Assembly: GCA_030765605.1 (NCBI GenBank) | Contig: JAVCCG010000109.1 | Span: 1 to 64,000, forward strand | Length of the DNA: 64,000 nt | Source: Candidatus Alcyoniella australis | GTDB lineage: Bacteria; Lernaellota; Lernaellaia; JAVCCG01; Alcyoniellaceae | Reading direction: 5' to 3' | In this document: positions 1 to 64,000 of the stretch, piece after piece | Layout of the letters: every line of letters starts with the position of its first letter | Numbering within the stretch: position 1 is the first letter of the stretch | Notes under the pieces: model-generated | Database searches by the model: none | What the model saw: the letters and a program-made list of their open reading frames with translations, nothing else | What the model was told of the DNA's origin: nothing | Translations under genes and position numbers: made by a program

Positions 1-280
1 AGATTACCCTGATTAATCAAGACCTTACGCGGCAGGGAAAAACAGTATATGAACATCGTATGGAGCCAAATCGCGATTACTTTGCAATATCAACGACTAT
101 ACGCGCTTCGTAACCTATACGAAATCTGTGATTTGAAATCGCAATTCGTATGCAAGTCCTAAAGTATTTTACCAAGGGTGGGCTGTTAAGCCATTGATTA
201 ATCACGTACAAAATCACCGAAATCGGGCAAAAGTCAAACGTAAAGCGTTACTTGACATTATCGCGCCAAGTCGTTGTCAG
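1..280. other. Intergenic region at left edge, no gene seen
   Basis: This stretch is visibly more AT-rich than the genes to its right. Short ORFs are absent or unconvincing, and I see no RNA gene or repeat. The only structured element is the terminator that follows immediately. A TTGACA-like hexamer near 251 points rightwards but has no gene to serve, so I do not call it a promoter. The region is best read as the space downstream of the minus-strand respiratory operon. Confidence 0.5.
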
Positions 281-321
281 GTAAAGAAAAACCCCCACCG
301 GCCTGGATGAGCCGATGGGGG
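281..321 (-). terminator. Rho-independent terminator of the Hyb-type operon
   Basis: Read on the minus strand, a GC-rich stem (311-321 pairing with 292-302, 11 bp with one mismatch, 8-nt loop) is followed by TTTTTCTTTAC. It sits 22 bp beyond the stop of the last gene of the minus-strand operon (344-4461). Stem, loop and T-tract all have the intrinsic-terminator form. Confidence 0.8.
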
Positions 322-343
322 AGTAATTGGCGAAACAGGGGCG

Positions 344-1051
344 TCAGTCGGTGAGGAAGAACTCGCGGACGATCTGCTCCCAGTTTTGGGGGTCGAGGTT
401 GCGGGCCATGCCGTCCACCGGGTCGCCGCCATCGCTGAGCACGGCGCCCAGCTCGAGGTCGGCGAACCCGTACAGCCGTTGGGCCGCGGCCTCGGTCCAC
501 TTCTTGACCAGCTCGCCGCCCAGCAGATTTTTGAGGCTCACCGAGGACTTAGGCAACTTGACCTTGAGCAGCCAGCCATCGCCGTAGGGGTCGGACTTGA
601 GCGCGTCCGTGGACCCGGCCAGCTTGGGGTTGACTGCCAGCACCTCGCCGTCCACCGGCGAGACCATCTCAAAGCTGCTCGGGCCCACATCCAGCGACCA
701 GGCGCCCGCGCCCTGCCGCAGCTGCGCCCCGACCGCGGGCAGCTTGAGGCCCGAGGGCTTGCCCACCAGGCGTTGGGCAAAGTCATCCACGCCGATCAGC
801 ACGTTGCCCTCGGCGTCCTTGCGTGCCCAGGTATGTCCTTGATGATACAGCAGATCGTCGGGCACCAGAAAGCCCTGAACGCGGCCGCTGGCGGGCATTG
901 CCTCGCGCGCCGCGGCGCTCTGGGTAGTGCGCTCGGGCGCCTTGAGCATGATGTAAAACACCAGGAAAAGCGCCATGAACGCGAACGCCAGGGCGTATTC
1001 CCAGTACTTGGTGTAAAGCACGTAGTCGACGAAGGTATGGAGATCGTGCAT
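344..1051 (-). CDS. Membrane-anchored glycine-cleavage H-like protein without lipoyl lysine (1)
   Basis: A 235-aa protein with one N-terminal membrane helix (about residues 17-36), then an H-protein-like barrel domain (about 65-170: HQGHTWARKD, GVDDFAQRL, SPVDGEVLAVN, DGWLLKV). In genuine GcvH the lysine that carries lipoate lies eight residues before the proline of the SPVxGE segment; here that position is proline and the whole segment has no lysine, so classical lipoylation is unlikely. A C-terminal tail (SDGGDPVDGMARNLD) is shared with the second copy at 3814-4461. The start follows a strong AGGAGG. It is the last gene of an operon with HybB, HybA and a cytochrome, so a structural or assembly role in that membrane complex is inferred, not glycine cleavage. 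Confidence 0.75.
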   Translation of the reverse strand: MHDLHTFVDYVLYTKYWEYALAFAFMALFLVFYIMLKAPERTTQSAAAREAMPASGRVQGFLVPDDLLYHQGHTWARKDAEGNVLIGVDDFAQRLVGKPSGLKLPAVGAQLRQGAGAWSLDVGPSSFEMVSPVDGEVLAVNPKLAGSTDALKSDPYGDGWLLKVKLPKSSVSLKNLLGGELVKKWTEAAAQRLYGFADLELGAVLSDGGDPVDGMARNLDPQNWEQIVREFFLTD

Positions 1052-1061
1052 CTTTTCCTCC

Positions 1062-2288
1062 TTAGTGCTCGTCGGCGTAGAACGGGTCGGGGTGCTTGTA
1101 GAGGATCGGCGCCCGGTTGATTACCCAGCGGAAAACCCACATCAGCACCGTGATCAGCGTGATGGTCACCAGTATTTCCGACCACTTGGGAATGTAGACC
1201 TCGGGCGCGTCCCAGTTGAGGCAGACCATCGAAACGTTGAAGCGGTTGAGCATGATGCCCAGCACCGTGATGATCGATGTGTAGCGCACCAGTTTGGCGC
1301 TGCCGCGGCGGATCGCCACAAAGTAGAGGATTGTGGGAAGCAGTACGAATCCGAGCACTTCGAACATGAACCAATAGCCCCAGCCGGTGTTGAGCAGCTC
1401 CCAATGCATGCCGTGAGCCACGGAGAGCACCTTGAGCGCCAGGTAGGTGATCAGGGTAAACGCCACCGCCTTGCCCAGTCCGAGGGTCAGCCGGTCGTCT
1501 TGCTCGTGGGACATTTTAACCTGATGGCCAAAGACTTTATGCGAGATCATGCTCTCGATGATCAGCATCGCCAGACCACCGGCAATACACGAAACCAGGA
1601 AGTGGTAGGGGATCAGCGGCGTGTACCACAGCGGGTGCAGGCGTGAGGGCATCAGCAGGTACATCGCGCCCAGGGCCGACTGGTGACCCATCACCAGCAC
1701 CGACCCGAGGATGATGAACACCATGTGCCCTTTCATCAGGAAACGCCAGGCTTTTTTCAGTCCCAGCCACTCGGCGAATGCGGGCAAAATCTCGAGGGTC
1801 ATGGCCGTGAGGTACAGCGCCAAATGCTCGGCAACCAGGAACAGCACCGAGGACATTCCCGCCGAAACCAGGAACGGATAGGGCAGCCTCCACGGGCGGC
1901 CGAGGTCAAACAGCAGGCCGATGATCGCAAAGGCGTATCCGAGAAATCCGGTGAGCAGCGCCGGTCGCAGCAGCGGCTTGTAATCTTTATTGCCCAGGAT
2001 GTAGACCGCCACGCCCACGGAGAATCCGCCGGTGGCGATCGCCACGCCGAAGAACATGTCGAAGCCCAACCACAGGCCCCAGGGGTTGGTGTTGGACAGG
2101 TTGGTGGTCGCGCCCAGGCCCGCGGCAAAACGCCAGATCGCCGTGGGAATGCCCACCGCGAGAATCAGCCCGGTGATCACGTTGAACGGCGAGATCAGCT
2201 TACGGAAGTACTCGGCGTTGGACATGCCCAGCAAAATGTTCTTGCGAAACCAGCTCATGTCCTGCGAAGTGATCGCTGCCTGGCTCAT
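1062..2288 (-). CDS. hybB: HybB/NrfD-family integral membrane quinone-interacting subunit
   Basis: A 408-aa polytopic membrane protein with about ten hydrophobic helices, of the HybB (NrfD/PsrC-like) family. These subunits exchange electrons between the quinone pool and a periplasmic ferredoxin partner. Recognisable stretches include the N-terminal PFNVITGLILAVG and LGFDMFFGVAIATGGF. Length matches the family (about 390-410 aa). The ATG overlaps the stop of the upstream HybA-like gene by 4 nt, indicating translational coupling. No hydrogenase catalytic subunits lie nearby, so the complex probably links menaquinone to the c-type cytochrome rather than to hydrogen. The direction of electron flow cannot be read from sequence. 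Confidence 0.88.
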   Translation of the reverse strand: MSQAAITSQDMSWFRKNILLGMSNAEYFRKLISPFNVITGLILAVGIPTAIWRFAAGLGATTNLSNTNPWGLWLGFDMFFGVAIATGGFSVGVAVYILGNKDYKPLLRPALLTGFLGYAFAIIGLLFDLGRPWRLPYPFLVSAGMSSVLFLVAEHLALYLTAMTLEILPAFAEWLGLKKAWRFLMKGHMVFIILGSVLVMGHQSALGAMYLLMPSRLHPLWYTPLIPYHFLVSCIAGGLAMLIIESMISHKVFGHQVKMSHEQDDRLTLGLGKAVAFTLITYLALKVLSVAHGMHWELLNTGWGYWFMFEVLGFVLLPTILYFVAIRRGSAKLVRYTSIITVLGIMLNRFNVSMVCLNWDAPEVYIPKWSEILVTITLITVLMWVFRWVINRAPILYKHPDPFYADEH

Positions 2289-3190
2289 CCCTCACCTCCA
2301 TCGGCGCCGTGTGCGCCGCCCTCGCGTTTGCGGGTGATGGAGTAGATCCCGGCAAGCAGCACCGGCAGGGTGATGTGCAGGATCGGCAGGGTCCACAGGA
2401 AGCCGTAGGTCAGCCTGGGTATCGGCGTTGAGCCCAGGTTGGTCTTGAAGCCCAGTTGCTCGAACGGAACTTTGGAAATGTACATCCAGCTCGTGCCGCC
2501 GACCTCACGCTCGCCGTAGATGTGATCGATGTAGTCCGAGTCGGCGAAGATCCGCTTGCGCGCGATGGTGATCAGCTCCTCGCGGCGGCCGAAAGTCAGC
2601 GCGCCCGTGGGGCAGATCTCGACGCAGCCGGGAATCCCGCCGTCCTTGGAAATGCGATCGAAACAGAAGGTGCACTTGGTCACCTTGGGATCGAACGCGC
2701 TTTGGTAGGTGTAGGCCGGGATGTAGAACGGGCAGGCCTGCATACAGTAGCGGCAGCCGATGCACACGTCCGCATCGTAAACCACCGCGCCCTCGGGCGT
2801 CTTGGTGAACGCCTTGCACAGGCAGGCGGCGAAGCAGGCCGGCTCGGCGCAGTGCATACACTGGCGCTTGACGAACACCGGCTGACCGCCCCCGGCCTCG
2901 GGCATGTAGCGATTGACAAAGGTGTAGACGTTGTAGTCCGAACGGCGTTCGGTCTCGAACACGCTCTGGTCGGTGGGGTCCACACCGTTTTTTAAATTGT
3001 TCACATCGTTGCACGCCCCCTCACACGAGCGGCAACCAATGCACTTGCTCACGTCCACCAGCACGCCGTAGGTGTCCGGCCAGCCGGTGAAGTCCTCGAC
3101 TGCCAGCGCATCGCCGGCCTTGCCCGCAGCTGCGGCGCCGACGCCCGCGCCCGCGAGCATCTTGAGAAATCCTCTTCTGCTGCTGTTCAT
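2285..3190 (-). CDS. hybA: HybA-like periplasmic [4Fe-4S] ferredoxin with Tat signal
   Basis: A 301-aa protein. The N-terminus has a twin-arginine signal (SSRRGFLKMLAG), so it is exported folded. Four cysteine clusters follow: CIGCRSCEGAC, CMHCAEPACFAAC, CIGCRYCMQACPF and CTFC...CVEICPTGA, enough for four [4Fe-4S] centres. A single C-terminal membrane helix (about residues 265-288) ends in basic residues and anchors the protein to the periplasmic face. This is the HybA layout. It is coupled to HybB by ATGA overlap and follows a pentaheme cytochrome, so it likely passes electrons between HybB and that cytochrome. Confidence 0.9.
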   Translation of the reverse strand: MNSSRRGFLKMLAGAGVGAAAAGKAGDALAVEDFTGWPDTYGVLVDVSKCIGCRSCEGACNDVNNLKNGVDPTDQSVFETERRSDYNVYTFVNRYMPEAGGGQPVFVKRQCMHCAEPACFAACLCKAFTKTPEGAVVYDADVCIGCRYCMQACPFYIPAYTYQSAFDPKVTKCTFCFDRISKDGGIPGCVEICPTGALTFGRREELITIARKRIFADSDYIDHIYGEREVGGTSWMYISKVPFEQLGFKTNLGSTPIPRLTYGFLWTLPILHITLPVLLAGIYSITRKREGGAHGADGGEG

Positions 3191-3212
3191 CTCCTTGGCG
3201 CTCCCTTTGGAT

Positions 3213-3722
3213 CTATTGCTTGGTCTTTTTGGAGTGGCACTCGTCGCACTTCAGCGGCCCGGCCCCGTACTCGCGGTGGCAGCCCATGCACTGATTGTGA
3301 TAGGCGGCCTTGAGGTTGGGAATGCTCAGCGGGGGCTTAATCGGGAACTCTTTGTGGCACGCCGCGCAGCTGCCGTCGGTATTGACCGTGAACTGCGGGT
3401 CGAGCTTGATCGACGGGCTGTGGCACCGCGAACAGGCGGGCATCGCCGGTCCCGGCGTGTTGTGATGATGACACGACGCGCAGCCCTCGGCCGCGTAGTT
3501 GGTGTGCATCTGGTGCGAGAACCAGGCCGGCTCGTAGAGGTTCTCGAGCTTTTTAAGCTCAATGTACTCCGGCGGTGTGGCCGTGTTTGTCCCTGCCTGT
3601 TCGATCTGCGCCGGTTGCTTGTCCGTATCGTCGGACTGCTCATCCTGCTCTTGGGCCATCACGAGTCCGGCGACCAACAGCAGGCAAAGCAACGGCAGCA
3701 GAAGGTAGCTTTTAACCCTCAT
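3213..3722 (-). CDS. Pentaheme c-type cytochrome (c3/c7-like), periplasmic
   Basis: A 169-aa protein with a Sec signal peptide (about residues 1-23, ending VMA-QEQ) and five CxxCH haem sites: CASCH, CSRCH, CAACH, CMGCH and CDECH. Several additional histidines between the sites (HQMH, HHHN) could be distal ligands, as in class III cytochromes. It is encoded 22 bp upstream of HybA on the same strand, so it is the likely periplasmic electron partner of the HybA/HybB module. Classical c3 has four haems and c7 three, so five is somewhat unusual at this size. Confidence 0.88.
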   Translation of the reverse strand: MRVKSYLLLPLLCLLLVAGLVMAQEQDEQSDDTDKQPAQIEQAGTNTATPPEYIELKKLENLYEPAWFSHQMHTNYAAEGCASCHHHNTPGPAMPACSRCHSPSIKLDPQFTVNTDGSCAACHKEFPIKPPLSIPNLKAAYHNQCMGCHREYGAGPLKCDECHSKKTKQ

Positions 3723-3813
3723 GGTGCCTCCGTTATAAAAAAATTAAACAAAAGGGCCAAAAAGCCCGATCGGCAGGCGCATGCTACTCGCCTGGACACC
3801 GGTGTCAATCCCG

Positions 3814-4461
3814 TCAGCCCGAGTAAAACACGTGTTTGGATAATTCGCGCCATTTTTCCTCATCCAGGTTGCGCGCCGCTCCATCGACAACCTCGCCGCC
3901 ATCAGCGTAGACCTCGCCCAGCTCACCCAACGCCGGTCCGATGAAACGATCGCGCTGCAGCTCGGTCCACTTGGCGAAGCGCGTGGCCGTGTATAGCTCG
4001 TGTAGATCGCGCTCCAGGGCGCTGGGCATCAGCCTGACCAGCCAACCCTCGCCATGAACATCGAGACTCGACGGATCGCGCTGCACCTGCTTGTTGACCT
4101 CGAGCACGCGACCGGTCAGCGGCGCGGGCTGGGAAAGGGTGCGGTCGCCGAAACGCAGGGTCCACAGGTTTTCGCCCTTCTTGATTTTGGCTCCGGCCGA
4201 GGGCAGCTCGATGGAATCGATCCTGCCGATGAAACGCCGGGTGAACTCGTCGACTCCCACCGATACCGTGGCCCGGGTGAGCTGAACCCAAGTATGGCCC
4301 TCGTGAAACAGTTTATCGCGACTTGCTTCCGGATCGTTGATCAACTCGTCGGCCGGCTCGCGCAGGGCCTTGCCCGCACGCTTGGCGGCAAAGCGCCGCA
4401 CCAGCACAACATCGACCACAATCGCTATGGCGAACACGGCGATGACAATCAGCGGTACCAT
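3814..4461 (-). CDS. Membrane-anchored glycine-cleavage H-like protein without lipoyl lysine (2)
   Basis: First gene of the operon; 215 aa from the chosen ATG. The chosen start lies 7 nt after AGGAGG. A second ATG two codons upstream sits too close to the AGGAGG, and a further in-frame start at 4536 has no support. One N-terminal helix (VPLIVIAVFAIAIVVDVV) precedes an H-like domain (HEGHTWVQL, GVDEFTRRFIG, PLTGRVLEVN, GEGWLVRL). The expected lipoyl-lysine position is aspartate and the loop contains no lysine. The C-terminal tail (ADGGEVVDGAARNLDEE) matches the copy at 344-1051. Two such proteins bracketing one respiratory complex suggest a dedicated, possibly heterodimeric, accessory role. 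Confidence 0.72.
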   Translation of the reverse strand: MVPLIVIAVFAIAIVVDVVLVRRFAAKRAGKALREPADELINDPEASRDKLFHEGHTWVQLTRATVSVGVDEFTRRFIGRIDSIELPSAGAKIKKGENLWTLRFGDRTLSQPAPLTGRVLEVNKQVQRDPSSLDVHGEGWLVRLMPSALERDLHELYTATRFAKWTELQRDRFIGPALGELGEVYADGGEVVDGAARNLDEEKWRELSKHVFYSG

Positions 4462-4884
4462 CTTCATTCCTCCTAGTATTGCACCGCCCTGTGCAACCTT
4501 CAAGAAGCATTCCAAATAGGTCCTATAGAAAAACATAATAGCCGGCCTTGGCTTAGCCGCTTGATATCAACAGGTTATCTAAATATCGCTAATAGAGCAA
4601 GGAATGGATAATTATGTTGTGAACGCCGCCATCCGCTGAATTTTTCGCCGCAATCTCCACAATCAGGGGTATAACCGGCATAACCTTTTGAAATTTATAC
4701 AAGATTGGCCTGGTTGAAATATTTTACGCGGTTGTTGAATTGCTCTACGTTGACGTGCGTTGAAACGCCTGCACGGATACTGTAATCAAGAAGTGTTATC
4801 GGGTTGAGTTTTTTCGTTGAATCCATAACAATGACACGCCACAGACCACCGCAGGCACCCGCGTTCAGTTCAGGAGAAAATCGC
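4462..4884. other. Divergent intergenic region between respiratory operon and PLP decarboxylase
   Basis: About 420 bp between two diverging transcription units. The central part (4540-4800) is distinctly AT-rich and presumably holds both promoters. I could not assign clear -35/-10 pairs. An in-frame ORF extension from 4804 into the decarboxylase is not supported, because the ribosome-binding site lies at 4872-4876 in front of the ATG at 4885. Confidence 0.45.
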
Positions 4885-6330
4885 ATGAAGATACCGCAAA
4901 AGGGCAGAACCCGCGAGCAGATTCTCGAAGATTTGGAGAGCTTCCGCGTCAACGATCTCAAATGGCGCGACGGCAAGACGTTTGGCTATGTCTACGATCC
5001 GGGCAAAGAGGCCGAAGAAGTGGGCAAGAAGGCCTACATGATGTACCTCACCGAGAACGGCCTGGACCCCACGTCGTTTCCCAGCCTACTGCGGCTGGAA
5101 AACGAGATCGTGGCGATGTCCGCGTCCAACGTTGAGGGCGACGAGAACGTGGTGGGCAACTTCACCAGCGGCGGCACCGAGAGCATCATGCTCGCGGTCA
5201 AGTCGGCCCGCGACTACAACCGCAAGCACAAACCGCAGATCACCGCGCCCGAGATGGTGCTGCCGATCACGGCCCACGCCGCGTTCCACAAGGCGGCCAA
5301 GTACCTCGGGGTCAAGGTGGTGCCGGTGGACGTTGACCATCAGACGTTCAAAGCGCTGCCCGAGCTGATCGAAGAGGCGATCACCGAGAATACGGTCCTG
5401 ATCGTCAACTCGTCCCCCTCCTATGCCCACGGCGTGATCGACCCGATCGAGCAGGTCGCGGCGATCGCAAAGCAGCACGGGATCCTGATGCACGTCGACG
5501 CCTGCGTCGGCGGATTCCAACTGCCGTACTACCGCCGACTGGGCGAACCGATCCCCTATTTCGGCTTCAGCATCGAGGGTGTGACCTCGATCTCGATGGA
5601 CCTGCACAAGTACGCCTACTGCCCCAAGGGCGCCTCGATCGTGCTCTATCGCAATAAGGACATCCGTAAGGCCCAGTTCTTCGCCTGCGCCTCGTGGACC
5701 GGCTACACGGTGATCAACGCCGCGGTGCAGAGTTCCAAGTCCGGCGGCCCGATGGCCGCAGCCTGGGCGGTGCTCAACCACTTCGGCGACGAGGGCTACC
5801 TCGAGATGGCGCGCGAACAGCTCAAGGCGACCAAGGCCGCCATTGCGGGCATCAAGGCGATTCCCGGCCTGAGCGTACTCAGCCAGCCGGAGATGTGCCT
5901 GGTGGCCTTCACCTCGACCGAGATCAACATCTTCCACATCATCGACGAGATGAAGGAGCTGGGCTGGTACATTCAGGCTCAGTTCAGCCTGGGCTGCTCG
6001 CCGCAGAACATCCACCTCTCGATCAACTTCATGAACGTGGAGCATGTGGACGCACTGCTGGCCGACCTGCGCACGTGCGCTGAAAAGGCCCGCGGCATGG
6101 GATTTGACGACGATCTGGACCAAATCAAGAGCGTGCTGTCGATGCTCGATCCGGCGCAGGTCGATCCCGAGGTCTTCAACCAGGCATTGGGCATGGCCGG
6201 GATCTCGACCAGCGCTCTGCCCGGACGCATGGCCCCGGTCAACGAGATCCTCAACTCCCTGTCACCGGAGATGCGCGAGTTCGTGCTGATCGAGTTCCTC
6301 AACAACTTGTTCCACTATAGCGAGGAATAG
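4885..6330 (+). CDS. PLP-dependent group II decarboxylase / sphingosine-phosphate-lyase-like protein
   Basis: A 481-aa fold-type I PLP enzyme. Visible motifs: phosphate-binding TSGGTES (about residues 94-100), HVDACVGGF (about 203-211, the Asp that pairs with the PLP nitrogen) and SMDLHKYAYCPKG (about 237-249, with K242 as predicted Schiff-base lysine). The last motif resembles the SxDxHKYGYxPKG signature of sphingosine-1-phosphate lyase and archaeal tyrosine/aspartate decarboxylases. Substrate cannot be decided: an amino acid or a phosphorylated sphingoid base are both possible. The ATG at 4885 has AGGAG 8 nt upstream and is preferred to the ATG at 4804. The next gene begins 16 bp downstream on the same strand. 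Confidence 0.82.
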   Translation: MKIPQKGRTREQILEDLESFRVNDLKWRDGKTFGYVYDPGKEAEEVGKKAYMMYLTENGLDPTSFPSLLRLENEIVAMSASNVEGDENVVGNFTSGGTESIMLAVKSARDYNRKHKPQITAPEMVLPITAHAAFHKAAKYLGVKVVPVDVDHQTFKALPELIEEAITENTVLIVNSSPSYAHGVIDPIEQVAAIAKQHGILMHVDACVGGFQLPYYRRLGEPIPYFGFSIEGVTSISMDLHKYAYCPKGASIVLYRNKDIRKAQFFACASWTGYTVINAAVQSSKSGGPMAAAWAVLNHFGDEGYLEMAREQLKATKAAIAGIKAIPGLSVLSQPEMCLVAFTSTEINIFHIIDEMKELGWYIQAQFSLGCSPQNIHLSINFMNVEHVDALLADLRTCAEKARGMGFDDDLDQIKSVLSMLDPAQVDPEVFNQALGMAGISTSALPGRMAPVNEILNSLSPEMREFVLIEFLNNLFHYSEE

Positions 6331-6346
6331 CCTCGCGGAGGATCTT

Positions 6347-7888
6347 ATGCGCAGCGCGTGGCTGATAACGATGGTTTTAGCGGCGCTGCTGCTCTGCGGT
6401 TGGATCGTGGTCGGCTGCGGCAGCGACGACGATGACGACGACGTTGCTGGGGACGATGACAGTGCGGACGACGATGACGACGACCAGGACGACGACAGCC
6501 TGTGGGACGATGACGATCAACAAGACGACTGCTACGTAGCCTCCTGGCCCCAGCAGGCCGTCATGCCGCGCGAATACAACGAGACCGGCGTTGCGGGCCC
6601 GATCCGGCTCAAGGCCGAGGCCTTTGACCTGTGGCACCTGACCTGGCACCAGCCGGATTACGGCGGCAGCGTACACGCCTATTTCACCGACGATAGCTAC
6701 ACTGAGATCGAGAACTACCACGGCCTGGGCGACTCTTGCAGCTGGACCGGGGTCTACCTGGGCACCCAGTCGATGCGCTGGTGGGTCACCGGCGAGCAGC
6801 AGGCGCGCGACAACGTCATCGCCAAGGTCGCGACCCTCGACGGGTTCCTGCACGTCAACGGCAAGCCCGGGTTCATCTCGCGCTACCGCGGCAGCCAGGA
6901 CGGCAATCCGTGGTACGTAAGCGACGCCTGGTGCGACGCGGGCAAGACCTGCTTCCGCGTGGAGAGCGGCGAGTTCGCCGGCGACTTCTGGATCGGCAAC
7001 ACCAGCCGCGACATGTACATCGGCTGGTTCTACGGCATGGCCATGGCCTACGACCACATCGACGACCAGGCCACGCTGCAAATTATTCGCGACGACGTGA
7101 CCGAGGTGATCGACGAGCTGATCGACACCGACTGGCTGATCATCAACACCCAGGGCGAGCAGATTACCGCCGGACCCAAGATCCTGCCGCCGATGCAGCT
7201 ATGCTTCCTGACCATCGGCTATCACGTCACCGGCGAGCTGCGCTTCAAGCACGAGCTGCAAAAGCGGCTGGCCGACTCCAATCGTCGGGCGCTGGAGATC
7301 AACAGCTTCAACTTCTTCAACCGCTATCAGGCCTACTTCGGCAACGACCTGGCCCACGTCTGCTGGTACAACATCCTGCGCCTGGGCCGGGTCTACTACT
7401 CTGCGGACGATTACTACTATCTGTTGGGATTGTTCGAGAACCAGGTCCACAACTACACCCGGCTGTCGCACAACCCGTGGTTCAACGCGATCTACATGGC
7501 CCAGGGCGCGTATCAGCCCACGGACGACGATCCGTACCTCGAGCAGCTACATCAGGATCTCTCCGAGTTCCGCGACCCGCCGCTGTGGGAGTACCACCTC
7601 GAAGCGCGCGATCCTGCGAGCTACACCCTCGATCCGATATCGGTGCTGCTGCACGACATCGTCGTACTCTTCCCGCTACTCGAGGATCTGGTGGGCAACG
7701 TTGACTATCAGTCCAACGAGCCGTTCGGCGTGCGCGACCAGTGTCCGGCCGGATTCATGTTTCAGTGGTGCCCCTACGAGATCAAGGCTTGCGGCACGAG
7801 CGACCGGACCAAGGTTCATTCGGGGCACGATTTCCTGGCGGCCTACTGGATGGCGGGCTACAACAAGTTCATCACCCGCGGTCAGTAA
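6347..7888 (+). CDS. Secreted lipoprotein with N-terminal Asp-rich tract (paralog of 27453-28931)
   Basis: A 513-aa protein. Residues 1-24 form a lipoprotein signal (hydrophobic helix, then VVGC with the lipidated Cys at 24). Residues about 26-61 are almost pure Asp, encoded by GAC/GAT runs. The remaining 450 residues are rich in Trp and Tyr and look like an all-helical extracytoplasmic domain; I do not recognise a catalytic family. Clear similarity to the product at 27453-28931: both have a xSxxWTxxYLxxQ segment, VTGxxxAR, RDxYIxWF, TIRDD/IIRDD and a closing HGxDxxxAYW-type motif. In that paralog the Asp tract is at the C-terminus instead. Probably displayed on the cell surface; function unknown. 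Confidence 0.78.
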   Translation: MRSAWLITMVLAALLLCGWIVVGCGSDDDDDDVAGDDDSADDDDDDQDDDSLWDDDDQQDDCYVASWPQQAVMPREYNETGVAGPIRLKAEAFDLWHLTWHQPDYGGSVHAYFTDDSYTEIENYHGLGDSCSWTGVYLGTQSMRWWVTGEQQARDNVIAKVATLDGFLHVNGKPGFISRYRGSQDGNPWYVSDAWCDAGKTCFRVESGEFAGDFWIGNTSRDMYIGWFYGMAMAYDHIDDQATLQIIRDDVTEVIDELIDTDWLIINTQGEQITAGPKILPPMQLCFLTIGYHVTGELRFKHELQKRLADSNRRALEINSFNFFNRYQAYFGNDLAHVCWYNILRLGRVYYSADDYYYLLGLFENQVHNYTRLSHNPWFNAIYMAQGAYQPTDDDPYLEQLHQDLSEFRDPPLWEYHLEARDPASYTLDPISVLLHDIVVLFPLLEDLVGNVDYQSNEPFGVRDQCPAGFMFQWCPYEIKACGTSDRTKVHSGHDFLAAYWMAGYNKFITRGQ

Positions 7889-7897
7889 TTCGGGACG

Positions 7898-8605
7898 TCA
7901 GTCCGTGGACAGCTCGTCGCGGGGATCGATCTCGATGCCCATCCGCTGCTTGAGCTGCTTGATGTACTCGGCGAGCAGCTTCTCTCCCTCGTCGTGAAAC
8001 TTGACGAACTGCACGCCGAAGCCCGGATTGAGCCCGTAGCGCTGGACCATCTGCTGGTCCACCACGTGCACCACGACCCCCTCGGCGCGGATCGTCTGCA
8101 TCGTCTCGGCAATGATCAGCTGCAAGTCGACCAAGGTGTCGATCGGCGGCGGTTCGTCGGAAATCACGAAGATTCCGCCCATGCTGATATCCTGGGTGTA
8201 CTGCTCCATCAGCTCCCGCGGCGACTCGAAGATCACCTTGAAGATCTTGCTGAAGCGCGACTGCTGGCGGCCGTCCTCGTAGACGTTGGCCAGATTGAGC
8301 ACGGCGTCGACGTACTCGTCGGGACGCACGGTCAGCTCAACGCCCATGCTCAGGCTGATCCCGGACATCCGCGCCAGGGCGTCGGCCCTGGTCACCCAGC
8401 GTACAATCCCCTTGGTGCGGATCGGTTCATCGGCGATCGCGACCTCGAGGGTGAGCAGAGTATCCGCGTGGTAAACCGTCTTGGCCGACAGCTCCAGTCC
8501 GCCGAGTGAGACGTTTTTGGCGAACCCCAGGTGGGCGGCGTCGGCAACGCCGAAATGCACTGGAAAACGCTTGGAAAGACGCTTTTGCCTACGGCTCTGC
8601 GGCAT
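7898..8605 (-). CDS. Double PilZ-domain protein (putative c-di-GMP receptor)
   Basis: A 235-aa cytoplasmic protein with two PilZ-like halves. The N-terminal half has a basic stretch RQKRLSKRF followed by NVSLGGLEL (the RxxxR and [D/N]xSxxG elements that bind cyclic di-GMP). The C-terminal half repeats the pattern with RFSKIFKVIFES and DISMGGIFV, although its Arg box is weaker. This suggests a YcgR-like or diverged dimeric receptor acting on motility, adhesion or surface polymer. It converges with the gene at 6347-7888 with only 9 bp between stops and has its own upstream region at 8606-8752. Confidence 0.75.
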   Translation of the reverse strand: MPQSRRQKRLSKRFPVHFGVADAAHLGFAKNVSLGGLELSAKTVYHADTLLTLEVAIADEPIRTKGIVRWVTRADALARMSGISLSMGVELTVRPDEYVDAVLNLANVYEDGRQQSRFSKIFKVIFESPRELMEQYTQDISMGGIFVISDEPPPIDTLVDLQLIIAETMQTIRAEGVVVHVVDQQMVQRYGLNPGFGVQFVKFHDEGEKLLAEYIKQLKQRMGIEIDPRDELSTD

Positions 8606-8752
8606 GGATTGTCTCCTGTGTGCGCTGGCTTATGCGCGCCGGGATTCAAATCAATCTGCGATTAATCGAGTTGCCGATAGATTGTTGACTTTAAGGCTAG
8701 CTCTTTCAATCGCGTCGCGTCAATCGATATCCGGCCATCAAGCCCGCTGAAA

Positions 8753-10963
8753 TCAAATCCATTTGCGCCGCAGCCCCAGGGCGAAGATCAGGGCGGTCAG
8801 CGCGAAGACCGCCAGGCAGATCTCGTAGAACAGCTCGAACCCGTAGAGCAGCGGTACGATAAAGACCACGATCGAACCCAGGGCCGCGCCGAATGCGTCG
8901 AGCACGTAGATCCGCACCCGCGAAAAGTTGAACGAGGTGAACAGCCGCGGGAAGAACACGCCCACCGCTGCGAACATCGGCGCGCCGATCAGCAGGTAGC
9001 CCCAGGCGCCGGGACGCAGCAGCGCCAGGACCAGCGCGCCGACCGCGCCCAGCCCGGCCAAATAGGGCCAGCGTTTGCCCGCTCCGATCAGGCTGCCGAC
9101 CATCGCCACGGCTAAAAAGACGATCGATCCGACGTAGAACGCGTCCAGCGGCGTCTTGAGCAACGACAGGCAGTTGAAGATCACCAGATTCTCCAGCAGC
9201 ATGAAGTTGATCCCCACCAGCAGGCAGATGGTCACCATGTACGGCGTGCGTCCCGCCCCCAGGCTTGAGGGGGTGCGCGAGAGCAGCATGATCAGCACGA
9301 TCAGCGCACAGACCGCAGCCAGGCCGTAGAGGCTGCTGCGCAGAAAGGCCTGGGGCGGGATCGCCGGGAAGATAACGCCGCCGCGAAACGGGTAGTCGTC
9401 GGTGATCAGCCGCGCCTCGGGAAAGTCGGTGGAGCCGTCGATCAGTGTGAACCCGTCGAGCTCCATGCCCGCCAGCAGCTCGGGGCCGATCTGCGGGATC
9501 GGGCCCGGGGAGCCGATCACCAACAGGTTGTCCTCACTGGTAAAACCGACCACGTTGTATCCGGCCTGCTTGAGGGTCATAAAGAACGCTTTGAAATTAG
9601 CGTTGTTGCGCTCGAGCCCGCCCTTGCGGATCACCACCAGACCCTCGGGGCTGAGTTTGTCCCGGATCGCGCGCAGCGACTCGATCGAGTACAGCCGCTG
9701 GGAGGGTTCGAAGTAGGTGCGCAGCATGTATTGACCGGCCTCGGTGAACGGCAGGTAGACCAGGTCCGCGGTCTGGTCGAACTCGCGGAAAAAGGCACGG
9801 CCGTCCGCGGTCACGGTGGTGACGTGCGGGTCAAGGTAGAGCCCGCCGTTGGCCTCGGGAACGACCTGCGTCAATACGCGGAACACCGAAGGCACGATCT
9901 CCACGGCCCAGACGTGCTGCGGGTCGTGGCGCAGGGCCTCGAGCACCTGCCTGCCGCCCCCGGCGCCGATCACCACGATCCGCTTGCCCTCCCCGGCCAG
10001 CTTAAACGGCAGGGTCGCCACGTTGATCTCGGGATCGAGGCACTCGCTGGTGGGGAAGATCCACTCGACCCAATCGTTGTACGTGCCGCCGGTGAACCAG
10101 GTGTTGGAAAACAGCGTGAAATGGCAGTAGCGGTCCCAGCCCTGGTAGAGCACCGAGCTGCGCTGGGCCACCTCCTCGCCGCTACGCAGATGTTCCGGGA
10201 TGTCCGCCAGGTGGCCCTGGAAGTAATCGAAGTACAATCCCTCGCCGCGCAGGTGGGCCTTCATGCTCAGGAAGTTGTCGCCGCGCACAGCCTGGACGAA
10301 CCTGTTTTCGAGCAGCGGTCCGCCGATCAGCAGCGCCAGGGCCAACGGCGCCAGCAGCGCGCCGCGCCGGAAGTTGCGGTCGATCAACACGGTGTTCAGC
10401 ACGAAAATCCCGATTGCCGCTGCCGCGCAGAACAGCAGGCCCAGCCGCCAGGTGAGATAGGTCTCGAGCAGGTAGCCCGCCAGCACGCCCAGTAAAAACA
10501 CCGGGTAAAACAGCGCGGGCCGGCGGAAGGTCTGGGCGCAGTATTGGAAGTGCGCGTACTCGCTGAGCCCCCAGCTGAAGAAGAACGGCGAGAATAACAC
10601 CACCACAAACAGGGAGTGCAGCAGGATCGCACTGAGGCTGAAGCCCCACGTGTTGATAAAATTGACCTTGAGCACGCAGAGCATCGCCATCAGACCCAGC
10701 AGCACTCCGCCGATGTTCAGCCACTGGCACAACCACAGATGTCGCAACTCGGTCTTGCTCCTGCGGGCCCAGACCGCTCCGCCCAGGGGCATCACCACCA
10801 AGAAAAAGACAATGGCAAACACCGAAATCAGCGAGGCGAAGGTGCAGACCTTGTAGACCGCGATGGAGAACAGCGTGTTGCCCAGCGCCATCAGCAGCAA
10901 CACGGCCGCTGCAACTCCGGGTTTACCCTCGGGCAGGCGCGTCCTTGCCTGTTTATCGCTCAT
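8753..10963 (-). CDS. Polytopic membrane protein with embedded spermidine-synthase-like domain
   Basis: A 736-aa protein: about seven N-terminal membrane helices (residues 15-215), a soluble Rossmann-type domain (about 270-510) and a second set of helices (about 545-735). The soluble part has the nucleotide/SAM-binding VVIGAGGGRQVLEAL followed by WAVEIVPSV, as in polyamine aminopropyltransferases. Where those enzymes have the catalytic VxDxxDP, this protein reads LVYLPFTEAG, so the essential Asp is missing and aminopropyl transfer is doubtful. Large membrane-fused spermidine-synthase-like proteins occur in many bacteria without known function. Transcribed alone on the minus strand. Confidence 0.75.
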   Translation of the reverse strand: MSDKQARTRLPEGKPGVAAAVLLLMALGNTLFSIAVYKVCTFASLISVFAIVFFLVVMPLGGAVWARRSKTELRHLWLCQWLNIGGVLLGLMAMLCVLKVNFINTWGFSLSAILLHSLFVVVLFSPFFFSWGLSEYAHFQYCAQTFRRPALFYPVFLLGVLAGYLLETYLTWRLGLLFCAAAAIGIFVLNTVLIDRNFRRGALLAPLALALLIGGPLLENRFVQAVRGDNFLSMKAHLRGEGLYFDYFQGHLADIPEHLRSGEEVAQRSSVLYQGWDRYCHFTLFSNTWFTGGTYNDWVEWIFPTSECLDPEINVATLPFKLAGEGKRIVVIGAGGGRQVLEALRHDPQHVWAVEIVPSVFRVLTQVVPEANGGLYLDPHVTTVTADGRAFFREFDQTADLVYLPFTEAGQYMLRTYFEPSQRLYSIESLRAIRDKLSPEGLVVIRKGGLERNNANFKAFFMTLKQAGYNVVGFTSEDNLLVIGSPGPIPQIGPELLAGMELDGFTLIDGSTDFPEARLITDDYPFRGGVIFPAIPPQAFLRSSLYGLAAVCALIVLIMLLSRTPSSLGAGRTPYMVTICLLVGINFMLLENLVIFNCLSLLKTPLDAFYVGSIVFLAVAMVGSLIGAGKRWPYLAGLGAVGALVLALLRPGAWGYLLIGAPMFAAVGVFFPRLFTSFNFSRVRIYVLDAFGAALGSIVVFIVPLLYGFELFYEICLAVFALTALIFALGLRRKWI

Positions 10964-11044
10964 GCCGTCTCGTTAAAATTGGTCATTATCGGCTGTTAGC
11001 CTGGAGGATTCATCGGAATTCGTCAACGGCCCAAGATCGCGCTG

Positions 11045-11551
11045 TCAGCCTTTTTCGCCCCTGACGTGCTTTTTCCAACGCTCATGCGAGCGTTGCCCCT
11101 CGAACCAGCCGGAATTGGCGTCCGTCTTGGCGTCCAGTTCGGCAAAGTAGGGCTTGATGTCCAGCAGCGGCGTGTTGTTCAGCGCGTCGATGGGCGAGAT
11201 GTGCAGCACGTTGCCCTGGATTCCCAGCAGCCGGTTTACGCTAAGGGCGATGGGATTGGGACGGCGCGGCGAGCGGCTGGCGAACAGCCCCACGCCCTGC
11301 CCCTCGAGCCACGGTGGGTGGGCGATCAGCGATTCGCGCGGCTTTGAGCGATCAAGGAAGTACAGCACGTAGATGTAGCGGAACTTATCCAGATCGCGCA
11401 GCCCCTCGACGTACTGGTCGAACAGCTCGATGCGAAACTCCTGCCCCGGCTCGGCCTCGGCCGGCGACTGCGGCGGCCCGATCTGCTCGTAGGGCGTGTG
11501 GATCACGCCGATGGGCTTAACCTGGTACGTTTTATTCCCTTGATTCTCCAT
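11045..11551 (-). CDS. trmO: TrmO/YaeB-family tRNA m6t6A37 methyltransferase
   Basis: A 168-aa protein of the TsaA/YaeB/TrmO family: PIGVIHTPY at the N-terminus, then the diagnostic FASRSPRRPNPIALS (about residues 91-105) and HISPIDALNNTPLLDIKPY. E. coli TrmO N6-methylates threonylcarbamoyladenosine at tRNA position 37 with SAM. The core domain is complete; the C-terminal extension of the E. coli protein is absent, as in many short bacterial and archaeal members. It lies 6 bp downstream of the archaemetzincin gene on the same strand, so the two are probably co-transcribed. Confidence 0.85.
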   Translation of the reverse strand: MENQGNKTYQVKPIGVIHTPYEQIGPPQSPAEAEPGQEFRIELFDQYVEGLRDLDKFRYIYVLYFLDRSKPRESLIAHPPWLEGQGVGLFASRSPRRPNPIALSVNRLLGIQGNVLHISPIDALNNTPLLDIKPYFAELDAKTDANSGWFEGQRSHERWKKHVRGEKG

Positions 11552-11557
11552 CTCGGT

Positions 11558-12106
11558 TTACCTCCCGAGCGATCGCAGCTTTTCGGCCAGCCTGCTCGCG
11601 CAGCTCCCGCAGAACTCGATCGACTTCTGGTCCACATCCTCGACGTAGGTCGAGGAGCGCATCACGCAGAACGGATCATAGCAGTGCACCAGGCCGAAGG
11701 TGTGCCCCAGCTCGTGGATCGCCTCCTTCTCCACGCGCTCCAGGTACAACGCGCGATCGTCGGGAAGGCCGTAGAACCGATTGTGCAGCCGATAGGTCGA
11801 GAGCAACGCGCCGATGTTGTCCAGTTGGGCCTGGCCGAACTGAAAGGTGAAGATCGGCAGAAACAGGTCGACGTGGGTGATGCCCAACACCTTGAGCGCG
11901 TCCGACGGCGGGTTGTCGCGCACCAGCTGGATCAGGATTTTGGACGAGTTGTACTGGCCGCGTTGGCTGTCGTAGGCGCAATCGAGGTCGATCCGCCGCT
12001 CGTCGATCCTGGTCGAAACGCCAAAGGCCCGTCGCACGAATTGCGATAGATCCTCGAGCAGCGAAATATCCGCCGGTTCGATCGGGGTTAAATAGATATA
12101 GGGCAT
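11558..12106 (-). CDS. amzA: Archaemetzincin-type zinc metalloprotease
   Basis: A 182-aa protein with the extended metzincin signature HELGHTFGLVHC (residues 131-142) followed by CVM (147-149) and a CxxC (166-169). This is the archaemetzincin pattern HExxHxxGxxxCx4CxMx17CxxC, which binds a catalytic and a structural zinc. The N-terminal part (IYLTPIEP, TRIDERRIDLDCAYDSQRGQYNS) also fits the family. No signal peptide, so it is cytoplasmic. Physiological substrate is unknown. It sits between TrmO and the response regulator on the minus strand. Confidence 0.9.
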   Translation of the reverse strand: MPYIYLTPIEPADISLLEDLSQFVRRAFGVSTRIDERRIDLDCAYDSQRGQYNSSKILIQLVRDNPPSDALKVLGITHVDLFLPIFTFQFGQAQLDNIGALLSTYRLHNRFYGLPDDRALYLERVEKEAIHELGHTFGLVHCYDPFCVMRSSTYVEDVDQKSIEFCGSCASRLAEKLRSLGR

Positions 12107-12121
12107 CCGCGACCGAGATGG

Positions 12122-13465
<1,344 letters not shown>

Positions 13466-15148
13466 TTACGAGCTCCTGTCTTGGGTGTCGGTCGGGGGCG
13501 CCGACTCGGCGGGCTGATTTTGTTGATCGAGGTCCAGCTTGCGCGGCAGCCGGACGTTAAAGGTGGTGCCTTTATCGATGACCGATTCAACGCTTATCGT
13601 GCCGTGATGAGACTGGACGATACCATAGACCACCGAGAGCCCCAAGCCCGTCCCCTTCTGCTGGTCCTTGGTGGTGAAGAACGGCTCGAAGATCTTGCCC
13701 AGCACGTCGTGGGGGATGCCTTTGCCCGTATCGATTATCTGAAAACCGACGTCCTCGCTTGAGCTGCCGTCGGTGCGTACAATCAACTTGCCGCCTTTGT
13801 CCATCGCCTCGTTGGCGTTGACCATCAGCGCGATCACCATCTGCTGCACTCCGCTCTGATCGCACTGCAGGGTGTCGTCCTCGGAGTCGTACTCGCGGAT
13901 CAGCTCGACGTTGTTCACATCGAGGCTGTGCTTGATCAGCGCGATGCTCTTGTCGATCACGTTGTGCAGCCGTCCCTCGGAGTACTCGCCGAACGAGCGG
14001 CGCGCGAAGGTCAGTAGGTTGCGCACGATCTCGCCGCAGCGTTTGACCTCGCCGGCCGACAGGTCGAGGTAACCCACGATCGACTTGTCGCGCTCGGCTG
14101 TGGGCTCCTTGGTCCCCAGCAGTTTGCCCGAGAGCTTGATGTAGCTCAGCACGCCGGAAAGCGGGTTGTTGATCTCGTGGGCCACCATCGCCGAGAGCTG
14201 GCCCAGGGACGCCAACTTCTCCGCGGTGAGCATCCGCTCGTGGGCCTTGCGCAGTTCCTCGGTGCGCTGGTCGACCTTCTGCTCCAGGGTGCGGTTCCAC
14301 TCCCGCAGCTCGTCGTTGGCCTGTCGCAGCTTGCGCGTCATCACGTCGAAGGACCTGGTCAGCCGCCCGATCTCATCCGGCGTGGCCGTGGGAAGCCGCA
14401 CGTCGAAATCGCCGTCGGCGATGCGTGCCGTGGCCGCGGTCAACTGCTTGATCGGCCGCATGGTCCAGCGGGCCAACGTGAACACCAACAGCACGATCAC
14501 CACGGTCACGCACAGCAGCACTATCGAGAGCACCTTGAGGCTGGCGGTGTAGGGCTCGACAACCTCGTCCTCGAAAGCAGCGGCCACGATCACCCAGTCG
14601 TACGGCTCGAAATAGCCAAACTTGGCGATCTTGAGCGTGGTGTGGCCGCTCACGGGATCGGGCCAGGGGTAGCGGTTGATCGCCACACTGCTCACGGGCA
14701 GAGTCAGCGCCTCATCGCGCATCTCCAGGAAGTGCTGGGACCCCTCCTCGCCGAGCTGGAAGATGTTCTGCCCCTCCAGCAAGGGGTGGATCACGATCTG
14801 TCCCGAGCTGTCGAAAACGTAGCAGTAGCCGGTCTCGGCCACCTTCAGGTCCTCGATGATCGTGCGCAACGATTTGAACTCGTTGCCGTCGTGCCAGGCC
14901 GGAGAGGCGCCGGTAACAGCGTCGACGTTGCCGCCGACACGGATCCGGTCCAGGGCCTCCTGGGCCTCGCAGAGCATCAGCAGGCTCTTGACCACGTGTT
15001 CCAGATCGCGCTCAGCCTGCTCGATGCTGCTCTGGCGAAAACTGTTGAGCGAGAACAGGGCGTAAGTCACCAGCGGCAACAGCGCCAGGCAAAGCACCAT
15101 TACGATGAGCTTGTTTTCGAACTTCCAGTTGCGAAACCCTAAGCCCAT
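13466..15148 (-). CDS. Cache-domain sensor histidine kinase, partner of the adjacent sigma-54 regulator
   Basis: A 560-aa membrane kinase. TM1 at about residues 13-33; periplasmic Cache-type sensor about 35-205 (AETGYCYVFDSSGQIVIHP is typical); TM2 about 207-226; HAMP about 227-280 (RWTMRPIKQLTAA, DEIGRLTRSFD); coiled coil about 283-315; HisKA with H324 in AMVAHEINNPL; HATPase with DNA-type boxes DTGKGIP and GTGLGLSVVYGIV. The family senses small molecules, often carboxylates or amino acids, outside the membrane. It directly precedes and abuts the response-regulator gene (TAA then GTG), making a two-component pair. Confidence 0.92.
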   Translation of the reverse strand: MGLGFRNWKFENKLIVMVLCLALLPLVTYALFSLNSFRQSSIEQAERDLEHVVKSLLMLCEAQEALDRIRVGGNVDAVTGASPAWHDGNEFKSLRTIIEDLKVAETGYCYVFDSSGQIVIHPLLEGQNIFQLGEEGSQHFLEMRDEALTLPVSSVAINRYPWPDPVSGHTTLKIAKFGYFEPYDWVIVAAAFEDEVVEPYTASLKVLSIVLLCVTVVIVLLVFTLARWTMRPIKQLTAATARIADGDFDVRLPTATPDEIGRLTRSFDVMTRKLRQANDELREWNRTLEQKVDQRTEELRKAHERMLTAEKLASLGQLSAMVAHEINNPLSGVLSYIKLSGKLLGTKEPTAERDKSIVGYLDLSAGEVKRCGEIVRNLLTFARRSFGEYSEGRLHNVIDKSIALIKHSLDVNNVELIREYDSEDDTLQCDQSGVQQMVIALMVNANEAMDKGGKLIVRTDGSSSEDVGFQIIDTGKGIPHDVLGKIFEPFFTTKDQQKGTGLGLSVVYGIVQSHHGTISVESVIDKGTTFNVRLPRKLDLDQQNQPAESAPPTDTQDRSS

Positions 15149-15261
15149 TAATTACCCGAGAAATAAGCAATTTAACGCGAATGAATTTTCAGGTTAGCAG
15201 GGCACTATCCGGAAGTCAACGCGCTGAATTACTGGAAATATGCGCAAACACGGGGTGTTGC

Positions 15262-15278
15262 GGCACCCAAAAGGTGCC
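15262..15278 (-). other. Compact GC-rich hairpin at the 3' end of the lipoprotein hydrolase gene
   Basis: A perfect 6-bp inverted repeat (GGCACC / GGTGCC) with a 5-nt loop lies directly at the stop codon of the minus-strand gene 15278-16195. No T-tract follows on either strand, so it is not a classical intrinsic terminator. An mRNA 3'-end protecting hairpin is possible. Confidence 0.35.
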
Positions 15279-16195
15279 TATTGAAACCACTCTACGAGCA
15301 GCGGATTGACCGCCTCGGGCAGTTCCTGGTGGCACAGGTGCCCGGCCTCGGGGATCACCTCGAGCCGCGATCCGGCCACCTGACCGTGCAGCCGCTCGCC
15401 GTACTCAAGGGGCACCCATTGATCCTGCTCGCCCCAGAGGATCAGCAATGGCCTGTCCAGGTCTGCGTAGCGCTGGGTCATCCGGATGTAATCCTCGGAA
15501 AAATAGTCGTTCATCAGCCCGATCAGCGCGTCGGCGTACCCGGGCTTGTTCAGCGGCCTGGCATACTCGTCCACCAGCGCCTCTGTTACCGACTGGTCGT
15601 GAAAATAGACCTCGCGCAACGAACGCCGGATGGCCCAGCGGTCGGCGAAGACGCGGGTCAGCGTGCGAAATCCCGGGGCAAACAGCAGGCTGACGTGCCC
15701 CTTTTCGTGGAAGCACGCGGGCGAGCTCACGGCCAGACGTCCCACGCGTTGAGGAAACTCGAGGGCCAGGTAGAGCGTAATCCCGCCACCCATGGACGAG
15801 CCGATCAGGTCGAAATGCTCGAGGCCCAGATGGTCGGCCAGGGCAATCACCGCGGCCGACTGGTTCTCGATCGAAAAGACGTATTCCTCGCCGGGCACCC
15901 CTGAGCGTCCCATTCCCGGCTGGTCGATCAGGATCACCCTCCGGCCGGACTCGACCAGGGGCCGGACGTTCTTGTTCCAGCAATAGCCCGAGTCGGCGAA
16001 CCCGTGGACCATGATCAGCGGCTCGCCCTGTCCCACGTCGATGTAATGTAGGTCGTGCCCGCCGACCTGCTGCTGATGGCGGTAAGGCGCAACGTAGTCG
16101 TTCCACTCCGCGTCGCCTTGGCCGATCTCGACCTTACAGCCGATAAGCGCCAGGGCCAGGCAGAGGATCAACGCCGCAAGGGGCGTTCTGTTCAT
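15278..16195 (-). CDS. Alpha/beta-hydrolase lipoprotein
   Basis: A 305-aa protein. The signal peptide ends in a lipobox ALIGC (Cys at 20), so the mature protein is lipid-anchored. The alpha/beta-hydrolase core has an oxyanion HGFADSG, the nucleophile elbow GSSMGG, an acid in WGEQDQW and the catalytic His in AGHLCH, so the triad is complete. Closest in appearance to the meta-cleavage-product hydrolase/esterase group, but substrate is unknown. Transcribed on the minus strand, 59 bp after the RecA-like ATPase gene and just ahead of a compact hairpin. Confidence 0.82.
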   Translation of the reverse strand: MNRTPLAALILCLALALIGCKVEIGQGDAEWNDYVAPYRHQQQVGGHDLHYIDVGQGEPLIMVHGFADSGYCWNKNVRPLVESGRRVILIDQPGMGRSGVPGEEYVFSIENQSAAVIALADHLGLEHFDLIGSSMGGGITLYLALEFPQRVGRLAVSSPACFHEKGHVSLLFAPGFRTLTRVFADRWAIRRSLREVYFHDQSVTEALVDEYARPLNKPGYADALIGLMNDYFSEDYIRMTQRYADLDRPLLILWGEQDQWVPLEYGERLHGQVAGSRLEVIPEAGHLCHQELPEAVNPLLVEWFQ

Positions 16196-16254
16196 TTACG
16201 GAACCCTCCGATGTGTTCTGATGATTTAACACATCAAGGGAATTCAGATAAGGG

Positions 16255-16965
16255 CTATACGTCTTGTTCGACCAGCAGCATGGTGATCGGGTCGAGGCGT
16301 AGCGGCGGGGAGCCGGGCATCTGCTCGTCGTGATCCTTGAGCAGCTCGATCAGCACCTTGTCGGCCTCGGGCCGCAGCTTGATTACTACGCTGAAGTGCT
16401 CGGCCAAGCGCGCTATGGGTTGGGGCATCCCGAGCTGTTGGTCCGGCGGCTGATGGCGGTGGGTCAGAGCCGAGAGCCAGAGCTCAACGTTCTTTTCCCG
16501 GGCCAGCACTTTGAGCGCGGCAATCTGATCCGCGCCGGCCTTCTCCAGGTCCAGGCCGTCGATCACGATCGTCGTGGGCTTGAAGTCCATGTTCTCATCG
16601 AGGAAGTCCAGCGCCTGTCCAAGCCGTGCAGCGCTGAACCCGCGGTCGAGAAAGCTCTGGATGTTGCGTAGGCGCTCCAGCTCCAGACGATCGCCGGACG
16701 ATACTTTGAGCAGCCCGAGGCGCGCGGCCTCGTCGAGGATCTCGTCGTACCACTGGCGCACATGCGCCACCGGATGGTCCAGGGCCACGTGCAGGGTCTG
16801 CTGCCCGCGCAGCAGCGCGTCCAGGGCGAACTGCACCAGGCAGGCGCTCTTGCCCACACCCGCGCGCGCGGCGATCACGCCCATGTTGCCCTTGCCCAGA
16901 CCGCCGTGCATCGACTCTGCCAGCACGCGTAGCGGCCCGATCCTTCTTAACGTCTCGGCGACCAT
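16255..16965 (-). CDS. RecA/KaiC-fold ATPase of unknown role
   Basis: A 236-aa soluble protein with a RecA-type P-loop domain: Walker A ARAGVGKS (residues 33-40), a Walker-B-like strand TTIVIDGLDL (about 133-142), and LWLSALTHRH where sensor residues are expected. The overall look is of the DnaB/KaiC/RadA superfamily, but there is no DNA-binding or helicase extension. It begins 9 bp after the EF-G stop on the same strand, so it is likely co-expressed with a translation factor. Function not assigned. Confidence 0.65.
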   Translation of the reverse strand: MVAETLRRIGPLRVLAESMHGGLGKGNMGVIAARAGVGKSACLVQFALDALLRGQQTLHVALDHPVAHVRQWYDEILDEAARLGLLKVSSGDRLELERLRNIQSFLDRGFSAARLGQALDFLDENMDFKPTTIVIDGLDLEKAGADQIAALKVLAREKNVELWLSALTHRHQPPDQQLGMPQPIARLAEHFSVVIKLRPEADKVLIELLKDHDEQMPGSPPLRLDPITMLLVEQDV

Positions 16966-16974
16966 CGCTCTCTC

Positions 16975-19065
16975 CTATTCCGCCTGCGCGCCGTGTACCC
17001 GGTCAGCATAGCGGCGCTTGAGCTCCTCGGCCACACTCTCGGGCACGGGAACGTGCCGCGCCAGCTCCATTGTGAACTCGGCCTTGCCCTGAGTCGCCGA
17101 GCGCAGGTCAGTGGAGTAGCCGAACATCTCGGCCAGCGGCACCTCGGCCTCGACCATGCAGAACCCGGCGTCCTCGGTGGTGCCGACGATCAGGCCGCGC
17201 CGCTGCATCAGCGTGCGCAGCACCGCGCCCTGGTGCTCGACCGGGCACTCTACGGCCACGCGCATCAGCGGCTCGAGAATCCGCGGGACAGCCTTAAAAT
17301 AGACGTGGCGGAACGCGCCGCGGGCCGCGGCCTGAAACGCGTTGTCCGAGGAGTCCACCGCGTGGGCCTTGCCGTCGGTAAGCACCACGCGCAATCCAGT
17401 AACCGGAAAACCGATCACCCGTCCGCGATCGAGCATTGCGGCGAATCCCTTTTTAACCGAGGGAATGTACTCGGTGGGAACGTTGCCGCCCTTGACCTCG
17501 CTGACGAACTCGAACTCTTGGCTTTCCTCGGTCGGCTCGACATAGCCGACAATGCGTCCGAACTGGCCGGATCCTCCGCTCTGCTTCTTGTGCAGGTAGT
17601 CGAAATCCGCGCGCTTGGTCACGGCCTCGCGGTAGGCGACCTGGGGCGCTCCGGTCTCGACCGCGGCGCCGTATTCGCGGCGCATCCGCTCGACGTAGAC
17701 ATCGATGTGCAGCTCGCCCATGCCGCTGATTACTGTTTCGCCGCTCTCGGGATCGGTGAAGCAACGGAACGTCGGGTCCTCGCGCACGAAGCGCTGGAGC
17801 GCCTTTGACAGCTTGTCCTGGGCCTGGTTATCCAATGGTTTGACGGTCAGGCTGATCACCGGCTCGGGCACGTGCATCGCACTCATCCCGGCATTGAAGC
17901 TGCCGTCGGTAAAGGTGTCGCCGCTGGCGCACTCCACGCCGAACAGCACCACGATGTCACCGGCCTCGGCCACTTCGATATCTTCCATCTGGTCCGCGTG
18001 CATCCGCACCAGCCGCCCGATGCGGATTTTCTCGCCGGAGCGTTGGTTGATCATCTGCGCGCTGCGCTTCATACGGCCCTGGTAGAGCCGCAGATAGGTC
18101 AGCTGGCCAAAGCGGCTTTCCTCGATCTTGAACGCCAGGGCCAGAGTCGGGCTTGTGGGGTCGCACTTGACCTGCCGCTGTTCACCGCTCTGGGTCTCGA
18201 CGTAAGTGTTCTCCACCTCGTGCGGCGCAGGCAAATAGCTGGTGACCGCGTTGAGCAGCGGCTGCACGCCCTTGTTCTTGAACGCCGAGCCCAGCAGTAC
18301 CGGGGTCAGCTCGAGCTTGATCGTGGCCGTGCGAATCGCCGCCTGGATCAGCTCGGGCGTGGCGCGCTCCTCGAGCAGCGCCTCGGTCAGCTCGTCGCTG
18401 TGCAGCGAGACCGCGTCGAGCAGCTGCTCGCGCGCAGCGGCCGCCTGCTCGGCCAGCTCGTCGGGGATCGGCGCCTCGCGCAACTGCGAGCCGTCGGCTT
18501 CGTCAAAATACAGCGCGCGGTTGTACACCAGATCGACCACACCCTGATGTTCGGCCTCGAGTCCGATCGGCAGTTGCAGCGCCACGGCGTTGACGCCCAG
18601 CTTGTCGCGCAGTTGCCGGGCCACGCGCAACGGATCGGCGCCCGTGCGGTCGCACTTATTGACAAAGGCCAGGCTCGGCACGCCGTAGCGCCTCATCTGG
18701 CGGTAGACGGTCAGGGTCTGGCTTTGAACTCCGGCCACGGCGCACAGCACCAGCACCGCGCCATCGAGCACGCGCAGGGCGCGCTCGACCTCGATTGTGA
18801 AGTCCACGTGCCCCGGCGTATCGATGATGTTGATCCGATATCCGTCCCACAGACAATGCGTGGCCGCGGACTGGATCGTGATCCCGCGCTCACGCTCGAG
18901 TTCCATCGAGTCCATGGTCGCGCCCACGCCGTCGCGGCCGCGAACCTCGTGCATCGCGTGGATCCGCTCGGTATAGAACAGTACCCGCTCGGTCAAGGTC
19001 GTCTTGCCCGCATCGATGTGGGCGCTGATTCCGATGTTGCGCAGCTTGTTGATGTTCTCGGTCAT
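16975..19065 (-). CDS. fusA: Elongation factor G, spdEFG1/mitochondrial-EFG1-like subfamily
   Basis: A 696-aa translational GTPase. G motifs: AHIDAGKT (15-22), RGITI (60-64), DTPGH (82-86), NKCD (136-139). Domains II-V follow at full length. The switch-I region reads [20 protein letters not shown], close to mitochondrial EFG1 ([21 protein letters not shown]) and unlike the usual bacterial [29 protein letters not shown] further supports that group. This marks the spdEFG1 subfamily known from spirochaetes, planctomycetes and some deltaproteobacteria, thought to be devoted to translocation. The ATG at 19065 has AAGGA 10 nt upstream; an ORF extension to 19128 is not used. Leader features are listed separately. 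Confidence 0.93.
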
Positions 19066-19104
19066 GGGGACGCTGTCCTTACTAATCCTTATTTTACTAC
19101 GGTC

Positions 19105-19140
19105 TAAAACAAACTCCTGCCGGGCCAACGCCGACAGGAG
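19105..19140 (-). other. 5'-leader hairpin with U-rich tail in front of EF-G
   Basis: On the minus strand a stem CTCCTG-x-CGG pairs with CCG-x-CAGGAG (arms about 19132-19140 and 19114-19122, one mismatch) and is followed by TTTGTTTT. That is the layout of an intrinsic terminator, yet it lies between the EF-G promoter and its start codon, so it could be an attenuator or a 5'-stabilising hairpin. No minus-strand gene upstream would need it as a terminator. Confidence 0.5.
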
Positions 19141-19148
19141 GCGCGTTG

Positions 19149-19175
19149 TTTATACCCTCGGGCCGCTGATGTCAA
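19149..19175 (-). promoter_or_regulatory. Sigma-70-type promoter of EF-G
   Basis: On the minus strand, TTGACA (19175-19170) and TATAAA (19154-19149) are separated by 15 bp. Hexamers are nearly consensus but the spacer is short. Transcription would begin near 19142, placing the leader hairpin at the very 5' end of the mRNA. Confidence 0.55.
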
Positions 19176-19220
19176 TCCGGGATTTCACATCTTTTACGCT
19201 TAAGGGTATGCTTCCAGCCC

Positions 19221-20609
19221 ATGCACCAGGGTAAATCGGCCGCGATAATCGCCGGGGTATTGCTCTTTGTGTTGGCCCTGGTCAACTGCCTGTGGTGGTC
19301 CGCGTCGATCGAGTACAACGGCGCCCCGGACGAGTACGAACACATCAAGACGCGGCGCTTCATCGCGGAGCACGGCCGGCTGCCCAGATCGGACGACCCG
19401 GGCTTCGGCATCCACCTGCTGGACTCGAACACCAAACAACCGCTCTACCCGCTGCTCGATGCGCACAGCGGCGCAATGCTTTTCCCGACCCACGCACGGA
19501 TCGACCTCAAGCATCGCTACGAGGTGCGCCAGCCCTACATCTGGACGCCGCAGTTGGCGCATTTGCTCGCCGGCAGGGCCATGCGCCTAAGCGGCATGCA
19601 GGGACTGAGCGCAACCCGGGCGTTCAACGCGCTGTGCGTGGCGGCCGCGGCCCTGCTGTGCTTCGTTGCCGGAATGATCGCCGGTCAAGGGCGTCTCGTG
19701 CCCGCCCTGGCGGCCGGGGCTGGACTGGCGCTGTGGCCGCAACTGACGTTCATCGGCGCCTATGCCAACGACGACGCCTTTGCCGTGTTCTCGGTCGCCG
19801 CGCTGCTGGCGGTCTGCTGTAGCATCGAGCTACGCGGCCTGAACTATTGCCGAGCATTGCTGCTCGGCCTATGTATGGGCCTGGCGCTGCTCTCCAAGCT
19901 CTACGTCTACGCCCTGTTCCCGCTGCTCGGGCTGTGGCTGCTGCTGCGATTGCGCGCCCAGGGTCGCAACGCCGTGGGCCCGGGCATCCTGGCGCTGGTC
20001 GCGGCCGCGCTGTGCAGCGGATGGTGGTTCGTGCGCAACGCCGTGCTGCTCCAGGGCAGCGTGCTGGGACGCGACGTGCTCTACCAGCAGATCAAACGTT
20101 TCAGCCAGGCACTGCCGCCCGAACTGGCCCAGCGCACGCACCTGCTCTACGCCGACTCGTTCAGCCGACTGGGCCAATCCTGGAGCGAGTTCCCGCTGCT
20201 GCGCTGGCTGAAGATCACCTTTGCCAGCTGCTACGGGATGTTCGGCTGGATGGATCGCATCCTGCCCCCGGCGCTGTACTGGATCGCCTTTGCCGCGTTG
20301 CTGCTCGGGTTGGCAACGGCCGCGGCCGCCGCGGTTCGTCGAGGCGAAACACGCCTGCGCCTGCCAAGCGCGCTGTGGCTGTTGGGCCTGCCCTACATGT
20401 TGCTGCTGTTGCTGCTCTCGCTGTACAACTCATACTACGTGGACATGCAGCCCCAGGGCCGCTATTTGCTGAGCAGCCTGCCCGCGCTGCTACTGCTGGC
20501 GGGTTTTGGCGCGGCGTCGTTGCACGGCCGATTGGGCCGCATCGCGCCGTTGGCTTTGTGCGCGTTATATCTTGCATTCAACCTGCTTTGCCGTTTGCAA
20601 TACGTTTGA
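19221..20609 (+). CDS. Polytopic membrane glycosyltransferase-like protein (GT-C / DUF2142-like)
   Basis: A 462-aa protein with about ten membrane helices. After the first helix comes an acidic motif NGAPDEYEHIKTRRF, and a second conserved-looking loop has AYANDDAFAVFS. Near the C-terminus QPQGRYLLSSLPALLLL resembles the QGRYLLP motif of the DUF2142 and lipid-linked-sugar-dependent glycosyltransferase families. These use polyprenyl-phosphate sugars on the outer face of the inner membrane. Specificity cannot be inferred. Divergent from EF-G; the next gene (patatin) starts 12 bp after the stop. Confidence 0.7.
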   Translation: MHQGKSAAIIAGVLLFVLALVNCLWWSASIEYNGAPDEYEHIKTRRFIAEHGRLPRSDDPGFGIHLLDSNTKQPLYPLLDAHSGAMLFPTHARIDLKHRYEVRQPYIWTPQLAHLLAGRAMRLSGMQGLSATRAFNALCVAAAALLCFVAGMIAGQGRLVPALAAGAGLALWPQLTFIGAYANDDAFAVFSVAALLAVCCSIELRGLNYCRALLLGLCMGLALLSKLYVYALFPLLGLWLLLRLRAQGRNAVGPGILALVAAALCSGWWFVRNAVLLQGSVLGRDVLYQQIKRFSQALPPELAQRTHLLYADSFSRLGQSWSEFPLLRWLKITFASCYGMFGWMDRILPPALYWIAFAALLLGLATAAAAAVRRGETRLRLPSALWLLGLPYMLLLLLLSLYNSYYVDMQPQGRYLLSSLPALLLLAGFGAASLHGRLGRIAPLALCALYLAFNLLCRLQYV

Positions 20610-20620
20610 GGGAGTCACTT

Positions 20621-21502
20621 TTGACGCAAGGACGCAAACGCGGCCTGGTGCTTTCGGGCGGCGCCGCCCTGGGGGCGTTCCAGGCCGGCGCATTGATTAC
20701 GCTCAGCCAGCGCGGCCTGGAGTTCGAGGCGATCGCCGCGGCCTCCATCGGCTTGCTGCACGCCCTGGCCTGGAATCGCGGCCCGCAGTTCGTGCAACGC
20801 TTGGACCAGACCTGGCGCGAGGATGTGGCGCGCTTCTCGCCCTTTGAGCCCGGGGCGCTGCTCGAGTTCAAGAGCCCCTTTAAGTTCCGCGGCGCGCTGA
20901 CCGACCTGGTAGCCAAATACCGCGACGACCATCCGGACGCCGACGCGCCGGGCCAGGTGCCGATCTACGTCGCGCTGACCGAGGCGCTCAGCGGCGAGCC
21001 GCGTGGCTACTGCCTGTCTGCCCCCGAGCTGGATGCGGAAACGCGCGAGGCTGTTCTGCGCGCCGCGGTAAGCATCCCGCCGCTGGGCGATCGCGCGGTG
21101 GAGATCAACGGCGAGCGGCTGTACGACGGCGGGTTCTCCAACAACGCGCCGATCAGGCTGCTCGATGAATTGAACCTGGACGAGATCTGGCTGATCGATC
21201 TGACACCGACGGCAATGCAGACCCCGTTGCGTCGTGGCTTGGCCCAGAGCGTGGACAGGCTGCGGCAGCGACAGCTCAACCCCTGGATCACCGGCGCCGC
21301 CGCCATGGCCAAATCGCGGCTGGGCGGGCCGGGTCGCAAATCACATACGCGGATAGTGCGGATCGCCTACGACCCACGGGGGCTCGAGTTGCTGCTGCGC
21401 GGGGCGCGCGGGCTGACCTTTTCCCAGCGCAACATCGACCGCCTGCTGGCGCTGGGGCGCGAGCAGGCCCAACGCGTCTGGGACCAATACTTCTCCGGTT
21501 GA
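20621..21502 (+). CDS. Patatin-like phospholipase
   Basis: A 293-aa protein from a TTG start preceded by GAGGG; reading the frame further upstream to 19847 only overlaps the previous gene. Patatin elements: glycine-rich oxyanion loop LVLSGGAALGAFQAGAL (residues 9-25), nucleophile elbow AASIG (usually GxSxG, here Ala replaces the first Gly), and the catalytic Asp in YDGGFSNNAPI. The Ser-Asp dyad is thus present. No signal peptide, so a cytoplasmic lipid acyl hydrolase is likely. Probably co-transcribed with the membrane protein upstream. Confidence 0.85.
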   Translation: MTQGRKRGLVLSGGAALGAFQAGALITLSQRGLEFEAIAAASIGLLHALAWNRGPQFVQRLDQTWREDVARFSPFEPGALLEFKSPFKFRGALTDLVAKYRDDHPDADAPGQVPIYVALTEALSGEPRGYCLSAPELDAETREAVLRAAVSIPPLGDRAVEINGERLYDGGFSNNAPIRLLDELNLDEIWLIDLTPTAMQTPLRRGLAQSVDRLRQRQLNPWITGAAAMAKSRLGGPGRKSHTRIVRIAYDPRGLELLLRGARGLTFSQRNIDRLLALGREQAQRVWDQYFSG

Positions 21503-21550
21503 GCCGCGTGTAAGCCCATTACGAATATGCTAGTTTGAGCATCTTCACTT

Positions 21551-21571
21551 GCCCGCATTAACAGTGCGGGC
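21551..21571. other. GC-rich stem-loop upstream of nitronate monooxygenase gene
   Basis: A perfect 7-bp inverted repeat GCCCGCA / TGCGGGC with a 7-nt loop lies between the patatin stop and the RBS of the next gene. No T-tract follows on the plus strand. It could be an mRNA processing or 5'-leader hairpin; nothing more can be said. Confidence 0.35.
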
Positions 21572-21588
21572 TAAATCAGAGGTTGACG

Positions 21589-22590
21589 ATGAAAACGCGG
21601 ATGACCGAGCTTTTCGGAATCGAATACCCGATCCAGTGCGGCGGCATGCTCTGGCTGGCCAATCCCGAGCTGGCCGCGGCGATCAGCAACGCCGGCGCGA
21701 TGGGCAACCTGACCTCGGGCAACTACAACACGGGCGACGAGTTCCGCGCGGCGGTCGACAAGACGCGCGAGCTGACCGACAAGCCGTTCATCGTCAACAT
21801 CACCACCATGCCCTCAATCCGCCTGCCGATCGAGCTGCTGCAGGAGTTCTTCTCGATCTGCTGCGAGAAAAAGGTGACGGCGATCGAGATCGCGGGCGCG
21901 CCCGTGGACCGCTTCCTCGGACCGCAGTACCTGCCGATGGCCAAGGAGGCCGGGGTCAAAGTGCTGCACAAGGTCGGCACGGTCAAGCACGCGATCCACG
22001 CCCAAAAAGTGGGCTACGACGCGGTGACCATCGCTGGGTTCGAGGAGGGCGGCTTCCCGCATAAGGACAACGTGAGCACCATCGTGCTGCTGCCCAAGAC
22101 CGCCGAGGCCGTGGACATCCCGGTGATCGTGGCCGGCGGAATGGTCGACGGCAAGTCGTTGGCCGCGGCCCTGGCTCTCGGGGCCGACGGGATCATGATG
22201 GCCTCGCGCTTCCTGGCGACCAAGGACTGCGCCGTGCATCCGAACATCCACCAGCTGCTGATCGAGCGCAACGAGATGGACACCTCGCTGCATCTGCGCA
22301 CCCTGCTCAAGGAGTTCGGCCTGCAGGTGCGCGCCCTGACCAACGGGATCATGCGCAAGGTGGCGCAGGTCGAGGAAGAAGGCGGCGACTTCGGCGAGCT
22401 GTTCCCGCTGATCTCGGGCCAGCGCGCCAAGGAGGTCTGGCAGACCGGCGACGCCGAACAGGCGATGCTCACCGTGGGGCAGTCCATCGGCCGGATCTAC
22501 GACATCCCGACCGTGGACGAGCTGATTCAACGCATGGTCCGCGAGGCCGAGCAGGCGCTGAGCAGCGCCCTGGAGCAGGCGCGGGCGTAG
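21589..22590 (+). CDS. Nitronate monooxygenase / FabK-like FMN enzyme
   Basis: A 333-aa TIM-barrel flavoprotein of the 2-nitropropane dioxygenase family. Visible: start strand IEYPIQCGGMLWLANPELAAAISNAG, HKVGTVKHA, TIAGFEEGGFPH, IPVIVAGGMVDGKSLAAALALGADGIMMASRFLAT (phosphate-binding end of the barrel). FabK enoyl-ACP reductases and nitronate monooxygenases share these motifs; I cannot separate them here. ATG at 21589 has AGAGG 6 nt upstream, preferred over a TTG two codons earlier. Confidence 0.83.
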   Translation: MKTRMTELFGIEYPIQCGGMLWLANPELAAAISNAGAMGNLTSGNYNTGDEFRAAVDKTRELTDKPFIVNITTMPSIRLPIELLQEFFSICCEKKVTAIEIAGAPVDRFLGPQYLPMAKEAGVKVLHKVGTVKHAIHAQKVGYDAVTIAGFEEGGFPHKDNVSTIVLLPKTAEAVDIPVIVAGGMVDGKSLAAALALGADGIMMASRFLATKDCAVHPNIHQLLIERNEMDTSLHLRTLLKEFGLQVRALTNGIMRKVAQVEEEGGDFGELFPLISGQRAKEVWQTGDAEQAMLTVGQSIGRIYDIPTVDELIQRMVREAEQALSSALEQARA

Positions 22591-22592
22591 CA

Positions 22593-22625
22593 ACACCTAT
22601 TCCGCTTGCATTCCATAATAGGTGT
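22593..22625. other. Perfect 9-bp inverted repeat between nitronate monooxygenase and M64 peptidase genes
   Basis: ACACCTATT (22593-22601) is the exact complement of AATAGGTGT (22617-22625), with a 15-nt loop, starting 2 bp after the upstream stop codon. It lacks a T-run, so it may be a rho-assisted terminator, a processing hairpin or an operator. Confidence 0.4.
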
Positions 22626-22683
22626 GCTATACATTCAGGCCATACGTATATCTTTTTGATAATGTTTTTTCTGGAGATGCGCG

Positions 22684-23844
22684 ATGGAACTGCGTCGCGA
22701 GACTTTACTAAACAGCGGTGCGGACAATGCGATGTACAACATCGTCTTGCTTCCCGACGGCTACACCGAGCTCGAGCTGCCGCAATACATCAAACACTGT
22801 TGGGAGTTCGTACGCGGCCTAAGCGAGCTGCCGTGGTTCAGCACCCTGCAAAACGCGATCAACATTCATGCACTGCTGATTCCCTCGGCGCAATCCGGGG
22901 CCGGCGAGGGCGACGCGCGGGACACGCCGTTCGGCGCACATTACGGTGAGATGATCGAGGGCGGCGTCAAGCGGCTGATTGAAATCAACGATCAACGTGC
23001 GATTCAAATCCTCGAGCAGGAGCTGTCGCAGTGGAACGCCGCGATGGTCGTGGTCAACGGTCACCAGATGGGCGGATCCGGGGGCACAAAGCGGAACCAA
23101 TCGTCGCCGAACAAACGCGTGGCAGCTGCCGCGGCAGTGGCCAACTGGCTGCCGGTGGCAATGCACGAGCTGGGCCACTCCGCGTTCGGCCTGGCTGACG
23201 AATACGATTCGGCCATCCCCGACGCCCCGGACAACATCGAGGACTATCCCAATGTCACCGCGGAGGTCCGGCGCGAGCGGATCAAGTGGCGCCGCTTCAT
23301 CGAAGCCGACACACCGCTACCCACGCCGCTGGATCTGGGGTTCGCCGATCGGATGCTGGTCGGGCTGTTCGAGGGCGCGTTCTACCGCACACATGGGGTC
23401 TTTCGGCCCACGCGAATCTGTGCAATGAGTACGCTTTCCAAGACCATCCCCTTTTGCCGTGTGTGCATGCAGCGCATCATCGACACGCTACGGCCGCACT
23501 TCAGCTCGCGTCCGGCCCTGGCCTGCGATGCGCATCTGCTCAGCACCGCCTATCGGCTCTCCCCCCGGCTCGAGCTGTGCAACGTGGGCAACGTCCCGGT
23601 CAAAAACATCGAGGTTCGCGCGTTCGAGGCCGAGTTAGACCAAGACAAGCTGCTCAAGTCTGACGTCAAAGCGGACAAACGCTTCAAGGCGTTGTTCAAA
23701 TCACCGCACGCCTCATTGCAATCTGACGAACGTCTTTTCGTGGATCTGCAGTTCGCCGATCTCAACTCCAGCCCCGACTACGGCTGCCTGACCTTCTACA
23801 GCGACGCGGGTGAGCTCGACGTGTTTTTAGAGGTTTGGGCATAA
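22684..23844 (+). CDS. Peptidase M64-family zinc metalloprotease
   Basis: A 386-aa protein with the M64 (IgA-peptidase-type) zinc motif HELGHSAFGLADEYD (residues 161-175), where the two His, the Glu and the trailing acidic residues fit the family. MYNIVLLPDGYTELE near the N-terminus is also typical. No obvious signal peptide, which is unusual for M64 members that are generally exported. The C-terminal 100 residues form a separate beta-rich domain; its last 35 residues recur, degraded, at 24537-24632. RBS GGAG lies 7 nt before the ATG. Confidence 0.82.
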   Translation: MELRRETLLNSGADNAMYNIVLLPDGYTELELPQYIKHCWEFVRGLSELPWFSTLQNAINIHALLIPSAQSGAGEGDARDTPFGAHYGEMIEGGVKRLIEINDQRAIQILEQELSQWNAAMVVVNGHQMGGSGGTKRNQSSPNKRVAAAAAVANWLPVAMHELGHSAFGLADEYDSAIPDAPDNIEDYPNVTAEVRRERIKWRRFIEADTPLPTPLDLGFADRMLVGLFEGAFYRTHGVFRPTRICAMSTLSKTIPFCRVCMQRIIDTLRPHFSSRPALACDAHLLSTAYRLSPRLELCNVGNVPVKNIEVRAFEAELDQDKLLKSDVKADKRFKALFKSPHASLQSDERLFVDLQFADLNSSPDYGCLTFYSDAGELDVFLEVWA

Positions 23845-23845
23845 C

Positions 23846-24232
23846 TTACAAGGTTTTGTAACGCCTGAGCTGCGGCAGCCGGTCGAAGTGCTTATCCAGG
23901 GAGAGCAGCTGGACTCCGAGGCGCAGGCAAAGCGCGGCGATCAGCGCGTCTGTGGCCGGAATGATCTTGCCCTTGGCGCGTAATTCGCCCCGCAGCTTTC
24001 CAACCGAACGCCAGTCTTCGCGGTCCAGTTGAACGTAGGGCAAGGCCTCGAAAAGAGGCAACAGCGTCTTCCTCTCGCGCGGGCGCAAGCCGTGAAGCAG
24101 CTCCATCTCCACCACGCCGCAGAACAACGCCCGGTCGGACTCCAGCAGACCGTCCACCGCCCGCTGAATCCGGCGCTCTGATCCGCGCAACGCGGCGATC
24201 CAGGCCGAGGTGTCGATCAACACCTCACTCAT
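23846..24232 (-). CDS. vapC: PIN-domain toxin, VapC family
   Basis: A 128-aa PIN nuclease: N-terminal VLIDTSAWIAALRG (first catalytic Asp), VVEMELLHGLRP (Glu), ATDALIAALCLRLG (Asp pair) and a final LLSLDKHFDRL. The four-acid set is complete, so activity against RNA is expected. It overlaps the upstream antitoxin gene by 8 bp and ends 1 bp from the M64 peptidase stop in the opposite direction. VapC toxins usually cut tRNA or rRNA. Confidence 0.88.
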   Translation of the reverse strand: MSEVLIDTSAWIAALRGSERRIQRAVDGLLESDRALFCGVVEMELLHGLRPRERKTLLPLFEALPYVQLDREDWRSVGKLRGELRAKGKIIPATDALIAALCLRLGVQLLSLDKHFDRLPQLRRYKTL

Positions 24233-24449
24233 CGATCCACTCCGCCTCCCGCAGCTCCTCGGCCCGCAAATTCTCCAGGTCGACCGCGTCGATATCGACC
24301 TTGCCCAAAATCGAACGCAGCTTCTCGATCCGCTTGCGACGCACGTGCTCCCGCAACGCCAGGGCCACGGCCGCGGTCTTGGTCTTGGCCGAGGTCACGC
24401 TCATCACCTCGCGCACCAGACCCTCATCGAGCGTAACCGTAGTTCTCAT
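24225..24449 (-). CDS. vapB: VapB-type antitoxin
   Basis: A 74-aa protein beginning MRTTVTLDEGLVREVM, a ribbon-helix-helix start of the VapB/type II antitoxin kind, followed by a basic middle (REHVRRKRIEK) and an acidic C-terminus that would wrap the toxin. The chosen ATG has GAGGA 6 nt upstream; an ATG five codons earlier is closer to a poor site. The downstream toxin overlaps by 8 bp, the standard arrangement for coupled expression. Confidence 0.83.
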   Translation of the reverse strand: MRTTVTLDEGLVREVMSVTSAKTKTAAVALALREHVRRKRIEKLRSILGKVDIDAVDLENLRAEELREAEWIDE

Positions 24450-24460
24450 GCCATTTCCTC

Positions 24461-24476
24461 GCATGTATTTTCATGC
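24461..24476. promoter_or_regulatory. Candidate operator of the VapBC-type pair
   Basis: GCATG and CATGC form a 5-bp inverted repeat separated by 6 bp, just upstream of the antitoxin RBS (minus strand). Type II antitoxins normally repress their own promoter through such palindromes. Short and unproven. Confidence 0.35.
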
Positions 24477-24536
24477 ATATTTTATGATCTAATTTGTAAC
24501 GATAAAAGAAGTTTAATTATGCCTATTACACCAGCA

Positions 24537-24632
24537 GAAGACGTACTGTTAGCCGATTTCAACCCCGTCCCAAACGACAGTTGCCTGACGTTCCTCTGCG
24601 ACTCGGGCGAGCTCGGCGTGCTCGTTCAGTTT
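24537..24632 (+). pseudogene. Remnant of an M64 peptidase gene 3' end
   Basis: In the frame starting at 24519, the translation EDVLLADFNPVPNDSCLTFL.. aligns with the last residues of the M64 peptidase (ERLFVDLQFADLNSSPDYGCLTFY..), sharing LxxADxN, CLTF, D-SGELxV/DAGELDV and a hydrophobic end. Nucleotide similarity is also apparent. Only about 32 codons survive, without the catalytic domain and without a matching stop. It lies beyond the VapBC-type pair, at the border of the AT-rich island, and looks like what is left of a second M64 gene or of a partial duplication. Confidence 0.6.
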
Positions 24633-24704
24633 TTATGTGGAACAATTACCTTTACTCGGAATAGTAGACAATCCTTTACTTTATTTTATTATCATTTATA
24701 ATTC

Positions 24705-24731
24705 TTGACATACTATTTTCAAAGGTATAAT
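24705..24731 (+). promoter_or_regulatory. Consensus sigma-70 promoter of the AT-rich island
   Basis: TTGACA (24705-24710) and TATAAT (24726-24731) both match consensus exactly with a 15-bp spacer, in front of the 522-aa gene. The start site would fall near 24738, giving a leader of only about 14 nt that contains AGGGG before the ATG at 24752. Confidence 0.65.
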
Positions 24732-24751
24732 ATTATTTTTAGGGGTGTTCA

Positions 24752-26320
24752 ATGTTATTTCATGATGAAACAATTGATGGACTTATAAGCCAAAATGATT
24801 CCGTCGACGCTTTCATTCATCTTATTTATAATGATTTCTGTGGTAACCTGAACATTCTAGATATTAGCCCCGATGATAAGTGCCTTATCGAGGAATTCAT
24901 TAAGGTCACGAATGATCATGGCCTTGATTATCCTCAATTCAATGAATTGCTGCTGCTATTAAATCAGAAACGTATTTCGGAAGGCTTCTTTCACTTTCTT
25001 TTCAACGATAGATTGTCTAACATTGAAGATCTTAAAAACGGCATCATTAGTTTCCGAGGATTTGCCTTCTTGTCTTTTGGTCAATTTTTTAATGCGTTCG
25101 AACATCTACGAAATCTAACCTTGACCCAATTACAAGAAAGATTGAAGCCTTTTAGTACACCACGACATCAAATAGAACATTCTTTTAAAACAAGACATGA
25201 TAAAGTTTTAAAAATAAAAAGAATTGACAAGTCGCTCGTATATTACAATGGATTTATCACAAAAGAGCACTATACAAGGGAAGCGAAGCTATTAAAACAA
25301 TTTTTAGAAGAGCGTAGATCGCTAGGCGATTATGGTGTATCGCCTATAGATTTAGAAAAAGAATACAACATTATTGGAAAGGACATTGAGCTGACAGAAA
25401 AAACTGCAAAGCAAAATACAGACATTTATCTCACGTGGGATTTTCTAGATATTTACATATCTACTTCCATGAGACAATCTTGGGAATTCCGTGAAACATA
25501 TGAGTTTATTGACAACCTATTTTCTTCTTCTGCATTATCTGATCTCAATCTTAGATATTTTGATCCAACACAGTCACTGTGTCTTAATAGAATTGACAAA
25601 GGATTAATCGAAGGCCTAATGTTAAAAAGGGCATCATGCAATATATACATGGTTCAAGAATTCGACACAATGGGAAAAGATTCCGAATTAGCTGCAACGC
25701 TTGCCCAAGGTAAGCCAGTAATTGCATATGTTCCTCAAATACAAGACCTAAAACAATTCAATAATAAGATCATAGGCTACCCATTAGACTATCATTATCA
25801 TCGATGCATTGAAATGCAAACTCAAAGCAAGGCACTTGATAAAGATTACGAAAAAGAAATGATTTCAAACGGCTGCGATGCTAGCCTAGTTGATGATTTC
25901 ATCACTCTTTATTTGGAACATCGAGATAAATACCCTTTTTCGCTTTATAGAAAAGACCGTGAAATATTTCTCAACCGCTACGATAATTTTAGCCAATTAT
26001 GTACAGCTATCTCCATTTTTTCAAAACACATGTATGACAAACGTGCTAAAACATTAAAAAGCATTCATCCATTATCTGTGCAAATCCACCTTGAGTCCGG
26101 TGTTGCAAATGGAATCCTTGTAGTTCGGGACCCAGACACCTGCTCAAAATTGCTCCGAAAAATATTATTAAATGACTTGGAATTCCAAACAGAGTATGTC
26201 GGCAAAAAACCAAATGGGGTGTGGGCATTGACAGAAACTATTTCTGGCTGTCCATTCCGTGTTGTCACAGAAAATCGTCGTTTGACTAACTCATTTTGGA
26301 ATTTCTACTTGAATTCGTAG
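24752..26320 (+). CDS. AT-rich island protein with TIR/nucleoside-deoxyribosyltransferase-like domain (candidate defence effector)
   Basis: A 522-aa soluble protein, strongly AT-rich against GC-rich neighbours, so probably acquired. Residues 1-220 are helical and unrecognised. Residues about 222-330 resemble Rossmann-like domains of the TIR/nucleoside 2-deoxyribosyltransferase kind: DIYISTSMR (233-241), LNLRYFDPTQSLCLNRIDKG, then FDTMGKDSELAATLAQGKPV (catalytic-type Glu at about 312 in DSELAATLAQGKPVIAYVP). Such domains hydrolyse NAD or nucleotides in several anti-phage systems. Residues 330-522 hold no family I know. It has its own consensus promoter and a small gene downstream. Defence function is inferred from domain type and island setting. 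Confidence 0.7.
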   Translation: MLFHDETIDGLISQNDSVDAFIHLIYNDFCGNLNILDISPDDKCLIEEFIKVTNDHGLDYPQFNELLLLLNQKRISEGFFHFLFNDRLSNIEDLKNGIISFRGFAFLSFGQFFNAFEHLRNLTLTQLQERLKPFSTPRHQIEHSFKTRHDKVLKIKRIDKSLVYYNGFITKEHYTREAKLLKQFLEERRSLGDYGVSPIDLEKEYNIIGKDIELTEKTAKQNTDIYLTWDFLDIYISTSMRQSWEFRETYEFIDNLFSSSALSDLNLRYFDPTQSLCLNRIDKGLIEGLMLKRASCNIYMVQEFDTMGKDSELAATLAQGKPVIAYVPQIQDLKQFNNKIIGYPLDYHYHRCIEMQTQSKALDKDYEKEMISNGCDASLVDDFITLYLEHRDKYPFSLYRKDREIFLNRYDNFSQLCTAISIFSKHMYDKRAKTLKSIHPLSVQIHLESGVANGILVVRDPDTCSKLLRKILLNDLEFQTEYVGKKPNGVWALTETISGCPFRVVTENRRLTNSFWNFYLNS

Positions 26321-26362
26321 GGTCATCAATGATAGCCTTTTAGAAAAGGGAGGAAACAGCCG

Positions 26363-26569
26363 ATGAACGACAAGAAATGGTCGCCATACAACGATACCTT
26401 TCAATCGGGGACGAACAAGCACAATTGGGGCGAGGATTTCTCCTGCCTTATTGACCGAAACGCGCGAGCAGAACTTCACGCTGTTGCTTGTAAAATTAGA
26501 AACAATCCTGAAGAAGGAACAACAAGTCAAGCAAACCGTAATTTGCACAATCCATTTGATAATGATTGA
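26363..26569 (+). CDS. Small 68-aa protein downstream of the island effector
   Basis: A 68-aa hydrophilic protein (MNDKKWSPYNDTFQSGTNKH... to HNPFDND) with a strong GGAGG 9 nt before the ATG. It lies 42 bp after the 522-aa gene on the same strand and before a likely terminator, and its composition is less GC-rich than the surrounding genome. No domain recognised. As the only companion of the effector-like gene it might be a partner, inhibitor or an independent passenger. Confidence 0.55.
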   Translation: MNDKKWSPYNDTFQSGTNKHNWGEDFSCLIDRNARAELHAVACKIRNNPEEGTTSQANRNLHNPFDND

Positions 26570-26584
26570 CGTTAAGTTTCGGTC

Positions 26585-26624
26585 ACTTTAGGCACAATAC
26601 TTTTTAGGCTTAAAGTAGTTTTCC
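26585..26624 (+). terminator. Probable terminator closing the AT-rich island
   Basis: ACTTTAGGC (26585-26593) pairs with GCTTAAAGT (26608-26616) with one mismatch, followed by AGTTTTCC. The loop is T-rich. It stands between the small island gene and the convergent crotonase gene and could serve as a weak intrinsic terminator. Confidence 0.45.
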
Positions 26625-26625
26625 T

Positions 26626-27429
26626 CTACTCGCCCTTGAACTGCGCTTTGCGCTTTTCCTTGAACGCAAGTACGCCCTCGCGCGCGTCGGCCGAGCTGAA
26701 GATCGGCATGCCAATCTCGAGCTCGAGCTGCATCGCCTGATCAACATTCAGCGCGGCGTTGAGCCGAATGCTCTTGAGCACGCCCTGCACGGCCAGCGGT
26801 CCGTTGTTGCAGATGCGCTGCGCCATTGCCAGGGCCGTGTCCATCAGCTTTTCGCGGGGCACCACGCGGTTTAAAAATCCCCACTGGTAAAGTCGCTGGG
26901 CCGGCACCACCTCGCCGAGCATCAGGATCTCCTTGGCCGCGGCCAGCGGAATCTGCCGCGGTAGGAAAACCGTGGACCCGCCCACGGGCATGATGCCGTA
27001 GCTCGTCTCGCGCATCTGGAAACCCGCGTCATCGGACGCCAGGCGCAGGTCAGTGCCCATCACCATCTCAAACCCGCCGGTGAGGCACAGGCCGTGGACC
27101 GCGCTGATCACCGGCTTGTCCCATTCACGCTGGCGCAGCATCGAGCGAAACACGCCGCTGGGGTCGCCGACGATCCAACGCTCGTCGTCGTTCTCAGGGG
27201 CGCGCGCGCCAGTGAGTACCGCAATCACGGTTTTCAAGTCCATACCCGCGCAGAAGATGTCGGGCAGCTTGGAGTAGAGCACGGTCGCGCGGATCGCGTC
27301 GTCCGCCGCGATCTCGTTCCAGGCCTCGAGCAGCTCGCGCAGCAGCCCCGCGTCCAGGGCGTTCTTGGCCTCAGGCCGGTTCATGCCCAGCAGGGCGATT
27401 CCGTCGCGTTTCTCAAAATCCAGCGCCAT
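26626..27429 (-). CDS. Enoyl-CoA hydratase/isomerase (crotonase) family protein
   Basis: A 267-aa crotonase-fold protein. Motifs: MNRPEAKNALD near the N-terminus, oxyanion-hole loops DIFCAGMDL and VHGLCLTGGFEMVMGTDLRLAS, ETSYGIMPVGGSTVFLPRQIP and a C-terminal REGVLAFKEKRKAQFKG. Length fits the family. The Glu/Glu pair of classical hydratases is only partly evident, so a different crotonase reaction is possible. AGGAGAGG precedes the ATG. The upstream gene for the Asp-tract protein ends 23 bp away on the same strand. Confidence 0.87.
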   Translation of the reverse strand: MALDFEKRDGIALLGMNRPEAKNALDAGLLRELLEAWNEIAADDAIRATVLYSKLPDIFCAGMDLKTVIAVLTGARAPENDDERWIVGDPSGVFRSMLRQREWDKPVISAVHGLCLTGGFEMVMGTDLRLASDDAGFQMRETSYGIMPVGGSTVFLPRQIPLAAAKEILMLGEVVPAQRLYQWGFLNRVVPREKLMDTALAMAQRICNNGPLAVQGVLKSIRLNAALNVDQAMQLELEIGMPIFSSADAREGVLAFKEKRKAQFKGE

Positions 27430-27452
27430 TGATCCTCTCCTGTTTCTTTAGT

Positions 27453-28931
27453 TCACTCGCAGCAGCCGTCGTCGTCGTCATCGTCGTCGGACGCCGCGTC
27501 GTCGTCGTCATCATCGTCATCGGACGTGTCGTCGTCGTCGTCATCGTCGTCGTCCGCAGGGTCGTCGATGAACGGCGCGTCCGGGAACGGTCCCGGGCCG
27601 GGCAGCACGCCGTAGTACACGCCGAGCCAGTAGGCGACCATGTAATCCTGGCCGTGGCCCACCAATGTCGGGTCGTCGCCCCGGGTGCACTCGATGTGGT
27701 ACGGGCTGACCTCCCACAGGCACGAGGTCCAGCAGCGGTCCTCGATCTGGTGCGCCTCCGCGGTCTGGGGGTCGAAGTCGACCAGCTCGTTGAGCCAGGG
27801 GATGCCGGCCAGGAACTCGTCGGCCCAGACCGAGAACGGGTCCAGCGGCAGCTCCGGACAGGTCACGGCCCGGCAATAGTTGGGCGCCTCGTTCATCACG
27901 GTCACGGTGTGCAGACCGTCCTCTTTCAAATAATCGAGCTCGGCCGGATCGCAGCCGCCGATGCGTAAACACGCGCCGTAATGCACCGCGTCGAAGAACG
28001 TGTTGTGGGTGTTCTCCACCAGCGGCCGCACGTTGACGGTGTAGACCTCCCAGAGGAACTCGCAACGCTCGCGGTCGGGCCACAGCCGGAACAGCGCGTT
28101 CCACACCGGGTGGCTGTTGATGAACCCGTAGTAGTCGAAATATTTGTTGAAAAACGAGAAGGTCGCGATCCAGATTAGATCCTGGTTGCGCTCGTACTCG
28201 TAGTCCAGCAGGCTCCAGAAATATTGGTCGTCGGTAATGTGGGCGGTTTGCAGGATTATCGCCAGCCGCGTGGTGGGCAGGATTTGGGCCGCGACGTTCA
28301 CATCGCCCCAGGGGTCGATGATGGTCCAGTCGTTGGCCTGCAATGTCAGCAGCACGTCGCGGAAATCATCGCGGATCGTGGCGCGCATCTGCTCGTCCTC
28401 CACCGCGTCGTAGGCCCAGGTCAGCGACCAGAACCACGAGATGTACTTGTCGCGCACGTTGTGGCCCAGCCAGAAGTAGTCCGCGTACTCGCCCTCGCCC
28501 TCGTAGCGGTTCTCGTGCCCCAGGGGGTACTCGACGTTCCACGGCGGCGCGTCGATCCCCACATAGCGCGCCAGATAGCCCGGGTCCTGGGTCACCGCAT
28601 GCACCAGGTGCAGATAGTCGGCCATGCGCAGCACCTCGGAGCGGGCTGTCTCGTCGCCGGTGACCATGTAGTTGATCGCCTGGCTGGTGAGGTAAAACGC
28701 GGTCCAGTCCTCGCTGTCGCCCGCACCCCTGGTGCGCAGCAGCTCGGTGCGGGTCGCGTCGGTGAAGACGAGGTCCGAAACGCCGCCCAGGCCCGTGGAC
28801 TGCCAGGTGCGAATCCACTCTTCGTAGTCCAGGGTCTTCTGCTCCAGGTACGGATCGAAGTCCTCGGCCGCTGCGCTCAAGGCGCATAGAGTCAGCGCCA
28901 AACAGATCAGAATGGACAGGGCACGTCGCAT
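27453..28931 (-). CDS. Secreted protein with C-terminal Asp-rich tract (paralog of 6347-7888)
   Basis: A 492-aa protein with a cleavable signal peptide (about residues 1-22, ALSAAAEDF), no lipobox. The Trp/Tyr-rich helical body matches the lipoprotein at 6347-7888 (DSEDWTAFYLTSQAINYMVT, NVRDKYISWFWSL, TIRDDFRDVL, TFSFFNKYFDYYG, GHGQDYMVAYWLG). The last 40 residues are Asp runs separated by single A/S/T residues and end GCCE. Thus the same domain carries its acidic tract at the opposite end. Possibly a calcium-binding or spacer element; molecular function unknown. Located directly upstream of the crotonase gene, but a shared role is not evident. Confidence 0.78.
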   Translation of the reverse strand: MRRALSILICLALTLCALSAAAEDFDPYLEQKTLDYEEWIRTWQSTGLGGVSDLVFTDATRTELLRTRGAGDSEDWTAFYLTSQAINYMVTGDETARSEVLRMADYLHLVHAVTQDPGYLARYVGIDAPPWNVEYPLGHENRYEGEGEYADYFWLGHNVRDKYISWFWSLTWAYDAVEDEQMRATIRDDFRDVLLTLQANDWTIIDPWGDVNVAAQILPTTRLAIILQTAHITDDQYFWSLLDYEYERNQDLIWIATFSFFNKYFDYYGFINSHPVWNALFRLWPDRERCEFLWEVYTVNVRPLVENTHNTFFDAVHYGACLRIGGCDPAELDYLKEDGLHTVTVMNEAPNYCRAVTCPELPLDPFSVWADEFLAGIPWLNELVDFDPQTAEAHQIEDRCWTSCLWEVSPYHIECTRGDDPTLVGHGQDYMVAYWLGVYYGVLPGPGPFPDAPFIDDPADDDDDDDDDTSDDDDDDDDAASDDDDDDDGCCE

Positions 28932-28995
28932 AGTATGTACTCCGCGGCTTTGGTTTCCGAGGCTATTAAGACCGCTTGGGCGGGCGATGTCCAGC

Positions 28996-29364
28996 CTAGG
29001 AATTATACGGAGAGCCGACTCCTTCGGGCTGGATTTTCCAGCGACGGTGGATCCACAGCCAAAGCTTTGGATGCTCGTAGATCACGCGTTCGACCGCCTT
29101 TGCCTGGCGGCGGATGTTGATCAGCTCGAGCCCCTCGATCTCGAAATTCTCCCAGTCGACCAGCGGCACGCGCAGGTAGTCCAGCACGTGGCGGCCCAGC
29201 ACGATCATCGACTCGCGATAGATCGACAGCTTCTGCTCGCGGGTCCGGCTATCGCCGAAGACAATGTCGAGGTTGGTCAGCGCCACGTCGCGCCGGATGC
29301 GCAGCAGGGCCATCAGCTGTCCGGCGGCCGCGCCGAACCTGTCGGCGGTCTCGAGTGTTGAATG
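28996..29364 (-). pseudogene. Collapsed LpxL/HtrB-type acyltransferase with internal deletion
   Basis: The frame reads FGAAAGQLMALLRIRRDVALT with NLDIVFGDSRTREQKLSIYR after it, which is the N-terminal part of Kdo2-lipid A/lysophospholipid acyltransferases, then jumps within about 20 residues to AKAVERVIYEHPKLWLWIHR, the C-terminal signature of the same family (xxExxIxxHPExWLWxHxRWK). The roughly 180-residue catalytic middle with HxxxxD is gone. A 105-aa ORF (28996-29313) remains open across the junction, so the deletion was in frame or the remnant is recent. It abuts the stop of the carbonic-anhydrase-like gene on the same strand. Confidence 0.75.
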
Positions 29365-29895
29365 TCAGTCGATGCGCTCGAACGCACCGGGCACTTTGTA
29401 GCGCTTGACCATTTCGCGGTAGAGCTGTTTTCCATATTCCCAAACCGCCTGGTGACGGTCGGTGACCCGCGACTTGACCTTGGCCGGCACTCCCACGGCA
29501 ATCGAATAGTCCGGAATCTGTTGGTTGGCCTTGACCAGCGAACCCTCGGCGATGATCGCCCACTCTCCGACCTCGCTGTAGTCCGAAATCACGGAACGCA
29601 TGCCGATCACCGCCTGATCGCGGATCGTGGCGTTGTGAATCAAGGCGCCGTGCCCGACCGTAACATGGGCGCCGATCTGCGTGCGATCGCTGGGACGGGA
29701 GTGGATCAGCACGCCCTCCTCGATGGCGGTGCATTCGCCGATGGCGATCGTGCCGTAATCCCCGCGCAGAATCGCGCCGTGACCAATATAGGTCTCCGGG
29801 CCAATGATCACGTCTCCGATCACCAAGGCGGATTCGGCGACGAACGCTGTTGGATCAACCTGGGGCGTTTTATCCTCGAAGCGGTATAGGGCCAT
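29365..29895 (-). CDS. Gamma-class carbonic-anhydrase-like hexapeptide-repeat protein
   Basis: A 176-aa left-handed beta-helix protein of the YrdA/PaaY/gamma-CA group. RGDYGTIAIGECTAIEEGVL and the zinc-ligand His set (LIHSR, VTVGHGALIHN) are present, so a trimer with three His per metal is expected. The usual TNIQD after the IG turn is TAIEE here, so carbonic anhydrase activity is not assured. The stop codon directly abuts the acyltransferase remnant downstream. Confidence 0.87.
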   Translation of the reverse strand: MALYRFEDKTPQVDPTAFVAESALVIGDVIIGPETYIGHGAILRGDYGTIAIGECTAIEEGVLIHSRPSDRTQIGAHVTVGHGALIHNATIRDQAVIGMRSVISDYSEVGEWAIIAEGSLVKANQQIPDYSIAVGVPAKVKSRVTDRHQAVWEYGKQLYREMVKRYKVPGAFERID

Positions 29896-30313
29896 TTACA
29901 TTCTCCGTTAAGCAAGCGGTATGGGCGAGCCGCATTTTACACAAGATCGCACCTTTTAAACAGGCCCCTGACATCCCGGACCTCACAACCGCTTAAATTA
30001 CAATAAGTAACAACAGCTACAAATATTCCGGCGCTGATCAACAATCGAGCGTAGCGATCCGGCACGTCCCCCATTGTGGCCGCGGTTGACCGCGGAAACG
30101 GCTCCGGACGGCTTAACCATATAGCATTCTGTTTTTATTGTCTTAATTCTCATTAATGTGTCCGCGATCAGCGAATCATAATACGTTCGGATACTAATCA
30201 AGCCTGCTTCTCATTTTTGGCATGCTTTGTGTATCTATCTTAAGTCGGCATCGGAAAAAGGTTGAAACGAAATTTAAACGCAGCTGGTTCGGATCTGAAA
30301 AGGGGAGAACGCC
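29896..30313. other. 418-bp intergenic region between divergent genes
   Basis: Separates the minus-strand carbonic-anhydrase-like gene from the plus-strand FGE-like gene and must hold both promoters. It is AT-rich, with no tRNA or convincing ORF; a 67-codon minus-strand frame (29998-30201) lacks an RBS and family resemblance. A TTGGCAT...GTGTA element near 30217 recalls a sigma-54 promoter but misses the -12 GC. Confidence 0.45.
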
Positions 30314-31039
30314 ATGAAACCAGGACGCTACATCTTAATGTTGGTTCTGGCCGCGTTTTCCATGATCGCAGTGCTCGGTTTTCAGGGGATCAATTCCTCG
30401 CTTCCCAACGATCTGGAAGACCCGGTCAATGTGTCCGGTGGCAAAATTCAAATAACCGCCAACGACAACGTCGAGGCCACCACGGTCGAGGTCCAGGGCT
30501 TCTCGATCGACCGTTACGAGGTGACCAACTACCAGTACAAGCAATTTGTCGATACAACTGATCGCCAGGCGCCGTTGTCGTGGATCAACGGATCCCATAC
30601 CGAGGGTGCGGCAGCCATGCCGGTCACCGCCGTCACTTGGGAAGACGCCCGCTCCTTCTGTGAGTGGTCGGGCAAACGCCTGCCCACGGCCGAGGAGTGG
30701 CAGCTCGCGGCCGGCGCTGACAAGCGCACCTATCCGTGGGGAGACGAGTTCAGCAGCAACTACGCCTACTGCGCGGTGCCTCTGGGACGCATGCCGATGC
30801 CGGTGGGCTCGTATAAGAACGATCGCAGCCCGTACGGCGTCAAGGACATGGGCGGCAACGTCTCGGAGTGGACCTCCAGCAACTCACAGTTCGAGGAGCT
30901 GGGTTGGTACCGCGACAAGTTCAAGGTCGTGCTCGGCGGCAGCTATCGCAAACCGCTGGAGATGGCGCGCAACGACCACCGCCAGTACCTGATGCCGCAC
31001 ACTCGCGACGACGACCTGGGATTCCGCTGCGCCCGCTAA
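30314..31039 (+). CDS. Exported FGE/sulfatase-modifying-factor-fold protein
   Basis: A 241-aa protein with an N-terminal signal anchor (about residues 8-24) and a complete SUMF1/FGE-sulfatase domain: FSIDRYEVTNYQYKQFV, PVTAVTWEDARSFCEWSGKR, LPTAEEWQLAA, YPWGDEF, SPYGVKDMGGNVSEWT, LGGSYRKP and the closing DDDLGFRCAR. The paired active-site cysteines of true formylglycine-generating enzymes are not seen near the C-terminus, so it is more likely one of the many FGE-fold binding or non-FGE members. Followed 42 bp later by two very small ORFs. Confidence 0.83.
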   Translation: MKPGRYILMLVLAAFSMIAVLGFQGINSSLPNDLEDPVNVSGGKIQITANDNVEATTVEVQGFSIDRYEVTNYQYKQFVDTTDRQAPLSWINGSHTEGAAAMPVTAVTWEDARSFCEWSGKRLPTAEEWQLAAGADKRTYPWGDEFSSNYAYCAVPLGRMPMPVGSYKNDRSPYGVKDMGGNVSEWTSSNSQFEELGWYRDKFKVVLGGSYRKPLEMARNDHRQYLMPHTRDDDLGFRCAR

Positions 31040-31081
31040 ATGGCAGGCGCGCTTGAAATTGGGTTCACAAGGGAGGCTCGG

Positions 31082-31267
31082 ATGTCACAAGAATTCTCCA
31101 ACGCTTCGATCACAAAAATGCTGTGCGGGATGCCCGCCCATCGCATGGCCACCGCAGATCTCTCGATCCGCCGGGCCGTGGTCAGGCTGCCCTCGCGGGG
31201 AGTCAACGCCGAATCGGCCCAGGGCATTTCCGAGGACGAATCATTTGAGGAAGACGAGGAACAGTAG
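31082..31267 (+). CDS. Small 61-aa protein with acidic tail
   Basis: ATG at 31082 follows AGGGAGG with 5-nt spacing, a strong ribosome site. The product starts MSQEFSNASITKMLCGMPAH, has a basic middle (SIRRAVVRLPSRG) and ends in SEDESFEEDEEQ. No family recognised. It lies 42 bp after the FGE-like gene on the same strand and abuts an even smaller ORF. It may be a genuine small protein or a peptide substrate. Confidence 0.5.
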   Translation: MSQEFSNASITKMLCGMPAHRMATADLSIRRAVVRLPSRGVNAESAQGISEDESFEEDEEQ

Positions 31268-31330
31268 ATGTTCCAGCTGAAGAACTATCAGATAATCTCC
31301 GCCAGATATCTCACCATACAATCCGCCTAA
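31268..31330 (+). CDS. Possible 20-aa peptide ORF abutting the 61-aa gene
   Basis: ATG begins directly after the TAG of the preceding small gene; GAGGA lies 7 nt upstream. It encodes 20 residues starting MFQLKNYQII. Too short to judge by coding statistics; listed because stop/start abutment plus an RBS argues for translational coupling. Confidence 0.28.
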   Translation: MFQLKNYQIISARYLTIQSA

Positions 31331-31388
31331 CAATCCCCTCCTACGCCCCCTGTGCCGCTAATCGCGGCCCGGGCGGGCGTTCGTCCGA

Positions 31389-32708
31389 TCAGCGGCAGTC
31401 CGCGACCCGCCCCGGGGGCCAGCGCTGGGGAACGCGCTCGAGATAGGTTTCGTCTAGGCCCAACTCGTAGCGCAGTCGTTTGAGCCCGGCATAGGGCAGC
31501 GGCGGCCCGTCGTCGGGCAATGCGATCTGATCGGCGATCATCCGCTCGACGATCATCCGCGAGACAGCCGCGTACCCGGGCCAGCGCATATGGCAGTTGT
31601 CGTTGTAAAGCTCGTAGCCCGGCACGCCGTTGGGCGAGATCCCGGCGACCTGCGCCTCGAGGTCGACCAGCAGCACTCCTTGCTCGTCCGCGATGCGCCG
31701 GATCGCCTGGTTGACCGCGGGCGTGGCGCGGTTGCGCGGCCAGAGTTCCAGCGCATGTTGATATGCCCAGCCCGCCTCGGGGATGCACCCCCGACGCTCG
31801 AGCCTTGCGGCCAGGGCCAGGTAGCTGCGCGCGTCAGCCCTCTGGGGAAGGTCAACGGCCAGGGCCTTAAAATTGAGCCCGGATACCCAGCGCAGGGTCT
31901 GGGCAGCGGCACCCTCAGCCAGCCGCGGCAACGCGCAAAGCTCGACATGCTCTTCGCCCACTGGGTTGTAGCGCAGGTTGACCGGCATGGTGCACAGGAT
32001 GAGTCGGACTCCGCGTTCGCGGCAGTGCTGGGCCATCCGCGTCAGGTTGTCCACGAAAGTCTGCAGCACGCGGTCGTGCTCGGCGTACAGCGGCGTGTAG
32101 CGCGGTCGCTGCTCTGGATCGACCTGCGGCACGATCAACCGCACCAGGGCGCGGTAGAGCGCCCAGCGATGCAAATGGCGGTTCAGCGGCGTAGGCGGCA
32201 CGAATCCCTCGTTGTTGCCTGTGGCCACAATCAACAAGTCGGGCGAATAGTCGAGAATTTCGATCAGGATCTGCTCCACGCGCGACGAGTCCTGTCCGCC
32301 GGCAGCGGCGTTGACCACCTCGATCATCGACCCGGGAAAGCGCTGCTCAAGGTCCGCCCGGATCCAGCTGGACAGGCCGCCGCGGTCCAGGCCGGGATTC
32401 GACTGGTGCACGTAGGACGTGCCCATGGCGAAAGATCCGCCGAGCACGAATATGCGCAGACAATCCAAGGGCTTGTTTGCAGCGAACGAGCCGGGGGGCA
32501 GGCTGGGGTCGGACGTTGCGTAGCGCTCGCCGCGCAGTTCAAAGGCCCGGCTTGCCAGAAAGGCCGCGCGGTCATCAAACCGCTGGGTGTGCAACGCACC
32601 GCAATCCTCTAGCAGCCGGACCACTACCGCGGCCCCCAGCAACAGCAGCAGCGCGGGCAATAGGCTGAAAATCAGTATTCGCAGTCTATTGCGCGGCAAC
32701 AGGCTCAA
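31389..32708 (-). CDS. Membrane-anchored SGNH/GDSL-family hydrolase (1)
   Basis: A 439-aa protein with one N-terminal helix (about residues 10-30) and an SGNH domain: block I VLGGSFAMGT (Ser nucleophile), block III ATGNNE (oxyanion Asn) and block V DNCHMRWPGY (Asp/His). The catalytic set is therefore complete. Long insertions between blocks include a helical region around 290-330. Likely a periplasmic esterase or O-acetyl handling enzyme for a surface glycan. Divergent from the SGNH protein at 32828-34492. Confidence 0.78.
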   Translation of the reverse strand: MSLLPRNRLRILIFSLLPALLLLLGAAVVVRLLEDCGALHTQRFDDRAAFLASRAFELRGERYATSDPSLPPGSFAANKPLDCLRIFVLGGSFAMGTSYVHQSNPGLDRGGLSSWIRADLEQRFPGSMIEVVNAAAGGQDSSRVEQILIEILDYSPDLLIVATGNNEGFVPPTPLNRHLHRWALYRALVRLIVPQVDPEQRPRYTPLYAEHDRVLQTFVDNLTRMAQHCRERGVRLILCTMPVNLRYNPVGEEHVELCALPRLAEGAAAQTLRWVSGLNFKALAVDLPQRADARSYLALAARLERRGCIPEAGWAYQHALELWPRNRATPAVNQAIRRIADEQGVLLVDLEAQVAGISPNGVPGYELYNDNCHMRWPGYAAVSRMIVERMIADQIALPDDGPPLPYAGLKRLRYELGLDETYLERVPQRWPPGRVADCR

Positions 32709-32827
32709 GCACGGTTCTCCCGGCGTAGGCGTTTGACAAATATTTCAACGCCCTGCTCTGGATTATGTGTAATTTGTACCTGATACTGCATCCAGCCCGC
32801 ACCAAGGGCGCTGAAACGAGGTCAACG

Positions 32828-34492
32828 TTGCGCACCCTAGCATATCTACGGCAATTACGTATGGGCTGGATATTGCGGGTGCTGTTCGTTAAAGCCTGGT
32901 TCTTCCCACTGCTGTTGGTCGGCGCGGCTTTCCTGGTCAATTACATGGTAATCCCCTCGAGCACGCTGCTGATCAAGTCGGCAATTCATCCCTATATCCT
33001 GGGCCCGGCCGATTTCCTAGTGGCCGGCACGACGCGCGCGGGGCTCGATATCGAGCGGATTTCTTTTGGGTTCACGCTACGAGAGCATCAGATGCTGGTA
33101 GTGCGCTTCAACCAACGCGGCACCGCCTTCGACCTGGTGCGCATCTCGGGGATCGAGCAATACGCCAGCGGGATTTTCCACTTCAACGGCGAGCGGATCG
33201 AGACGCTGCAGACCGCCGAACGTTTCGAGACCGGACGCAACATCAAATTCGTGATCGAACTTGTCAGCGGCACGCTGAACTTCAAAACCGACGGCCGGAT
33301 CGTGTGCAGCGCGCCCCTTGGCCGGATGCGCGGCCCGGTCAACATCTTCCTGCAGGATGGCCAGCCGTTCGCCAAACCGCTGCGGCTAAAAACCCTCGAA
33401 CTGCAGATCAGGGGCGCGGACGGCGTCCAGCGCACCCTGCGCAACACGCTCTCGATCCCGGCGACGCTGAGGCTGCTGCGCAATTCACTGATCGTCGCGG
33501 TCCCGCTGCTGCTGCTGGCCTGGCTGGCCCTGGCGCTGTTCTGCCCGCCGCGCTGGCTCGAGGACTATCCGCGGCGTTCGGTACTGGCCTTCGGCGGCGC
33601 TGCCGCGTTGTTCGGCATACTGCTCGGCGTGTTGCTCGTCGCGCCGGTCACCAAGCGGTTAGGCGTGGCCGGCGACTGGTACGGCGAGTACATGAAGTGG
33701 GGCAGCATCGACGAGGAGATCCTGCTGGCCAAACGCTCGATCTACAACGGCAAGCCCTTCCCGCTGTACAAGGGATCGGACTACCGTATCGTGGTCATGG
33801 GCGGCTCCTCGACTTTCGGCGATCCGCTGAATCCGGGCTACGATCAGGTCTACACCAACCAATTGGACATGCTGCTCAAGAGCTGTCATCCCCAGATTGC
33901 CGACCGTATCGAGGTGGTCAACCTTGGCTCTCAGAGCGATTCGTTTGACTACAACATCCTACAGACCTACGAAAAGGTCGTGCTGGCGCACATGCGCCCG
34001 GACCTGGTGGTGATCAACTGCGTTGTCAACAACTACATGTCCACTAAAAAGCTGTTCAACATTTTCCACTTCTTCTATTTGCGCGCCGTGGGCTCACGCC
34101 TGGAGCCCGAGCATAGCGACACCGAGCGCTACCGCGAGAACCTGCAACGGCTGCTCGAGCTGGCCCGCGAACGCAACGTCAAGCTGCTGTTCGTCGAGGA
34201 GCCGCTGAATGTGGATTATTTCTTCGGCGAGAACATCATCTCCGATTTCCAGCAGGTGCTGCGCGATTTCTGCCGCGAGAACGATCTGCCGCTGGTCGAG
34301 GCGCAGACTATCTTCGAGGAGCGTCGCGACGAGTTTCTGTTCTACGACTTCGTGCACCTGACCTACCTGGGCAACCGGCTGATGGCCGAGCGGATCTTCG
34401 ACAAGGTCCAAGGGGAAAATCTGCTGGGGATCGGAGCGTGCGGCCCGAGCGATTCAGAGGCGCGCGCTCAATCCCAGCCCAGCAGCGACTGA
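32828..34492 (+). CDS. Membrane SGNH-fold protein with N-terminal lectin-like region (2)
   Basis: About 554 aa from a TTG start preceded by GAGG; an in-frame ATG at 32765 has no RBS and an ATG at 32861 is a further option. One helix near the N-terminus, a beta-rich extracytoplasmic section (about 50-215), two helices (about 220-285), then an SGNH domain: VVMGGSSTFGD (block I), VVNNYM (Asn) and YDFVHLTYLGNRL (block V Asp/His). The neighbour at 31389 is a divergently transcribed relative. Its stop overlaps the end of the convergent gene by 25 bp. Confidence 0.7.
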   Translation: MRTLAYLRQLRMGWILRVLFVKAWFFPLLLVGAAFLVNYMVIPSSTLLIKSAIHPYILGPADFLVAGTTRAGLDIERISFGFTLREHQMLVVRFNQRGTAFDLVRISGIEQYASGIFHFNGERIETLQTAERFETGRNIKFVIELVSGTLNFKTDGRIVCSAPLGRMRGPVNIFLQDGQPFAKPLRLKTLELQIRGADGVQRTLRNTLSIPATLRLLRNSLIVAVPLLLLAWLALALFCPPRWLEDYPRRSVLAFGGAAALFGILLGVLLVAPVTKRLGVAGDWYGEYMKWGSIDEEILLAKRSIYNGKPFPLYKGSDYRIVVMGGSSTFGDPLNPGYDQVYTNQLDMLLKSCHPQIADRIEVVNLGSQSDSFDYNILQTYEKVVLAHMRPDLVVINCVVNNYMSTKKLFNIFHFFYLRAVGSRLEPEHSDTERYRENLQRLLELARERNVKLLFVEEPLNVDYFFGENIISDFQQVLRDFCRENDLPLVEAQTIFEERRDEFLFYDFVHLTYLGNRLMAERIFDKVQGENLLGIGACGPSDSEARAQSQPSSD

Positions 34493-36090
34493 AGCTCGCG
34501 ACTGGCCCAGCACACCAACGGATAAAACGGATCGAGCCTGCGCAGCAGGTTGGCGGCCGAGCCGTCGCCCAGCCCGCGTAAATCGAGGCGATAGAGGCCG
34601 AAGCGGCCCGAGGTGCAATACAGCGCGTTGTCGCCTTGATCCAGAGCGATCCAGCGAATCCAGGGCGGCGCCTTGATGCGGTCGATCAGCGATAAATCGT
34701 CCAGGTCGCGCACCTCGAGCACCGGCGCGAATCCGCCCAGATAGATCCGGCGCGCCACAACGTCCAGAGCGATCACCCGCACGCCGGGAAACGATCCGGC
34801 TCCGTCGAGCACTCGGTACTGTTCCAGGTCGATGGAGATTATCCGGCCGCGCATCGGCAGGGCCACGATCAGCCGATCGGTGGGCCCGTCGACCGCGATC
34901 CGTTCGGGAAAGCGCGGCAGCTCGAGGCTGCGCTTGATCTCCAGCGTGTGCGCGTCGTAGCTAATCAGCCGCCCCGGGTCGAAGCGCGTGGCGTGGATCT
35001 CGGGCCGCGAGGGATCGATCAATGCGTCGGCGTAGTAATCCGTGGTGTTGGCCAACACACGGCCGCCCTGCGGATCGAGCAGCGCCAGGTATTCCATGCA
35101 GTACGAGGCCAGCACACCCTGGCGTCCGTCGTACAGCGTGCGCCACAGGTTGCCCAGCGCATCTTGGGGCAGTGGATTGCTCAGCTCGATCTCCTGCTCG
35201 ACGAATCTGCCCTGGGCGTCGATCAGCAGGATGCGGCCGACCGCCGGGTCGCAGTAGACCAGTCCGCCTTCGCGCACGGCCAAGGCCTGGATGCCGTCGA
35301 GCCCGCCGAACGCCAGCTCGGAGCGCGCACCGCTGCGCGGATCGAAACGATAAATCCGCTCGTTGTTGGCCGTAACCAACAGGGCATCGTGCGCATCCGT
35401 CAACACCTGGTAGATGTTGCTCGGCTCATTGCTCAGCCGCTCGAACCCGGGTGCGGGCTGCGGCAGGTCGGGAAACGGCTGCGGATTCAGGGCCCAGGGC
35501 GCAAAGGGCACGGCCAGCACCAGCAGCATCGGCAGCGGACGCAACGCAGCAAACGACCTTCCGCCCTCGCGGCGGAACGCGGCCCAGACCGCAGAGGGCA
35601 ACAGCAGGTCGGCCGGTCCAACGCACTGGATCAAGGCCCGCTGCAGTCGGCGGCCCATGCGTCCGCCAACGTGGAAATACAGCACGCAGAACACGTTGAG
35701 CGCCAGGTACAGGCCAGCCAGGCCAAAGCCGTTATCCGGATGCGGACGCGGCCGCACAGCGTCCACCGCGTACTGCAACAGCCAGGCCGCGACCGCTGAT
35801 AGTGCGGCGCACGACGCCAGCGCCACGGCCCAATGGCCCCACGGCTTACGCCGTCCCGGCGTGAGCAGCAGCAACACGGCCGCCGGCAACGCGGCATAGA
35901 ACAGGGCGCGAAACAAATCGAGGCTGGTTACCAGGTCGAACAGGCCGCTTTGATCTTCGATGCTGACCCTTGATCGCAGCAGATGCACGAACAGCGCCGC
36001 GCCGACCAACACCAAAGCCAGGGCTCGCGCCGCGTAAAACACCGCAAACAATGCTCCTCGCGGTTGTGCTGTGTTTTGCTCGCCGGTCAT
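34468..36090 (-). CDS. Membrane protein with C-terminal beta-propeller-like domain
   Basis: A 540-aa protein. Residues 1-205 hold five or six membrane helices. Residues about 225-520 form repeated beta-sheet units reminiscent of NHL/YncE-type propellers: ITDAHDALLVTANNERIYRFD-type strands such as ALLVTANNERIYRFDP, QALAVREGGLVYCDP, RIAVDGPTDRLIVALP and WIALDQGDNALYCTSGRFG recur about every 40-45 residues. No catalytic motif. Possibly a sensor or scaffold on the outer face of the inner membrane. Function unassigned. Confidence 0.65.
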   Translation of the reverse strand: MTGEQNTAQPRGALFAVFYAARALALVLVGAALFVHLLRSRVSIEDQSGLFDLVTSLDLFRALFYAALPAAVLLLLTPGRRKPWGHWAVALASCAALSAVAAWLLQYAVDAVRPRPHPDNGFGLAGLYLALNVFCVLYFHVGGRMGRRLQRALIQCVGPADLLLPSAVWAAFRREGGRSFAALRPLPMLLVLAVPFAPWALNPQPFPDLPQPAPGFERLSNEPSNIYQVLTDAHDALLVTANNERIYRFDPRSGARSELAFGGLDGIQALAVREGGLVYCDPAVGRILLIDAQGRFVEQEIELSNPLPQDALGNLWRTLYDGRQGVLASYCMEYLALLDPQGGRVLANTTDYYADALIDPSRPEIHATRFDPGRLISYDAHTLEIKRSLELPRFPERIAVDGPTDRLIVALPMRGRIISIDLEQYRVLDGAGSFPGVRVIALDVVARRIYLGGFAPVLEVRDLDDLSLIDRIKAPPWIRWIALDQGDNALYCTSGRFGLYRLDLRGLGDGSAANLLRRLDPFYPLVCWASRELQSLLGWD

Positions 36091-36352
36091 CGCAGCTCCA
36101 TTTCCCTGAACACGCCATGTTAAAAGATTTTGCCGATAATTGCCGACCCAACGGTCTGGCCAACGTCGGATTTCTGATGGAAGCTATATGTAATTTTTTG
36201 CGCATTTCGCTCTGCTTGTAGCCTTTTGCCCCGCTCCCTGCCCAGATCGGCATCACACAGCCGATGCAAGCCAAAGGGAGCAAAGGAAAATCGTCAATGA
36301 TTTGTAAGGGATCTCACGTTTCGTCTCAAGTTTTCCAGTGTGCGCTCAATGT
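36091..36352. other. Upstream region of the sigma-54-controlled small gene
   Basis: About 260 bp between the membrane propeller gene (minus) and the sigma-54 promoter. The sequence is moderately AT-rich, with no convincing ORF. It is where enhancer sites for a sigma-54 activator would be expected; I could not find a clear tandem palindrome. Confidence 0.4.
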
Positions 36353-36369
36353 TTGGCACACCGGTTGCT
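36353..36369 (+). promoter_or_regulatory. Sigma-54 (-24/-12) promoter
   Basis: TTGGCAC (36353-36359), 5 bp, TTGCT (36365-36369): this matches the sigma-54 consensus TTGGCACG-N4-TTGCW, with GG and GC in the required spacing. Predicted start near 36380, about 40 bp upstream of the 78-aa ORF. The nearby remnants of a sigma-54 activator and a PII gene make nitrogen control plausible in the ancestor. Confidence 0.75.
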
Positions 36370-36418
36370 ATTAAATTAATACAATAAAAACCGAACAGGA
36401 TGTCGAGGCCAGCTGTCA

Positions 36419-36655
36419 ATGCAAATAGATGCAATGATGAATATTCCTACGCCCAAACCAATGATCCCGAACGTGCCGCCCGAGTTCTACCCCGCGTTGA
36501 ACTGGATCCTGGCACTGATCAGCATGCGCCGAGAGCGCGAGGCCATTGAGCATTTACGGCAGCTTGTCAACCATCATCCCCAGTACGCCGATGGCTTCAT
36601 CGATATGCTCAAGGAGCTGGGACTGACCCAGGTATTGATCGATCCCTTTCGCTGA
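36419..36655 (+). CDS. Small 78-aa protein behind a sigma-54 promoter
   Basis: A 78-aa protein beginning MQIDAMMNIPTPKPMIPNVP, then a helical stretch (FYPALNWILALISMRREREA) and a second helix ending at LTQVLIDPFR. It resembles a single tetratricopeptide-like helix pair but I do not assign a family. Three ATGs within the first seven codons leave the start open, and no strong RBS is visible. The well-formed sigma-54 promoter 50 bp upstream is the best evidence that it is expressed. Confidence 0.5.
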   Translation: MQIDAMMNIPTPKPMIPNVPPEFYPALNWILALISMRREREAIEHLRQLVNHHPQYADGFIDMLKELGLTQVLIDPFR

Positions 36656-36706
36656 GTTTGTTTAAAAGTGTAAGTACAGATCGGTAACCTGCTCGCGTGT
36701 TTTGGT

Positions 36707-36969
36707 TCAGGACCGTCTGAACTGCTTGTAGTCGATGCCGTACTGCTCGATCTTATATTGAATCACGCGCTTGGTGGTGCCTAAAAGCTGGGCCGCGCGG
36801 GTCTGGTTGCCGTTGCTGTCCTTGAGCGCGTCCACGATCAGCTCCATCTCGTAGGCTGCCACCAGCTTCTCGAGTTTGCCGCGCCGATGCGAGCGCGACT
36901 CCATGGTCTTGATTTGCAGCGAGGGCGGCAGCAGATGGCTGCGGATCACCCCGTCGTCGGCCAGCAGCA
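36707..36969 (-). pseudogene. C-terminal remnant of a sigma-54-dependent (NifA/NtrC-type) activator
   Basis: The minus-strand frame reads [19 protein letters not shown] and then a Fis-type helix-turn-helix ending [28 protein letters not shown]...LPPSLQ is the typical junction between the AAA+ domain and the DNA-binding domain of NifA-like regulators. Everything upstream (receiver/GAF and AAA+ domain) is absent; upstream of the junction the reading turns into antisense of the PII remnant. An 80-aa ORF from a GTG at 36949 is open and could still make a DNA-binding peptide. Confidence 0.75.
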
Positions 36970-37156
36970 GGGCTACAAGGAGGTCTATCGCGGCCGCGTG
37001 ATCGAGGTCAACGAGGCCTTCCTGCAGCCTACGATCGACGCGATCGTCCAGGGCGCGCGCACCGGCGAGATCGGCGACGGCAAGATCTTCGTGCTGGATA
37101 TGGCCCAGTGCATCCGCATCCGCACCGGCGAGACCGGACGCGAGGCTATCGGCTAA
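36962..37156 (+). pseudogene. C-terminal remnant of a PII (GlnB/NifI-type) signal protein
   Basis: The plus-strand frame reads [16 protein letters not shown] (T-loop-like), then [40 protein letters not shown] and ETGREAIG: the PII C-terminal signature. The first half of PII is missing, and the T-loop is followed by [12 protein letters not shown] with the usual DFLPKxKIEVVV strand lacking, so a second small internal loss is likely. The open frame runs upstream to 36887 only as antisense of the activator remnant. Confidence 0.75.
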
Positions 37157-37174
37157 CCCGCATCAGGGCTGGCC

Positions 37175-38101
37175 TCAAGGCAGGTCGGAGAAGACCTTTC
37201 TAATTGAGGCCAGGATCGAGACGTGCCCCGCGGGATGGAACTGCGGCTCGATCCCCCAGCTTTGGCCCAGACGGATCACCTGCCGCGGCGTGAATACCGG
37301 GTCGTACAGACCTCCGTGCAGCCTGATCAGCGAACGATCGATGGCCGGCTCGACGCGCGCCGGATCGAACCGCTCCAGCCTGCTGCGCACCTCGGCCTCA
37401 CTCAGCCGCAGCGCGATCAACGCCTGGCGCAGATATTCGAGCAGGAACGACTCGAATACCGTGTCCGCCAAGTCGGCCCCGGCGATCACCACATAGGCGC
37501 GGTCGATTGGGAGTGGGTGCTGCAAGGCGTGGGCCGCGATCAATCCGCCGAGGCTGACCCCGGCCAGCACCAGCGGCCCGTCGAACTCAGCGCGCAAATA
37601 ACTGCACAGTTGCCGGATCTCGGCCAGCGCCTGGTCAAAGGCGATCCCCATCAGCTTGGCCTGCGGGCTGACCACCAGCTGGCCGTTGAACGTGCCGGGC
37701 ACGCAGCGCGTCATGTGGAACGGCAACATCGGCAGGACCACCCGGTAGCCCTTGAGCGCGAACAGCAGGCCCATGCCCTCGAGCTCGAGCTCGCCGTGCG
37801 CCATCCAGCCGTGGATCGCCAGCACCGTGCCGCGGACCGGACCGTTGGGCGTAAGCACGATCCCGCCCACATGGTCGTTGACGCTGTAGCCACTGGCCAG
37901 CGGCGAGTCGAACTCGAAACGCTCGATGCGATAGCGCCGCCTGCGACGCAGCGGCGTGAACTCGATGGCCGAAGGCTCGCGCGCGCCCGATTCGCAGTCG
38001 GGCTTGGGCGGGTCGATCCAGGCGTTTAGATAGGGTCGCTGCAGGTTGAACAGCCAAGTTGTAATCCACTTGTCGACGTTGACGTGCATTGTTGAAAACA
38101 T
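37175..38101 (-). CDS. Alpha/beta-hydrolase
   Basis: A 308-aa protein with a hydrolase core: VLAIHGWMAHG (oxyanion), LAGVSLGGLIAAH (nucleophile Ser elbow), and the final PAGHVS (catalytic His). An acid is likely in RLHGGLYDPVFTP. The N-terminal 70 residues (LFNLQRPYLNAWI, RRRRRYRIERFEF) form an extra segment seen in the ABHD18-like subgroup. No signal peptide. It starts 7 bp after the stop of the PilU-PilT fusion gene on the same strand. Confidence 0.75.
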   Translation of the reverse strand: MFSTMHVNVDKWITTWLFNLQRPYLNAWIDPPKPDCESGAREPSAIEFTPLRRRRRYRIERFEFDSPLASGYSVNDHVGGIVLTPNGPVRGTVLAIHGWMAHGELELEGMGLLFALKGYRVVLPMLPFHMTRCVPGTFNGQLVVSPQAKLMGIAFDQALAEIRQLCSYLRAEFDGPLVLAGVSLGGLIAAHALQHPLPIDRAYVVIAGADLADTVFESFLLEYLRQALIALRLSEAEVRSRLERFDPARVEPAIDRSLIRLHGGLYDPVFTPRQVIRLGQSWGIEPQFHPAGHVSILASIRKVFSDLP

Positions 38102-38108
38102 CTGCGGA

Positions 38109-40319
38109 CTATTTCCCTTTGCTGTTGGGTTGCGGGCCGAGGTTCTTGGGATTGCGCACGTGGAGCAGCGCCTCCTGGTAGCTGATCAGTCCCTGATCGA
38201 ACAGCCCCCTGAGCGCGGCGTCCATGGTGACCATGCCGTCCTGGCGCGAGGTCTCGAGGATCGACTGCGCCTGGTGCATGCGGTTCTCGCGGATGATGTT
38301 GCGGATCGCCGGGTTGGCGACCATCACCTCGAACGCGGGTATGCGGCCGTTGTCCTCGAGGCGCGGCAGCAGGCGCTGTGAGGCCACGCCGGCCAGCACG
38401 CCGGCCAGCTGGCTGCGAATCTGGTTCTGCTGATGCGAGGGGAAGACGTCGATCACGCGATCGATGGTCTGCACCGCGTCGTTGGTGTGCATCGTCGAAA
38501 GCACCAGGTGGCCGGTCTCGGCCGCGGTCATCGCCGCGGAGATCGTCTCCTGGTCGCGCATTTCGCCGACCATGATCACGTCCGGATCCTGACGCAGGAT
38601 GTACTTCAGCGCCGCGGCGAAGCTGTGCGTATCGGAGTGCAACTCGCGCTGGTCGACCGTGGCCTTGTTCGACTCGTGGCTGTACTCGATCGGGTCCTCG
38701 ATGGTGATGATCCGGCATTTGCGACGCGCGTTGATGCGGTCGACCATGCACGCCAGCGTGGTCGTCTTGCCCGAGCCGGTGGGGCCGACCACCAGGAACA
38801 GCCCTTGGGGCCGGTCGGCGAGCTTGATCACCGCCTCGGGGATGTGCAGGTCGGCGTGGCCCGGAACCCGCGAGGGGATCGCGCGCAGGGCCGCGGCCAT
38901 ATGGCCGCGTTGGTAGTAGGCGTTGACGCGGAAGCGCCGACCGTCCTCCAGCGCCAGGGCGAAGTCGATCTCGCGCTCGAGCTCGTACACGCTGCGCTGG
39001 CGGGAGGAGAGAATCGAGAACAGCAGCATCCGCATGTCGGCCACGGTCAGCGGCCGCGCGTCCAGCGGCTTGAGATCGCCCGACACGCGCACGATCGGCG
39101 GCCGACCCACGGTCAGGTGCAGATCCGAGCCGCCGAGCTCGAGTACGTGTGCCAACAGCGAGCGGATGTCCATCTCGAGCTCGAGCTTGGATTGCGCTTC
39201 GCCGCGAAAGGCCGACACGCCGCTGGACATCCCCTTGGCGTAGAGCGCGAACTCGTCGGGGTTGGTGGCGTAGCCCTGACCGGTCTCAAAGCTGATCGCC
39301 TCGTTGTTGTACAGATCGAGCAGCGACTGGTTGAACGAGATCATCCCCGGCTGGTTGGGCGCCTTGATCAGGTCGCCCAGCTCCTCCACGCGTTGCTCGC
39401 GCACCAGCTTGGCCACGGCCGGGGTGGCGCTGAGCAGCTCGATTGCCACGGCGCGTCCCTTGCCGTCGGCGCGCGGCACCAGCCGCTGGGAGACCACGCC
39501 GGCCAGGCTCAGCGAGAGGTCCATCGCCGCCTGATGGCGCATGTGCTCGGGGTAGTAGCTCAAGATGCGCTGCAGGGTCTGGGTGGTGTCGATGGTGTGC
39601 AGGGTCGAAAGCACCAGGTGGCCGGTCAGCGCCGCGGAAAGCGCCACGGACATCGTGTCCGGATCGCGCATCTCGCCGATGAAGATCACGTCCGGGCTCT
39701 GGCGCACAACGTGGCGCAGGGCCGAGGCGAATGAGAGCGTGTCGCTGTTGATCTCGCGCTGGCTGATCCGCGATCTGATGTCGCGGTGGATGAACTCGAT
39801 CGGGTCCTCGATGGTGACGATGTGCACGCGCCGCGTGCTGTTGATGTGGTTCAGCATCGCCGCCAGGGTGGTCGACTTGCCCGAGCCCGTGGCGCCGGTA
39901 ACCAGCACCAGGCCGCGCGGCATCTGGGCCAGTTCGGCCAGCTCCGGCGGCAGCCCCAGCTCGTCGAACTTCAGCTCGCCCGGCGGCAGGACGCGCGCGA
40001 CCAGCGCCAATTTCCCCTGCTGGCGGCTGATGTTGAGGCGAAACCGACGTCCGTCGGGCAGGCTTAAACCCATGTCCAGGTCGCCGCTATGGTCGAGCTT
40101 GGCGCGCGCCTCGGGAGTCAGCAGCTTGGACAGGAACTGATCGAGGTCCGCGGGCTTGGTCGGTCCCATCTTCAGCGCCGAGACCACGCCGTTGATCCGC
40201 ACCGCCGGAATCTTGCCCGGCGTGATAAACAAGTCCGACAGATTGCGGCCGCGCATCTGCGAGAGCAGCTTCTCGATTACTCCGCGTTCGGCGTTGGCGT
40301 CTTTTTCGGACATCGCCAC
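38109..40319 (-). CDS. pilT: Single-chain PilU-PilT fusion: tandem twitching-motility retraction ATPases
   Basis: A 736-aa protein consisting of two complete PilT-family units. Unit 1 (about 10-365): Walker A GATGSGKST (142-150), Asp box TIEDPIEF, Walker B IFIGEMRDPD, His box HLVLSTLHT; AVAKLVRE stands where PilT has AIRNLIRE and the end (GMISFNQSLLDLYN) resembles PilU. Unit 2 (about 380-735): GPTGSGKTT (512-520), TIEDPIEY, IMVGEMRDQE, HLVLSTMHT and a proper AIRNIIRE (671-678), so PilT-like. In most bacteria these are separate genes forming hexamers. Both nucleotide sites look intact. Type IV pilus structural genes are not in the window. Confidence 0.88.
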   Translation of the reverse strand: MAMSEKDANAERGVIEKLLSQMRGRNLSDLFITPGKIPAVRINGVVSALKMGPTKPADLDQFLSKLLTPEARAKLDHSGDLDMGLSLPDGRRFRLNISRQQGKLALVARVLPPGELKFDELGLPPELAELAQMPRGLVLVTGATGSGKSTTLAAMLNHINSTRRVHIVTIEDPIEFIHRDIRSRISQREINSDTLSFASALRHVVRQSPDVIFIGEMRDPDTMSVALSAALTGHLVLSTLHTIDTTQTLQRILSYYPEHMRHQAAMDLSLSLAGVVSQRLVPRADGKGRAVAIELLSATPAVAKLVREQRVEELGDLIKAPNQPGMISFNQSLLDLYNNEAISFETGQGYATNPDEFALYAKGMSSGVSAFRGEAQSKLELEMDIRSLLAHVLELGGSDLHLTVGRPPIVRVSGDLKPLDARPLTVADMRMLLFSILSSRQRSVYELEREIDFALALEDGRRFRVNAYYQRGHMAAALRAIPSRVPGHADLHIPEAVIKLADRPQGLFLVVGPTGSGKTTTLACMVDRINARRKCRIITIEDPIEYSHESNKATVDQRELHSDTHSFAAALKYILRQDPDVIMVGEMRDQETISAAMTAAETGHLVLSTMHTNDAVQTIDRVIDVFPSHQQNQIRSQLAGVLAGVASQRLLPRLEDNGRIPAFEVMVANPAIRNIIRENRMHQAQSILETSRQDGMVTMDAALRGLFDQGLISYQEALLHVRNPKNLGPQPNSKGK

Positions 40320-40376
40320 CCTCCCCCGTGCCTGTTAATCGCCCAGCGGTCGGTCAGGTCAAGCCAGGATTATTAA

Positions 40377-41825
40377 TCAGATCTTTCCCGTTTCCAGCCC
40401 GAGCTCGCGTTGGCGCGGGTTGTACTCGTACGACAACGAGCGGCCGGTCCAGCAGTAGTGGCACAGGTTCTCCTCGGGCAGCCCGATGGCCTTGATCATA
40501 TCGTCCAGCCGTTGGTAGCGCAGGGTCGTGGCGCCGAGGTGTTGGGCGATCCAATCGACCATTCTCTTGTACTGCGGCGTATCCGGGTCAAGGTAGGGAC
40601 CGAGGTTGGTCTGGTCTCCGCCGCTGATCACGTTGATCGCGCGGCGCGCGATCAGCTCGTCGACTTTGCGCGTGGAGAGCGCGAAACGGCAGGGGAACAT
40701 CAGCGGCGGACAGGCCGGCCGCAGGTGGACCTCCTTGGCGCCGAAGTCCCAGAGCTTTTGCATGGTGAAGCTCTTGAGCTGGGTGCCGCGGACGATCGAG
40801 TCCTCGCAGATCACCAGCCGGTTGCCGCGAATCACGTCGGGCACGGGCAGCAGTTTCATCTGGGCCACCTGATCGCGGATCTTCTGCGAGGGCGGAATGT
40901 ACGAACGGCCGTAACCCGGGGTGTACTTGACCAGCGCGCGGCGCAACGGCAACCCGGACTCCATCGCGTAGCCCACGGCGTGACCCATGCCCGAGTCGGG
41001 GACTCCGGACACCAGGTCGGCCTGCACGTCGTCGCGGCGGGCCATCATCGCGCCGCAACGTTCGCGCACTCCCTCCACGCCGATCCACTCGTAGCTCGAC
41101 GCCGGGTAGCCGGTGTAGATCCAGAGAAAGGAACAGATCTGCATCTGCTCTCCGGGTTTGCGCAGCACGCGGTAGCCCTCGTTGTTGACGATCACGATCT
41201 CGCCCGGCCCGAGCAGCTTCAACGGCTTGAACTCCAGGTTGGTAAAGGCGCACTGCTCCGAGGCCAGCATGTAGTCGCCGTTGCGCTCGCCGAGCACCAG
41301 CGGCGTGCGGCCCAGCCTGTCGCGGGCCGCGATGATCCCGTCCGCGGTCAGCAGCAGCAGCGAGGCCGAGCCCTGAATCCGGTCGTAGATCTGCTCCACG
41401 CCTTGGACCAAGGTCTCGCCGGTCTCGATCAGCTTGGCCAGCAGTTCCACCGAGTTGATCTCGCCGGTGGAGGTCTCAGTGAAGATCGACCCGCCGTTGA
41501 ACAGCTCCTGGGTCAGCTCGTCCTTGTTGTCGATCATCCCGGCCATCGCCAGGGCGTAACTGCCGAAGCGCGAGTGGATCAGCAGCGGCTGGGCGTCCGC
41601 GTCGCTGATCACGCCGACGCCCATTTTGCCGCGCATCTTCAGGTAGTCCTCGGAGAAACGCGATTTGAACTGACCTTGAGTAATGTCGTGGATCTTCTTG
41701 TAGATCTTTTCACCGTGGACGGCCATGCCAGCCAGCTGACTTCCCAGGTGGGTGTGATAGTCGGTACAAAACAACAACAGCTCGGCGCAATCACCGCTGG
41801 AAACAACTCCACATATACCGCTCAT
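40377..41825 (-). CDS. PurF-like amidophosphoribosyltransferase homolog lacking the usual N-terminal Cys
   Basis: A 482-aa protein with a class II glutaminase-like half (1-220) and a phosphoribosyltransferase half (about 230-450). The PRPP loop VICEDSIVRGTQL (338-350) and GVPDSG are intact. The N-terminus is MSGICGVVSSGDC, whereas class II amidotransferases expose Cys after Met (MCGI) or after a propeptide (..CGVFG). By the first alignment the nucleophile is Ser2; Cys5 (CGVV) could act only if four residues were trimmed. The protein resembles a PurF paralog group starting MGGFFGVAS and containing GTDYHSHLG (here CTDYHTHLG). A second, canonical PurF may exist elsewhere. Confidence 0.78.
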   Translation of the reverse strand: MSGICGVVSSGDCAELLLFCTDYHTHLGSQLAGMAVHGEKIYKKIHDITQGQFKSRFSEDYLKMRGKMGVGVISDADAQPLLIHSRFGSYALAMAGMIDNKDELTQELFNGGSIFTETSTGEINSVELLAKLIETGETLVQGVEQIYDRIQGSASLLLLTADGIIAARDRLGRTPLVLGERNGDYMLASEQCAFTNLEFKPLKLLGPGEIVIVNNEGYRVLRKPGEQMQICSFLWIYTGYPASSYEWIGVEGVRERCGAMMARRDDVQADLVSGVPDSGMGHAVGYAMESGLPLRRALVKYTPGYGRSYIPPSQKIRDQVAQMKLLPVPDVIRGNRLVICEDSIVRGTQLKSFTMQKLWDFGAKEVHLRPACPPLMFPCRFALSTRKVDELIARRAINVISGGDQTNLGPYLDPDTPQYKRMVDWIAQHLGATTLRYQRLDDMIKAIGLPEENLCHYCWTGRSLSYEYNPRQRELGLETGKI

Positions 41826-41985
41826 GGGACCCCTTCCGTAAGCACGACTAACGGTTTGTTGATCGAGATTCGGCGCTTGTTGGATGATAGATCAACCTAA
41901 GCAAAATTCAAATCAGCGCTGTGCGGCCAGGCTTGAGATCACCGAAAGATTGCAGTAGCGTGAGCAATCACGTTCCGGAGGGAAT

Positions 41986-43101
41986 TTGGACCGATATTTC
42001 GAGATGCTGCGACGATCGTACGGTCGCCTGGCGCGCTTGGCCGGCGACGGCGGTCTGCTGCCGCCCTATCGCATGCAGTTCGAACTGACCTACCGCTGCA
42101 ACCAGCGCTGCTCTCACTGTTTTCAGCGCCGCATTGCCGACGATGAGGGTCGGCGCCTGCCCGCGGGAGAGCTGCCGGCCCACGAATGGATCGGGCTGGC
42201 GCAACAGGTTCCGGCCTTCACGCTGATCACGCTCACCGGCGGCGAGCCCCTGGCGCATCCCGAATTCTTCCGCATCCTCGAGGGGGTCGGCGCAATTCGG
42301 CGGGTCAACCTGCTGAGCAACGCGCTGCTGCTCGACGACCGCTTGATCGATCTGTGCCTGCGCACGCACACGCTGCTGATCGGCAGCGCGCTAATGGGCG
42401 ACCGCGAGATCCATGATCGAATCACCTGCGTACCCGGCTCCTACGACGCCTCCATCCAGCGGCTTGACGCGCTGCAGCGTGCCAAGCGCAAGGTTGGACG
42501 ACGCTACCCGCTGCTCGATATAAAAATGACGGTCACCGCCGAGAACTTCGGCTGCGTCGAAACGATCATCTCCCAGGCGGTAAAGCTCGACGCCGACTTC
42601 GTCACCTTCTCGTTGGAGTACGACAACCCGGTCAAGATGAACCCGTTTCTGACCCAAACCCTGGACGACCCCAGCTACGAGAAAGTCCACTACTTCGGCC
42701 CGCTGGAGGACCGCGGGCTGCGGGCCGAGTTCGCCAAGCTGTTCAGCTCGCTGGTGCGGCGCGGGTCGGCCGGACGCACCCGTTTCCGTTTTTACCCCGC
42801 GTTCCGCGACCCGGAGCTGACCGAGGATTACTTCCTCAACGCCGAACGCTATTACGGCAAGATGTTGCCGTGCTTCGATCCCTGGGGATGTCTGATCATC
42901 ACGCCCCAAGGGCGGGTCTATCCGTGTCTGAGCTACGAGGTGGGATCGGTGATCGACTCGTCGTTAAAACAGGTCTGGCGCTCGGAGCGCTTCGCGCGCT
43001 TCAGGGCGCTGATCCGCGAGCGCGGCACCCTGCCCGCCTGTTGGGGCTGCTGCTACGTTGACCCCGACCTCTCGGCCTTCGACCCCTCGGCGGGACGATA
43101 G
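41986..43101 (+). CDS. Radical SAM/SPASM protein
   Basis: A 371-aa protein. The SAM cluster motif CNQRCSHC (about residues 38-45) follows a FELTYR strand, with TLTGGEPLAHPEF next. The C-terminus has a cysteine-rich SPASM-like region: CFDPWGCL, VYPCLSY and LPACWGCCYVD. Such proteins modify peptides or act as general oxidoreductases; no peptide substrate is evident beside it. TTG start with GGAGG four nt upstream; an ATG six codons in is an alternative. The 3' end overlaps the convergent membrane protein by 49 bp. Confidence 0.8.
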   Translation: MDRYFEMLRRSYGRLARLAGDGGLLPPYRMQFELTYRCNQRCSHCFQRRIADDEGRRLPAGELPAHEWIGLAQQVPAFTLITLTGGEPLAHPEFFRILEGVGAIRRVNLLSNALLLDDRLIDLCLRTHTLLIGSALMGDREIHDRITCVPGSYDASIQRLDALQRAKRKVGRRYPLLDIKMTVTAENFGCVETIISQAVKLDADFVTFSLEYDNPVKMNPFLTQTLDDPSYEKVHYFGPLEDRGLRAEFAKLFSSLVRRGSAGRTRFRFYPAFRDPELTEDYFLNAERYYGKMLPCFDPWGCLIITPQGRVYPCLSYEVGSVIDSSLKQVWRSERFARFRALIRERGTLPACWGCCYVDPDLSAFDPSAGR

Positions 43102-44303
43102 CGCGCTTGCACCAGCCGCGCCGCGGCCACGAACAACACGCACAGCGCGACCCAGAACGTAAGCGAATAGCGCGGCATGCCGACCTCGAACAGCGCCGTG
43201 ACCACCGCGAGCACCAACACGTGGGCCTTAAGATAGAGCATCTGTCCCGCGCTGAAACTCGGCCGCTGTTCGCGTCGGCAGGCGATCAACAACGGCGCGA
43301 GGAACAGCAGGGCCATCGCCGGAACGGTGAGCATCAAGGTCAGGAAGTTGATCAGCGCCACCTTGGCATAACCCAGCGGTTTATAGGCTATGCCCTCTAA
43401 GGCCAGACGGGTCAGCATCCGGTTGACTTCCGGCTCGTCCACCTCGAACGCGGTGCCCAGCTCATTAAACAGCAGCAGCATCGCATCGTTGCGCTCGCCG
43501 CTGGTCCATCCATCTTTGGCATAGCCCCGTGTTCGGAAATTTTCCACGGCGAAATCTCTGGCACCCTCGTCACTGCTGGGCATCTTGGGATCGATCAGCA
43601 TCACGGCGTTGATCGGCAGGTTGCGCGCGGCGATCGGCGTAAAGAAGTCGGTCTGCTCGTCGCTTTGGCGCAGCATCCAGGGCATAACCATCGCCGCACA
43701 GACCGCGCAGAACACCACGGCATGAGCCAGCCTGTTTTTCAGCGGCTCGTTGCGGAACAACAAGTAGAGCAACGGCATGCAGGCGACGAACGACAGGTAG
43801 ATCGGCCTGGTCAGCGCCGAGATCATCATCAGCACTGCCAGCAGCGCGGTAAGGCCCAGCGGGCCCTGGGCCAGCTTGCCGCGCAGGGCGATGGTCAGGC
43901 ACAGCACGGAGAGCGGCACGAACAGCGCCTCGGAGAAGATCATGTGTTGCAGGCTCAGCCAGACCGGGCTGATGCCGTAGATCAACGCCACGAACAGCGC
44001 GCCGCGACGGCCCAGGCCGGGCAGCACGGCCCAGTACAGCAATGCGATGGTCAGCCAGGCGATCACGTGCTGCACGATCACGATCTGGTCGGTGTTCAGC
44101 CCCAGAGCCATCCAGGCCGCCAGGAACATCGGGTAGACCGGCACGCGGTAAATCGAGTCGTATGAGCCTTCGAGAATCGCCCGCGCCGGAAAGATATAGG
44201 TATTGGTGTCCGGCAGGTAATCGATGGGAAAGTACCAACAATAGGCCGTGTAGACCACGGCCATGGCCGCCATCAGCCACGGCAGCGGTCCGATTCTGCG
44301 CAT
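43053..44303 (-). CDS. Polytopic membrane glycosyltransferase-like protein (GT-C/ArnT-like)
   Basis: A 416-aa protein with about ten helices. The first periplasmic loop contains YLPDTNTYIFPARAI, placing an acidic residue where GT-C enzymes keep their catalytic Asp, and YRVPVYPMFLAAWM follows. The SALTRPIYL segment is typical of the dolichyl-phosphate-mannose-transferase/ArnT superfamily. Acceptor unknown. It begins 2 bp after the methyltransferase stop and is probably co-transcribed with it. Confidence 0.7.
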   Translation of the reverse strand: MRRIGPLPWLMAAMAVVYTAYCWYFPIDYLPDTNTYIFPARAILEGSYDSIYRVPVYPMFLAAWMALGLNTDQIVIVQHVIAWLTIALLYWAVLPGLGRRGALFVALIYGISPVWLSLQHMIFSEALFVPLSVLCLTIALRGKLAQGPLGLTALLAVLMMISALTRPIYLSFVACMPLLYLLFRNEPLKNRLAHAVVFCAVCAAMVMPWMLRQSDEQTDFFTPIAARNLPINAVMLIDPKMPSSDEGARDFAVENFRTRGYAKDGWTSGERNDAMLLLFNELGTAFEVDEPEVNRMLTRLALEGIAYKPLGYAKVALINFLTLMLTVPAMALLFLAPLLIACRREQRPSFSAGQMLYLKAHVLVLAVVTALFEVGMPRYSLTFWVALCVLFVAAARLVQARYRPAEGSKAERSGST

Positions 44304-44305
44304 CC

Positions 44306-45196
44306 TCAGCCGCCGACCTTGCGCGCCAGGGCGATCATCTCGCCCGAACGCACGCCGAATCTACGCGGCACTCGGCGGTTGAACGCCTTGCTCAGCCAAT
44401 CCAACGCCCGCGATTGGTTGTCAAAGCGATGGAAGTTCAAGCGCGCCAAAATTCCGCCCAAGGTGCGCCCCTTGGCCAGCGGCCCGCTGTGGATCAGCCC
44501 CAGTCCGAAGCGCTCGAGCAGCCGCGCCAGGGAGGACGCGCTGAAGTAGTGGAAGTGCTCCCCGGGCTTGAGGTGCACCCAGCGCCGGCCCAGCAGCCGG
44601 GCCCAGGCCGATCCCGTGTCCGGCGTGGTAATCAGCAGCACGCCGCCGGGCTTAAGCGCCGCGGCGATCAGCTCAATCGCCCGCGCCGGATCGCGCAGGT
44701 GCTCGATAGTGTCGTTCAGCACCGCCGCATCGAACGATTCGGGCTCGAGTTCGAACTGCTCGATCGTGCCCTGGCGCACATCGAGCCCAAGCTGTTCGCG
44801 GGCATAGCGCGCGGCCTGCTCCGAGATCTCGATGCCCATCGTGCTCCAGCCGCGCTGGAGCGCAGCGTCGAGAAAGAAGCCCGCGGCGCAGCCGATCTCG
44901 AGCAGCGATCCAGGCGGCCGCTGTTGTTCGATCAGCTCGATCCTGCGTACGAACTCGCGCTGCAGCAGCTCGCGGTCGGCGAAGTAGTTGTCGTAGCCCA
45001 CCTCGCGCCCGACGCCGTCGATGGACAGATAGTACTCGCCGTAGAGTTGCTCGGCGTGTTCCGGGATCGGGTGGATGAACTCCAGGCCGCACTGGTTGCA
45101 GCGATACAACGAACGATCGTCAAAACGATAGCGTTCGCTGATCTGGGTACTGCGGCAGGCGTTACAAACGATTTCCGTCACGGATTGCTCATCCAT
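44306..45196 (-). CDS. Class I SAM methyltransferase with N-terminal zinc-ribbon-like region
   Basis: A 296-aa protein from the ATG at 45196 (AAGG 5 nt upstream). The N-terminus has two CxxC pairs (VCNACRS, YRCNQCGLEFIHP), as in the methyltransferase group that modifies sugars or polyketide-like lipids. The SAM fold shows LLEIGCAAGFFL (motif I), MGIEIS (II), AAVLNDTIEHLRDP (IV/post) and KPGGVLLITTPD. Coupled to the downstream membrane glycosyltransferase, suggesting a methylated surface glycan or glycolipid. Confidence 0.78.
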   Translation of the reverse strand: MDEQSVTEIVCNACRSTQISERYRFDDRSLYRCNQCGLEFIHPIPEHAEQLYGEYYLSIDGVGREVGYDNYFADRELLQREFVRRIELIEQQRPPGSLLEIGCAAGFFLDAALQRGWSTMGIEISEQAARYAREQLGLDVRQGTIEQFELEPESFDAAVLNDTIEHLRDPARAIELIAAALKPGGVLLITTPDTGSAWARLLGRRWVHLKPGEHFHYFSASSLARLLERFGLGLIHSGPLAKGRTLGGILARLNFHRFDNQSRALDWLSKAFNRRVPRRFGVRSGEMIALARKVGG

Positions 45197-45230
45197 CTCC
45201 GCCTTGGGCGCACACAATGACTAGATAATG

Positions 45231-45269
45231 ATAAAACAAGGCGCGACCCGCAATACAGCCGGCCGCGCC
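45231..45269 (-). terminator. Terminator of the RRM protein gene
   Basis: On the minus strand GGCGCG (45269-45264) pairs with CGCGCC (45245-45240) around an 18-nt loop, followed by TTGTTTTAT. It lies 30 bp beyond the stop of the RNA-binding protein gene. Confidence 0.65.
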
Positions 45270-45298
45270 CCGATTGATAGCCAGATGTCTATCGGTTC

Positions 45299-45601
45299 TT
45301 AGTAACCACCGCCCGAACCGCCGCCGCCGCCGAAGTCGCCGCGATCTCCGCCGCCGCTACGTTCGCGAGCCATGTCGACTTTGATCCGGCGTCCGTCCAT
45401 CTCGGTGCCATCGAGCTTAAGCGCGCTCTTGGCCTCCTCCTCGTTGGAGAAAGTCACGAAGCCGAAGCCTCGGCTGCGCCCGGTCTGGCGGTCTTCGATC
45501 ACCTTGGCCTCTACAACCTGACCGTGCGGGGCAAATGCGTTTTGCAGATCCTCGCTGCTCATCGACCAAGGAAGGCCGCCCACGTAAAGCTTTGTACCCA
45601 T
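45299..45601 (-). CDS. RRM-type RNA-binding protein
   Basis: A 100-aa protein with one RNA recognition motif: RNP2 KLYVGGLPW (4-12) and RNP1 RGFGFVTF (44-51), followed by a Gly-rich tail (GGGGGSGGGY). This is the bacterial/cyanobacterial Rbp-like glycine-rich form, probably an RNA chaperone involved in cold or stress adaptation. ATG at 45601 has AGAGGTG 7 nt upstream; the frame extends to 45673 without support. Confidence 0.9.
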   Translation of the reverse strand: MGTKLYVGGLPWSMSSEDLQNAFAPHGQVVEAKVIEDRQTGRSRGFGFVTFSNEEEAKSALKLDGTEMDGRRIKVDMARERSGGGDRGDFGGGGGSGGGY

Positions 45602-45931
45602 CGAACTACACCTCTTGAAATTGTCTTGGACCGCTCGGTTCGATCTCGTCTGCATGGGGGCTGGAGGCGACAAGTCCGCCGATACCGGGGTATATACTGT
45701 TTAGCGGCAGTAATAAACCCGGTGGGTATGGCTATGACTTTCCGAAACCGTTACCTGCAGCAGGCGAGTTCACCCTCATCAGTCCGCGTTAAATGAACTT
45801 GCCGGACGCTCTTGATTCGAGTCTCTTCGCTAACAGGCCCGATTCCCTCATCTGAAACGTCACAGCACTAAATCAACGCTATTATGGAAAAAATAAAAAA
45901 TCAACCGCTTTAAACTTTTAATCCAAATTTT
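45602..45931. other. Leader/intergenic region upstream of the RRM gene
   Basis: A 330-bp space between the membrane glycosyltransferase gene and the RRM gene, both on the minus strand. It must contain the RRM promoter; an AT-rich TATATAC near 45690 could be a -10, but I see no clear -35. No ORF of note. Confidence 0.4.
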
Positions 45932-47713
45932 TCATGGGGCTACGAAAGCCTCGCCCTCTTGCGCGCCGTAGACCAGTATTTTCAACGGATGATTCATGCC
46001 GCCGGTGGGCCTCACCAACGCCTGCCCAGCGGGCCGCGGCGGCAGATTGAACGGGCGATCGCTCCAGCCCTGGGAAAAGGCGGGGAAGCCGGGCTCGGCC
46101 CGTTGTTGCAGCGCGGTCAGGGCCGCGGCCGCCTGATAGCCGCGCTCGTCCGCATGATAGATCCAGACCTCGGCCAGGACCCCGTCCGGAGCGGATTGCG
46201 TCAACAGCTCGACCTGGGCCAACGGCAGGTCGCGCAGGCCCATGCCCATGCAGGCCAACAGGTCGCGGGTCAAGCTCATCGAGTCCAGATTGCGCTCGTC
46301 GTAAATCTCGGCGTAGCCCACCAGCAGCACTGCTGTGCGCTGTAAGTCCGACGGCTTGAGCAGCGCCAGCTGATCGCGGCACGCGCTTCCCAGCCCCGGG
46401 GTATCGAAGTCCCGCATATAGCCCGCGCGCCAGACCGTGCTGAAACGATAGTGCAGTCCGTCGCGGCCGGCGATCGATGCGGCGTAGAGGGTCGGCAGCC
46501 AGCCGCAGAGCAGCGTCGCGGCAACAATGTAGGTCGTGGCGGCCAGCCGCGCCCGGGGCCTAGGCAGCGCGGCGGCAGACCCGGCGATGATCGTCGCGAA
46601 CAGCGGCACCACCTGGTAAATGTAGAAGTGGTTCTTGGTGCCAAAGGCGCCGAACCACAGCGGCGGCAGCAACGCGGCGGCCAGCAGCGCCCAGGTCCGC
46701 GAATCGCGCCGCCGGACCCAGGCCAGCACCGCTGCCGCGGGCAGCCACAGCAGCCCCAGAGCCCAACCCAGCTGCACGTCGAACAGCGAACGGAAGTGGA
46801 ACCAGGGGTCCGCGTCCGACCCGCCGCCCGTGGAAAGCTCGTAGTTGATCGTCCCGCTGAGCACATCGCTGGGCCGCGAGTTACACAGAAATTCGATTAC
46901 ACTGCGCGACTGGTCGTGCCAGGCCGCCTGCAGCTGCGCGAAAAATACCGGGTCGAACAGGTGGCTGCGGTAGTACGCCCACATGTGGCCCCAGGCCGGC
47001 AGCAGCGCGGGCAGCAGGTACAACGCCAGCCCCAGCAGCGGGCGCATTTTCCCCTCGCGCCGCAGCCCGAGGGCGAAGTAGATCAATACCACCGGCGCGA
47101 AAATGAACAGCACGCTGCCGCGGTGGCACAGCAGGGCTAGGCCCAGGGCCAGGCCCGCGGGCGCTGCCCAGCGCAGCCGACGCAGTCCGTCGGTCTTGAA
47201 CAACAGCAGCAGGGCCAACGCGTTGGCTGCGGCCGAGAGCAGGTATTGATTGTAAAACCCGCTAAGGCCGTCCGAGGCCGGGATGCCCGCCGTGATCAGC
47301 GCGGCGAGTACTGCGGCCCGCCTGCCGTAGAGCTGCGCGGTCAGGCCGTAGACCGCGGCCAGCAGCAGCAACATCGCCGCCAGGTTGACCAGACGCAGCC
47401 GTTGGGGAGTCAGCTCTTTCAGGCTAAACAGCGGAGTACTGAACACCGGCAGGCCCGGGGCCATCACGTAGCCGGGATTGAGCACGGTCGCAGCCGTGTC
47501 GCACGCTCCGTCGCACTGCGCCAAGTCACGCTGCAGTTGCAGTGCGCCAAGCATGTAGTCGCCCTCGGTGCTCATCCCCAACTCGGCGCGCGCCGGATAC
47601 CCGAGCCAATACAGCCCGGCGAATGCCAGAAAGATCAGCAGCACCCAGGCCACGCCGATAAACGCCCCGCGCATTCGGTCGCCCTGGCCCGCAGAGTCAA
47701 CGCTGGTCAACAT
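45932..47713 (-). CDS. Large polytopic membrane glycosyltransferase-like protein
   Basis: A 593-aa protein with about eleven helices and a soluble C-terminal segment (about 430-593). An acidic motif STEGDYMLGALQL after the first helix and the LCHRGSVLFIF region are consistent with a GT-C-fold sugar transferase of the PMT/ArnT type; confidence in the family is moderate. A second ATG 13 codons in (47674) has AGGG in front and may be the real start. The C-terminal tail (LLVGYAEIYDERNLDS...) is not recognised. Confidence 0.62.
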   Translation of the reverse strand: MLTSVDSAGQGDRMRGAFIGVAWVLLIFLAFAGLYWLGYPARAELGMSTEGDYMLGALQLQRDLAQCDGACDTAATVLNPGYVMAPGLPVFSTPLFSLKELTPQRLRLVNLAAMLLLLAAVYGLTAQLYGRRAAVLAALITAGIPASDGLSGFYNQYLLSAAANALALLLLFKTDGLRRLRWAAPAGLALGLALLCHRGSVLFIFAPVVLIYFALGLRREGKMRPLLGLALYLLPALLPAWGHMWAYYRSHLFDPVFFAQLQAAWHDQSRSVIEFLCNSRPSDVLSGTINYELSTGGGSDADPWFHFRSLFDVQLGWALGLLWLPAAAVLAWVRRRDSRTWALLAAALLPPLWFGAFGTKNHFYIYQVVPLFATIIAGSAAALPRPRARLAATTYIVAATLLCGWLPTLYAASIAGRDGLHYRFSTVWRAGYMRDFDTPGLGSACRDQLALLKPSDLQRTAVLLVGYAEIYDERNLDSMSLTRDLLACMGMGLRDLPLAQVELLTQSAPDGVLAEVWIYHADERGYQAAAALTALQQRAEPGFPAFSQGWSDRPFNLPPRPAGQALVRPTGGMNHPLKILVYGAQEGEAFVAP

Positions 47714-47796
47714 ATCGCCGAACTCTATCGCAACTGCCGATTCTGCGGAACCTTCGGGACATGCAGGCTACTGATTTTTATTAATTGCGCCTTTGC

Positions 47797-47825
47797 TTGA
47801 CACTGCATTTCCTTCACTTTACAGT
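47797..47825 (+). promoter_or_regulatory. Promoter of the TetR-headed cluster
   Basis: TTGACA (47797-47802), 17-bp spacer, TACAGT (47820-47825). The -35 is perfect and the -10 has 4/6 matches. Transcription would start near 47832, directly before the palindrome described next. Confidence 0.55.
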
Positions 47826-47835
47826 ATGATAATTC

Positions 47836-47855
47836 TTAACCGGTCGCCCAGTTAA
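47836..47855. promoter_or_regulatory. 20-bp palindrome: probable TetR operator
   Basis: TTAACCGGTCGCCCAGTTAA reads as an imperfect palindrome (16 of 20 positions symmetrical; TTAAC...GTTAA arms). It lies between the predicted start site and the ATG of the TetR gene, 4 bp before the start codon, where binding would block transcription of the regulator and the co-directional genes. Confidence 0.65.
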
Positions 47856-47859
47856 ATTT

Positions 47860-48498
47860 ATGAGCCATACACCGAAATCAGCCAGAGACAAGATCCTGCG
47901 CGCAGCTGATCGGCTGTTCGGCGAGGTTGGATTCGACGCCGCTACCACCCGCGAGATCGCTGAGCTCTCGGGCGTGAACAAGGCGCTGATCCATTACCAC
48001 TTCGACAGCAAGCAGGCGCTGCTCGCGGCGCTGCTGGACGACTACTACCAACGGATGCGCATCGAGCTCACCGCGGCCCTGGATCTGCCGGGCACTGCCC
48101 GTCAACGGCTGCTGCGGCTGATCGACGCCTACCACGACTTGCTCGAACGCAACCGCAACTTCAGCCGCATCGTGCAGCGCGAGGCCTCGGGCGGCAAACA
48201 CGCCAACCGCATCCGCGAGCTGATGGGGCCGCTGTTCGAGCTGGGCACTCAATTGATCAAAGGCGCGTTCCCCGCGACGCACGATGGCGAGCTGGCAGCG
48301 GAGCAGCTAATGATCAGCTTCTACGGAATGATCGCCGGATACTTCAGCTACTCGGGCATGCTCGAGCCGCTGCTGGGCGGCGACCCGCTGAGCGCGCAGA
48401 ACTTGGCCCGGCGCCGCTCGCACCTGCGGCGGATGACCCAGATGCTGCTCGACGAGCTCGAGCGAATCTCAACAAGCGAGGCCGAAGATGACGGCTGA
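47860..48498 (+). CDS. TetR/AcrR-family transcriptional repressor
   Basis: A 212-aa protein. The N-terminal helix-turn-helix is textbook TetR: RDKILRAADRLFGEVGFDAA, TTREIAELSGVNKALIHYHF, then DSKQALLAALLDDYYQRM. The ligand domain (about 60-212) is variable and helical. The stop overlaps the start of the glycyl radical enzyme gene by 11 bp, so the regulator is expressed with the enzymes it presumably controls. The palindrome just ahead of its ATG argues for autorepression. Confidence 0.9.
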   Translation: MSHTPKSARDKILRAADRLFGEVGFDAATTREIAELSGVNKALIHYHFDSKQALLAALLDDYYQRMRIELTAALDLPGTARQRLLRLIDAYHDLLERNRNFSRIVQREASGGKHANRIRELMGPLFELGTQLIKGAFPATHDGELAAEQLMISFYGMIAGYFSYSGMLEPLLGGDPLSAQNLARRRSHLRRMTQMLLDELERISTSEAEDDG

Positions 48499-51094
48499 AG
48501 CGGCTCACGTCCTGGAAGACCTTGGCCAGCCCCGCCCCTCGGAACGCATCAAGCGGTTGCAACGGCGCTACCAAAGCGGCGAGGCACACATCTCAGTGGA
48601 GCGCGCGCGCTATTTTACCCACAGTTGGCAGGACACTCAGGACCACGACATGTCGCGCAACCTGCGCGTGGCCCTTGCCATGCGCCGGGTCTACGAACGA
48701 ATGACGATCCACCTGGACCCGGACGATCGCATCGCCGGCTACTGGACCGAGCACTTCCTCGGCGCACCGGTAATCATCGAGCGCGGCGAGTACAACCGCG
48801 TGCTCGAGGCCGAGCTGACCAAGCCGCGCATGGCTGCGTTCCGCGCCGCGTCCGCGGCCAAGGCCCTGAAGTACTTGCTGCGCAAAGGCAAGCTGGGCGA
48901 GCTGATTCACAACCAACGCCTGGCGAACCGCGCCGGGGCCCAGCCGATGAACATGGGATTGCAGACCATGGACCGGCGCGAGGTCAACCCGTTTCAGATC
49001 GACCCGGCCGACCGTCGCGAGCTGCTGGGCGAGCTGCTGCCCTATTGGCGCGACCGCTGCCTGGCCGACGTGCTCGAACAGCGCTTGGCCCAGTCGGGAC
49101 TTTACTCCGAGGAGATGCACGACTTTGCCACGGCCCTGCCGGGCAACACCTCGCGCCAGGTAATAATGCTCGCCACCTGCGCCACCTGCGCCACGATCCA
49201 GGGGCACGTAATCCTCGACTATCAAAACGCCCTGGATAACGGTCTGGAGGCAATGCTGGCCCAAGTGCTGCACCAGCTCGAGCAAGACGGGTTAAGCCAA
49301 GAGCAGCGCGACTTTCTACTCTCGATCAGGCACGCCCTGGAGGGCGTGGAGACCTACGCGCGACGCCTGGCCGTCAAGGTGCGCGAGGCTGCGGACATTG
49401 AGCGGGATCCCGGACGCCGCGCCGAGCTCGAACGCATGGCGCGCGACTGCGAGCGCGTGCCGCTAAAGCCGCCGCAGACCTTTGCCCAGGCGGTTCAGGC
49501 GCTGTGGACGCTCAAGACCGCGGTGGAGCTGGCGCACCCGATGAACCTGCACTGCTTCGGCCGTCTGGACCAGATCCTCTACCCGTACTACCGCGCCGAC
49601 CTCGAGGCCGGTCGCACTGATCCGGCAGCGGCCTGCGAGCTGATCGAGGAGCTGCTGCTCAAGCTGATGTCGCAGAACATCCGCCTCGAATCGAACATGC
49701 TCTCGCACTTCTACCACCGCTTCCTGGGCTCGACCCCGGTGACCATCGGCGGCCTGACTCCCGAGGGCAAGGACGGCACCAACGCGCTGACCTATCTGTT
49801 CCTGCGCGCGGCGCACAACTCCAAGGCGATCACCAACATCTCGCTGCGCGTGCATAAAAAGACCCCGGACGAGCTGCTGCACGTCATGGCCGACTACCTG
49901 CAGCAGGGCACGTCGAGCTACGCGCTGTTCAACGACGAGGTCAACGTGCCGGCGATGCGCAACAGCGGATTCGCCGAGCGCGACGCCCACGACTACGCGG
50001 TGATGGGCTGCGTCGAGATGACCTGCCCGGGCCGCACCGGCTCGATGAGCGCCAACGCCCTGCTGCTCTCGCGAGTGCTCGACATCACCCTGCGCAACGG
50101 CGACGCGGCCACCATGGCCGGCACGATCCACGGCGAGGGCTTGCAAACCGGCGACCCGGACACGTTCGGCGATTACGCCGAGCTTGAGGACGCCTTTATC
50201 AAGCAGGCACAATTCTTTGTCGACAAAATCGTACGCGGCTCCAACCTACGCGACGAGCTGCACGCCGAGCTGCTGCCCGCGCCCTACATCTCGGCCTTCA
50301 TGCACGGCTGCCAAAAGAGCATGCGCGACGTGACGCACGGCGGCGCGGACTACGACCTCTCCGGGATCTCGTTCATCAACTCCATCGCCAACCTCAGCGA
50401 CTCGCTGTACGTAATTAAGAAGCTGGTCTTTGAGCAACGCGCGTTCAGCGTCAAACAGTTGCTGCAGGCGGTGGACAATGACTTCGTCGGCCACGAGGAG
50501 CTGCTTGAGCAGATCCAGGGGCTGGGCGGAATGTGGGGCAACGGCGAACCCCAGAGCGATGAGCTGGCGCGGCGCGTCAGCGAGCGGTTGTTCAAGCTGA
50601 CCCACGACCACCGCTCGTTCAAGGGCGGCCCGTTCGTGCCCTACGTGATCAGCATGACCACCCACACCATCGACGGCCGACTGTCGATCGCCACGCCCGA
50701 CGGTCGACGCGCGGCCACGCCGTTCGCCGCAAGCTGCAATCCCTACAACGTCGAACGCCAAGGCGTGACCGCGGCGTTGCGCTCGGTGGCGACGCTGCCG
50801 TTCGAACACGTCCTGGGCTGCGCGGTTAACATCAAATTTCATCCCAGCGGCGTGGGACAGACGCGCACTGCTCGCGATAAATGGATCCAGCTGATCCGCG
50901 CCTACTTCGCCATGGGCGGGTCGCAGCTTCAGCCGACCGTGGCCAGCTCCCAGATGCTGCGCGACGCCCAACGCAATCCGGAACAGTACCGCGACCTAAT
51001 CGTCAAGGTCGGCGGATACAGCACCTACTTCGTGGACATGGGACGCGAGATCCAACAAGAGGTGATCGACCGCACCGAACACGGCGAAATTTAA
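48488..51094 (+). CDS. Glycyl radical enzyme of the PFL/diol-dehydratase-like family
   Basis: An 868-aa protein with a PFL domain and the C-terminal glycyl radical domain. Thiyl-radical cysteine and neighbouring Glu in VMGCVEMTCPGRTGS (CxE as in eliminase-type members). Radical site KVGGYSTYFVDMGREIQQE with predicted Gly843; K replaces the usual R before VxGY. GHVILDYQN in the middle is also family-typical, and it follows a CATCAT stretch. No radical-activating enzyme with the activase CxxxCxxC signature is in the window, so activation must come from elsewhere. Substrate unknown: eliminases in this family act on diols, choline, hydroxyproline or hydroxyphenylacetate. Confidence 0.88.
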   Translation: MTAEAAHVLEDLGQPRPSERIKRLQRRYQSGEAHISVERARYFTHSWQDTQDHDMSRNLRVALAMRRVYERMTIHLDPDDRIAGYWTEHFLGAPVIIERGEYNRVLEAELTKPRMAAFRAASAAKALKYLLRKGKLGELIHNQRLANRAGAQPMNMGLQTMDRREVNPFQIDPADRRELLGELLPYWRDRCLADVLEQRLAQSGLYSEEMHDFATALPGNTSRQVIMLATCATCATIQGHVILDYQNALDNGLEAMLAQVLHQLEQDGLSQEQRDFLLSIRHALEGVETYARRLAVKVREAADIERDPGRRAELERMARDCERVPLKPPQTFAQAVQALWTLKTAVELAHPMNLHCFGRLDQILYPYYRADLEAGRTDPAAACELIEELLLKLMSQNIRLESNMLSHFYHRFLGSTPVTIGGLTPEGKDGTNALTYLFLRAAHNSKAITNISLRVHKKTPDELLHVMADYLQQGTSSYALFNDEVNVPAMRNSGFAERDAHDYAVMGCVEMTCPGRTGSMSANALLLSRVLDITLRNGDAATMAGTIHGEGLQTGDPDTFGDYAELEDAFIKQAQFFVDKIVRGSNLRDELHAELLPAPYISAFMHGCQKSMRDVTHGGADYDLSGISFINSIANLSDSLYVIKKLVFEQRAFSVKQLLQAVDNDFVGHEELLEQIQGLGGMWGNGEPQSDELARRVSERLFKLTHDHRSFKGGPFVPYVISMTTHTIDGRLSIATPDGRRAATPFAASCNPYNVERQGVTAALRSVATLPFEHVLGCAVNIKFHPSGVGQTRTARDKWIQLIRAYFAMGGSQLQPTVASSQMLRDAQRNPEQYRDLIVKVGGYSTYFVDMGREIQQEVIDRTEHGEI

Positions 51095-51099
51095 CAACA

Positions 51100-51114
51100 G
51101 GGCGCAGCGCGCCC
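51100..51114. other. Tight GC hairpin after the glycyl radical enzyme gene
   Basis: GGGCGC-AGC-GCGCCC, a perfect 6-bp stem with a 3-nt loop, begins 5 bp after the stop codon. Without a T-tract it is unlikely to terminate fully; it may protect the upstream message or reduce read-through into the following genes. Confidence 0.45.
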
Positions 51115-51132
51115 GGTGACAACGGGACAAAC

Positions 51133-51321
51133 ATGACAAAGCATTACAGCAAGCCCGCATTATTCATGATGGTTCGTCAACGAGGCGTGCAAGGTGCCGC
51201 AAGAACTAGAAAGCCGAGCCGATACTTCGCAGGCGTACCCGCTGTGGTACGTCGAGGACGGATCGGCGAGGATGACGAAGTCATTGCGCACAGATTGTGC
51301 GCCACAGTAGAAGCTTCATGA
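51133..51321 (+). CDS. Small basic 62-aa protein coupled to the epimerase gene
   Basis: ATG at 51133 with GGGA six nt upstream. The product (MTKHYSKPALFMMVRQRGVQ..., ending CATVEAS) is rich in Arg and has no recognised domain. Its TGA overlaps the ATG of the next gene (ATGA), a coupling arrangement that supports it being translated. It is the only unexplained gene inside the TetR cluster. Confidence 0.45.
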   Translation: MTKHYSKPALFMMVRQRGVQGAARTRKPSRYFAGVPAVVRRGRIGEDDEVIAHRLCATVEAS

Positions 51322-52316
51322 ATAATCCGGGCAAAGCATTGGTCACCGGAGCCGACGGGCTGCTGGGCAGCTACCTGGTGCGCGAGCTGCTCGAAGCCAA
51401 CATCGCGGTGCGCGTACTGCGGCAGCCGAACAGCAAATCGCCGACCCTCGATGGACTTAAAATCGAGTCGCAGCAGGCCGACCTGCTCGGTCCGGCAGCC
51501 GACCTGGAGCGCGCGGTCGATGGCTGCGACTGTGTCTTTCATCTGGCGGCGATCACCGACCAGTGGGCGCCGGACGAGCTGATCTACAACGTCAATTTGG
51601 AGGGCACGCACAAGCTGCTCGACGCCTGCCTGACGCAAGGCATCAAGCGGCTGGTGTTCTGCGGCTCGGCCAGCTCCTACCAAAGCGGCACGATCGAGCG
51701 TCCGGGCGACGAGAGCGGCGGCTTCCCCGAGCAATATCGCGGCATCGCCTACATGGAGTCCAAGCACCGCGCTTCAGCGCTGGTCAAGCAATACGTGGAC
51801 GAGCACGGGCTGGACGCGGTGATCTGCGCGCCGACCTTCATGCTCGGGCTCTACGACTCCCGGCCCAGCTCGGGCGAGCTGATCAAACAGTTCGTCGAAA
51901 AACAGCTGCTCTTCGCCTCGGCCGGCGGCCGCAACTTCGCCCATGCCCGCGATGTGGCGCGCGGCATGCTCGGGGCGCTGCTGCGAGGAACGGCCGGACG
52001 CAGCTACATCCTCGGCGGCCGCAACATGAGCTACTTCGACTTTTTCAGCGCAGTGGCGCGCATTGCGCACACGCGGCCGCCCAAGGTCGTGCTGCCCGGC
52101 GCGCTGGTGCTCACCGGCGGCGCATTGGCCGAGGCCTTCGGAAAGCTCAGCGGCAAAAAAGTGCAGCTCAACCGGCGCATCGCGCGTTTGTCGCTGATCG
52201 GAAGCTACTACAGCTCGCAACGCGCCATCGACGAGTTGGAGATGCCGCAGACCGACGTAGAGCAATCGATCGAGGACTCGCTGACCGGTCTCAAACAATA
52301 CGGACACCTGAGGTGA
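51318..52316 (+). CDS. NAD(P)-dependent epimerase/dehydratase-type extended SDR
   Basis: A 332-aa Rossmann protein: GADGLLGSYLVRELLE (GxxGxxG cofactor loop), VFHLAAITD, FCGSASSYQSG and the catalytic YMESKHR (YxxxK). This is the atypical/extended SDR type found in dihydroflavonol reductases, 3-beta-hydroxysteroid dehydrogenases and hopanoid-associated HpnA-like proteins. Position between a glycyl radical enzyme and another SDR suggests it reduces or oxidises a pathway intermediate. The ATG overlaps the preceding small ORF. Confidence 0.83.
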   Translation: MNNPGKALVTGADGLLGSYLVRELLEANIAVRVLRQPNSKSPTLDGLKIESQQADLLGPAADLERAVDGCDCVFHLAAITDQWAPDELIYNVNLEGTHKLLDACLTQGIKRLVFCGSASSYQSGTIERPGDESGGFPEQYRGIAYMESKHRASALVKQYVDEHGLDAVICAPTFMLGLYDSRPSSGELIKQFVEKQLLFASAGGRNFAHARDVARGMLGALLRGTAGRSYILGGRNMSYFDFFSAVARIAHTRPPKVVLPGALVLTGGALAEAFGKLSGKKVQLNRRIARLSLIGSYYSSQRAIDELEMPQTDVEQSIEDSLTGLKQYGHLR

Positions 52317-52324
52317 GGCAGACC

Positions 52325-53134
52325 ATGGACTACTTCAAAGACAAGGTGGCGTTGATCAGCGGAGCCAGCCGCGGCGTAGGGTTCGCCACGGCCAAACAGC
52401 TGCTGCAGGCCGGAGCCAAGGTAGTGATCTCGGCCCGCGGCGAGCAACGGTTGCTTAAATCGCGCGACGAGCTTGCGGCCCTGGGGCCGGTGGCGGCCGT
52501 GACCGGCGACGTGTCGCAGGTCCAGGACTGCCAGGCGATGGTCGCCGCGGCGGTCGAGAACTTCGGCGGCCTGGACATTTTGGTCAACAACGCCGGGGTC
52601 TCAATGCGCGGACGTTTTCGCGATCTGAGCTTCGAGGTGCTCAAGAGCGTGACCTCGGTCAACCTGCTGGGCAGCATGTACCTGACCAAGGCGGCGATCG
52701 AGCCGCTGATCGAGCGTCGCGGTCACCTAGTGTTTATCTCGAGCATTGCCGGGCTGTTCGGCGTGCCCGTGGCCACGGCCTACTGCGCGAGCAAGGGCGC
52801 GCTGAGCGGGCTGGCCGAATCGCTGCGCCTGGAGCTGCACGATCTGGGAGTGCACGTGGGCGTGGTCTACCTCGGGTTTACCGAGCACGATCCGGAGAAG
52901 CGCATTCTGGCGGCCGACGGCTCGCTGGTAAAACCCGATCGACCGGCGCATCACACCCAGGCCCAGGCCGCGGAGCTGATCGTCAAGATGCTGCGCAAGC
53001 GCAAACGGCGGCTGATCATGACCCCGGCGGGCAGCGCGGGCAACCTGCTGCACCGGATCTCGCCGCGCCTGCTCGAGGAGGCGATTCTCACGGCGCAGCG
53101 CAATGAATGGAAAGTCTACAAACGATTTTCATAG
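52325..53134 (+). CDS. Short-chain dehydrogenase/reductase
   Basis: A 269-aa classical SDR: GASRGVGFATA (TGxxxGxG-type loop), NNAGVSMRG, ISSIAGLFG (catalytic Ser) and YCASKGA (YxxxK). A C-terminal basic segment (MLRKRKRRLIMTP) and the last 30 residues suggest membrane or lipid association, as in acylglycerone-type reductases. It starts 8 bp after the epimerase-like gene. Probably NADP-linked ketone/alcohol interconversion in the same pathway. Confidence 0.87.
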   Translation: MDYFKDKVALISGASRGVGFATAKQLLQAGAKVVISARGEQRLLKSRDELAALGPVAAVTGDVSQVQDCQAMVAAAVENFGGLDILVNNAGVSMRGRFRDLSFEVLKSVTSVNLLGSMYLTKAAIEPLIERRGHLVFISSIAGLFGVPVATAYCASKGALSGLAESLRLELHDLGVHVGVVYLGFTEHDPEKRILAADGSLVKPDRPAHHTQAQAAELIVKMLRKRKRRLIMTPAGSAGNLLHRISPRLLEEAILTAQRNEWKVYKRFS

Positions 53135-53153
53135 GATTAAAGGAGGCTGATAA

Positions 53154-53918
53154 ATGGGATACGTCAAAACCCCCGAGGAGCTCAGCAAGTACTACAGCCT
53201 TGGCGTGCGCAAGTTCGTTGACGCGCAGATGCTGGGAGTAATGTTCCTCACCAAGCCCGAGATCGTGCAGCGACTGCTGCCGCCGCCGCTGGAGCCCGAC
53301 GAGACCCCCGCGGGCCTGATGTTCATCGCCAGCTACAAGGCGACCAACCTCGGTCCGGGTTACCACGAGGCCGCGATCTATTTGCGCTGCCGCCACAACG
53401 GCGAGTCGGGCACCTACTGCCTGAGCATGCCCATCGACGCCGAGGCGCGGATGCACAACGGCCGCGACATCTTCGGTCTGCCCAAAAAAATGTCGCACAT
53501 CAGCCTCGAGCGCGAGGGCGACACGGTGCGCGGCTGGGTCGAGCGCGCGGGAGTGCGCTTCGTGCAGGTCGAGGTCAAGCTCCAGGGCGAGCTGCCCGAG
53601 CTGCCGCCCACCGGCCCGAGCTTCACCTTTAAGGCCATGCCGCGCGTCGATTTGCAGCCCGGGTTCGACGGGCCGGTGCTGCTGGCGCGCCAGCAGACCA
53701 CGATCGATCTCAAGCATTGCGAGGTGGGCCAAGCCACGGTGCAGCTCACGCCTTCCGCGGCCGACCCTTGGGCCGAGATCGAAATCGAGCAGACCTTGAT
53801 GGGCTTTTTACTTGTCAGCGACAACACGATGCTGCCCGGCAAAATCGTGGCCGAGGTCGACCCCGAGGCCTTCCTGCCGTTCTATTTCAAGATGACCGAC
53901 TTCTCGACCGGAGAGTGA
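53154..53918 (+). CDS. Acetoacetate-decarboxylase-family protein
   Basis: A 254-aa protein of the acetoacetate decarboxylase fold. The catalytic Schiff-base lysine motif is in GRDIFGLPKKMSHI (K-K pair as in the clostridial enzyme), after EAAIYLRCRHNGESGTYCL and before the cone-shaped barrel C-terminus. Family members decarboxylate beta-keto acids or, in diverged groups, do aldol-dehydration chemistry. In this cluster, flanked by two SDRs and an acyl-CoA dehydrogenase, a beta-keto or alpha-keto acid substrate is plausible. Confidence 0.83.
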   Translation: MGYVKTPEELSKYYSLGVRKFVDAQMLGVMFLTKPEIVQRLLPPPLEPDETPAGLMFIASYKATNLGPGYHEAAIYLRCRHNGESGTYCLSMPIDAEARMHNGRDIFGLPKKMSHISLEREGDTVRGWVERAGVRFVQVEVKLQGELPELPPTGPSFTFKAMPRVDLQPGFDGPVLLARQQTTIDLKHCEVGQATVQLTPSAADPWAEIEIEQTLMGFLLVSDNTMLPGKIVAEVDPEAFLPFYFKMTDFSTGE

Positions 53919-53962
53919 TCCAACTGCATATCTGTATTGTCAGCCAATAGAGGGAGAGAGAG

Positions 53963-55165
53963 ATGATCGACTTCACGCCCGACGAGACCCAACTGCAAAT
54001 CGTCGAGACCGCACGCAAGTTCGGCAAGGAGGTGTTGCAGCCCGCCGAGGTCGAGCTCGATGCGATCAACGACCCGCAGCAGGCCTTCGATTCCAAGCTG
54101 TTCTGGGATGTGCTGGGCCAGGCGTTCGAGCTGGGATTTCCCAAGATGGCCCTGCCCGAGAGCTGCGGCGGCCTGGAGCTCGACGCGAGCACCACGGGCA
54201 TGGTTTGGGAAGAGCTGGCGCGTTGGGGCACGGGAATCACCGCCTGTTTGCTCGCCGGATCGGTGGTGCCGCAGCTGATCAACTTTTTAGCGCCGGACAA
54301 TACCGAGCTGGTCGAGCGCTACGTGGCGCCGTTCTGCGCCGATAACACCGGCCGCAAGATCAGCGCCTGGGCCAGCTCCGAGCCGGACGTGGGCTCCGAC
54401 GGCAAGCTGTATTTCGAGCCGAAGATCCGTCACTACACCACGGCGGTCCAGCGCGGCGACAAGTGGGTGATTAACGGCACCAAATCCAACTTCGTGTCCA
54501 ACGGCACCATTGCCGACGTGTACATCGTCTTCGCCTGCGTCGATCCGTCCCAGGGGCTGCGCGGCTCGGGAGCGTTCGTGGTGCCCGCCGACGCGCCGGG
54601 CGTGTCGCGCGGCAAGCCGGTCCCGCGCGTGGGCCTGCGCAACCTCAACCAGGGTCCGGTGTTCTTCGAGGACGTCGAGATCCCGCAAAGCTACATGATC
54701 TTCCCTCCGGGCGAGGGCTACCCGATGCTGCACAACTCGATCATCACCGTGGGCAACGTGGGCGTGGGTTACCTGGCGGTGGGCCTGATGCGCGCGGCGT
54801 ACGAGGACGCGCTGCAATACTCCAAAGAGCGCGTGCAGGGGCTCAAGCCGATCTTCGAGCACCAACTGATCGCGGACAAGCTGTTCAGCGCGTTCTGCGC
54901 CATCGAGTCCTCGCGCGCGCTGTTGTGGAAGGCCAGTTGGATGTGCCGCTCGAGTTTCCCGGGCGATCTTAAAACCAGCATCGCCGCGCGGGTCAACGCC
55001 ACGGAGCAGGCCGTGAGCCACACCGCCCAGATGGTGCGCGTGCTTGGCGGCTACGGCATTTCCAGCGAGTACAACCTCGAGAAGTACGCGCGCGACGCGC
55101 TGCTGCTGACAATCATGGACGGCACCAACGAGACGCTGATGCTCAAGGGGGCCTCGTTACTCTAG
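53963..55165 (+). CDS. Acyl-CoA dehydrogenase
   Basis: A 400-aa FAD enzyme with all three ACAD domains: N-terminal helical (LGFPKMALPESCGGLELD), central FAD-binding AWASSEPDVGSDG and KWVINGTKSNFVSNG, and the C-terminal helical domain with RVLGGYGISSEYNLEKYARD. The usual catalytic-base region reads MDGTNETLML. RBS GAGGGAGAG lies close to the ATG. It would introduce or remove a C=C next to a thioester (or a carbonyl-like group) in the cluster's pathway. Confidence 0.92.
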   Translation: MIDFTPDETQLQIVETARKFGKEVLQPAEVELDAINDPQQAFDSKLFWDVLGQAFELGFPKMALPESCGGLELDASTTGMVWEELARWGTGITACLLAGSVVPQLINFLAPDNTELVERYVAPFCADNTGRKISAWASSEPDVGSDGKLYFEPKIRHYTTAVQRGDKWVINGTKSNFVSNGTIADVYIVFACVDPSQGLRGSGAFVVPADAPGVSRGKPVPRVGLRNLNQGPVFFEDVEIPQSYMIFPPGEGYPMLHNSIITVGNVGVGYLAVGLMRAAYEDALQYSKERVQGLKPIFEHQLIADKLFSAFCAIESSRALLWKASWMCRSSFPGDLKTSIAARVNATEQAVSHTAQMVRVLGGYGISSEYNLEKYARDALLLTIMDGTNETLMLKGASLL

Positions 55166-55178
55166 GACGACAAGCGCG

Positions 55179-56447
55179 ATGAAAAATTTGCAACTCGGTG
55201 ATTTGCGGCACTATGCGCCGCGGCCCGGCGATGCGGACCTGGAGGCGTGCGACGCGGCGGCGCGTGAGCTGGCCGAGATAATCGCGCCGCTGATCCGCAA
55301 GTCCGCCGACCTGAGCGCTGCCGACCGATTGCGCGACGCGCGGCGTCGCGCCCGGGCCCTGGCGCTGTTCGGCCGCAACTTTACGATCAACCGACGCAAG
55401 CTGCGCAAGGGCGATCACGCCCTGCGGCCGCTGTACGCGATCTGGACCATGCTTAACCAGTGCAACTTCCGTTGCACCTACTGCGACAATCATCAGGGCC
55501 ACGCCTACTACGATGTGGACGACCCCGGGCGATTGGACACCGTAGGCGGCAAGCGGCTGCTGGAACTGATCCACAGCGGCACGCCCGCGCTCTACTGGTG
55601 CGGGGGCGAGCCGACCCTGCGCGACGACCTGCCCGAGCTGCTCGACTACTCGTGGGACCTGGGCTTCTTCCCGAACATGATCAATACCAACGGCTTCAAC
55701 ATCCATCAACGACTGCAGCAGCGGGCCTGGCGCGACTTCCTCTGGCAGATGGATGTGGTCGTAGTCAGCCTCGACGCGCTGAACCAGCGACTGCTGCGCA
55801 AGCTCTGGGGCGTGAGCAAGACCGAACAGGTGCTGGTCAACCTGCTGCTGCTGCGCCGTCTGCGCGAACTGGTCAAGTTCAAGCTCAGCGTCAACACCGT
55901 GATCAGCGAGCAGACCCTGGACGAGGCGCGCGCGGTGCTCGACCTGTGCGCGGACCTCGACCTGTGGTTCGTGCCCGTGCCGGTCAACCAGGGGCATCGG
56001 CCCTCGGAGAGCCTGCTGCAAAATCCCGACTACCAAGCCCTGGCCGAGCTGATCTTGCAGCGCAAGGCCGACGGCCAGAAGATCATCGGCTCGGCCACGC
56101 TGCTGGGGCGGCTGCTGTACTGCCGACCGCACACCTGCTACACCACGCTCAAGCCGCACATCTGGTCCGACGGCTCGCTGTGCTGGCCGTGCCGCGCGCC
56201 GGTCAACGTCGAGCCGCAGGACATCAACCTGCTGAAGTTCGACAGCTTTGACCAGGCCTACGCGGCCGGACGCAAGCTGGTCAATCCGGATAACTTCCAC
56301 GGCCCGGCGGCCAACCAGTGCGGCGGAGAATGCGCCTGGATGCAGAACTACACTACCAGCCGCTATGCCGAGGGCCTGCTGCACCCGCTGCAAAGCGGGA
56401 TCGTCGGCGAGATCGCCGAGTTCGCCCTCAACCCAGCCAAATGGTAA
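55179..56447 (+). CDS. Radical SAM protein with C-terminal cysteine cluster
   Basis: A 422-aa protein. Cluster motif CNFRCTYC (about residues 95-102), CGGEPTL downstream, and C-terminal cysteines (YCRPHTCY, CWPCRAPVNV, CGGECAW) suggesting one or two auxiliary Fe-S centres. It does not look like a glycyl-radical activase, which is small (about 250-300 aa) with a different cluster spacing and ferredoxin insert. It starts 13 bp after the acyl-CoA dehydrogenase and may perform the difficult C-H step of the pathway. Confidence 0.8.
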   Translation: MKNLQLGDLRHYAPRPGDADLEACDAAARELAEIIAPLIRKSADLSAADRLRDARRRARALALFGRNFTINRRKLRKGDHALRPLYAIWTMLNQCNFRCTYCDNHQGHAYYDVDDPGRLDTVGGKRLLELIHSGTPALYWCGGEPTLRDDLPELLDYSWDLGFFPNMINTNGFNIHQRLQQRAWRDFLWQMDVVVVSLDALNQRLLRKLWGVSKTEQVLVNLLLLRRLRELVKFKLSVNTVISEQTLDEARAVLDLCADLDLWFVPVPVNQGHRPSESLLQNPDYQALAELILQRKADGQKIIGSATLLGRLLYCRPHTCYTTLKPHIWSDGSLCWPCRAPVNVEPQDINLLKFDSFDQAYAAGRKLVNPDNFHGPAANQCGGECAWMQNYTTSRYAEGLLHPLQSGIVGEIAEFALNPAKW

Positions 56448-56455
56448 AAGGCCGC

Positions 56456-57253
56456 ATGGACAAGCCCGGATTGCGGCCCGACTCCAACCTGCTGGTGGGC
56501 ATCGACGCAGCCCTGGTCGCGTTGGTCAGCGCAGCGATCTGCCTCCGGGCCCACGACCTGCCACTGATGTCGATCCTGGTGCCCGCGCTGATCGTGGCGC
56601 GGATGATCGCCGTGGCCGCCGTGGCCCGCCGTGAGCAGGTAAATATTTCGGGCGAGCTGTTGTTCCTGCTGCTGTGCACGCTGCTCGGCGCGTTCAACGA
56701 TTGGAACTCGGTGCACAACCATCGGATCTACGACTACGCGGTGCCGCATTACTTTGAGTTCTCGCAGATCCCGCTGTGGATGCTGCTCTACTGGGGAATG
56801 ATCCTGCGGCTGATGGCGCGCCTCACGCGCTGGCAGGCGCTCGCGCCGCCCACGCGGCCCTCGAACTGGGTCGGGTTCGGACGGCTGGGCCGCGAAAGCG
56901 CACTGCCCAAGGTCGTGCTGGAACTGCTGATCGTGTTCACCTCCCGTCAGGCGATCTACAAGTACTACGCCGATCCGCTGCTGAGCTGGCTGCCCTTCGC
57001 CCTGGGCCTGGCCGTACTGCTGATGCTGATCAGACCCACCCGGCACGACCTGAAGCTGCTGGGGATCACCTTGATCGTCGGGCCGCTGATCGAGGTGCTC
57101 TACATCCGTGTCGCCGGCCTGCACCACTATCAGCTGGGTTGGATCTGCGGAGTGCCGCTGTGGATCGTGCTCTGGTGGCTGACCGCGATCCTGGTATTCA
57201 AGGACCTGACCCTACGCTTCACGCCTTTACTGCAGCGAGGCGACCCCGGGTGA
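56456..57253 (+). CDS. Polytopic membrane protein, end of TetR cluster
   Basis: A 265-aa hydrophobic protein with about seven helices. A polar loop NDWNSVHNHRIYDYAVPHYF between helices stands out and could bind a metal or polar head group. ATG at 56456 with AAGG 5 nt upstream; an ATG at 56441 overlapping the radical SAM stop is the alternative. I do not recognise the family. Spacing makes it the last gene of the cluster. Confidence 0.65.
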   Translation: MDKPGLRPDSNLLVGIDAALVALVSAAICLRAHDLPLMSILVPALIVARMIAVAAVARREQVNISGELLFLLLCTLLGAFNDWNSVHNHRIYDYAVPHYFEFSQIPLWMLLYWGMILRLMARLTRWQALAPPTRPSNWVGFGRLGRESALPKVVLELLIVFTSRQAIYKYYADPLLSWLPFALGLAVLLMLIRPTRHDLKLLGITLIVGPLIEVLYIRVAGLHHYQLGWICGVPLWIVLWWLTAILVFKDLTLRFTPLLQRGDPG

Positions 57254-57371
57254 GAATCTGGGCCTGGTTCCGGCCACGGGCAGCGTTTTTCGCTCCCCGA
57301 ATTCCCTTGACAGTGCTTCGCGCAACTCCCTATCCTGAAATTGAACTCCAACCCTCCTCCAAAGGAGTCTG

Positions 57372-57710
57372 GTGATAGACAAGCTTAAGGAACTCGCCCG
57401 GTTCGCCTCCGACAAAAACGCCGAAGAAATCGTAGTGCTTAACGTATCGGGCCTGTGCTCGTTCGCGGACTACATCATGATCTGCCACGGCAGCTCCGAC
57501 CGCCAGGTCCAGGCCATTGCCGACAACATCGAGACCGAGATGAAACACCGCGGCGACCAGGCGCTGGGCTGCGAGGGCAAGACCCAGGGGCACTGGGCGC
57601 TGATCGACTTCGGTGAAATAATCGTGCACGTGTTCTACGAGCCCGTGCGCCGTTTCTACGACATCGAGGGACTCTGGCCCGACGCCGAACGCCTCGACCT
57701 GGCAAGCTGA
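57372..57710 (+). CDS. rsfS: Ribosomal silencing factor RsfS
   Basis: A 112-aa protein of the RsfS/Iojap family: NVSGLCSFADYIMICHGSSD, RQVQAIADNIE, and the C-terminal GxWxxIDFGEIIVHVFYEPVRRFYDIE signature (QGHWALIDFGEIIVHVFYE here). RsfS binds ribosomal protein L14 and blocks subunit joining. GTG start with AAAGGAG upstream. The usual neighbours (nadD, proAB, rlmH) are absent, so it stands apart. Confidence 0.93.
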   Translation: MIDKLKELARFASDKNAEEIVVLNVSGLCSFADYIMICHGSSDRQVQAIADNIETEMKHRGDQALGCEGKTQGHWALIDFGEIIVHVFYEPVRRFYDIEGLWPDAERLDLAS

Positions 57711-57787
57711 ACTGACCCCGATCCCCGCCGCAGCGGCCTGCTCGCCACTCCTGCATTGAGCCCGTAATTGGGTTATCATCCACTCCC

Positions 57788-58924
57788 ATGATTGAACCGA
57801 TCGTACCGATGTGGATCCTGACCTTGCCGGCCTCCCTGGCCCTGGTCGCGCTCTACCTGTCCCACGTACGGCGTCGCGGATGGGGCGAGGGGCTGCTGGT
57901 GCTGGTCGCGGCGGTAGTCTTCTGGTCGGTTCGTGAAAACCTGCAGATCCGCCACCTGTTGCTGCCCCACGACTATGAGGTCTCGGCCTCGGCCGCGGTG
58001 CGCATCGGCGACGCGCCGATCGCGGTGATCGTCGGCTGGGCGTTCTGCGGACTGCTCGCCTGGCACATGGCCGAACGGATTCTCGAACGCGCCCGCGGCT
58101 GGCCGTTGCGCGATAACCCGCTGATGCTGCTGTTCCTGACGATCTTCATCGTGCAGTCGGTCTCATACCTGACCGAGGTCGCAGGGACCATCGCCGGCTG
58201 GTGGGTCTGGGGCCGCGAGGGCCTGCCGTGGTATGAAAATTTATCGCTCTACCAGGAATGGCGCACGCGCCTGCTGGTGACCATCCCCTCCCAGCCGCTC
58301 GAGGGTTGGGCGATGTATGAGCTGTTCTTTCTCGGACCGCTGGTGCTCAGCGCCGGGTTCCTGCGCAAGGGCGGCATGCTCAACCTGCGGCGTACGCTGC
58401 TCGCCGGGGCGATCTGCCTGGCGGCGTACGCAGTGCTGTTCACGATCCTGGTGCTTCCCAGCTGGCTGACCCAGGGCCGGTTCATCATCACCAGCGGTCA
58501 TTGGGCGGCGATCTTCGGCCTGAGCGCGCTGGTGATCTCGTTTTGGCCGTGGCGCGTCGGCCCGTTGTTCGACGCTGAACAGGCCAAGTCCGGCCGCTTC
58601 TGGGAGTGGGTCGAGCGCTGGGGCGACAAGGCCGCGGTGCTGATCTATCTGCTGATCTGTCTGGCCGTAATTTCGTGGCAGGGGGCGCTGACCGACTACA
58701 TCGCGGCCATCGCCTTTCTGCTGTTCGCGCTGCTGGGGATCTGGGGTGTGAGCGCCCGGCTGCTGTTCGCGGCCGCCGCGCTGTGCATCGTCGCCGGACT
58801 GGCGCTGCACCTGCCGGCCCTGGCCTGGTCGCCGCTGCGCTTCCTGCTGATGCTCGGCCTACTGCTGCTGTGGCGCACATGGCAACGCGCCCCGTTCATG
58901 CTGCGCCGCAACAACGCCGGATGA
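57788..58924 (+). CDS. Polytopic membrane protein of unknown function
   Basis: A 378-aa protein with about nine hydrophobic helices. Distinctive loops: VRENLQIRHLLLPHDYEV after the second helix and an amphipathic loop around residues 150-175. A remote resemblance to carotenoid-biosynthesis-type membrane proteins was considered but is not strong. It overlaps no neighbour and its stop is 1 bp before the GTG of the B12-radical SAM gene, so the two are probably co-translated. Confidence 0.6.
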   Translation: MIEPIVPMWILTLPASLALVALYLSHVRRRGWGEGLLVLVAAVVFWSVRENLQIRHLLLPHDYEVSASAAVRIGDAPIAVIVGWAFCGLLAWHMAERILERARGWPLRDNPLMLLFLTIFIVQSVSYLTEVAGTIAGWWVWGREGLPWYENLSLYQEWRTRLLVTIPSQPLEGWAMYELFFLGPLVLSAGFLRKGGMLNLRRTLLAGAICLAAYAVLFTILVLPSWLTQGRFIITSGHWAAIFGLSALVISFWPWRVGPLFDAEQAKSGRFWEWVERWGDKAAVLIYLLICLAVISWQGALTDYIAAIAFLLFALLGIWGVSARLLFAAAALCIVAGLALHLPALAWSPLRFLLMLGLLLLWRTWQRAPFMLRRNNAG

Positions 58925-58925
58925 G

Positions 58926-60422
58926 GTGAGCCGCTTGCGCGTTCTGTTCGTCCGCCAAAGCAAGCCGCACTTCGAGGTCAACGTCACGCACCCGCTGGGC
59001 CCGATGTCCGTGGCCGCCTACGTGCGCGAGCACAACAACGCCGAAGTGGAAATCTTCGACAACCGGCTGCTCAATCTGCCGCTGGACGAGCTGCTGCAGC
59101 GCGTTGTCGATTGGCGGCCCGACGTGCTGGCGGCCACGGCGATGACCTTCGAGGCGCCCGAGCTGCATCGCTTTTTGGCTCGCGCGCGCCAGCTGCTGCC
59201 CAACACGCCGCAGGTAGTCGGCGGGATTCACGCTACGAACAACCCCGAGGCCATCGTGCGCGGGGCGGCCCAGGGCTCGCGCTTCGAACACAGCGGCGCG
59301 CGACCCGGAGCGGCCGACGTGGCGGTGATCGGCGAGGGCGAGCAGACCCTGAGCGAAATACTCGCGGCCTACGAGTCCGGCCGCAATCCGTCCGACATCC
59401 CGGGCACAGCCGTGCTGCGCGACGACGAGCTGCTGCTCGGCGCACCGCGCGAGGTGATCGCCGACCTGGACTGCATGCCCTGGCCGGCCTACGACCTGAT
59501 CGACGTACCGCGTTACTTCGGCAAGCTGATGGGCGACCTACTCTACAACCGGCCCGAGCAGATGAGCATCCAGACCAGCCGCGGCTGCCCCTACGGCTGC
59601 ACCTACTGCCACAACCTGTTCGGCCGCAGGTTCCGGCCGCGCTCGGCGCAGTCGGCCCTGGACGAGATCCAAATGCTGGTCCAGGACTACGGTGTGCGCG
59701 AGCTGCACATCCAGGACGACGTGTTCAACCTCGACCTCGATCGCGCCAAGGCGATCTGCCGCGGGATCGTTGAACGCGGGCTCGACCTGGTGCTGGCGTT
59801 CCCAAACGGCGTGCGCGGCGATCGGATGGACGACGAGCTGCTCGAGCTGATGTGGCGCGCGGGCACACGTCGGCTCTCGCTGGCGATCGAGACCGTGGAT
59901 CCGCAGATTCAGCGCGAGATCGACAAAAACCTCGACGTGGACATGGTCGCCCAATACATGGCCAAGGCCGCACGCATGGGCATGCTGGTCAAGGGCTTCT
60001 TCATGCTCGGGTTCCCCGGCGAGACCGAGGAGCAGATCCGCGCCACCATCGAATTCGCGCGGCGCACGCACAGCCACATCGCCAACTTCAGCCGCGTGGT
60101 GCCCAACCCCGCCACCGAGTTGGGCCGCCGCGTGGCAGCGCAGCGCGGACCGATCGACGTGTGCTGGGAGGAGTTCACCTACGACTACTCGAGCATCAAC
60201 CTCTCGGCTGTTTCGGACGAGCGTTTCGAGCGGCTGATGCGACTGGCCTACCAGCGCTACATGCTCTCGCCACGCCGTGTCTGGGGCCTGATCCGGCTGT
60301 TCCCCAACAAGCTGCGCTTCTTCTGGCGCTACGCCGGACTGCTGATAATTAAACTGTTCATGCCCAAAGCCCCGCGCCACAAAGGCGACAAAGGCTTCCA
60401 GCCGATCAAAGTACGCTATTGA
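58926..60422 (+). CDS. B12-binding-domain radical SAM protein (1)
   Basis: A 498-aa protein: N-terminal cobalamin-binding Rossmann domain (about 5-130, VLFVRQSKPHFEVNVTHPLGP, GGIHATNNPEAI, VAVIGEGEQTLSEIL), radical SAM core with CPYGCTYC (about 218-225) and a C-terminal helical extension (RVWGLIRLFPNKLRFFWRYA). The family often methylates unreactive carbons in lipids, hopanoids or antibiotics. GTG start immediately after the upstream stop; a TTG three codons later is possible. A paralog is at 61352-62740. Confidence 0.88.
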   Translation: MSRLRVLFVRQSKPHFEVNVTHPLGPMSVAAYVREHNNAEVEIFDNRLLNLPLDELLQRVVDWRPDVLAATAMTFEAPELHRFLARARQLLPNTPQVVGGIHATNNPEAIVRGAAQGSRFEHSGARPGAADVAVIGEGEQTLSEILAAYESGRNPSDIPGTAVLRDDELLLGAPREVIADLDCMPWPAYDLIDVPRYFGKLMGDLLYNRPEQMSIQTSRGCPYGCTYCHNLFGRRFRPRSAQSALDEIQMLVQDYGVRELHIQDDVFNLDLDRAKAICRGIVERGLDLVLAFPNGVRGDRMDDELLELMWRAGTRRLSLAIETVDPQIQREIDKNLDVDMVAQYMAKAARMGMLVKGFFMLGFPGETEEQIRATIEFARRTHSHIANFSRVVPNPATELGRRVAAQRGPIDVCWEEFTYDYSSINLSAVSDERFERLMRLAYQRYMLSPRRVWGLIRLFPNKLRFFWRYAGLLIIKLFMPKAPRHKGDKGFQPIKVRY

Positions 60423-61304
60423 TTAATCGCGCAGCCGTTTGACCGCCTCGTTCACCAACGGGTCGAAATGCACGTCGACCTGCGGGAAGGCGATGGTGAT
60501 CCCGGCCTCTTTGAGCGCCCACCAAACGCGCTCATTTAACTCCGATGAGAGCCGCTGACCTTCCCACGGATCGGGGATCCAGACGTAGACCGTGAAATTC
60601 ACCGCCGAGCTGCCGAAATCGGTGAGCAGCACTTGCGGATCGCGGTCGAGCATGCGCCAGGGCACTTGCTCCGCGGTGTGCCGCAGCACCTCGAAAACCT
60701 TTTTGAGGTCCGAGCCGTAGACCACGCCCACGTCGGCGCCCAGTCGAATGTAGCTATCCTTCATCGTGAAGTTCTTGACCAGCGACTGCACCAGCAGCGT
60801 GTTGGGAACCAGCAGATCTTCACCATCGCGCGTGCGCGCCACAGTGGCGCGAATTCCCATATCCTGGACCCGCACGATCTTGCCGTCCACCTCGAGCACG
60901 TCGCCGGGATGGATCGTGCGTTCCACCAGCAGGATCACGCCCGAGACGAAGTTCTGCACGATGTTCTGCATGGCGAAGCCGATGGCCACGGCGAAGATCG
61001 CGCCCGCAGCGAACAGCGCCTGCATCTTGATTCCCACTGTCTGCAACGCCACGGCCACGCCGACCAGCAGAATGATGTAATGCGTCAGGCGCTTGAGCGC
61101 CAGCAGCGTCCCCTCTTTCTTGATCGAGCGCGCGCTGAAGATCCGCACCACGGCCCGTTGCGCCAGGCGCGACGCGATCCCGGTCAGCACGAGGATCACC
61201 ACCGCGTAGATCAGCGAGAACGGCGTAATCTCCGCATCGCCCACCGTGAACAGCCGCGCATTGAGCAGCTTGTCGATCGAGTCGTAAAATTCGGCCAGGC
61301 TCAT
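60423..61304 (-). CDS. mscS: MscS-family mechanosensitive channel
   Basis: A 293-aa protein with three membrane helices (about residues 28-50, 72-90, 95-128) and the pore-lining TM3 signature AVAIGFAMQNIVQNFVSGVI, then the MscS beta domain (HPGDVLEVDGKIVRV, MGIRATVARTRDGEDLLVPN) and an alpha/beta C-terminal. Small-conductance type length. Releases solutes on hypo-osmotic shock. Its stop is adjacent to the stop of the converging B12-radical SAM gene. Confidence 0.92.
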   Translation of the reverse strand: MSLAEFYDSIDKLLNARLFTVGDAEITPFSLIYAVVILVLTGIASRLAQRAVVRIFSARSIKKEGTLLALKRLTHYIILLVGVAVALQTVGIKMQALFAAGAIFAVAIGFAMQNIVQNFVSGVILLVERTIHPGDVLEVDGKIVRVQDMGIRATVARTRDGEDLLVPNTLLVQSLVKNFTMKDSYIRLGADVGVVYGSDLKKVFEVLRHTAEQVPWRMLDRDPQVLLTDFGSSAVNFTVYVWIPDPWEGQRLSSELNERVWWALKEAGITIAFPQVDVHFDPLVNEAVKRLRD

Positions 61305-61351
61305 CTATGCTCCCCCGCCGAGCCGATCGGCCCGGAATATTGCAGGTCAGA

Positions 61352-62740
61352 CTAGCGCTGCAGACCGCGCCTGACGAACATTCCCACCAAGTAGGGTAAG
61401 AGTACCAGCTTGTTCGGAAGCCGCCAGAAGATGCGCCAGAGGCGGATCGGATTGAGGTAGAATTTCTGGTAGGCCAGCTTGCGCAGCCGCGTGACCTCTT
61501 CCTCGGGCACCTCGCTGAGGTTGATGTCCGAGCTGTGAAACTCGAACTGCTCCACGGTCATCTCCGGCTCGGGATGGTCCTTGAACACGATCTTGTGCAG
61601 TTCCGATCCGCGGAACGGCAGCACGCGGTAGAACGCCGCAGTGTGGAACTTGGACGACCAGGCGAAGCGCAAAGTTTGAAGCATCTCCTCGCGGGTCTCG
61701 CCGGGAAATCCGAGCATAAACGCGCCGTGGGTCATAATCCCCAGCTTGGCGGTCTGCTCGACGATCTCGCGCGCCTTGTCGAGCTTGACGTTCTTTTTCA
61801 TGTAGCGCTGCATGCGCTCGGAACCCGACTCGATGGCGTACATCGTGCGGTACATGCCCGCGCGCTTGAGCCACTTGACGGTCTCCAGGTCCATCCGGTC
61901 GGCACGCATGCCGTTGGGAAAGGTGATGCTGATCTTCAGCCCACGCTCGATGATCATTCGGCAGATGTCCTGTACGCGCCCCAGGTCGAGGTTGAACATA
62001 TCGTCCATGAACTCGATCTCGCGCACGCCGTAGCGCTCGTACACGGCCTGGATCTCGTCCACCACGCGTTCGGGCTGCCGCGGCCGCCAGACCTTGCCCA
62101 GGTTGTTGTGGCAATAGATGCAACGGTAGGGGCACGAGCGCGAGGAGAACATCGTCATGAACTTGCGATTTTTGAAGATGATCCCGCCGCGATGGATGTA
62201 GTTGTAGCGCTCCAGGGGCACTAGGTCCCAGGCCGGGAATGGGATGGTATCGATGTCGTTGATGAACGGCCGCGGCTCGTTGCGCACCAGCTTGCCATCG
62301 ACCATTGCGGCCAGCCCCTTGACCTCTCGCCAGTCGCCGCCCGCCTCGAGGTTGGCCAGATATTCGGGCAGCGTGATCTCGCCCTCGCCGATACACAGCA
62401 AGTCGATGTTCTGATCGCGCAGCGTGCGCTCCACATCGTTGGCCGGATGCGCGCCGCCCACGATCACCTTGGCCGCGGGCTTCCACTTTTTGACCAGCGC
62501 GGCCAGATCGTGCATGCACGCGGCCTCGTAGGTCATGGCCGAGATGCCCACCACGTCCGGGTCCTGCGCGCGCACGCGCTCCATGGCCGCCTCGGGGGTC
62601 AGCTCCTCGAGCTTCATGTCGAGCACCGCCACGTCGTAGCCCGCCTGGCGCAGACTCGCGGCAATGTACAACACGCCCAACGGATGCAGATGGGTGTGAT
62701 GCTGATATAAATATGCCGCCTGAACCAGCAGAACCTTCAA
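61352..62740 (-). CDS. B12-binding-domain radical SAM protein (2)
   Basis: A 462-aa paralog of the protein at 58926-60422: B12 domain (KVLLVQAAYLYQHHTHLHPL, IVGGAHPANDVERTL, LLCIGEGEITLPEYL), cluster motif CPYRCIYC (about 202-209), and the same C-terminal helical tail (INLSEVPEEEVTRLRKLAYQ, RLPNKL). TTG start at 62740 with GGGAGG 9 nt upstream; the frame extends to 62791 without RBS. Likely role: lipid or small-molecule methylation or ring rearrangement. The two paralogs converge around the MscS gene. Confidence 0.87.
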   Translation of the reverse strand: MKVLLVQAAYLYQHHTHLHPLGVLYIAASLRQAGYDVAVLDMKLEELTPEAAMERVRAQDPDVVGISAMTYEAACMHDLAALVKKWKPAAKVIVGGAHPANDVERTLRDQNIDLLCIGEGEITLPEYLANLEAGGDWREVKGLAAMVDGKLVRNEPRPFINDIDTIPFPAWDLVPLERYNYIHRGGIIFKNRKFMTMFSSRSCPYRCIYCHNNLGKVWRPRQPERVVDEIQAVYERYGVREIEFMDDMFNLDLGRVQDICRMIIERGLKISITFPNGMRADRMDLETVKWLKRAGMYRTMYAIESGSERMQRYMKKNVKLDKAREIVEQTAKLGIMTHGAFMLGFPGETREEMLQTLRFAWSSKFHTAAFYRVLPFRGSELHKIVFKDHPEPEMTVEQFEFHSSDINLSEVPEEEVTRLRKLAYQKFYLNPIRLWRIFWRLPNKLVLLPYLVGMFVRRGLQR

Positions 62741-62824
62741 CGCGTCTCGCCTCCCAGGGCGCAGTTTAACCGCGCTCCGCCCGACTGCCAAATTTAGGCT
62801 TACAAGCTATGGTGCATTGGCTTG

Positions 62825-64000
62825 TTAAAATAGTTTCTCTTCAAAAAACTCAAATATACGCTGCTCATTATCAGGTCGATCTCCACCATCGTATGGGATC
62901 ATTATTGTCGGCACCGCATTATTTTCAAAATCGTATATTTGTACATGGTAGGGATATATTCCAAGCGTCATAACATAGCAAAAACCCTCCAAGCCGGCCC
63001 CCCAAGGCAACCAGGCCACATAGCTGGTTTCCGTGTCGGCAACATAGGCCGCAAAGTCATCATAAAATATTCTGGACGTAATATTCCCGAGACTTGCCCC
63101 GGCGGAATGTCCGATCAGCCCGATATGACCCTCGTCAACGCCCAGATTCGCCTTCAAATATCTCAGTAGAAGCGCCTCCTCGTATACCTTGATTCCCAAA
63201 GTGGAAAACCCGTTGGAAACAAGGTTAAACGAGGTGTCGGCCTCATAATCATCAACACAAATTCCCTTTGAAGAGTGCATGATGATTCCGAGACCATGAT
63301 CCGGGTATCTTTCGCCATAATGATCTATTTCAAACCTCTCGGGATTCTCACAGTGCCCGTGCGAAGCGATCACAGTTGGAACTTGGAATGATCCATCTGT
63401 TTCAGCCATCGGGTTTATCGGTGAAATATGCATTGCAGTAAATGCCCCTACAAAAGGATCCTCAAATAACAACAGTTGTCGGCAAAAGCTTGCTTCAACT
63501 TTCTGGTCTAAAACAGTAACGTTTAATTCTCTGTCATACATTCCATCAGTTAGAAAGCTGATATTTCCTCCGTCCATCAACGCTTCGGACAAATCATCCG
63601 GACTCAAATACTCTTCCTCAATTCCAAGCTCGTATTCAGGATCATTTACTATCTCCAACAACTCTTCCGGCTGCATTACATTAACAAACGGCTGGGCTTC
63701 TTCAAGATATAAGATGTTTTCGTAGTCTTGAATACAAGCACATTCACTATTAGGCGCACTTCCGGGCCTGGGATCCCAAAGGCATTTGACATCGGCGTTT
63801 GGATTATAAAATATCTCGATATTGCTTGCTTCTGACTTTAGTTCGTTCATGTATCCGCAATATTTTTCGAATTCATCATCACCATCATCGAAGTCGTCGT
63901 CTCCTTGATCATCATCATCATCAAGTGTTCCTCGGTTTGCTTGAGCTTCCTCTGCACTATTTTCACACGCTAAAAAAACCAAACATATGATAAGTAAACA
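62825..64000 (-). CDS. Asp-rich lipoprotein alpha/beta-hydrolase, 5' end beyond window
   Basis: At least 391 aa; the start lies past the right edge. The visible N-terminus is a signal peptide ending LVFLAC, a lipobox-like site, followed after some 14 residues by an Asp-rich linker (LDDDDDQGDDDFDDGDDEFE). The hydrolase core has ASHGHCENP, the Ser elbow LIGHSAGASLGN and PYDGGDRPDNEQRI near the end where acid/His would lie, though no catalytic His is certain. Base composition is visibly AT-richer than its neighbours. The shared Asp-linker links it to the lipoprotein at 6347-7888 in habit, not in fold. Confidence 0.75.
   Translation of the reverse strand, partial: CLLIICLVFLACENSAEEAQANRGTLDDDDDQGDDDFDDGDDEFEKYCGYMNELKSEASNIEIFYNPNADVKCLWDPRPGSAPNSECACIQDYENILYLEEAQPFVNVMQPEELLEIVNDPEYELGIEEEYLSPDDLSEALMDGGNISFLTDGMYDRELNVTVLDQKVEASFCRQLLLFEDPFVGAFTAMHISPINPMAETDGSFQVPTVIASHGHCENPERFEIDHYGERYPDHGLGIIMHSSKGICVDDYEADTSFNLVSNGFSTLGIKVYEEALLLRYLKANLGVDEGHIGLIGHSAGASLGNITSRIFYDDFAAYVADTETSYVAWLPWGAGLEGFCYVMTLGIYPYHVQIYDFENNAVPTIMIPYDGGDRPDNEQRIFEFFEEKLF

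What the first reader, a model, noticed from the sequence alone, without database searches (positions are those of the whole stretch)
24700..26625. AT-rich accessory unit: TIR/deoxyribosyltransferase-like protein plus a 68-aa partner, candidate anti-phage system
Seen: a sharp drop in GC, an exact-consensus promoter, a 522-aa protein with a Rossmann-like domain bearing SMR...W, LRYFDPTQS and DSELAATLAQGKPV, a small ORF with strong RBS and a terminator-like hairpin, all next to a VapBC-type pair. Known: TIR and deoxyribosyltransferase-like domains supply NADase or nucleotide-cleaving activity in several defence systems. The 220-residue N-terminal and 190-residue C-terminal regions match nothing I know, so they may be a new sensor arrangement.
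Basis: partly seen in the sequence, partly recalled or inferred. Interest (0 to 1): 0.8.

Follow-up and report, generated by a model that had tools for sequence, protein, structure and literature searches.

The report
Glycosidase-like enzyme with tiny disordered partner
A horizontally acquired two-gene unit encodes an uncatalogued enzyme built around a nucleotide- or NAD-cleaving type of domain, followed by a tiny floppy protein that travels with it across bacteria and archaea; it is probably a self-poisoning defence or toxin-antitoxin module, but no activity has been tested.

Summary
A 35% GC unit sits in a 61.5% GC window and encodes a 522-aa protein and a 68-aa protein. The large protein has no usable match in Pfam, NCBIfam, PADLOC, PHROGs or PDB sequences. 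It founds a family found here in 67 genome loci from at least 16 phyla, including Asgard archaea, with patchy, mixed phylogeny. AlphaFold (pLDDT 93) gives a central nucleoside-deoxyribosyltransferase/DNPH1-type domain between two unmatched regions. Tyr235, Glu287 and Glu312 are invariant in 58 of 58 members and match the spacing of the DNPH1 catalytic residues; the profile is nearer deoxyribosyltransferases than TIR. The 68-aa ORF has no BLAST relative, yet 29 of 36 family members without a helix-turn-helix have a similar 45-70 aa ORF directly downstream, against 48 of 364 control genes. Many carry a short P-[YT]-[DE]-L-[ST] motif, and close pairs show purifying selection. The XRE-fused subfamily lacks it (1 of 17). 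Best reading: a glycosidase/NADase effector with a small disordered inhibitor, in a toxin-antitoxin or abortive-infection module. The fold and the pairing are well supported; defence and inhibition are inferred. A tethered AlphaFold model did not dock the partner.

The parts
24705..24731 (+). sigma-70-like promoter, exact TTGACA and TATAAT with a 15-nt spacer
   Evidence: only exact pair in the window, 0 in 100 shuffles; spacing computed
24752..26320 (+). 522-aa DRHyd (deoxyribosyltransferase/DNPH1-like) protein, P0001
   Evidence: ORF; family alignment A2 of 58 members; AlphaFold pLDDT 93, pTM 0.92
24752..25444 (+). N-terminal helical region (residues 1-231), conserved in the family, no known match
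   Evidence: conserved G31, F79, R148, G167, N222, Y226
25445..25735 (+). central Rossmann-like DRHyd domain (residues 232-328) with Y235, S239-M240-R241, E287, T306 and E312
   Evidence: Foldseek to NDT, DNPH1, MilB, TIR, ThsB; hhalign; invariance
25685..25687 (+). codon of Glu312, the predicted nucleophile
   Evidence: 58/58 invariant; aligned with the NDT catalytic Glu
25988..26317 (+). C-terminal alpha/beta domain (residues 413-522) with the H439-P440-L441-x-x-Q444 motif, no known match
   Evidence: no PDB or viral fold match
26348..26353 (+). ribosome-binding site GGGAGG of the small gene
   Evidence: sequence; detected
26363..26569 (+). 68-aa predicted disordered partner, P0002, with WSPYND and HNPFDND motifs
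   Evidence: positional and motif conservation; disordered in the AlphaFold fusion
26585..26616 (+). terminator-like hairpin followed by a T-rich stretch
   Evidence: 9-bp stem, -9.4 kcal/mol

Best explanation
The unit is a horizontally acquired two-gene effector/partner module. SHOWN by computation: the large protein belongs to an uncatalogued, widely scattered family with a DRHyd-type (deoxyribosyltransferase/DNPH1-like) domain whose catalytic-type residues are invariant, and a small ORF is conserved directly downstream in the clade without a helix-turn-helix. INFERRED: the large protein cleaves an N-glycosidic bond of NAD+ or of a 5'-phosphorylated nucleotide through a glycosyl-Glu312 intermediate, with Y235 and E287 as helpers; T306, at the position of the DNPH1 phosphate serine and not of the Asp of true deoxyribosyltransferases, suggests a phosphorylated substrate. 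INFERRED: the small disordered protein holds the enzyme inactive through one or two P-[YT]-[DE]-L-[ST] motifs; infection or stress releases it, and NAD+ or nucleotide loss stops growth. In the XRE subfamily a fused helix-turn-helix replaces the partner, probably for self-regulation.
For: Fold: high-confidence model; central domain matches NDT 7o62, DNPH1, MilB, MyD88 TIR and ThsB at probability 0.9-1.0, although E-values are only 0.15-1. hhalign of the core: NDT E 2e-4 over 97 columns with E312 on the catalytic Glu; TIR 0.15; response regulator 0.2; TIR-versus-NDT positive control 7.5e-5. Residues: Y235, E287 and E312 are 58/58 and T306 57/58, against DNPH1 Y24, D80, E104, S98, I29, R30 (PMC10603095); true NDTs have Asp at the -6 position. 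Partner: 29/36 against 48/364 control genes (Fisher 4e-17), motif 24/36 against 2/364, XRE clade 1/17; out-of-sample L146 and L149 carry it; four close partner pairs have dN/dS 0.04-0.25; P0002 has SPYN (shuffle p 0.0006) and two P[YF][DN] (p 0.0005). Mobility: phyla mixed on the tree, patchy presence, AT-rich island. Neighbours include restriction-modification, pAgo, Cas1, AbiEii and PD-T4-6 genes.
Against: No activity is known. Foldseek E-values are weak on their own. Neighbours also include 5'-nucleotidase, ribonucleotide reductase and deoxynucleoside/thymidylate kinases plus ordinary genes, and no background rate was measured. The tethered AlphaFold model left the partner disordered (pLDDT mostly 33-44, one helix about 62) and undocked. 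The motif regular expressions were drawn from the same loci, and the statistical version was loosened to admit P0002. The family is absent from plasmids and nearly absent from viruses.
Confidence: 0.5

Rival explanations
1. Same enzyme, but the small protein is an activator, adaptor or infection sensor rather than an inhibitor; the enzyme is inactive until the partner (or a phage protein that captures it) triggers oligomerisation, as in trigger-activated TIR-like NADases.
For: The effector gene is first in the operon and the partner second; the partner is disordered with one or two repeated short motifs, suited to bridging subunits; retron-Eco1 NDT-like effectors act as filaments (PMC12887533) and Swarozyc is switched on by phage portal protein (PMC13174449).
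Against: The XRE subfamily does without the partner, which fits loss of a regulator better than loss of an obligate activator; not decisive.
Confidence: 0.25
2. Nucleotide-pool sanitation or salvage: a DNPH1/MilB-like hydrolase removing modified nucleotides, with no role in conflict.
For: Closest residue pattern is DNPH1; some neighbours are 5'-nucleotidase, NRDD, dNK and thymidylate kinases.
Against: Very sparse presence (about 0.3-2.6% of sampled genomes per phylum, seeds included), mixed phylogeny, large extra domains, partner protein, XRE fusions.
Confidence: 0.15
3. A ligand-sensing regulator: the DRHyd domain binds a nucleotide and the protein controls transcription.
For: 18 of 58 members carry an XRE helix-turn-helix; related SLOG and DRHyd domains include non-catalytic sensors (PMC9503650).
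Against: Catalytic-type residues invariant in all members, both with and without HTH; the window protein has no recognised DNA-binding domain.
Confidence: 0.08
4. The 68-aa ORF is a chance ORF and the system is one gene.
For: No BLAST relative in any locus; no Pfam match; 13% of control genes also have an ORF of that size downstream.
Against: Positional and motif enrichment, out-of-sample confirmation, purifying selection in relatives, strong RBS.
Confidence: 0.05

Closest known systems
Nucleoside 2-deoxyribosyltransferase (PF05014) and DNPH1/MilB nucleotide N-glycosidases
   Same: Rossmann-like fold, Y/acid/E residue pattern and spacing, catalytic Glu in the G-x-x-x-E...GKPV segment
   Different: Below detection by PF05014; large N- and C-terminal regions; Thr instead of Asp at -6; Glu instead of Asp as the presumed acid; small partner protein; scattered distribution
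Type II retron effector (retron-Eco1 NDT-like NADase)
   Same: NDT-like effector domain in a conflict system
   Different: No reverse transcriptase in the whole genome of the window, no Rfam hit nearby
TIR NADases (Thoeris ThsB, SARM1) and DUF4062/Swarozyc TIR-like NADases
   Same: Same wider TIR-DRHyd-SLOG class (PMC9503650); ThsB and TIR appear among the fold matches; single catalytic Glu
   Different: No TIR_2 or DUF4062 hit in any of 58 members; hhalign to TIR not significant; no ThsA or phage-portal sensor recognised
Type II toxin-antitoxin modules with disordered antitoxins (for example MazEF, RES-Xre NADase)
   Same: Two-gene operon, small partly disordered partner; a branch uses an XRE domain
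   Different: Order effector first; 522-aa multidomain effector; partner has no DNA-binding domain and no known antitoxin family; neutralisation untested

Membership tests
Nucleoside deoxyribosyltransferase / DRHyd superfamily | Rossmannoid fold of the deoxyribosyltransferase type | tested here: met
   Top Foldseek hits are NDT, DNPH1, MilB and TIR with probability 0.9-1.0, E 0.15-1; hhalign E 2e-4 to NDT
Nucleoside deoxyribosyltransferase / DRHyd superfamily | Pfam PF05014 match above its cut-off | tested here: not met
   No hit in 58 members; the PF05014 search of the own genome found two other genes, not this one
Nucleoside deoxyribosyltransferase / DRHyd superfamily | Catalytic Tyr, acid and Glu | tested here: met
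   Y235, E287 and E312 invariant; spacing -25 for the acid against -24 in DNPH1. The Asp-to-Glu equivalence is by spacing only
Nucleoside deoxyribosyltransferase / DRHyd superfamily | Glycosyl-transfer or hydrolysis activity | not testable with these tools
   needs biochemistry
TIR domain | TIR_2 profile match, or profile-profile similarity to TIR | tested here: not met
   (E 0.15)
Retron type II system | Reverse transcriptase in the operon | tested here: not met
   No PF00078 match in the whole genome
DUF4062 / Swarozyc | DUF4062 profile match | tested here: not met
   No Pfam hit at E 0.01 in 58 members
Type II toxin-antitoxin module | Two-gene operon with a small partner conserved at the same position | tested here: met
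   29/36 against 48/364 control genes
Type II toxin-antitoxin module | Partner binds and neutralises a toxic protein | tested here: inconclusive
   Tethered AlphaFold model shows no docking; toxicity not testable here
Known anti-phage defence system (PADLOC catalogue) | Match to a defence protein model | tested here: not met
   Window proteins: none. Other members match mostly models of HTH regulators, plus isolated weak hits

The most novel reading that the evidence does not exclude
A previously undescribed, prokaryote-wide conflict system in which a DNPH1-like nucleotide or NAD glycosidase is controlled by a 45-70 aa disordered protein that is conserved only as a short P-[YT]-[DE]-L-[ST] motif, and in which one branch swapped that partner for a fused XRE DNA-binding domain.
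Probability: 0.4. Interest if true: 0.75.

Novelty: new variant of a known kind. Interest (0 to 1): 0.6.

Why it matters
The family is missing from the Pfam, NCBIfam, PADLOC and PHROGs collections searched, yet spans bacteria and archaea, with invariant catalytic-type residues and two conserved regions of unknown fold. Its partner is invisible to BLAST and recognisable only by position and a short motif, so similar small regulators may be missed widely. If the enzyme cleaves NAD+ or nucleotides under partner control, it adds a branch of glycosidase immunity outside TIR, retrons and DUF4062.

Tried and rejected
Direct protein searches of viral contigs, plasmids and phages with the window protein found nothing. 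The genome scan succeeded only with alignment A1, whose rows 2 and 3 are hand-made variants of the real core used to widen the patterns; its hits were confirmed by tblastn against the real sequence, and all conclusions rest on real sequences (A2). A first automatic look for a conserved neighbour and a BLAST of the 68-aa protein were negative, and I nearly rejected the partner; reading the immediate downstream ORFs reversed that. A first profile-profile run used wrong strands and was discarded (corrected). Retron: rejected. The tethered read-through fusion (stop codons read as Gly, a device only; P0002 is in frame with P0001) gave no docking. VapBC as part of the unit: rejected on GC and strand. 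The Pfam TumE match (E 0.036, below cut-off) and the sorting-nexin PDB match (E 0.03) are treated as chance.

Full report
OBSERVATION. The stretch 24630-26625 is 35.7% GC in a 61.5% GC window and is its lowest 1.5-kb region. It holds the only exact TTGACA/TATAAT pair in 64 kb, with a 15-nt spacer, a 522-aa ORF (24752-26320), a 68-aa ORF (26363-26569) behind GGGAGG, and a 9-bp hairpin followed by T-rich sequence. VapBC next to it is 63% GC on the opposite strand and looks like host background.

FAMILY. The 522-aa protein has no usable match in Pfam, PADLOC, NCBIfam, PHROGs or PDB sequences. A widened query found 67 loci in the genome collection, 51-72% identical over the core for full matches. 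Rows 2 and 3 of that query alignment were hand-made search aids, and hits were confirmed against the real sequence. Fifty-eight near-full-length proteins align from end to end. They come from at least 16 phyla, including Asgard archaea; phyla are mixed on the tree. Presence is patchy: matches in 5/392, 3/396, 1/400 and 6/228 sampled genomes of four phyla, seed genomes included, and 1/98 relatives, the window's own genome. It is absent from plasmids and nearly absent from viral contigs. Eighteen members carry an N-terminal XRE helix-turn-helix and form one well-supported clade.

ENZYME DOMAIN. AlphaFold with the family alignment gives pLDDT 93 and pTM 0.92. Foldseek places the middle region on deoxyribosyltransferase, MyD88 TIR, DNPH1, MilB and ThsB with high probability but modest E-values. 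Profile comparison, with a response-regulator negative control and TIR-versus-NDT as positive control, favours deoxyribosyltransferase (E 2e-4) over TIR (0.15) and aligns E312 with the catalytic Glu. Y235, E287 and E312 are invariant; T306 sits at the -6 position, where DNPH1 has its phosphate-binding Ser98 and true deoxyribosyltransferases have Asp; S239-M240-R241 follow Y235 at the spacing of DNPH1 I29-R30 after Y24 (PMC10603095). I infer a glycosidase acting on NAD+ or a 5'-phosphorylated nucleotide. The N-terminal and C-terminal regions, including the invariant H439-P440-L441-x-x-Q444, match nothing.

PARTNER. BLAST finds no relative of the 68-aa protein. Yet directly downstream of the HTH-less members lies a small ORF again and again. 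Counting ATG-started ORFs of 45-70 aa that start from -10 to +170 nt of the stop: 29/36 in the main clade, 1/17 in the XRE clade, 2/9 in outlying clades, 48/364 for control genes in the same loci; with a motif 24/36 against 2/364. The motifs fall into PYDLS-like (often twice) and PT[DE]LTWE[DE]-like groups that align on P-[YT]-[DE]-L-[ST]. The regular expression was fitted to the same set and loosened for the window protein, so the independent evidence is: two new members found later, L146 (SPYDP...SPYNP) and L149 (PTELTFED); purifying selection in close partner pairs (dN/dS 0.04-0.25 in four pairs; the near-identical pair L011/L014, 0.9, is uninformative); and shuffles of P0002 itself (SPY[DN] p 0.0006; two P[YF][DN] p 0.0005). 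The strict motif P[YT][DE]L occurs in 12/30 partners against 14/1528 control ORFs, but P0002 carries only a relaxed form (SPYND, NPFDN). The partner reads as disordered in the AlphaFold fusion and does not dock, so binding is unproven.

CONTEXT. Neighbours within two genes include D12 methyltransferases, type IIG enzymes, pAgo, Cas1, AbiEii and PD-T4-6, but also 5'-nucleotidase, NRDD, deoxynucleoside and thymidylate kinases and ordinary genes. Without a background rate this is suggestive only. No reverse transcriptase exists in the genome, so this is not a retron.

VERDICT. A DRHyd-superfamily enzyme by fold and residues, though below the PF05014 profile, plus a real small partner. Toxin-antitoxin-like or abortive-infection function is the leading inference (0.5); activation rather than inhibition by the partner is the main rival (0.25).

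Noticed in passing
24548-24620 against 23751-23823: A 73-bp fragment, 77% identical (E 7e-12), of the 3' end of the M64 peptidase gene lies beyond VapBC, as if VapBC or the island had been inserted next to a duplicated or replaced gene end.
   Followed up: partly
L041, L049, L053: By reading the translations, three XRE-fused family members have a D12-class adenine methyltransferase-like gene as immediate neighbour; three neighbours in that set match the D12 family.
   Followed up: no
L040:9646-11103: A protein that reads as TIR-domain by its N-terminal sequence overlaps the end of the family gene, at the place where other members have the small partner.
   Followed up: no
L045:771-1076 and L063:1871-2191: Two related ~105-aa proteins are encoded directly upstream of an outlying pair of family members; a different conserved partner.
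   Followed up: no
L003:8152-9081: A 5'-nucleotidase (PF06189, PADLOC candidate PDC-S08) lies directly upstream of the family gene on the same strand.
   Followed up: no
L002 (IMG/VR contig IMGVR_UViG_3300034062_008862): The only viral-collection contig with a member (478 aa, small motif ORF 3 nt downstream); whether it is truly viral was not settled.
   Followed up: no
27453-28931: The 492-aa protein on the minus strand ends in long poly-Asp runs.
   Followed up: no

Follow-up and report, generated by a model that had tools for sequence, protein, structure and literature searches.

Comparison across related genomes indicates that an oxygen-sensitive glycyl radical enzyme (GRE) of an uncharacterised subfamily heads a gene set kept together in unrelated uncultured anaerobes. 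We put the chance at roughly two in three that this GRE is a functional member of what we call clade A and the key enzyme of an anaerobic cassette under TetR control, activated in trans and serving an eliminase-type pathway. The gene was found at 48488-51094 on the forward strand of the window, by which we mean the whole stretch of 64,000 nucleotides of Candidatus Alcyoniella australis that was analyzed. It has an ATG start, encodes 868 amino acids and overlaps by 11 bases the 3′ end of a TetR-family regulator gene (47860-48498, forward strand; PF00440). The protein has both the PFL-like barrel (PF02901, 457.7 bits) and the C-terminal Gly_radical domain (PF01228, 75.6 bits) of the GRE superfamily, each above its Pfam cut-off. 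The radical Gly843 sits in KVGGYS and the active-site Cys508 in GCVE (C508-V-E510), and both residues are invariant in a 25-row alignment of relatives, in agreement with the original prediction that the radical glycine and the CVE active site are in place. Pyruvate formate-lyase has two adjacent active-site cysteines, whereas the window GRE has the single Cys508. The GRE gene is real and looks intact.

The original prediction also held that this GRE belongs to no characterised class, and the curated models bear this out. The window GRE reaches 489 bits with TIGR01774, the general PFL2/glycerol dehydratase model, short of its cut-off of 678. No NCBIfam equivalog gives more than 421 bits, and the cut-offs of these models are about 1000 or more. 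It falls outside the HpsG/HpfG equivalogs NF048011 and NF048009 (421 and 391 bits; cut-offs 1000), the hydroxyproline dehydratase HypD (NF043068, 399 bits; cut-off 1100), the choline TMA-lyase CutC (TIGR04394, 366 bits; cut-off 1050), the arylacetate decarboxylases (NF033715 and NF033718, 235 and 291 bits; cut-offs 1150 and 1100) and pyruvate formate-lyase (TIGR01255, 91 bits; cut-off 994). Among solved structures compared by sequence, the sulfopropanediol enzyme HpsG (6lon) is the top match at 345 bits, many classes scoring nearly equal. Relatives were then sought by scanning 84,980 genomes; the scan was built on an aligned set of six relatives and works through two short peptide patterns, which variants may escape. 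The 64 GRE loci recovered all come from genomes titled as MAGs of uncultured lineages, comprising bacteria (Deltaproteobacteria/Myxococcota, Phycisphaerae, Hydrogenedentota, UBP15, Actinomycetota, Syntrophomonadaceae, Dehalococcoidia and Spirochaetales) and, with many loci, Lokiarchaeota among the Asgard archaea. In an 88-row tree, 72 rows including the window GRE form one subfamily (SH-aLRT 100, stem 0.92) that excludes all seven references, namely HpsG (6lon), CutC, HypD, glycerol dehydratase (GD), YbiW, PflD and pyruvate formate-lyase (PFL); the tree is a quick one with long reference branches, so that the 72 rows are robustly separate but the references have no robust order. Together, the curated cut-offs and the tree rule out the known GRE classes for the window enzyme. 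According to a survey, pflD and assA are difficult to separate from other GREs (PMC6258724).

Within the subfamily, the window GRE falls in an 11-row group (support 99). Its clade, A, carries the motif Cys-Val-Glu-x-x-Cys-Pro-Gly, and the sister clade B, which includes a paralogue on contig C143 of the same genome, carries Cys-x-Asp. One clade-A member (L045) has Asp in the Asp/Glu position, and clade A may be a grade rather than a clade. A large GRE subfamily is hereby defined that extends from uncultured bacteria to Asgard archaea, and our literature search gave no characterised member of it.

Downstream of the GRE on the forward strand is an extended SDR (51318-52316; epimerase/3beta-HSD/HpnA-like, hereafter EPI) with a YxxxK motif, which matches PF01370 and stays below the cut-off of TIGR03466. 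An alternative start for this gene lies at 51297. It is followed by a classical SDR oxidoreductase (52325-53134, forward strand; PF00106, and NF004825 above cut-off) with YxxxK and an Arg after beta2, as in NADPH-type enzymes. Next is an acetoacetate-decarboxylase-family protein (ADC; 53154-53918, forward strand; PF06314, 179 bits), which has the catalytic lysine of a Schiff-base acetoacetate decarboxylase: the lysine of its PKK motif aligns with that of solved ADCs and is found by pattern in 18 of 19 family members (L041 being unmatched). The last is an acyl-CoA dehydrogenase-family protein (ACAD; 53963-55165, forward strand) with matching family domains, in which Asp386 stands where such enzymes normally have their catalytic Glu, ahead of the GTNE-type motif. 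Asp is invariant at this position in all 14 cassette ACADs, so these enzymes may have an unusual specificity. The dehydrogenases and the ADC-fold protein that had been predicted as partners of the GRE are therefore present, together with the upstream TetR gene. The combination had been called unfamiliar and is indeed unusual, and among mostly openly accessible papers we found none on this cassette and none pairing a GRE with an ADC in one; the set is, in addition, conserved.

When the window genes were used in tblastn searches, the cassette neighbors showed mostly ~41-68% identity in bacterial clade-A loci. At least one of EPI, SDR, ADC and ACAD stands beside the GRE in 18 of the 20 bacterial clade-A loci (window included), the exceptions being L076, on a contig of 4.4 kb, and L091. 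TetR has an orthologue at the equivalent place in 11 related cassettes, with lower identity in a second group of cassettes. The full order TetR-GRE-EPI-SDR-ADC-ACAD is found in L036 (genome G004) and L041, and L044 and L100 have this order with an activase after the GRE, contig ends permitting. In L052 to L055 and L075, SDR-EPI is divergent from TetR-GRE-ADC-ACAD. EPI and SDR form one ORF of 591-601 residues in four loci (L041, L045, L092 and L100), and both domains were confirmed by Pfam in L041. The cassette can thus be written TetR-GRE-(activase)-EPI/3bHSD-SDR-ADC-ACAD, headed by the GRE and kept across many phyla, and such a conserved gene set provides a testable pathway for clade-A GREs.

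A 20-base operator-like palindrome, TTAACCGGTCGCCCAGTTAA, is located at 47836-47855 on the forward strand. Only 4 bases separate it from the start codon of TetR, and it is closely preceded by a promoter-like site, TTGACA-17-TACAGT (47797-47825, forward strand; 10/12 in a consensus scan only). A scan of the whole 4.29-Mb genome that allowed up to 3 mismatches found no second site, and no further pathway genes could be traced in this way. Since the operator is unique in the genome, the TetR protein looks like a dedicated local regulator of the cassette. The same element precedes TetR-GRE in G004 (2 mismatches), G073 (1) and G060 (1). Other 3-mismatch sites in G004 and G060 do not exceed the rate of the reversed-pattern control, so only near-perfect operator sites are meaningful. 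The second cassette group has TTGACC-N4-GGTCAA elements instead. An Rfam search of the window gave no matches.

The AlphaFold2 model of the window GRE (pLDDT 87, pTM 0.90) is nearest in fold to GD, propanediol dehydratase, HypD and CutC (24-27% identity), and benzylsuccinate synthase and arylacetate decarboxylase rank lower. Clustering with glycerol or propanediol dehydratase, which would have placed the enzyme in a characterised class, is absent in sequence, although the predicted fold lies nearest to those dehydratases. The modelled fold supports an eliminase-like GRE without naming its substrate. The window GRE shares with GD, propanediol dehydratase, CutC and HypD the GRE fold, the Cys-x-Glu motif and the glycyl loop, and its His240 occupies the place of GD His164. 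It differs from them in the clade-A-specific Cys513, in its gene cassette and in an additional segment, at about residues 100-157, which is missing from the solved relatives. His281, Ser282 and Asp447 of GD, which we take to be the diol-binding residues in that numbering, correspond to Asn353, Leu354 and Ala522 in the window GRE; a simple diol reaction is therefore not implied.

By analogy with the glycerol, propanediol, hydroxyproline and choline enzymes, we lean modestly towards an elimination of the dehydratase/lyase type that gives a carbonyl. The radical would be transferred from Gly843 to Cys508, the Cys508 radical would abstract a hydrogen from the substrate, and Glu510 would assist the loss of the leaving group to yield the carbonyl product. 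For the remaining steps we offer a tentative scheme, somewhat less probable than its failure, in which the two NADPH-type SDRs would reduce carbonyl intermediates, the ADC-family enzyme would decarboxylate a beta-keto acid via a lysine Schiff base, and the ACAD would act on a thioester derivative. No CoA ligase or CoA-transferase that could make this thioester was found in the cassette. Part of the evidence would agree with each of three kinds of substrate: a sugar or polyol, a sulfonate, or a methylated compound.

The GREs of sister clade B probably act on sugar- or polyol-derived substrates, as sugar transporters (GPH) are encoded at their loci along with FGGY kinases and aldolases of the DeoC/KDPG type; the DeoC match that was tested reached a weak 34 bits. 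That the window GRE does likewise is conceivable but unlikely. One clade-A cassette (L075) has a GPH transporter alongside, but clade-A cassettes carry EPI, SDR, ADC and ACAD instead, with no kinase or aldolase, and tblastn with the window genes found no EPI, ADC or ACAD at clade-B loci; moreover, clade A has mostly Cys-x-Glu, in contrast to Cys-x-Asp in clade B. Organosulfonate chemistry, in which the GRE would serve as a C-S lyase or dehydratase and sulfite or a product would be exported, is distinctly improbable. No solved structure matches better than HpsG, whose NCBIfam model ranks second, yet the score is far below that model's cut-off, as given above, and close to the scores of other classes. 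TauE/SafE-family genes occur near clade-A GREs in L036, L042, L075 and L094 (tested by Pfam only in L075), but TauE is a very broad family, the TauE genes of this genome are on contigs other than that of the window, and dsrA was not found in the genome.

The original prediction stated that the GRE lacks an adjacent activase, and this stands for the window but fails as a property of the system. The scan of window genes covered TetR, the enzymes of the cassette, three radical SAM proteins (41986, 55179 and 58926) and two membrane proteins, and it detected no activase; the only match to an activase model was a weak one of the 55179 protein to NrdG2 (28 bits; cut-off 131). The search of the whole genome, which is 98% complete, found seven GREs and three canonical activases, none of the latter on contig C109, which contains the window. 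One activase adjoins the C143 GRE, one adjoins the C94 GRE and one is fused to the C78 GRE, and the GREs on C109, C79, C35 and C64 have no activase close by. The C143 activase is a typical TIGR02494 member (310 bits; cut-off 174), and the GRE that it adjoins is the closest paralogue of the window GRE (51-52% identity). In the Gly loop (residues 836-866), the window GRE is 84% identical to this paralogue, compared with 32-55% for the other GREs of the genome. The genome thus holds a matching activase together with a paralogous GRE, and relatives carry the activase in the cassette itself.

In related genomes, the C143-type activase is found at various places: L044, L075, L100 and L076 have it within the cassette, L113 of RA.bin91 immediately behind the ACAD that ends the cassette, and G000, G004, G078, G079 and G080 next to a clade-B GRE, while in G060, G064 and G081 it is an orphan gene. 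Local, orphan and clade-B activases mix in one subfamily of the activase tree (support 96). Such an activase is present in 13 of the 19 cassette-bearing bacterial genomes searched; in the other six only less similar GRE activases were found (about 36-46% identity), so the identity of the activase is not strictly coupled to the cassette. From these placements we infer activation in trans, and we consider it quite probable, with good though not high confidence, that Gly843 is activated by the activase beside the C143 paralogue. As that activase is not adjacent to the window GRE, a partnership would require it to work in trans. The C143 activase gene has no copy of the cassette operator, and the activase and the window GRE would therefore be regulated separately. 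These results suggest that a missing neighbor gene does not amount to a missing activase, and the sharing of one activase by two GREs of the same cell becomes testable.

It is very unlikely that the radical SAM protein encoded just downstream (55179-56447, forward strand) is instead a non-canonical activase of the window GRE, co-transcribed with the ACAD. Its gene begins 13 bases past the ACAD stop, and in RA.bin91 a canonical activase holds that very place after the ACAD. Against this, its orthologues in G004, G001 and G045 are located away from the GRE cassette, and G001 has no GRE of the 72-row subfamily; no 55179 homologue was found by tblastn in any related cassette, and the protein is not among the whole-genome matches to TIGR02494. 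The protein carries a radical SAM motif of the form CX3CX2C together with C-terminal cysteines, and it resembles MoaA, viperin, DesII and SPASM maturases in sequence profile, although above no curated cut-off save that of the general Pfam Radical_SAM domain. Its predicted structure (pLDDT only 72) likewise matches MoaA, viperin, DesII and SPASM proteins and no GRE activases, in keeping with the earlier view that this large radical SAM protein has different features. In all three genomes, the membrane protein that follows 55179 in the window (56441-57253, forward strand) has its counterpart beside or close to the orthologue, with a TetR-type gene between the two in G045. Judged by this conserved pairing, 55179 and the following membrane gene are a separate two-gene unit, present in three other genomes, and the membrane protein goes with 55179 as its conserved partner rather than with the GRE.

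Asgard archaeal GREs have been reported and are often read as alkyl- or benzylsuccinate synthases (PMC8163825). Although relatives of the window GRE occur in Lokiarchaeota, a fumarate-adding enzyme of this type is hardly credible here, as the matches to MasD and TutD lie at 164-171 bits while eliminases reach about 300-345, eliminases rank first in the fold match, and no small subunits of fumarate-adding synthases were seen in the cassettes on inspection by eye. Limonenylsuccinate synthase, considered as a literature model, belongs to the fumarate-adding type and is no match. A more speculative reading, which we regard as rather unlikely, is that clade A carries out a reaction new to GREs on a methylated or lipid-like substrate. 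Lokiarchaeota and an actinomycete would then link the product to methyltransferases of the corrinoid and URO-D types, whereas EPI-SDR-ADC-ACAD would process it across bacteria, with one activase common to two GREs per cell. In Lokiarchaeota, clade-A GREs are accompanied by an ADC and a FAD-binding oxidase, and some of these loci also contain a B12-binding protein and URO-D-family proteins.

In the window's own genome, an activase and a glycyl radical enzyme (GRE) are found within one frame of 1112 amino acids on contig C78 (locus L021, 6429-9767, forward strand). The activase portion is of the canonical GRE type, matching the profile TIGR02494 above cut-off over residues 77-263, and the GRE portion is complete and carries RVAGYCAYF. 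This frame is a natural fusion of activase to GRE; a literature search on fusions of this type found no paper. An activase match is also present in frames of 1107-1156 amino acids in three other genomes (G004 contig C94, G061 contig C1 and G074 contig C173), suggesting that these are relatives.

The window's genome also holds a second, distant GRE on contig C79 (L016, 4855-14456), which shares 32% identity with the window GRE and has no activase adjacent to it at this locus. The locus also encodes an epimerase and an SDR, together with two CoA-transferase subunits, MmgE/PrpD and an acyl-CoA dehydrogenase-family protein (ACAD), an enzyme kit similar to that of the window cassette. In the cassette ACADs (window 53963-55165 and 13 relatives), the position of the catalytic Glu of acyl-CoA dehydrogenases is an invariant Asp.

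Clade B, sister to the group of the window GRE (clade A), includes tandem GRE-GRE-activase sets (L057, 8563-19775; also L056, L059 and L067) with the catalytic motif Cys-x-Asp in place of Cys-x-Glu. L057 additionally holds a GPH sugar symporter, an Fe-alcohol dehydrogenase, an FGGY kinase and a DeoC-type aldolase, and its gene content looks like a radical pathway for a sugar or polyol. Three clade-A loci (L093, 5049-16587; L050; L094), from Lokiarchaeota and an actinomycete, have B12-binding and URO-D-family proteins nearby, which suggests a tie to methyl transfer. The N-terminal domain of one of these URO-D-family proteins is HMG-CoA_red_N by Pfam.

Downstream of the window ACAD, the radical SAM and membrane protein genes (55179-57253) form a two-gene unit kept in G004, G001 and G045 (63/54%, 45/43% and 49/49% identity, respectively). 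Two related radical SAM proteins with B12-binding domains (58926-60422 and 61352-62791) are convergently encoded and 37% identical; a putative mechanosensitive-channel-like gene, identified by eye, lies between them.
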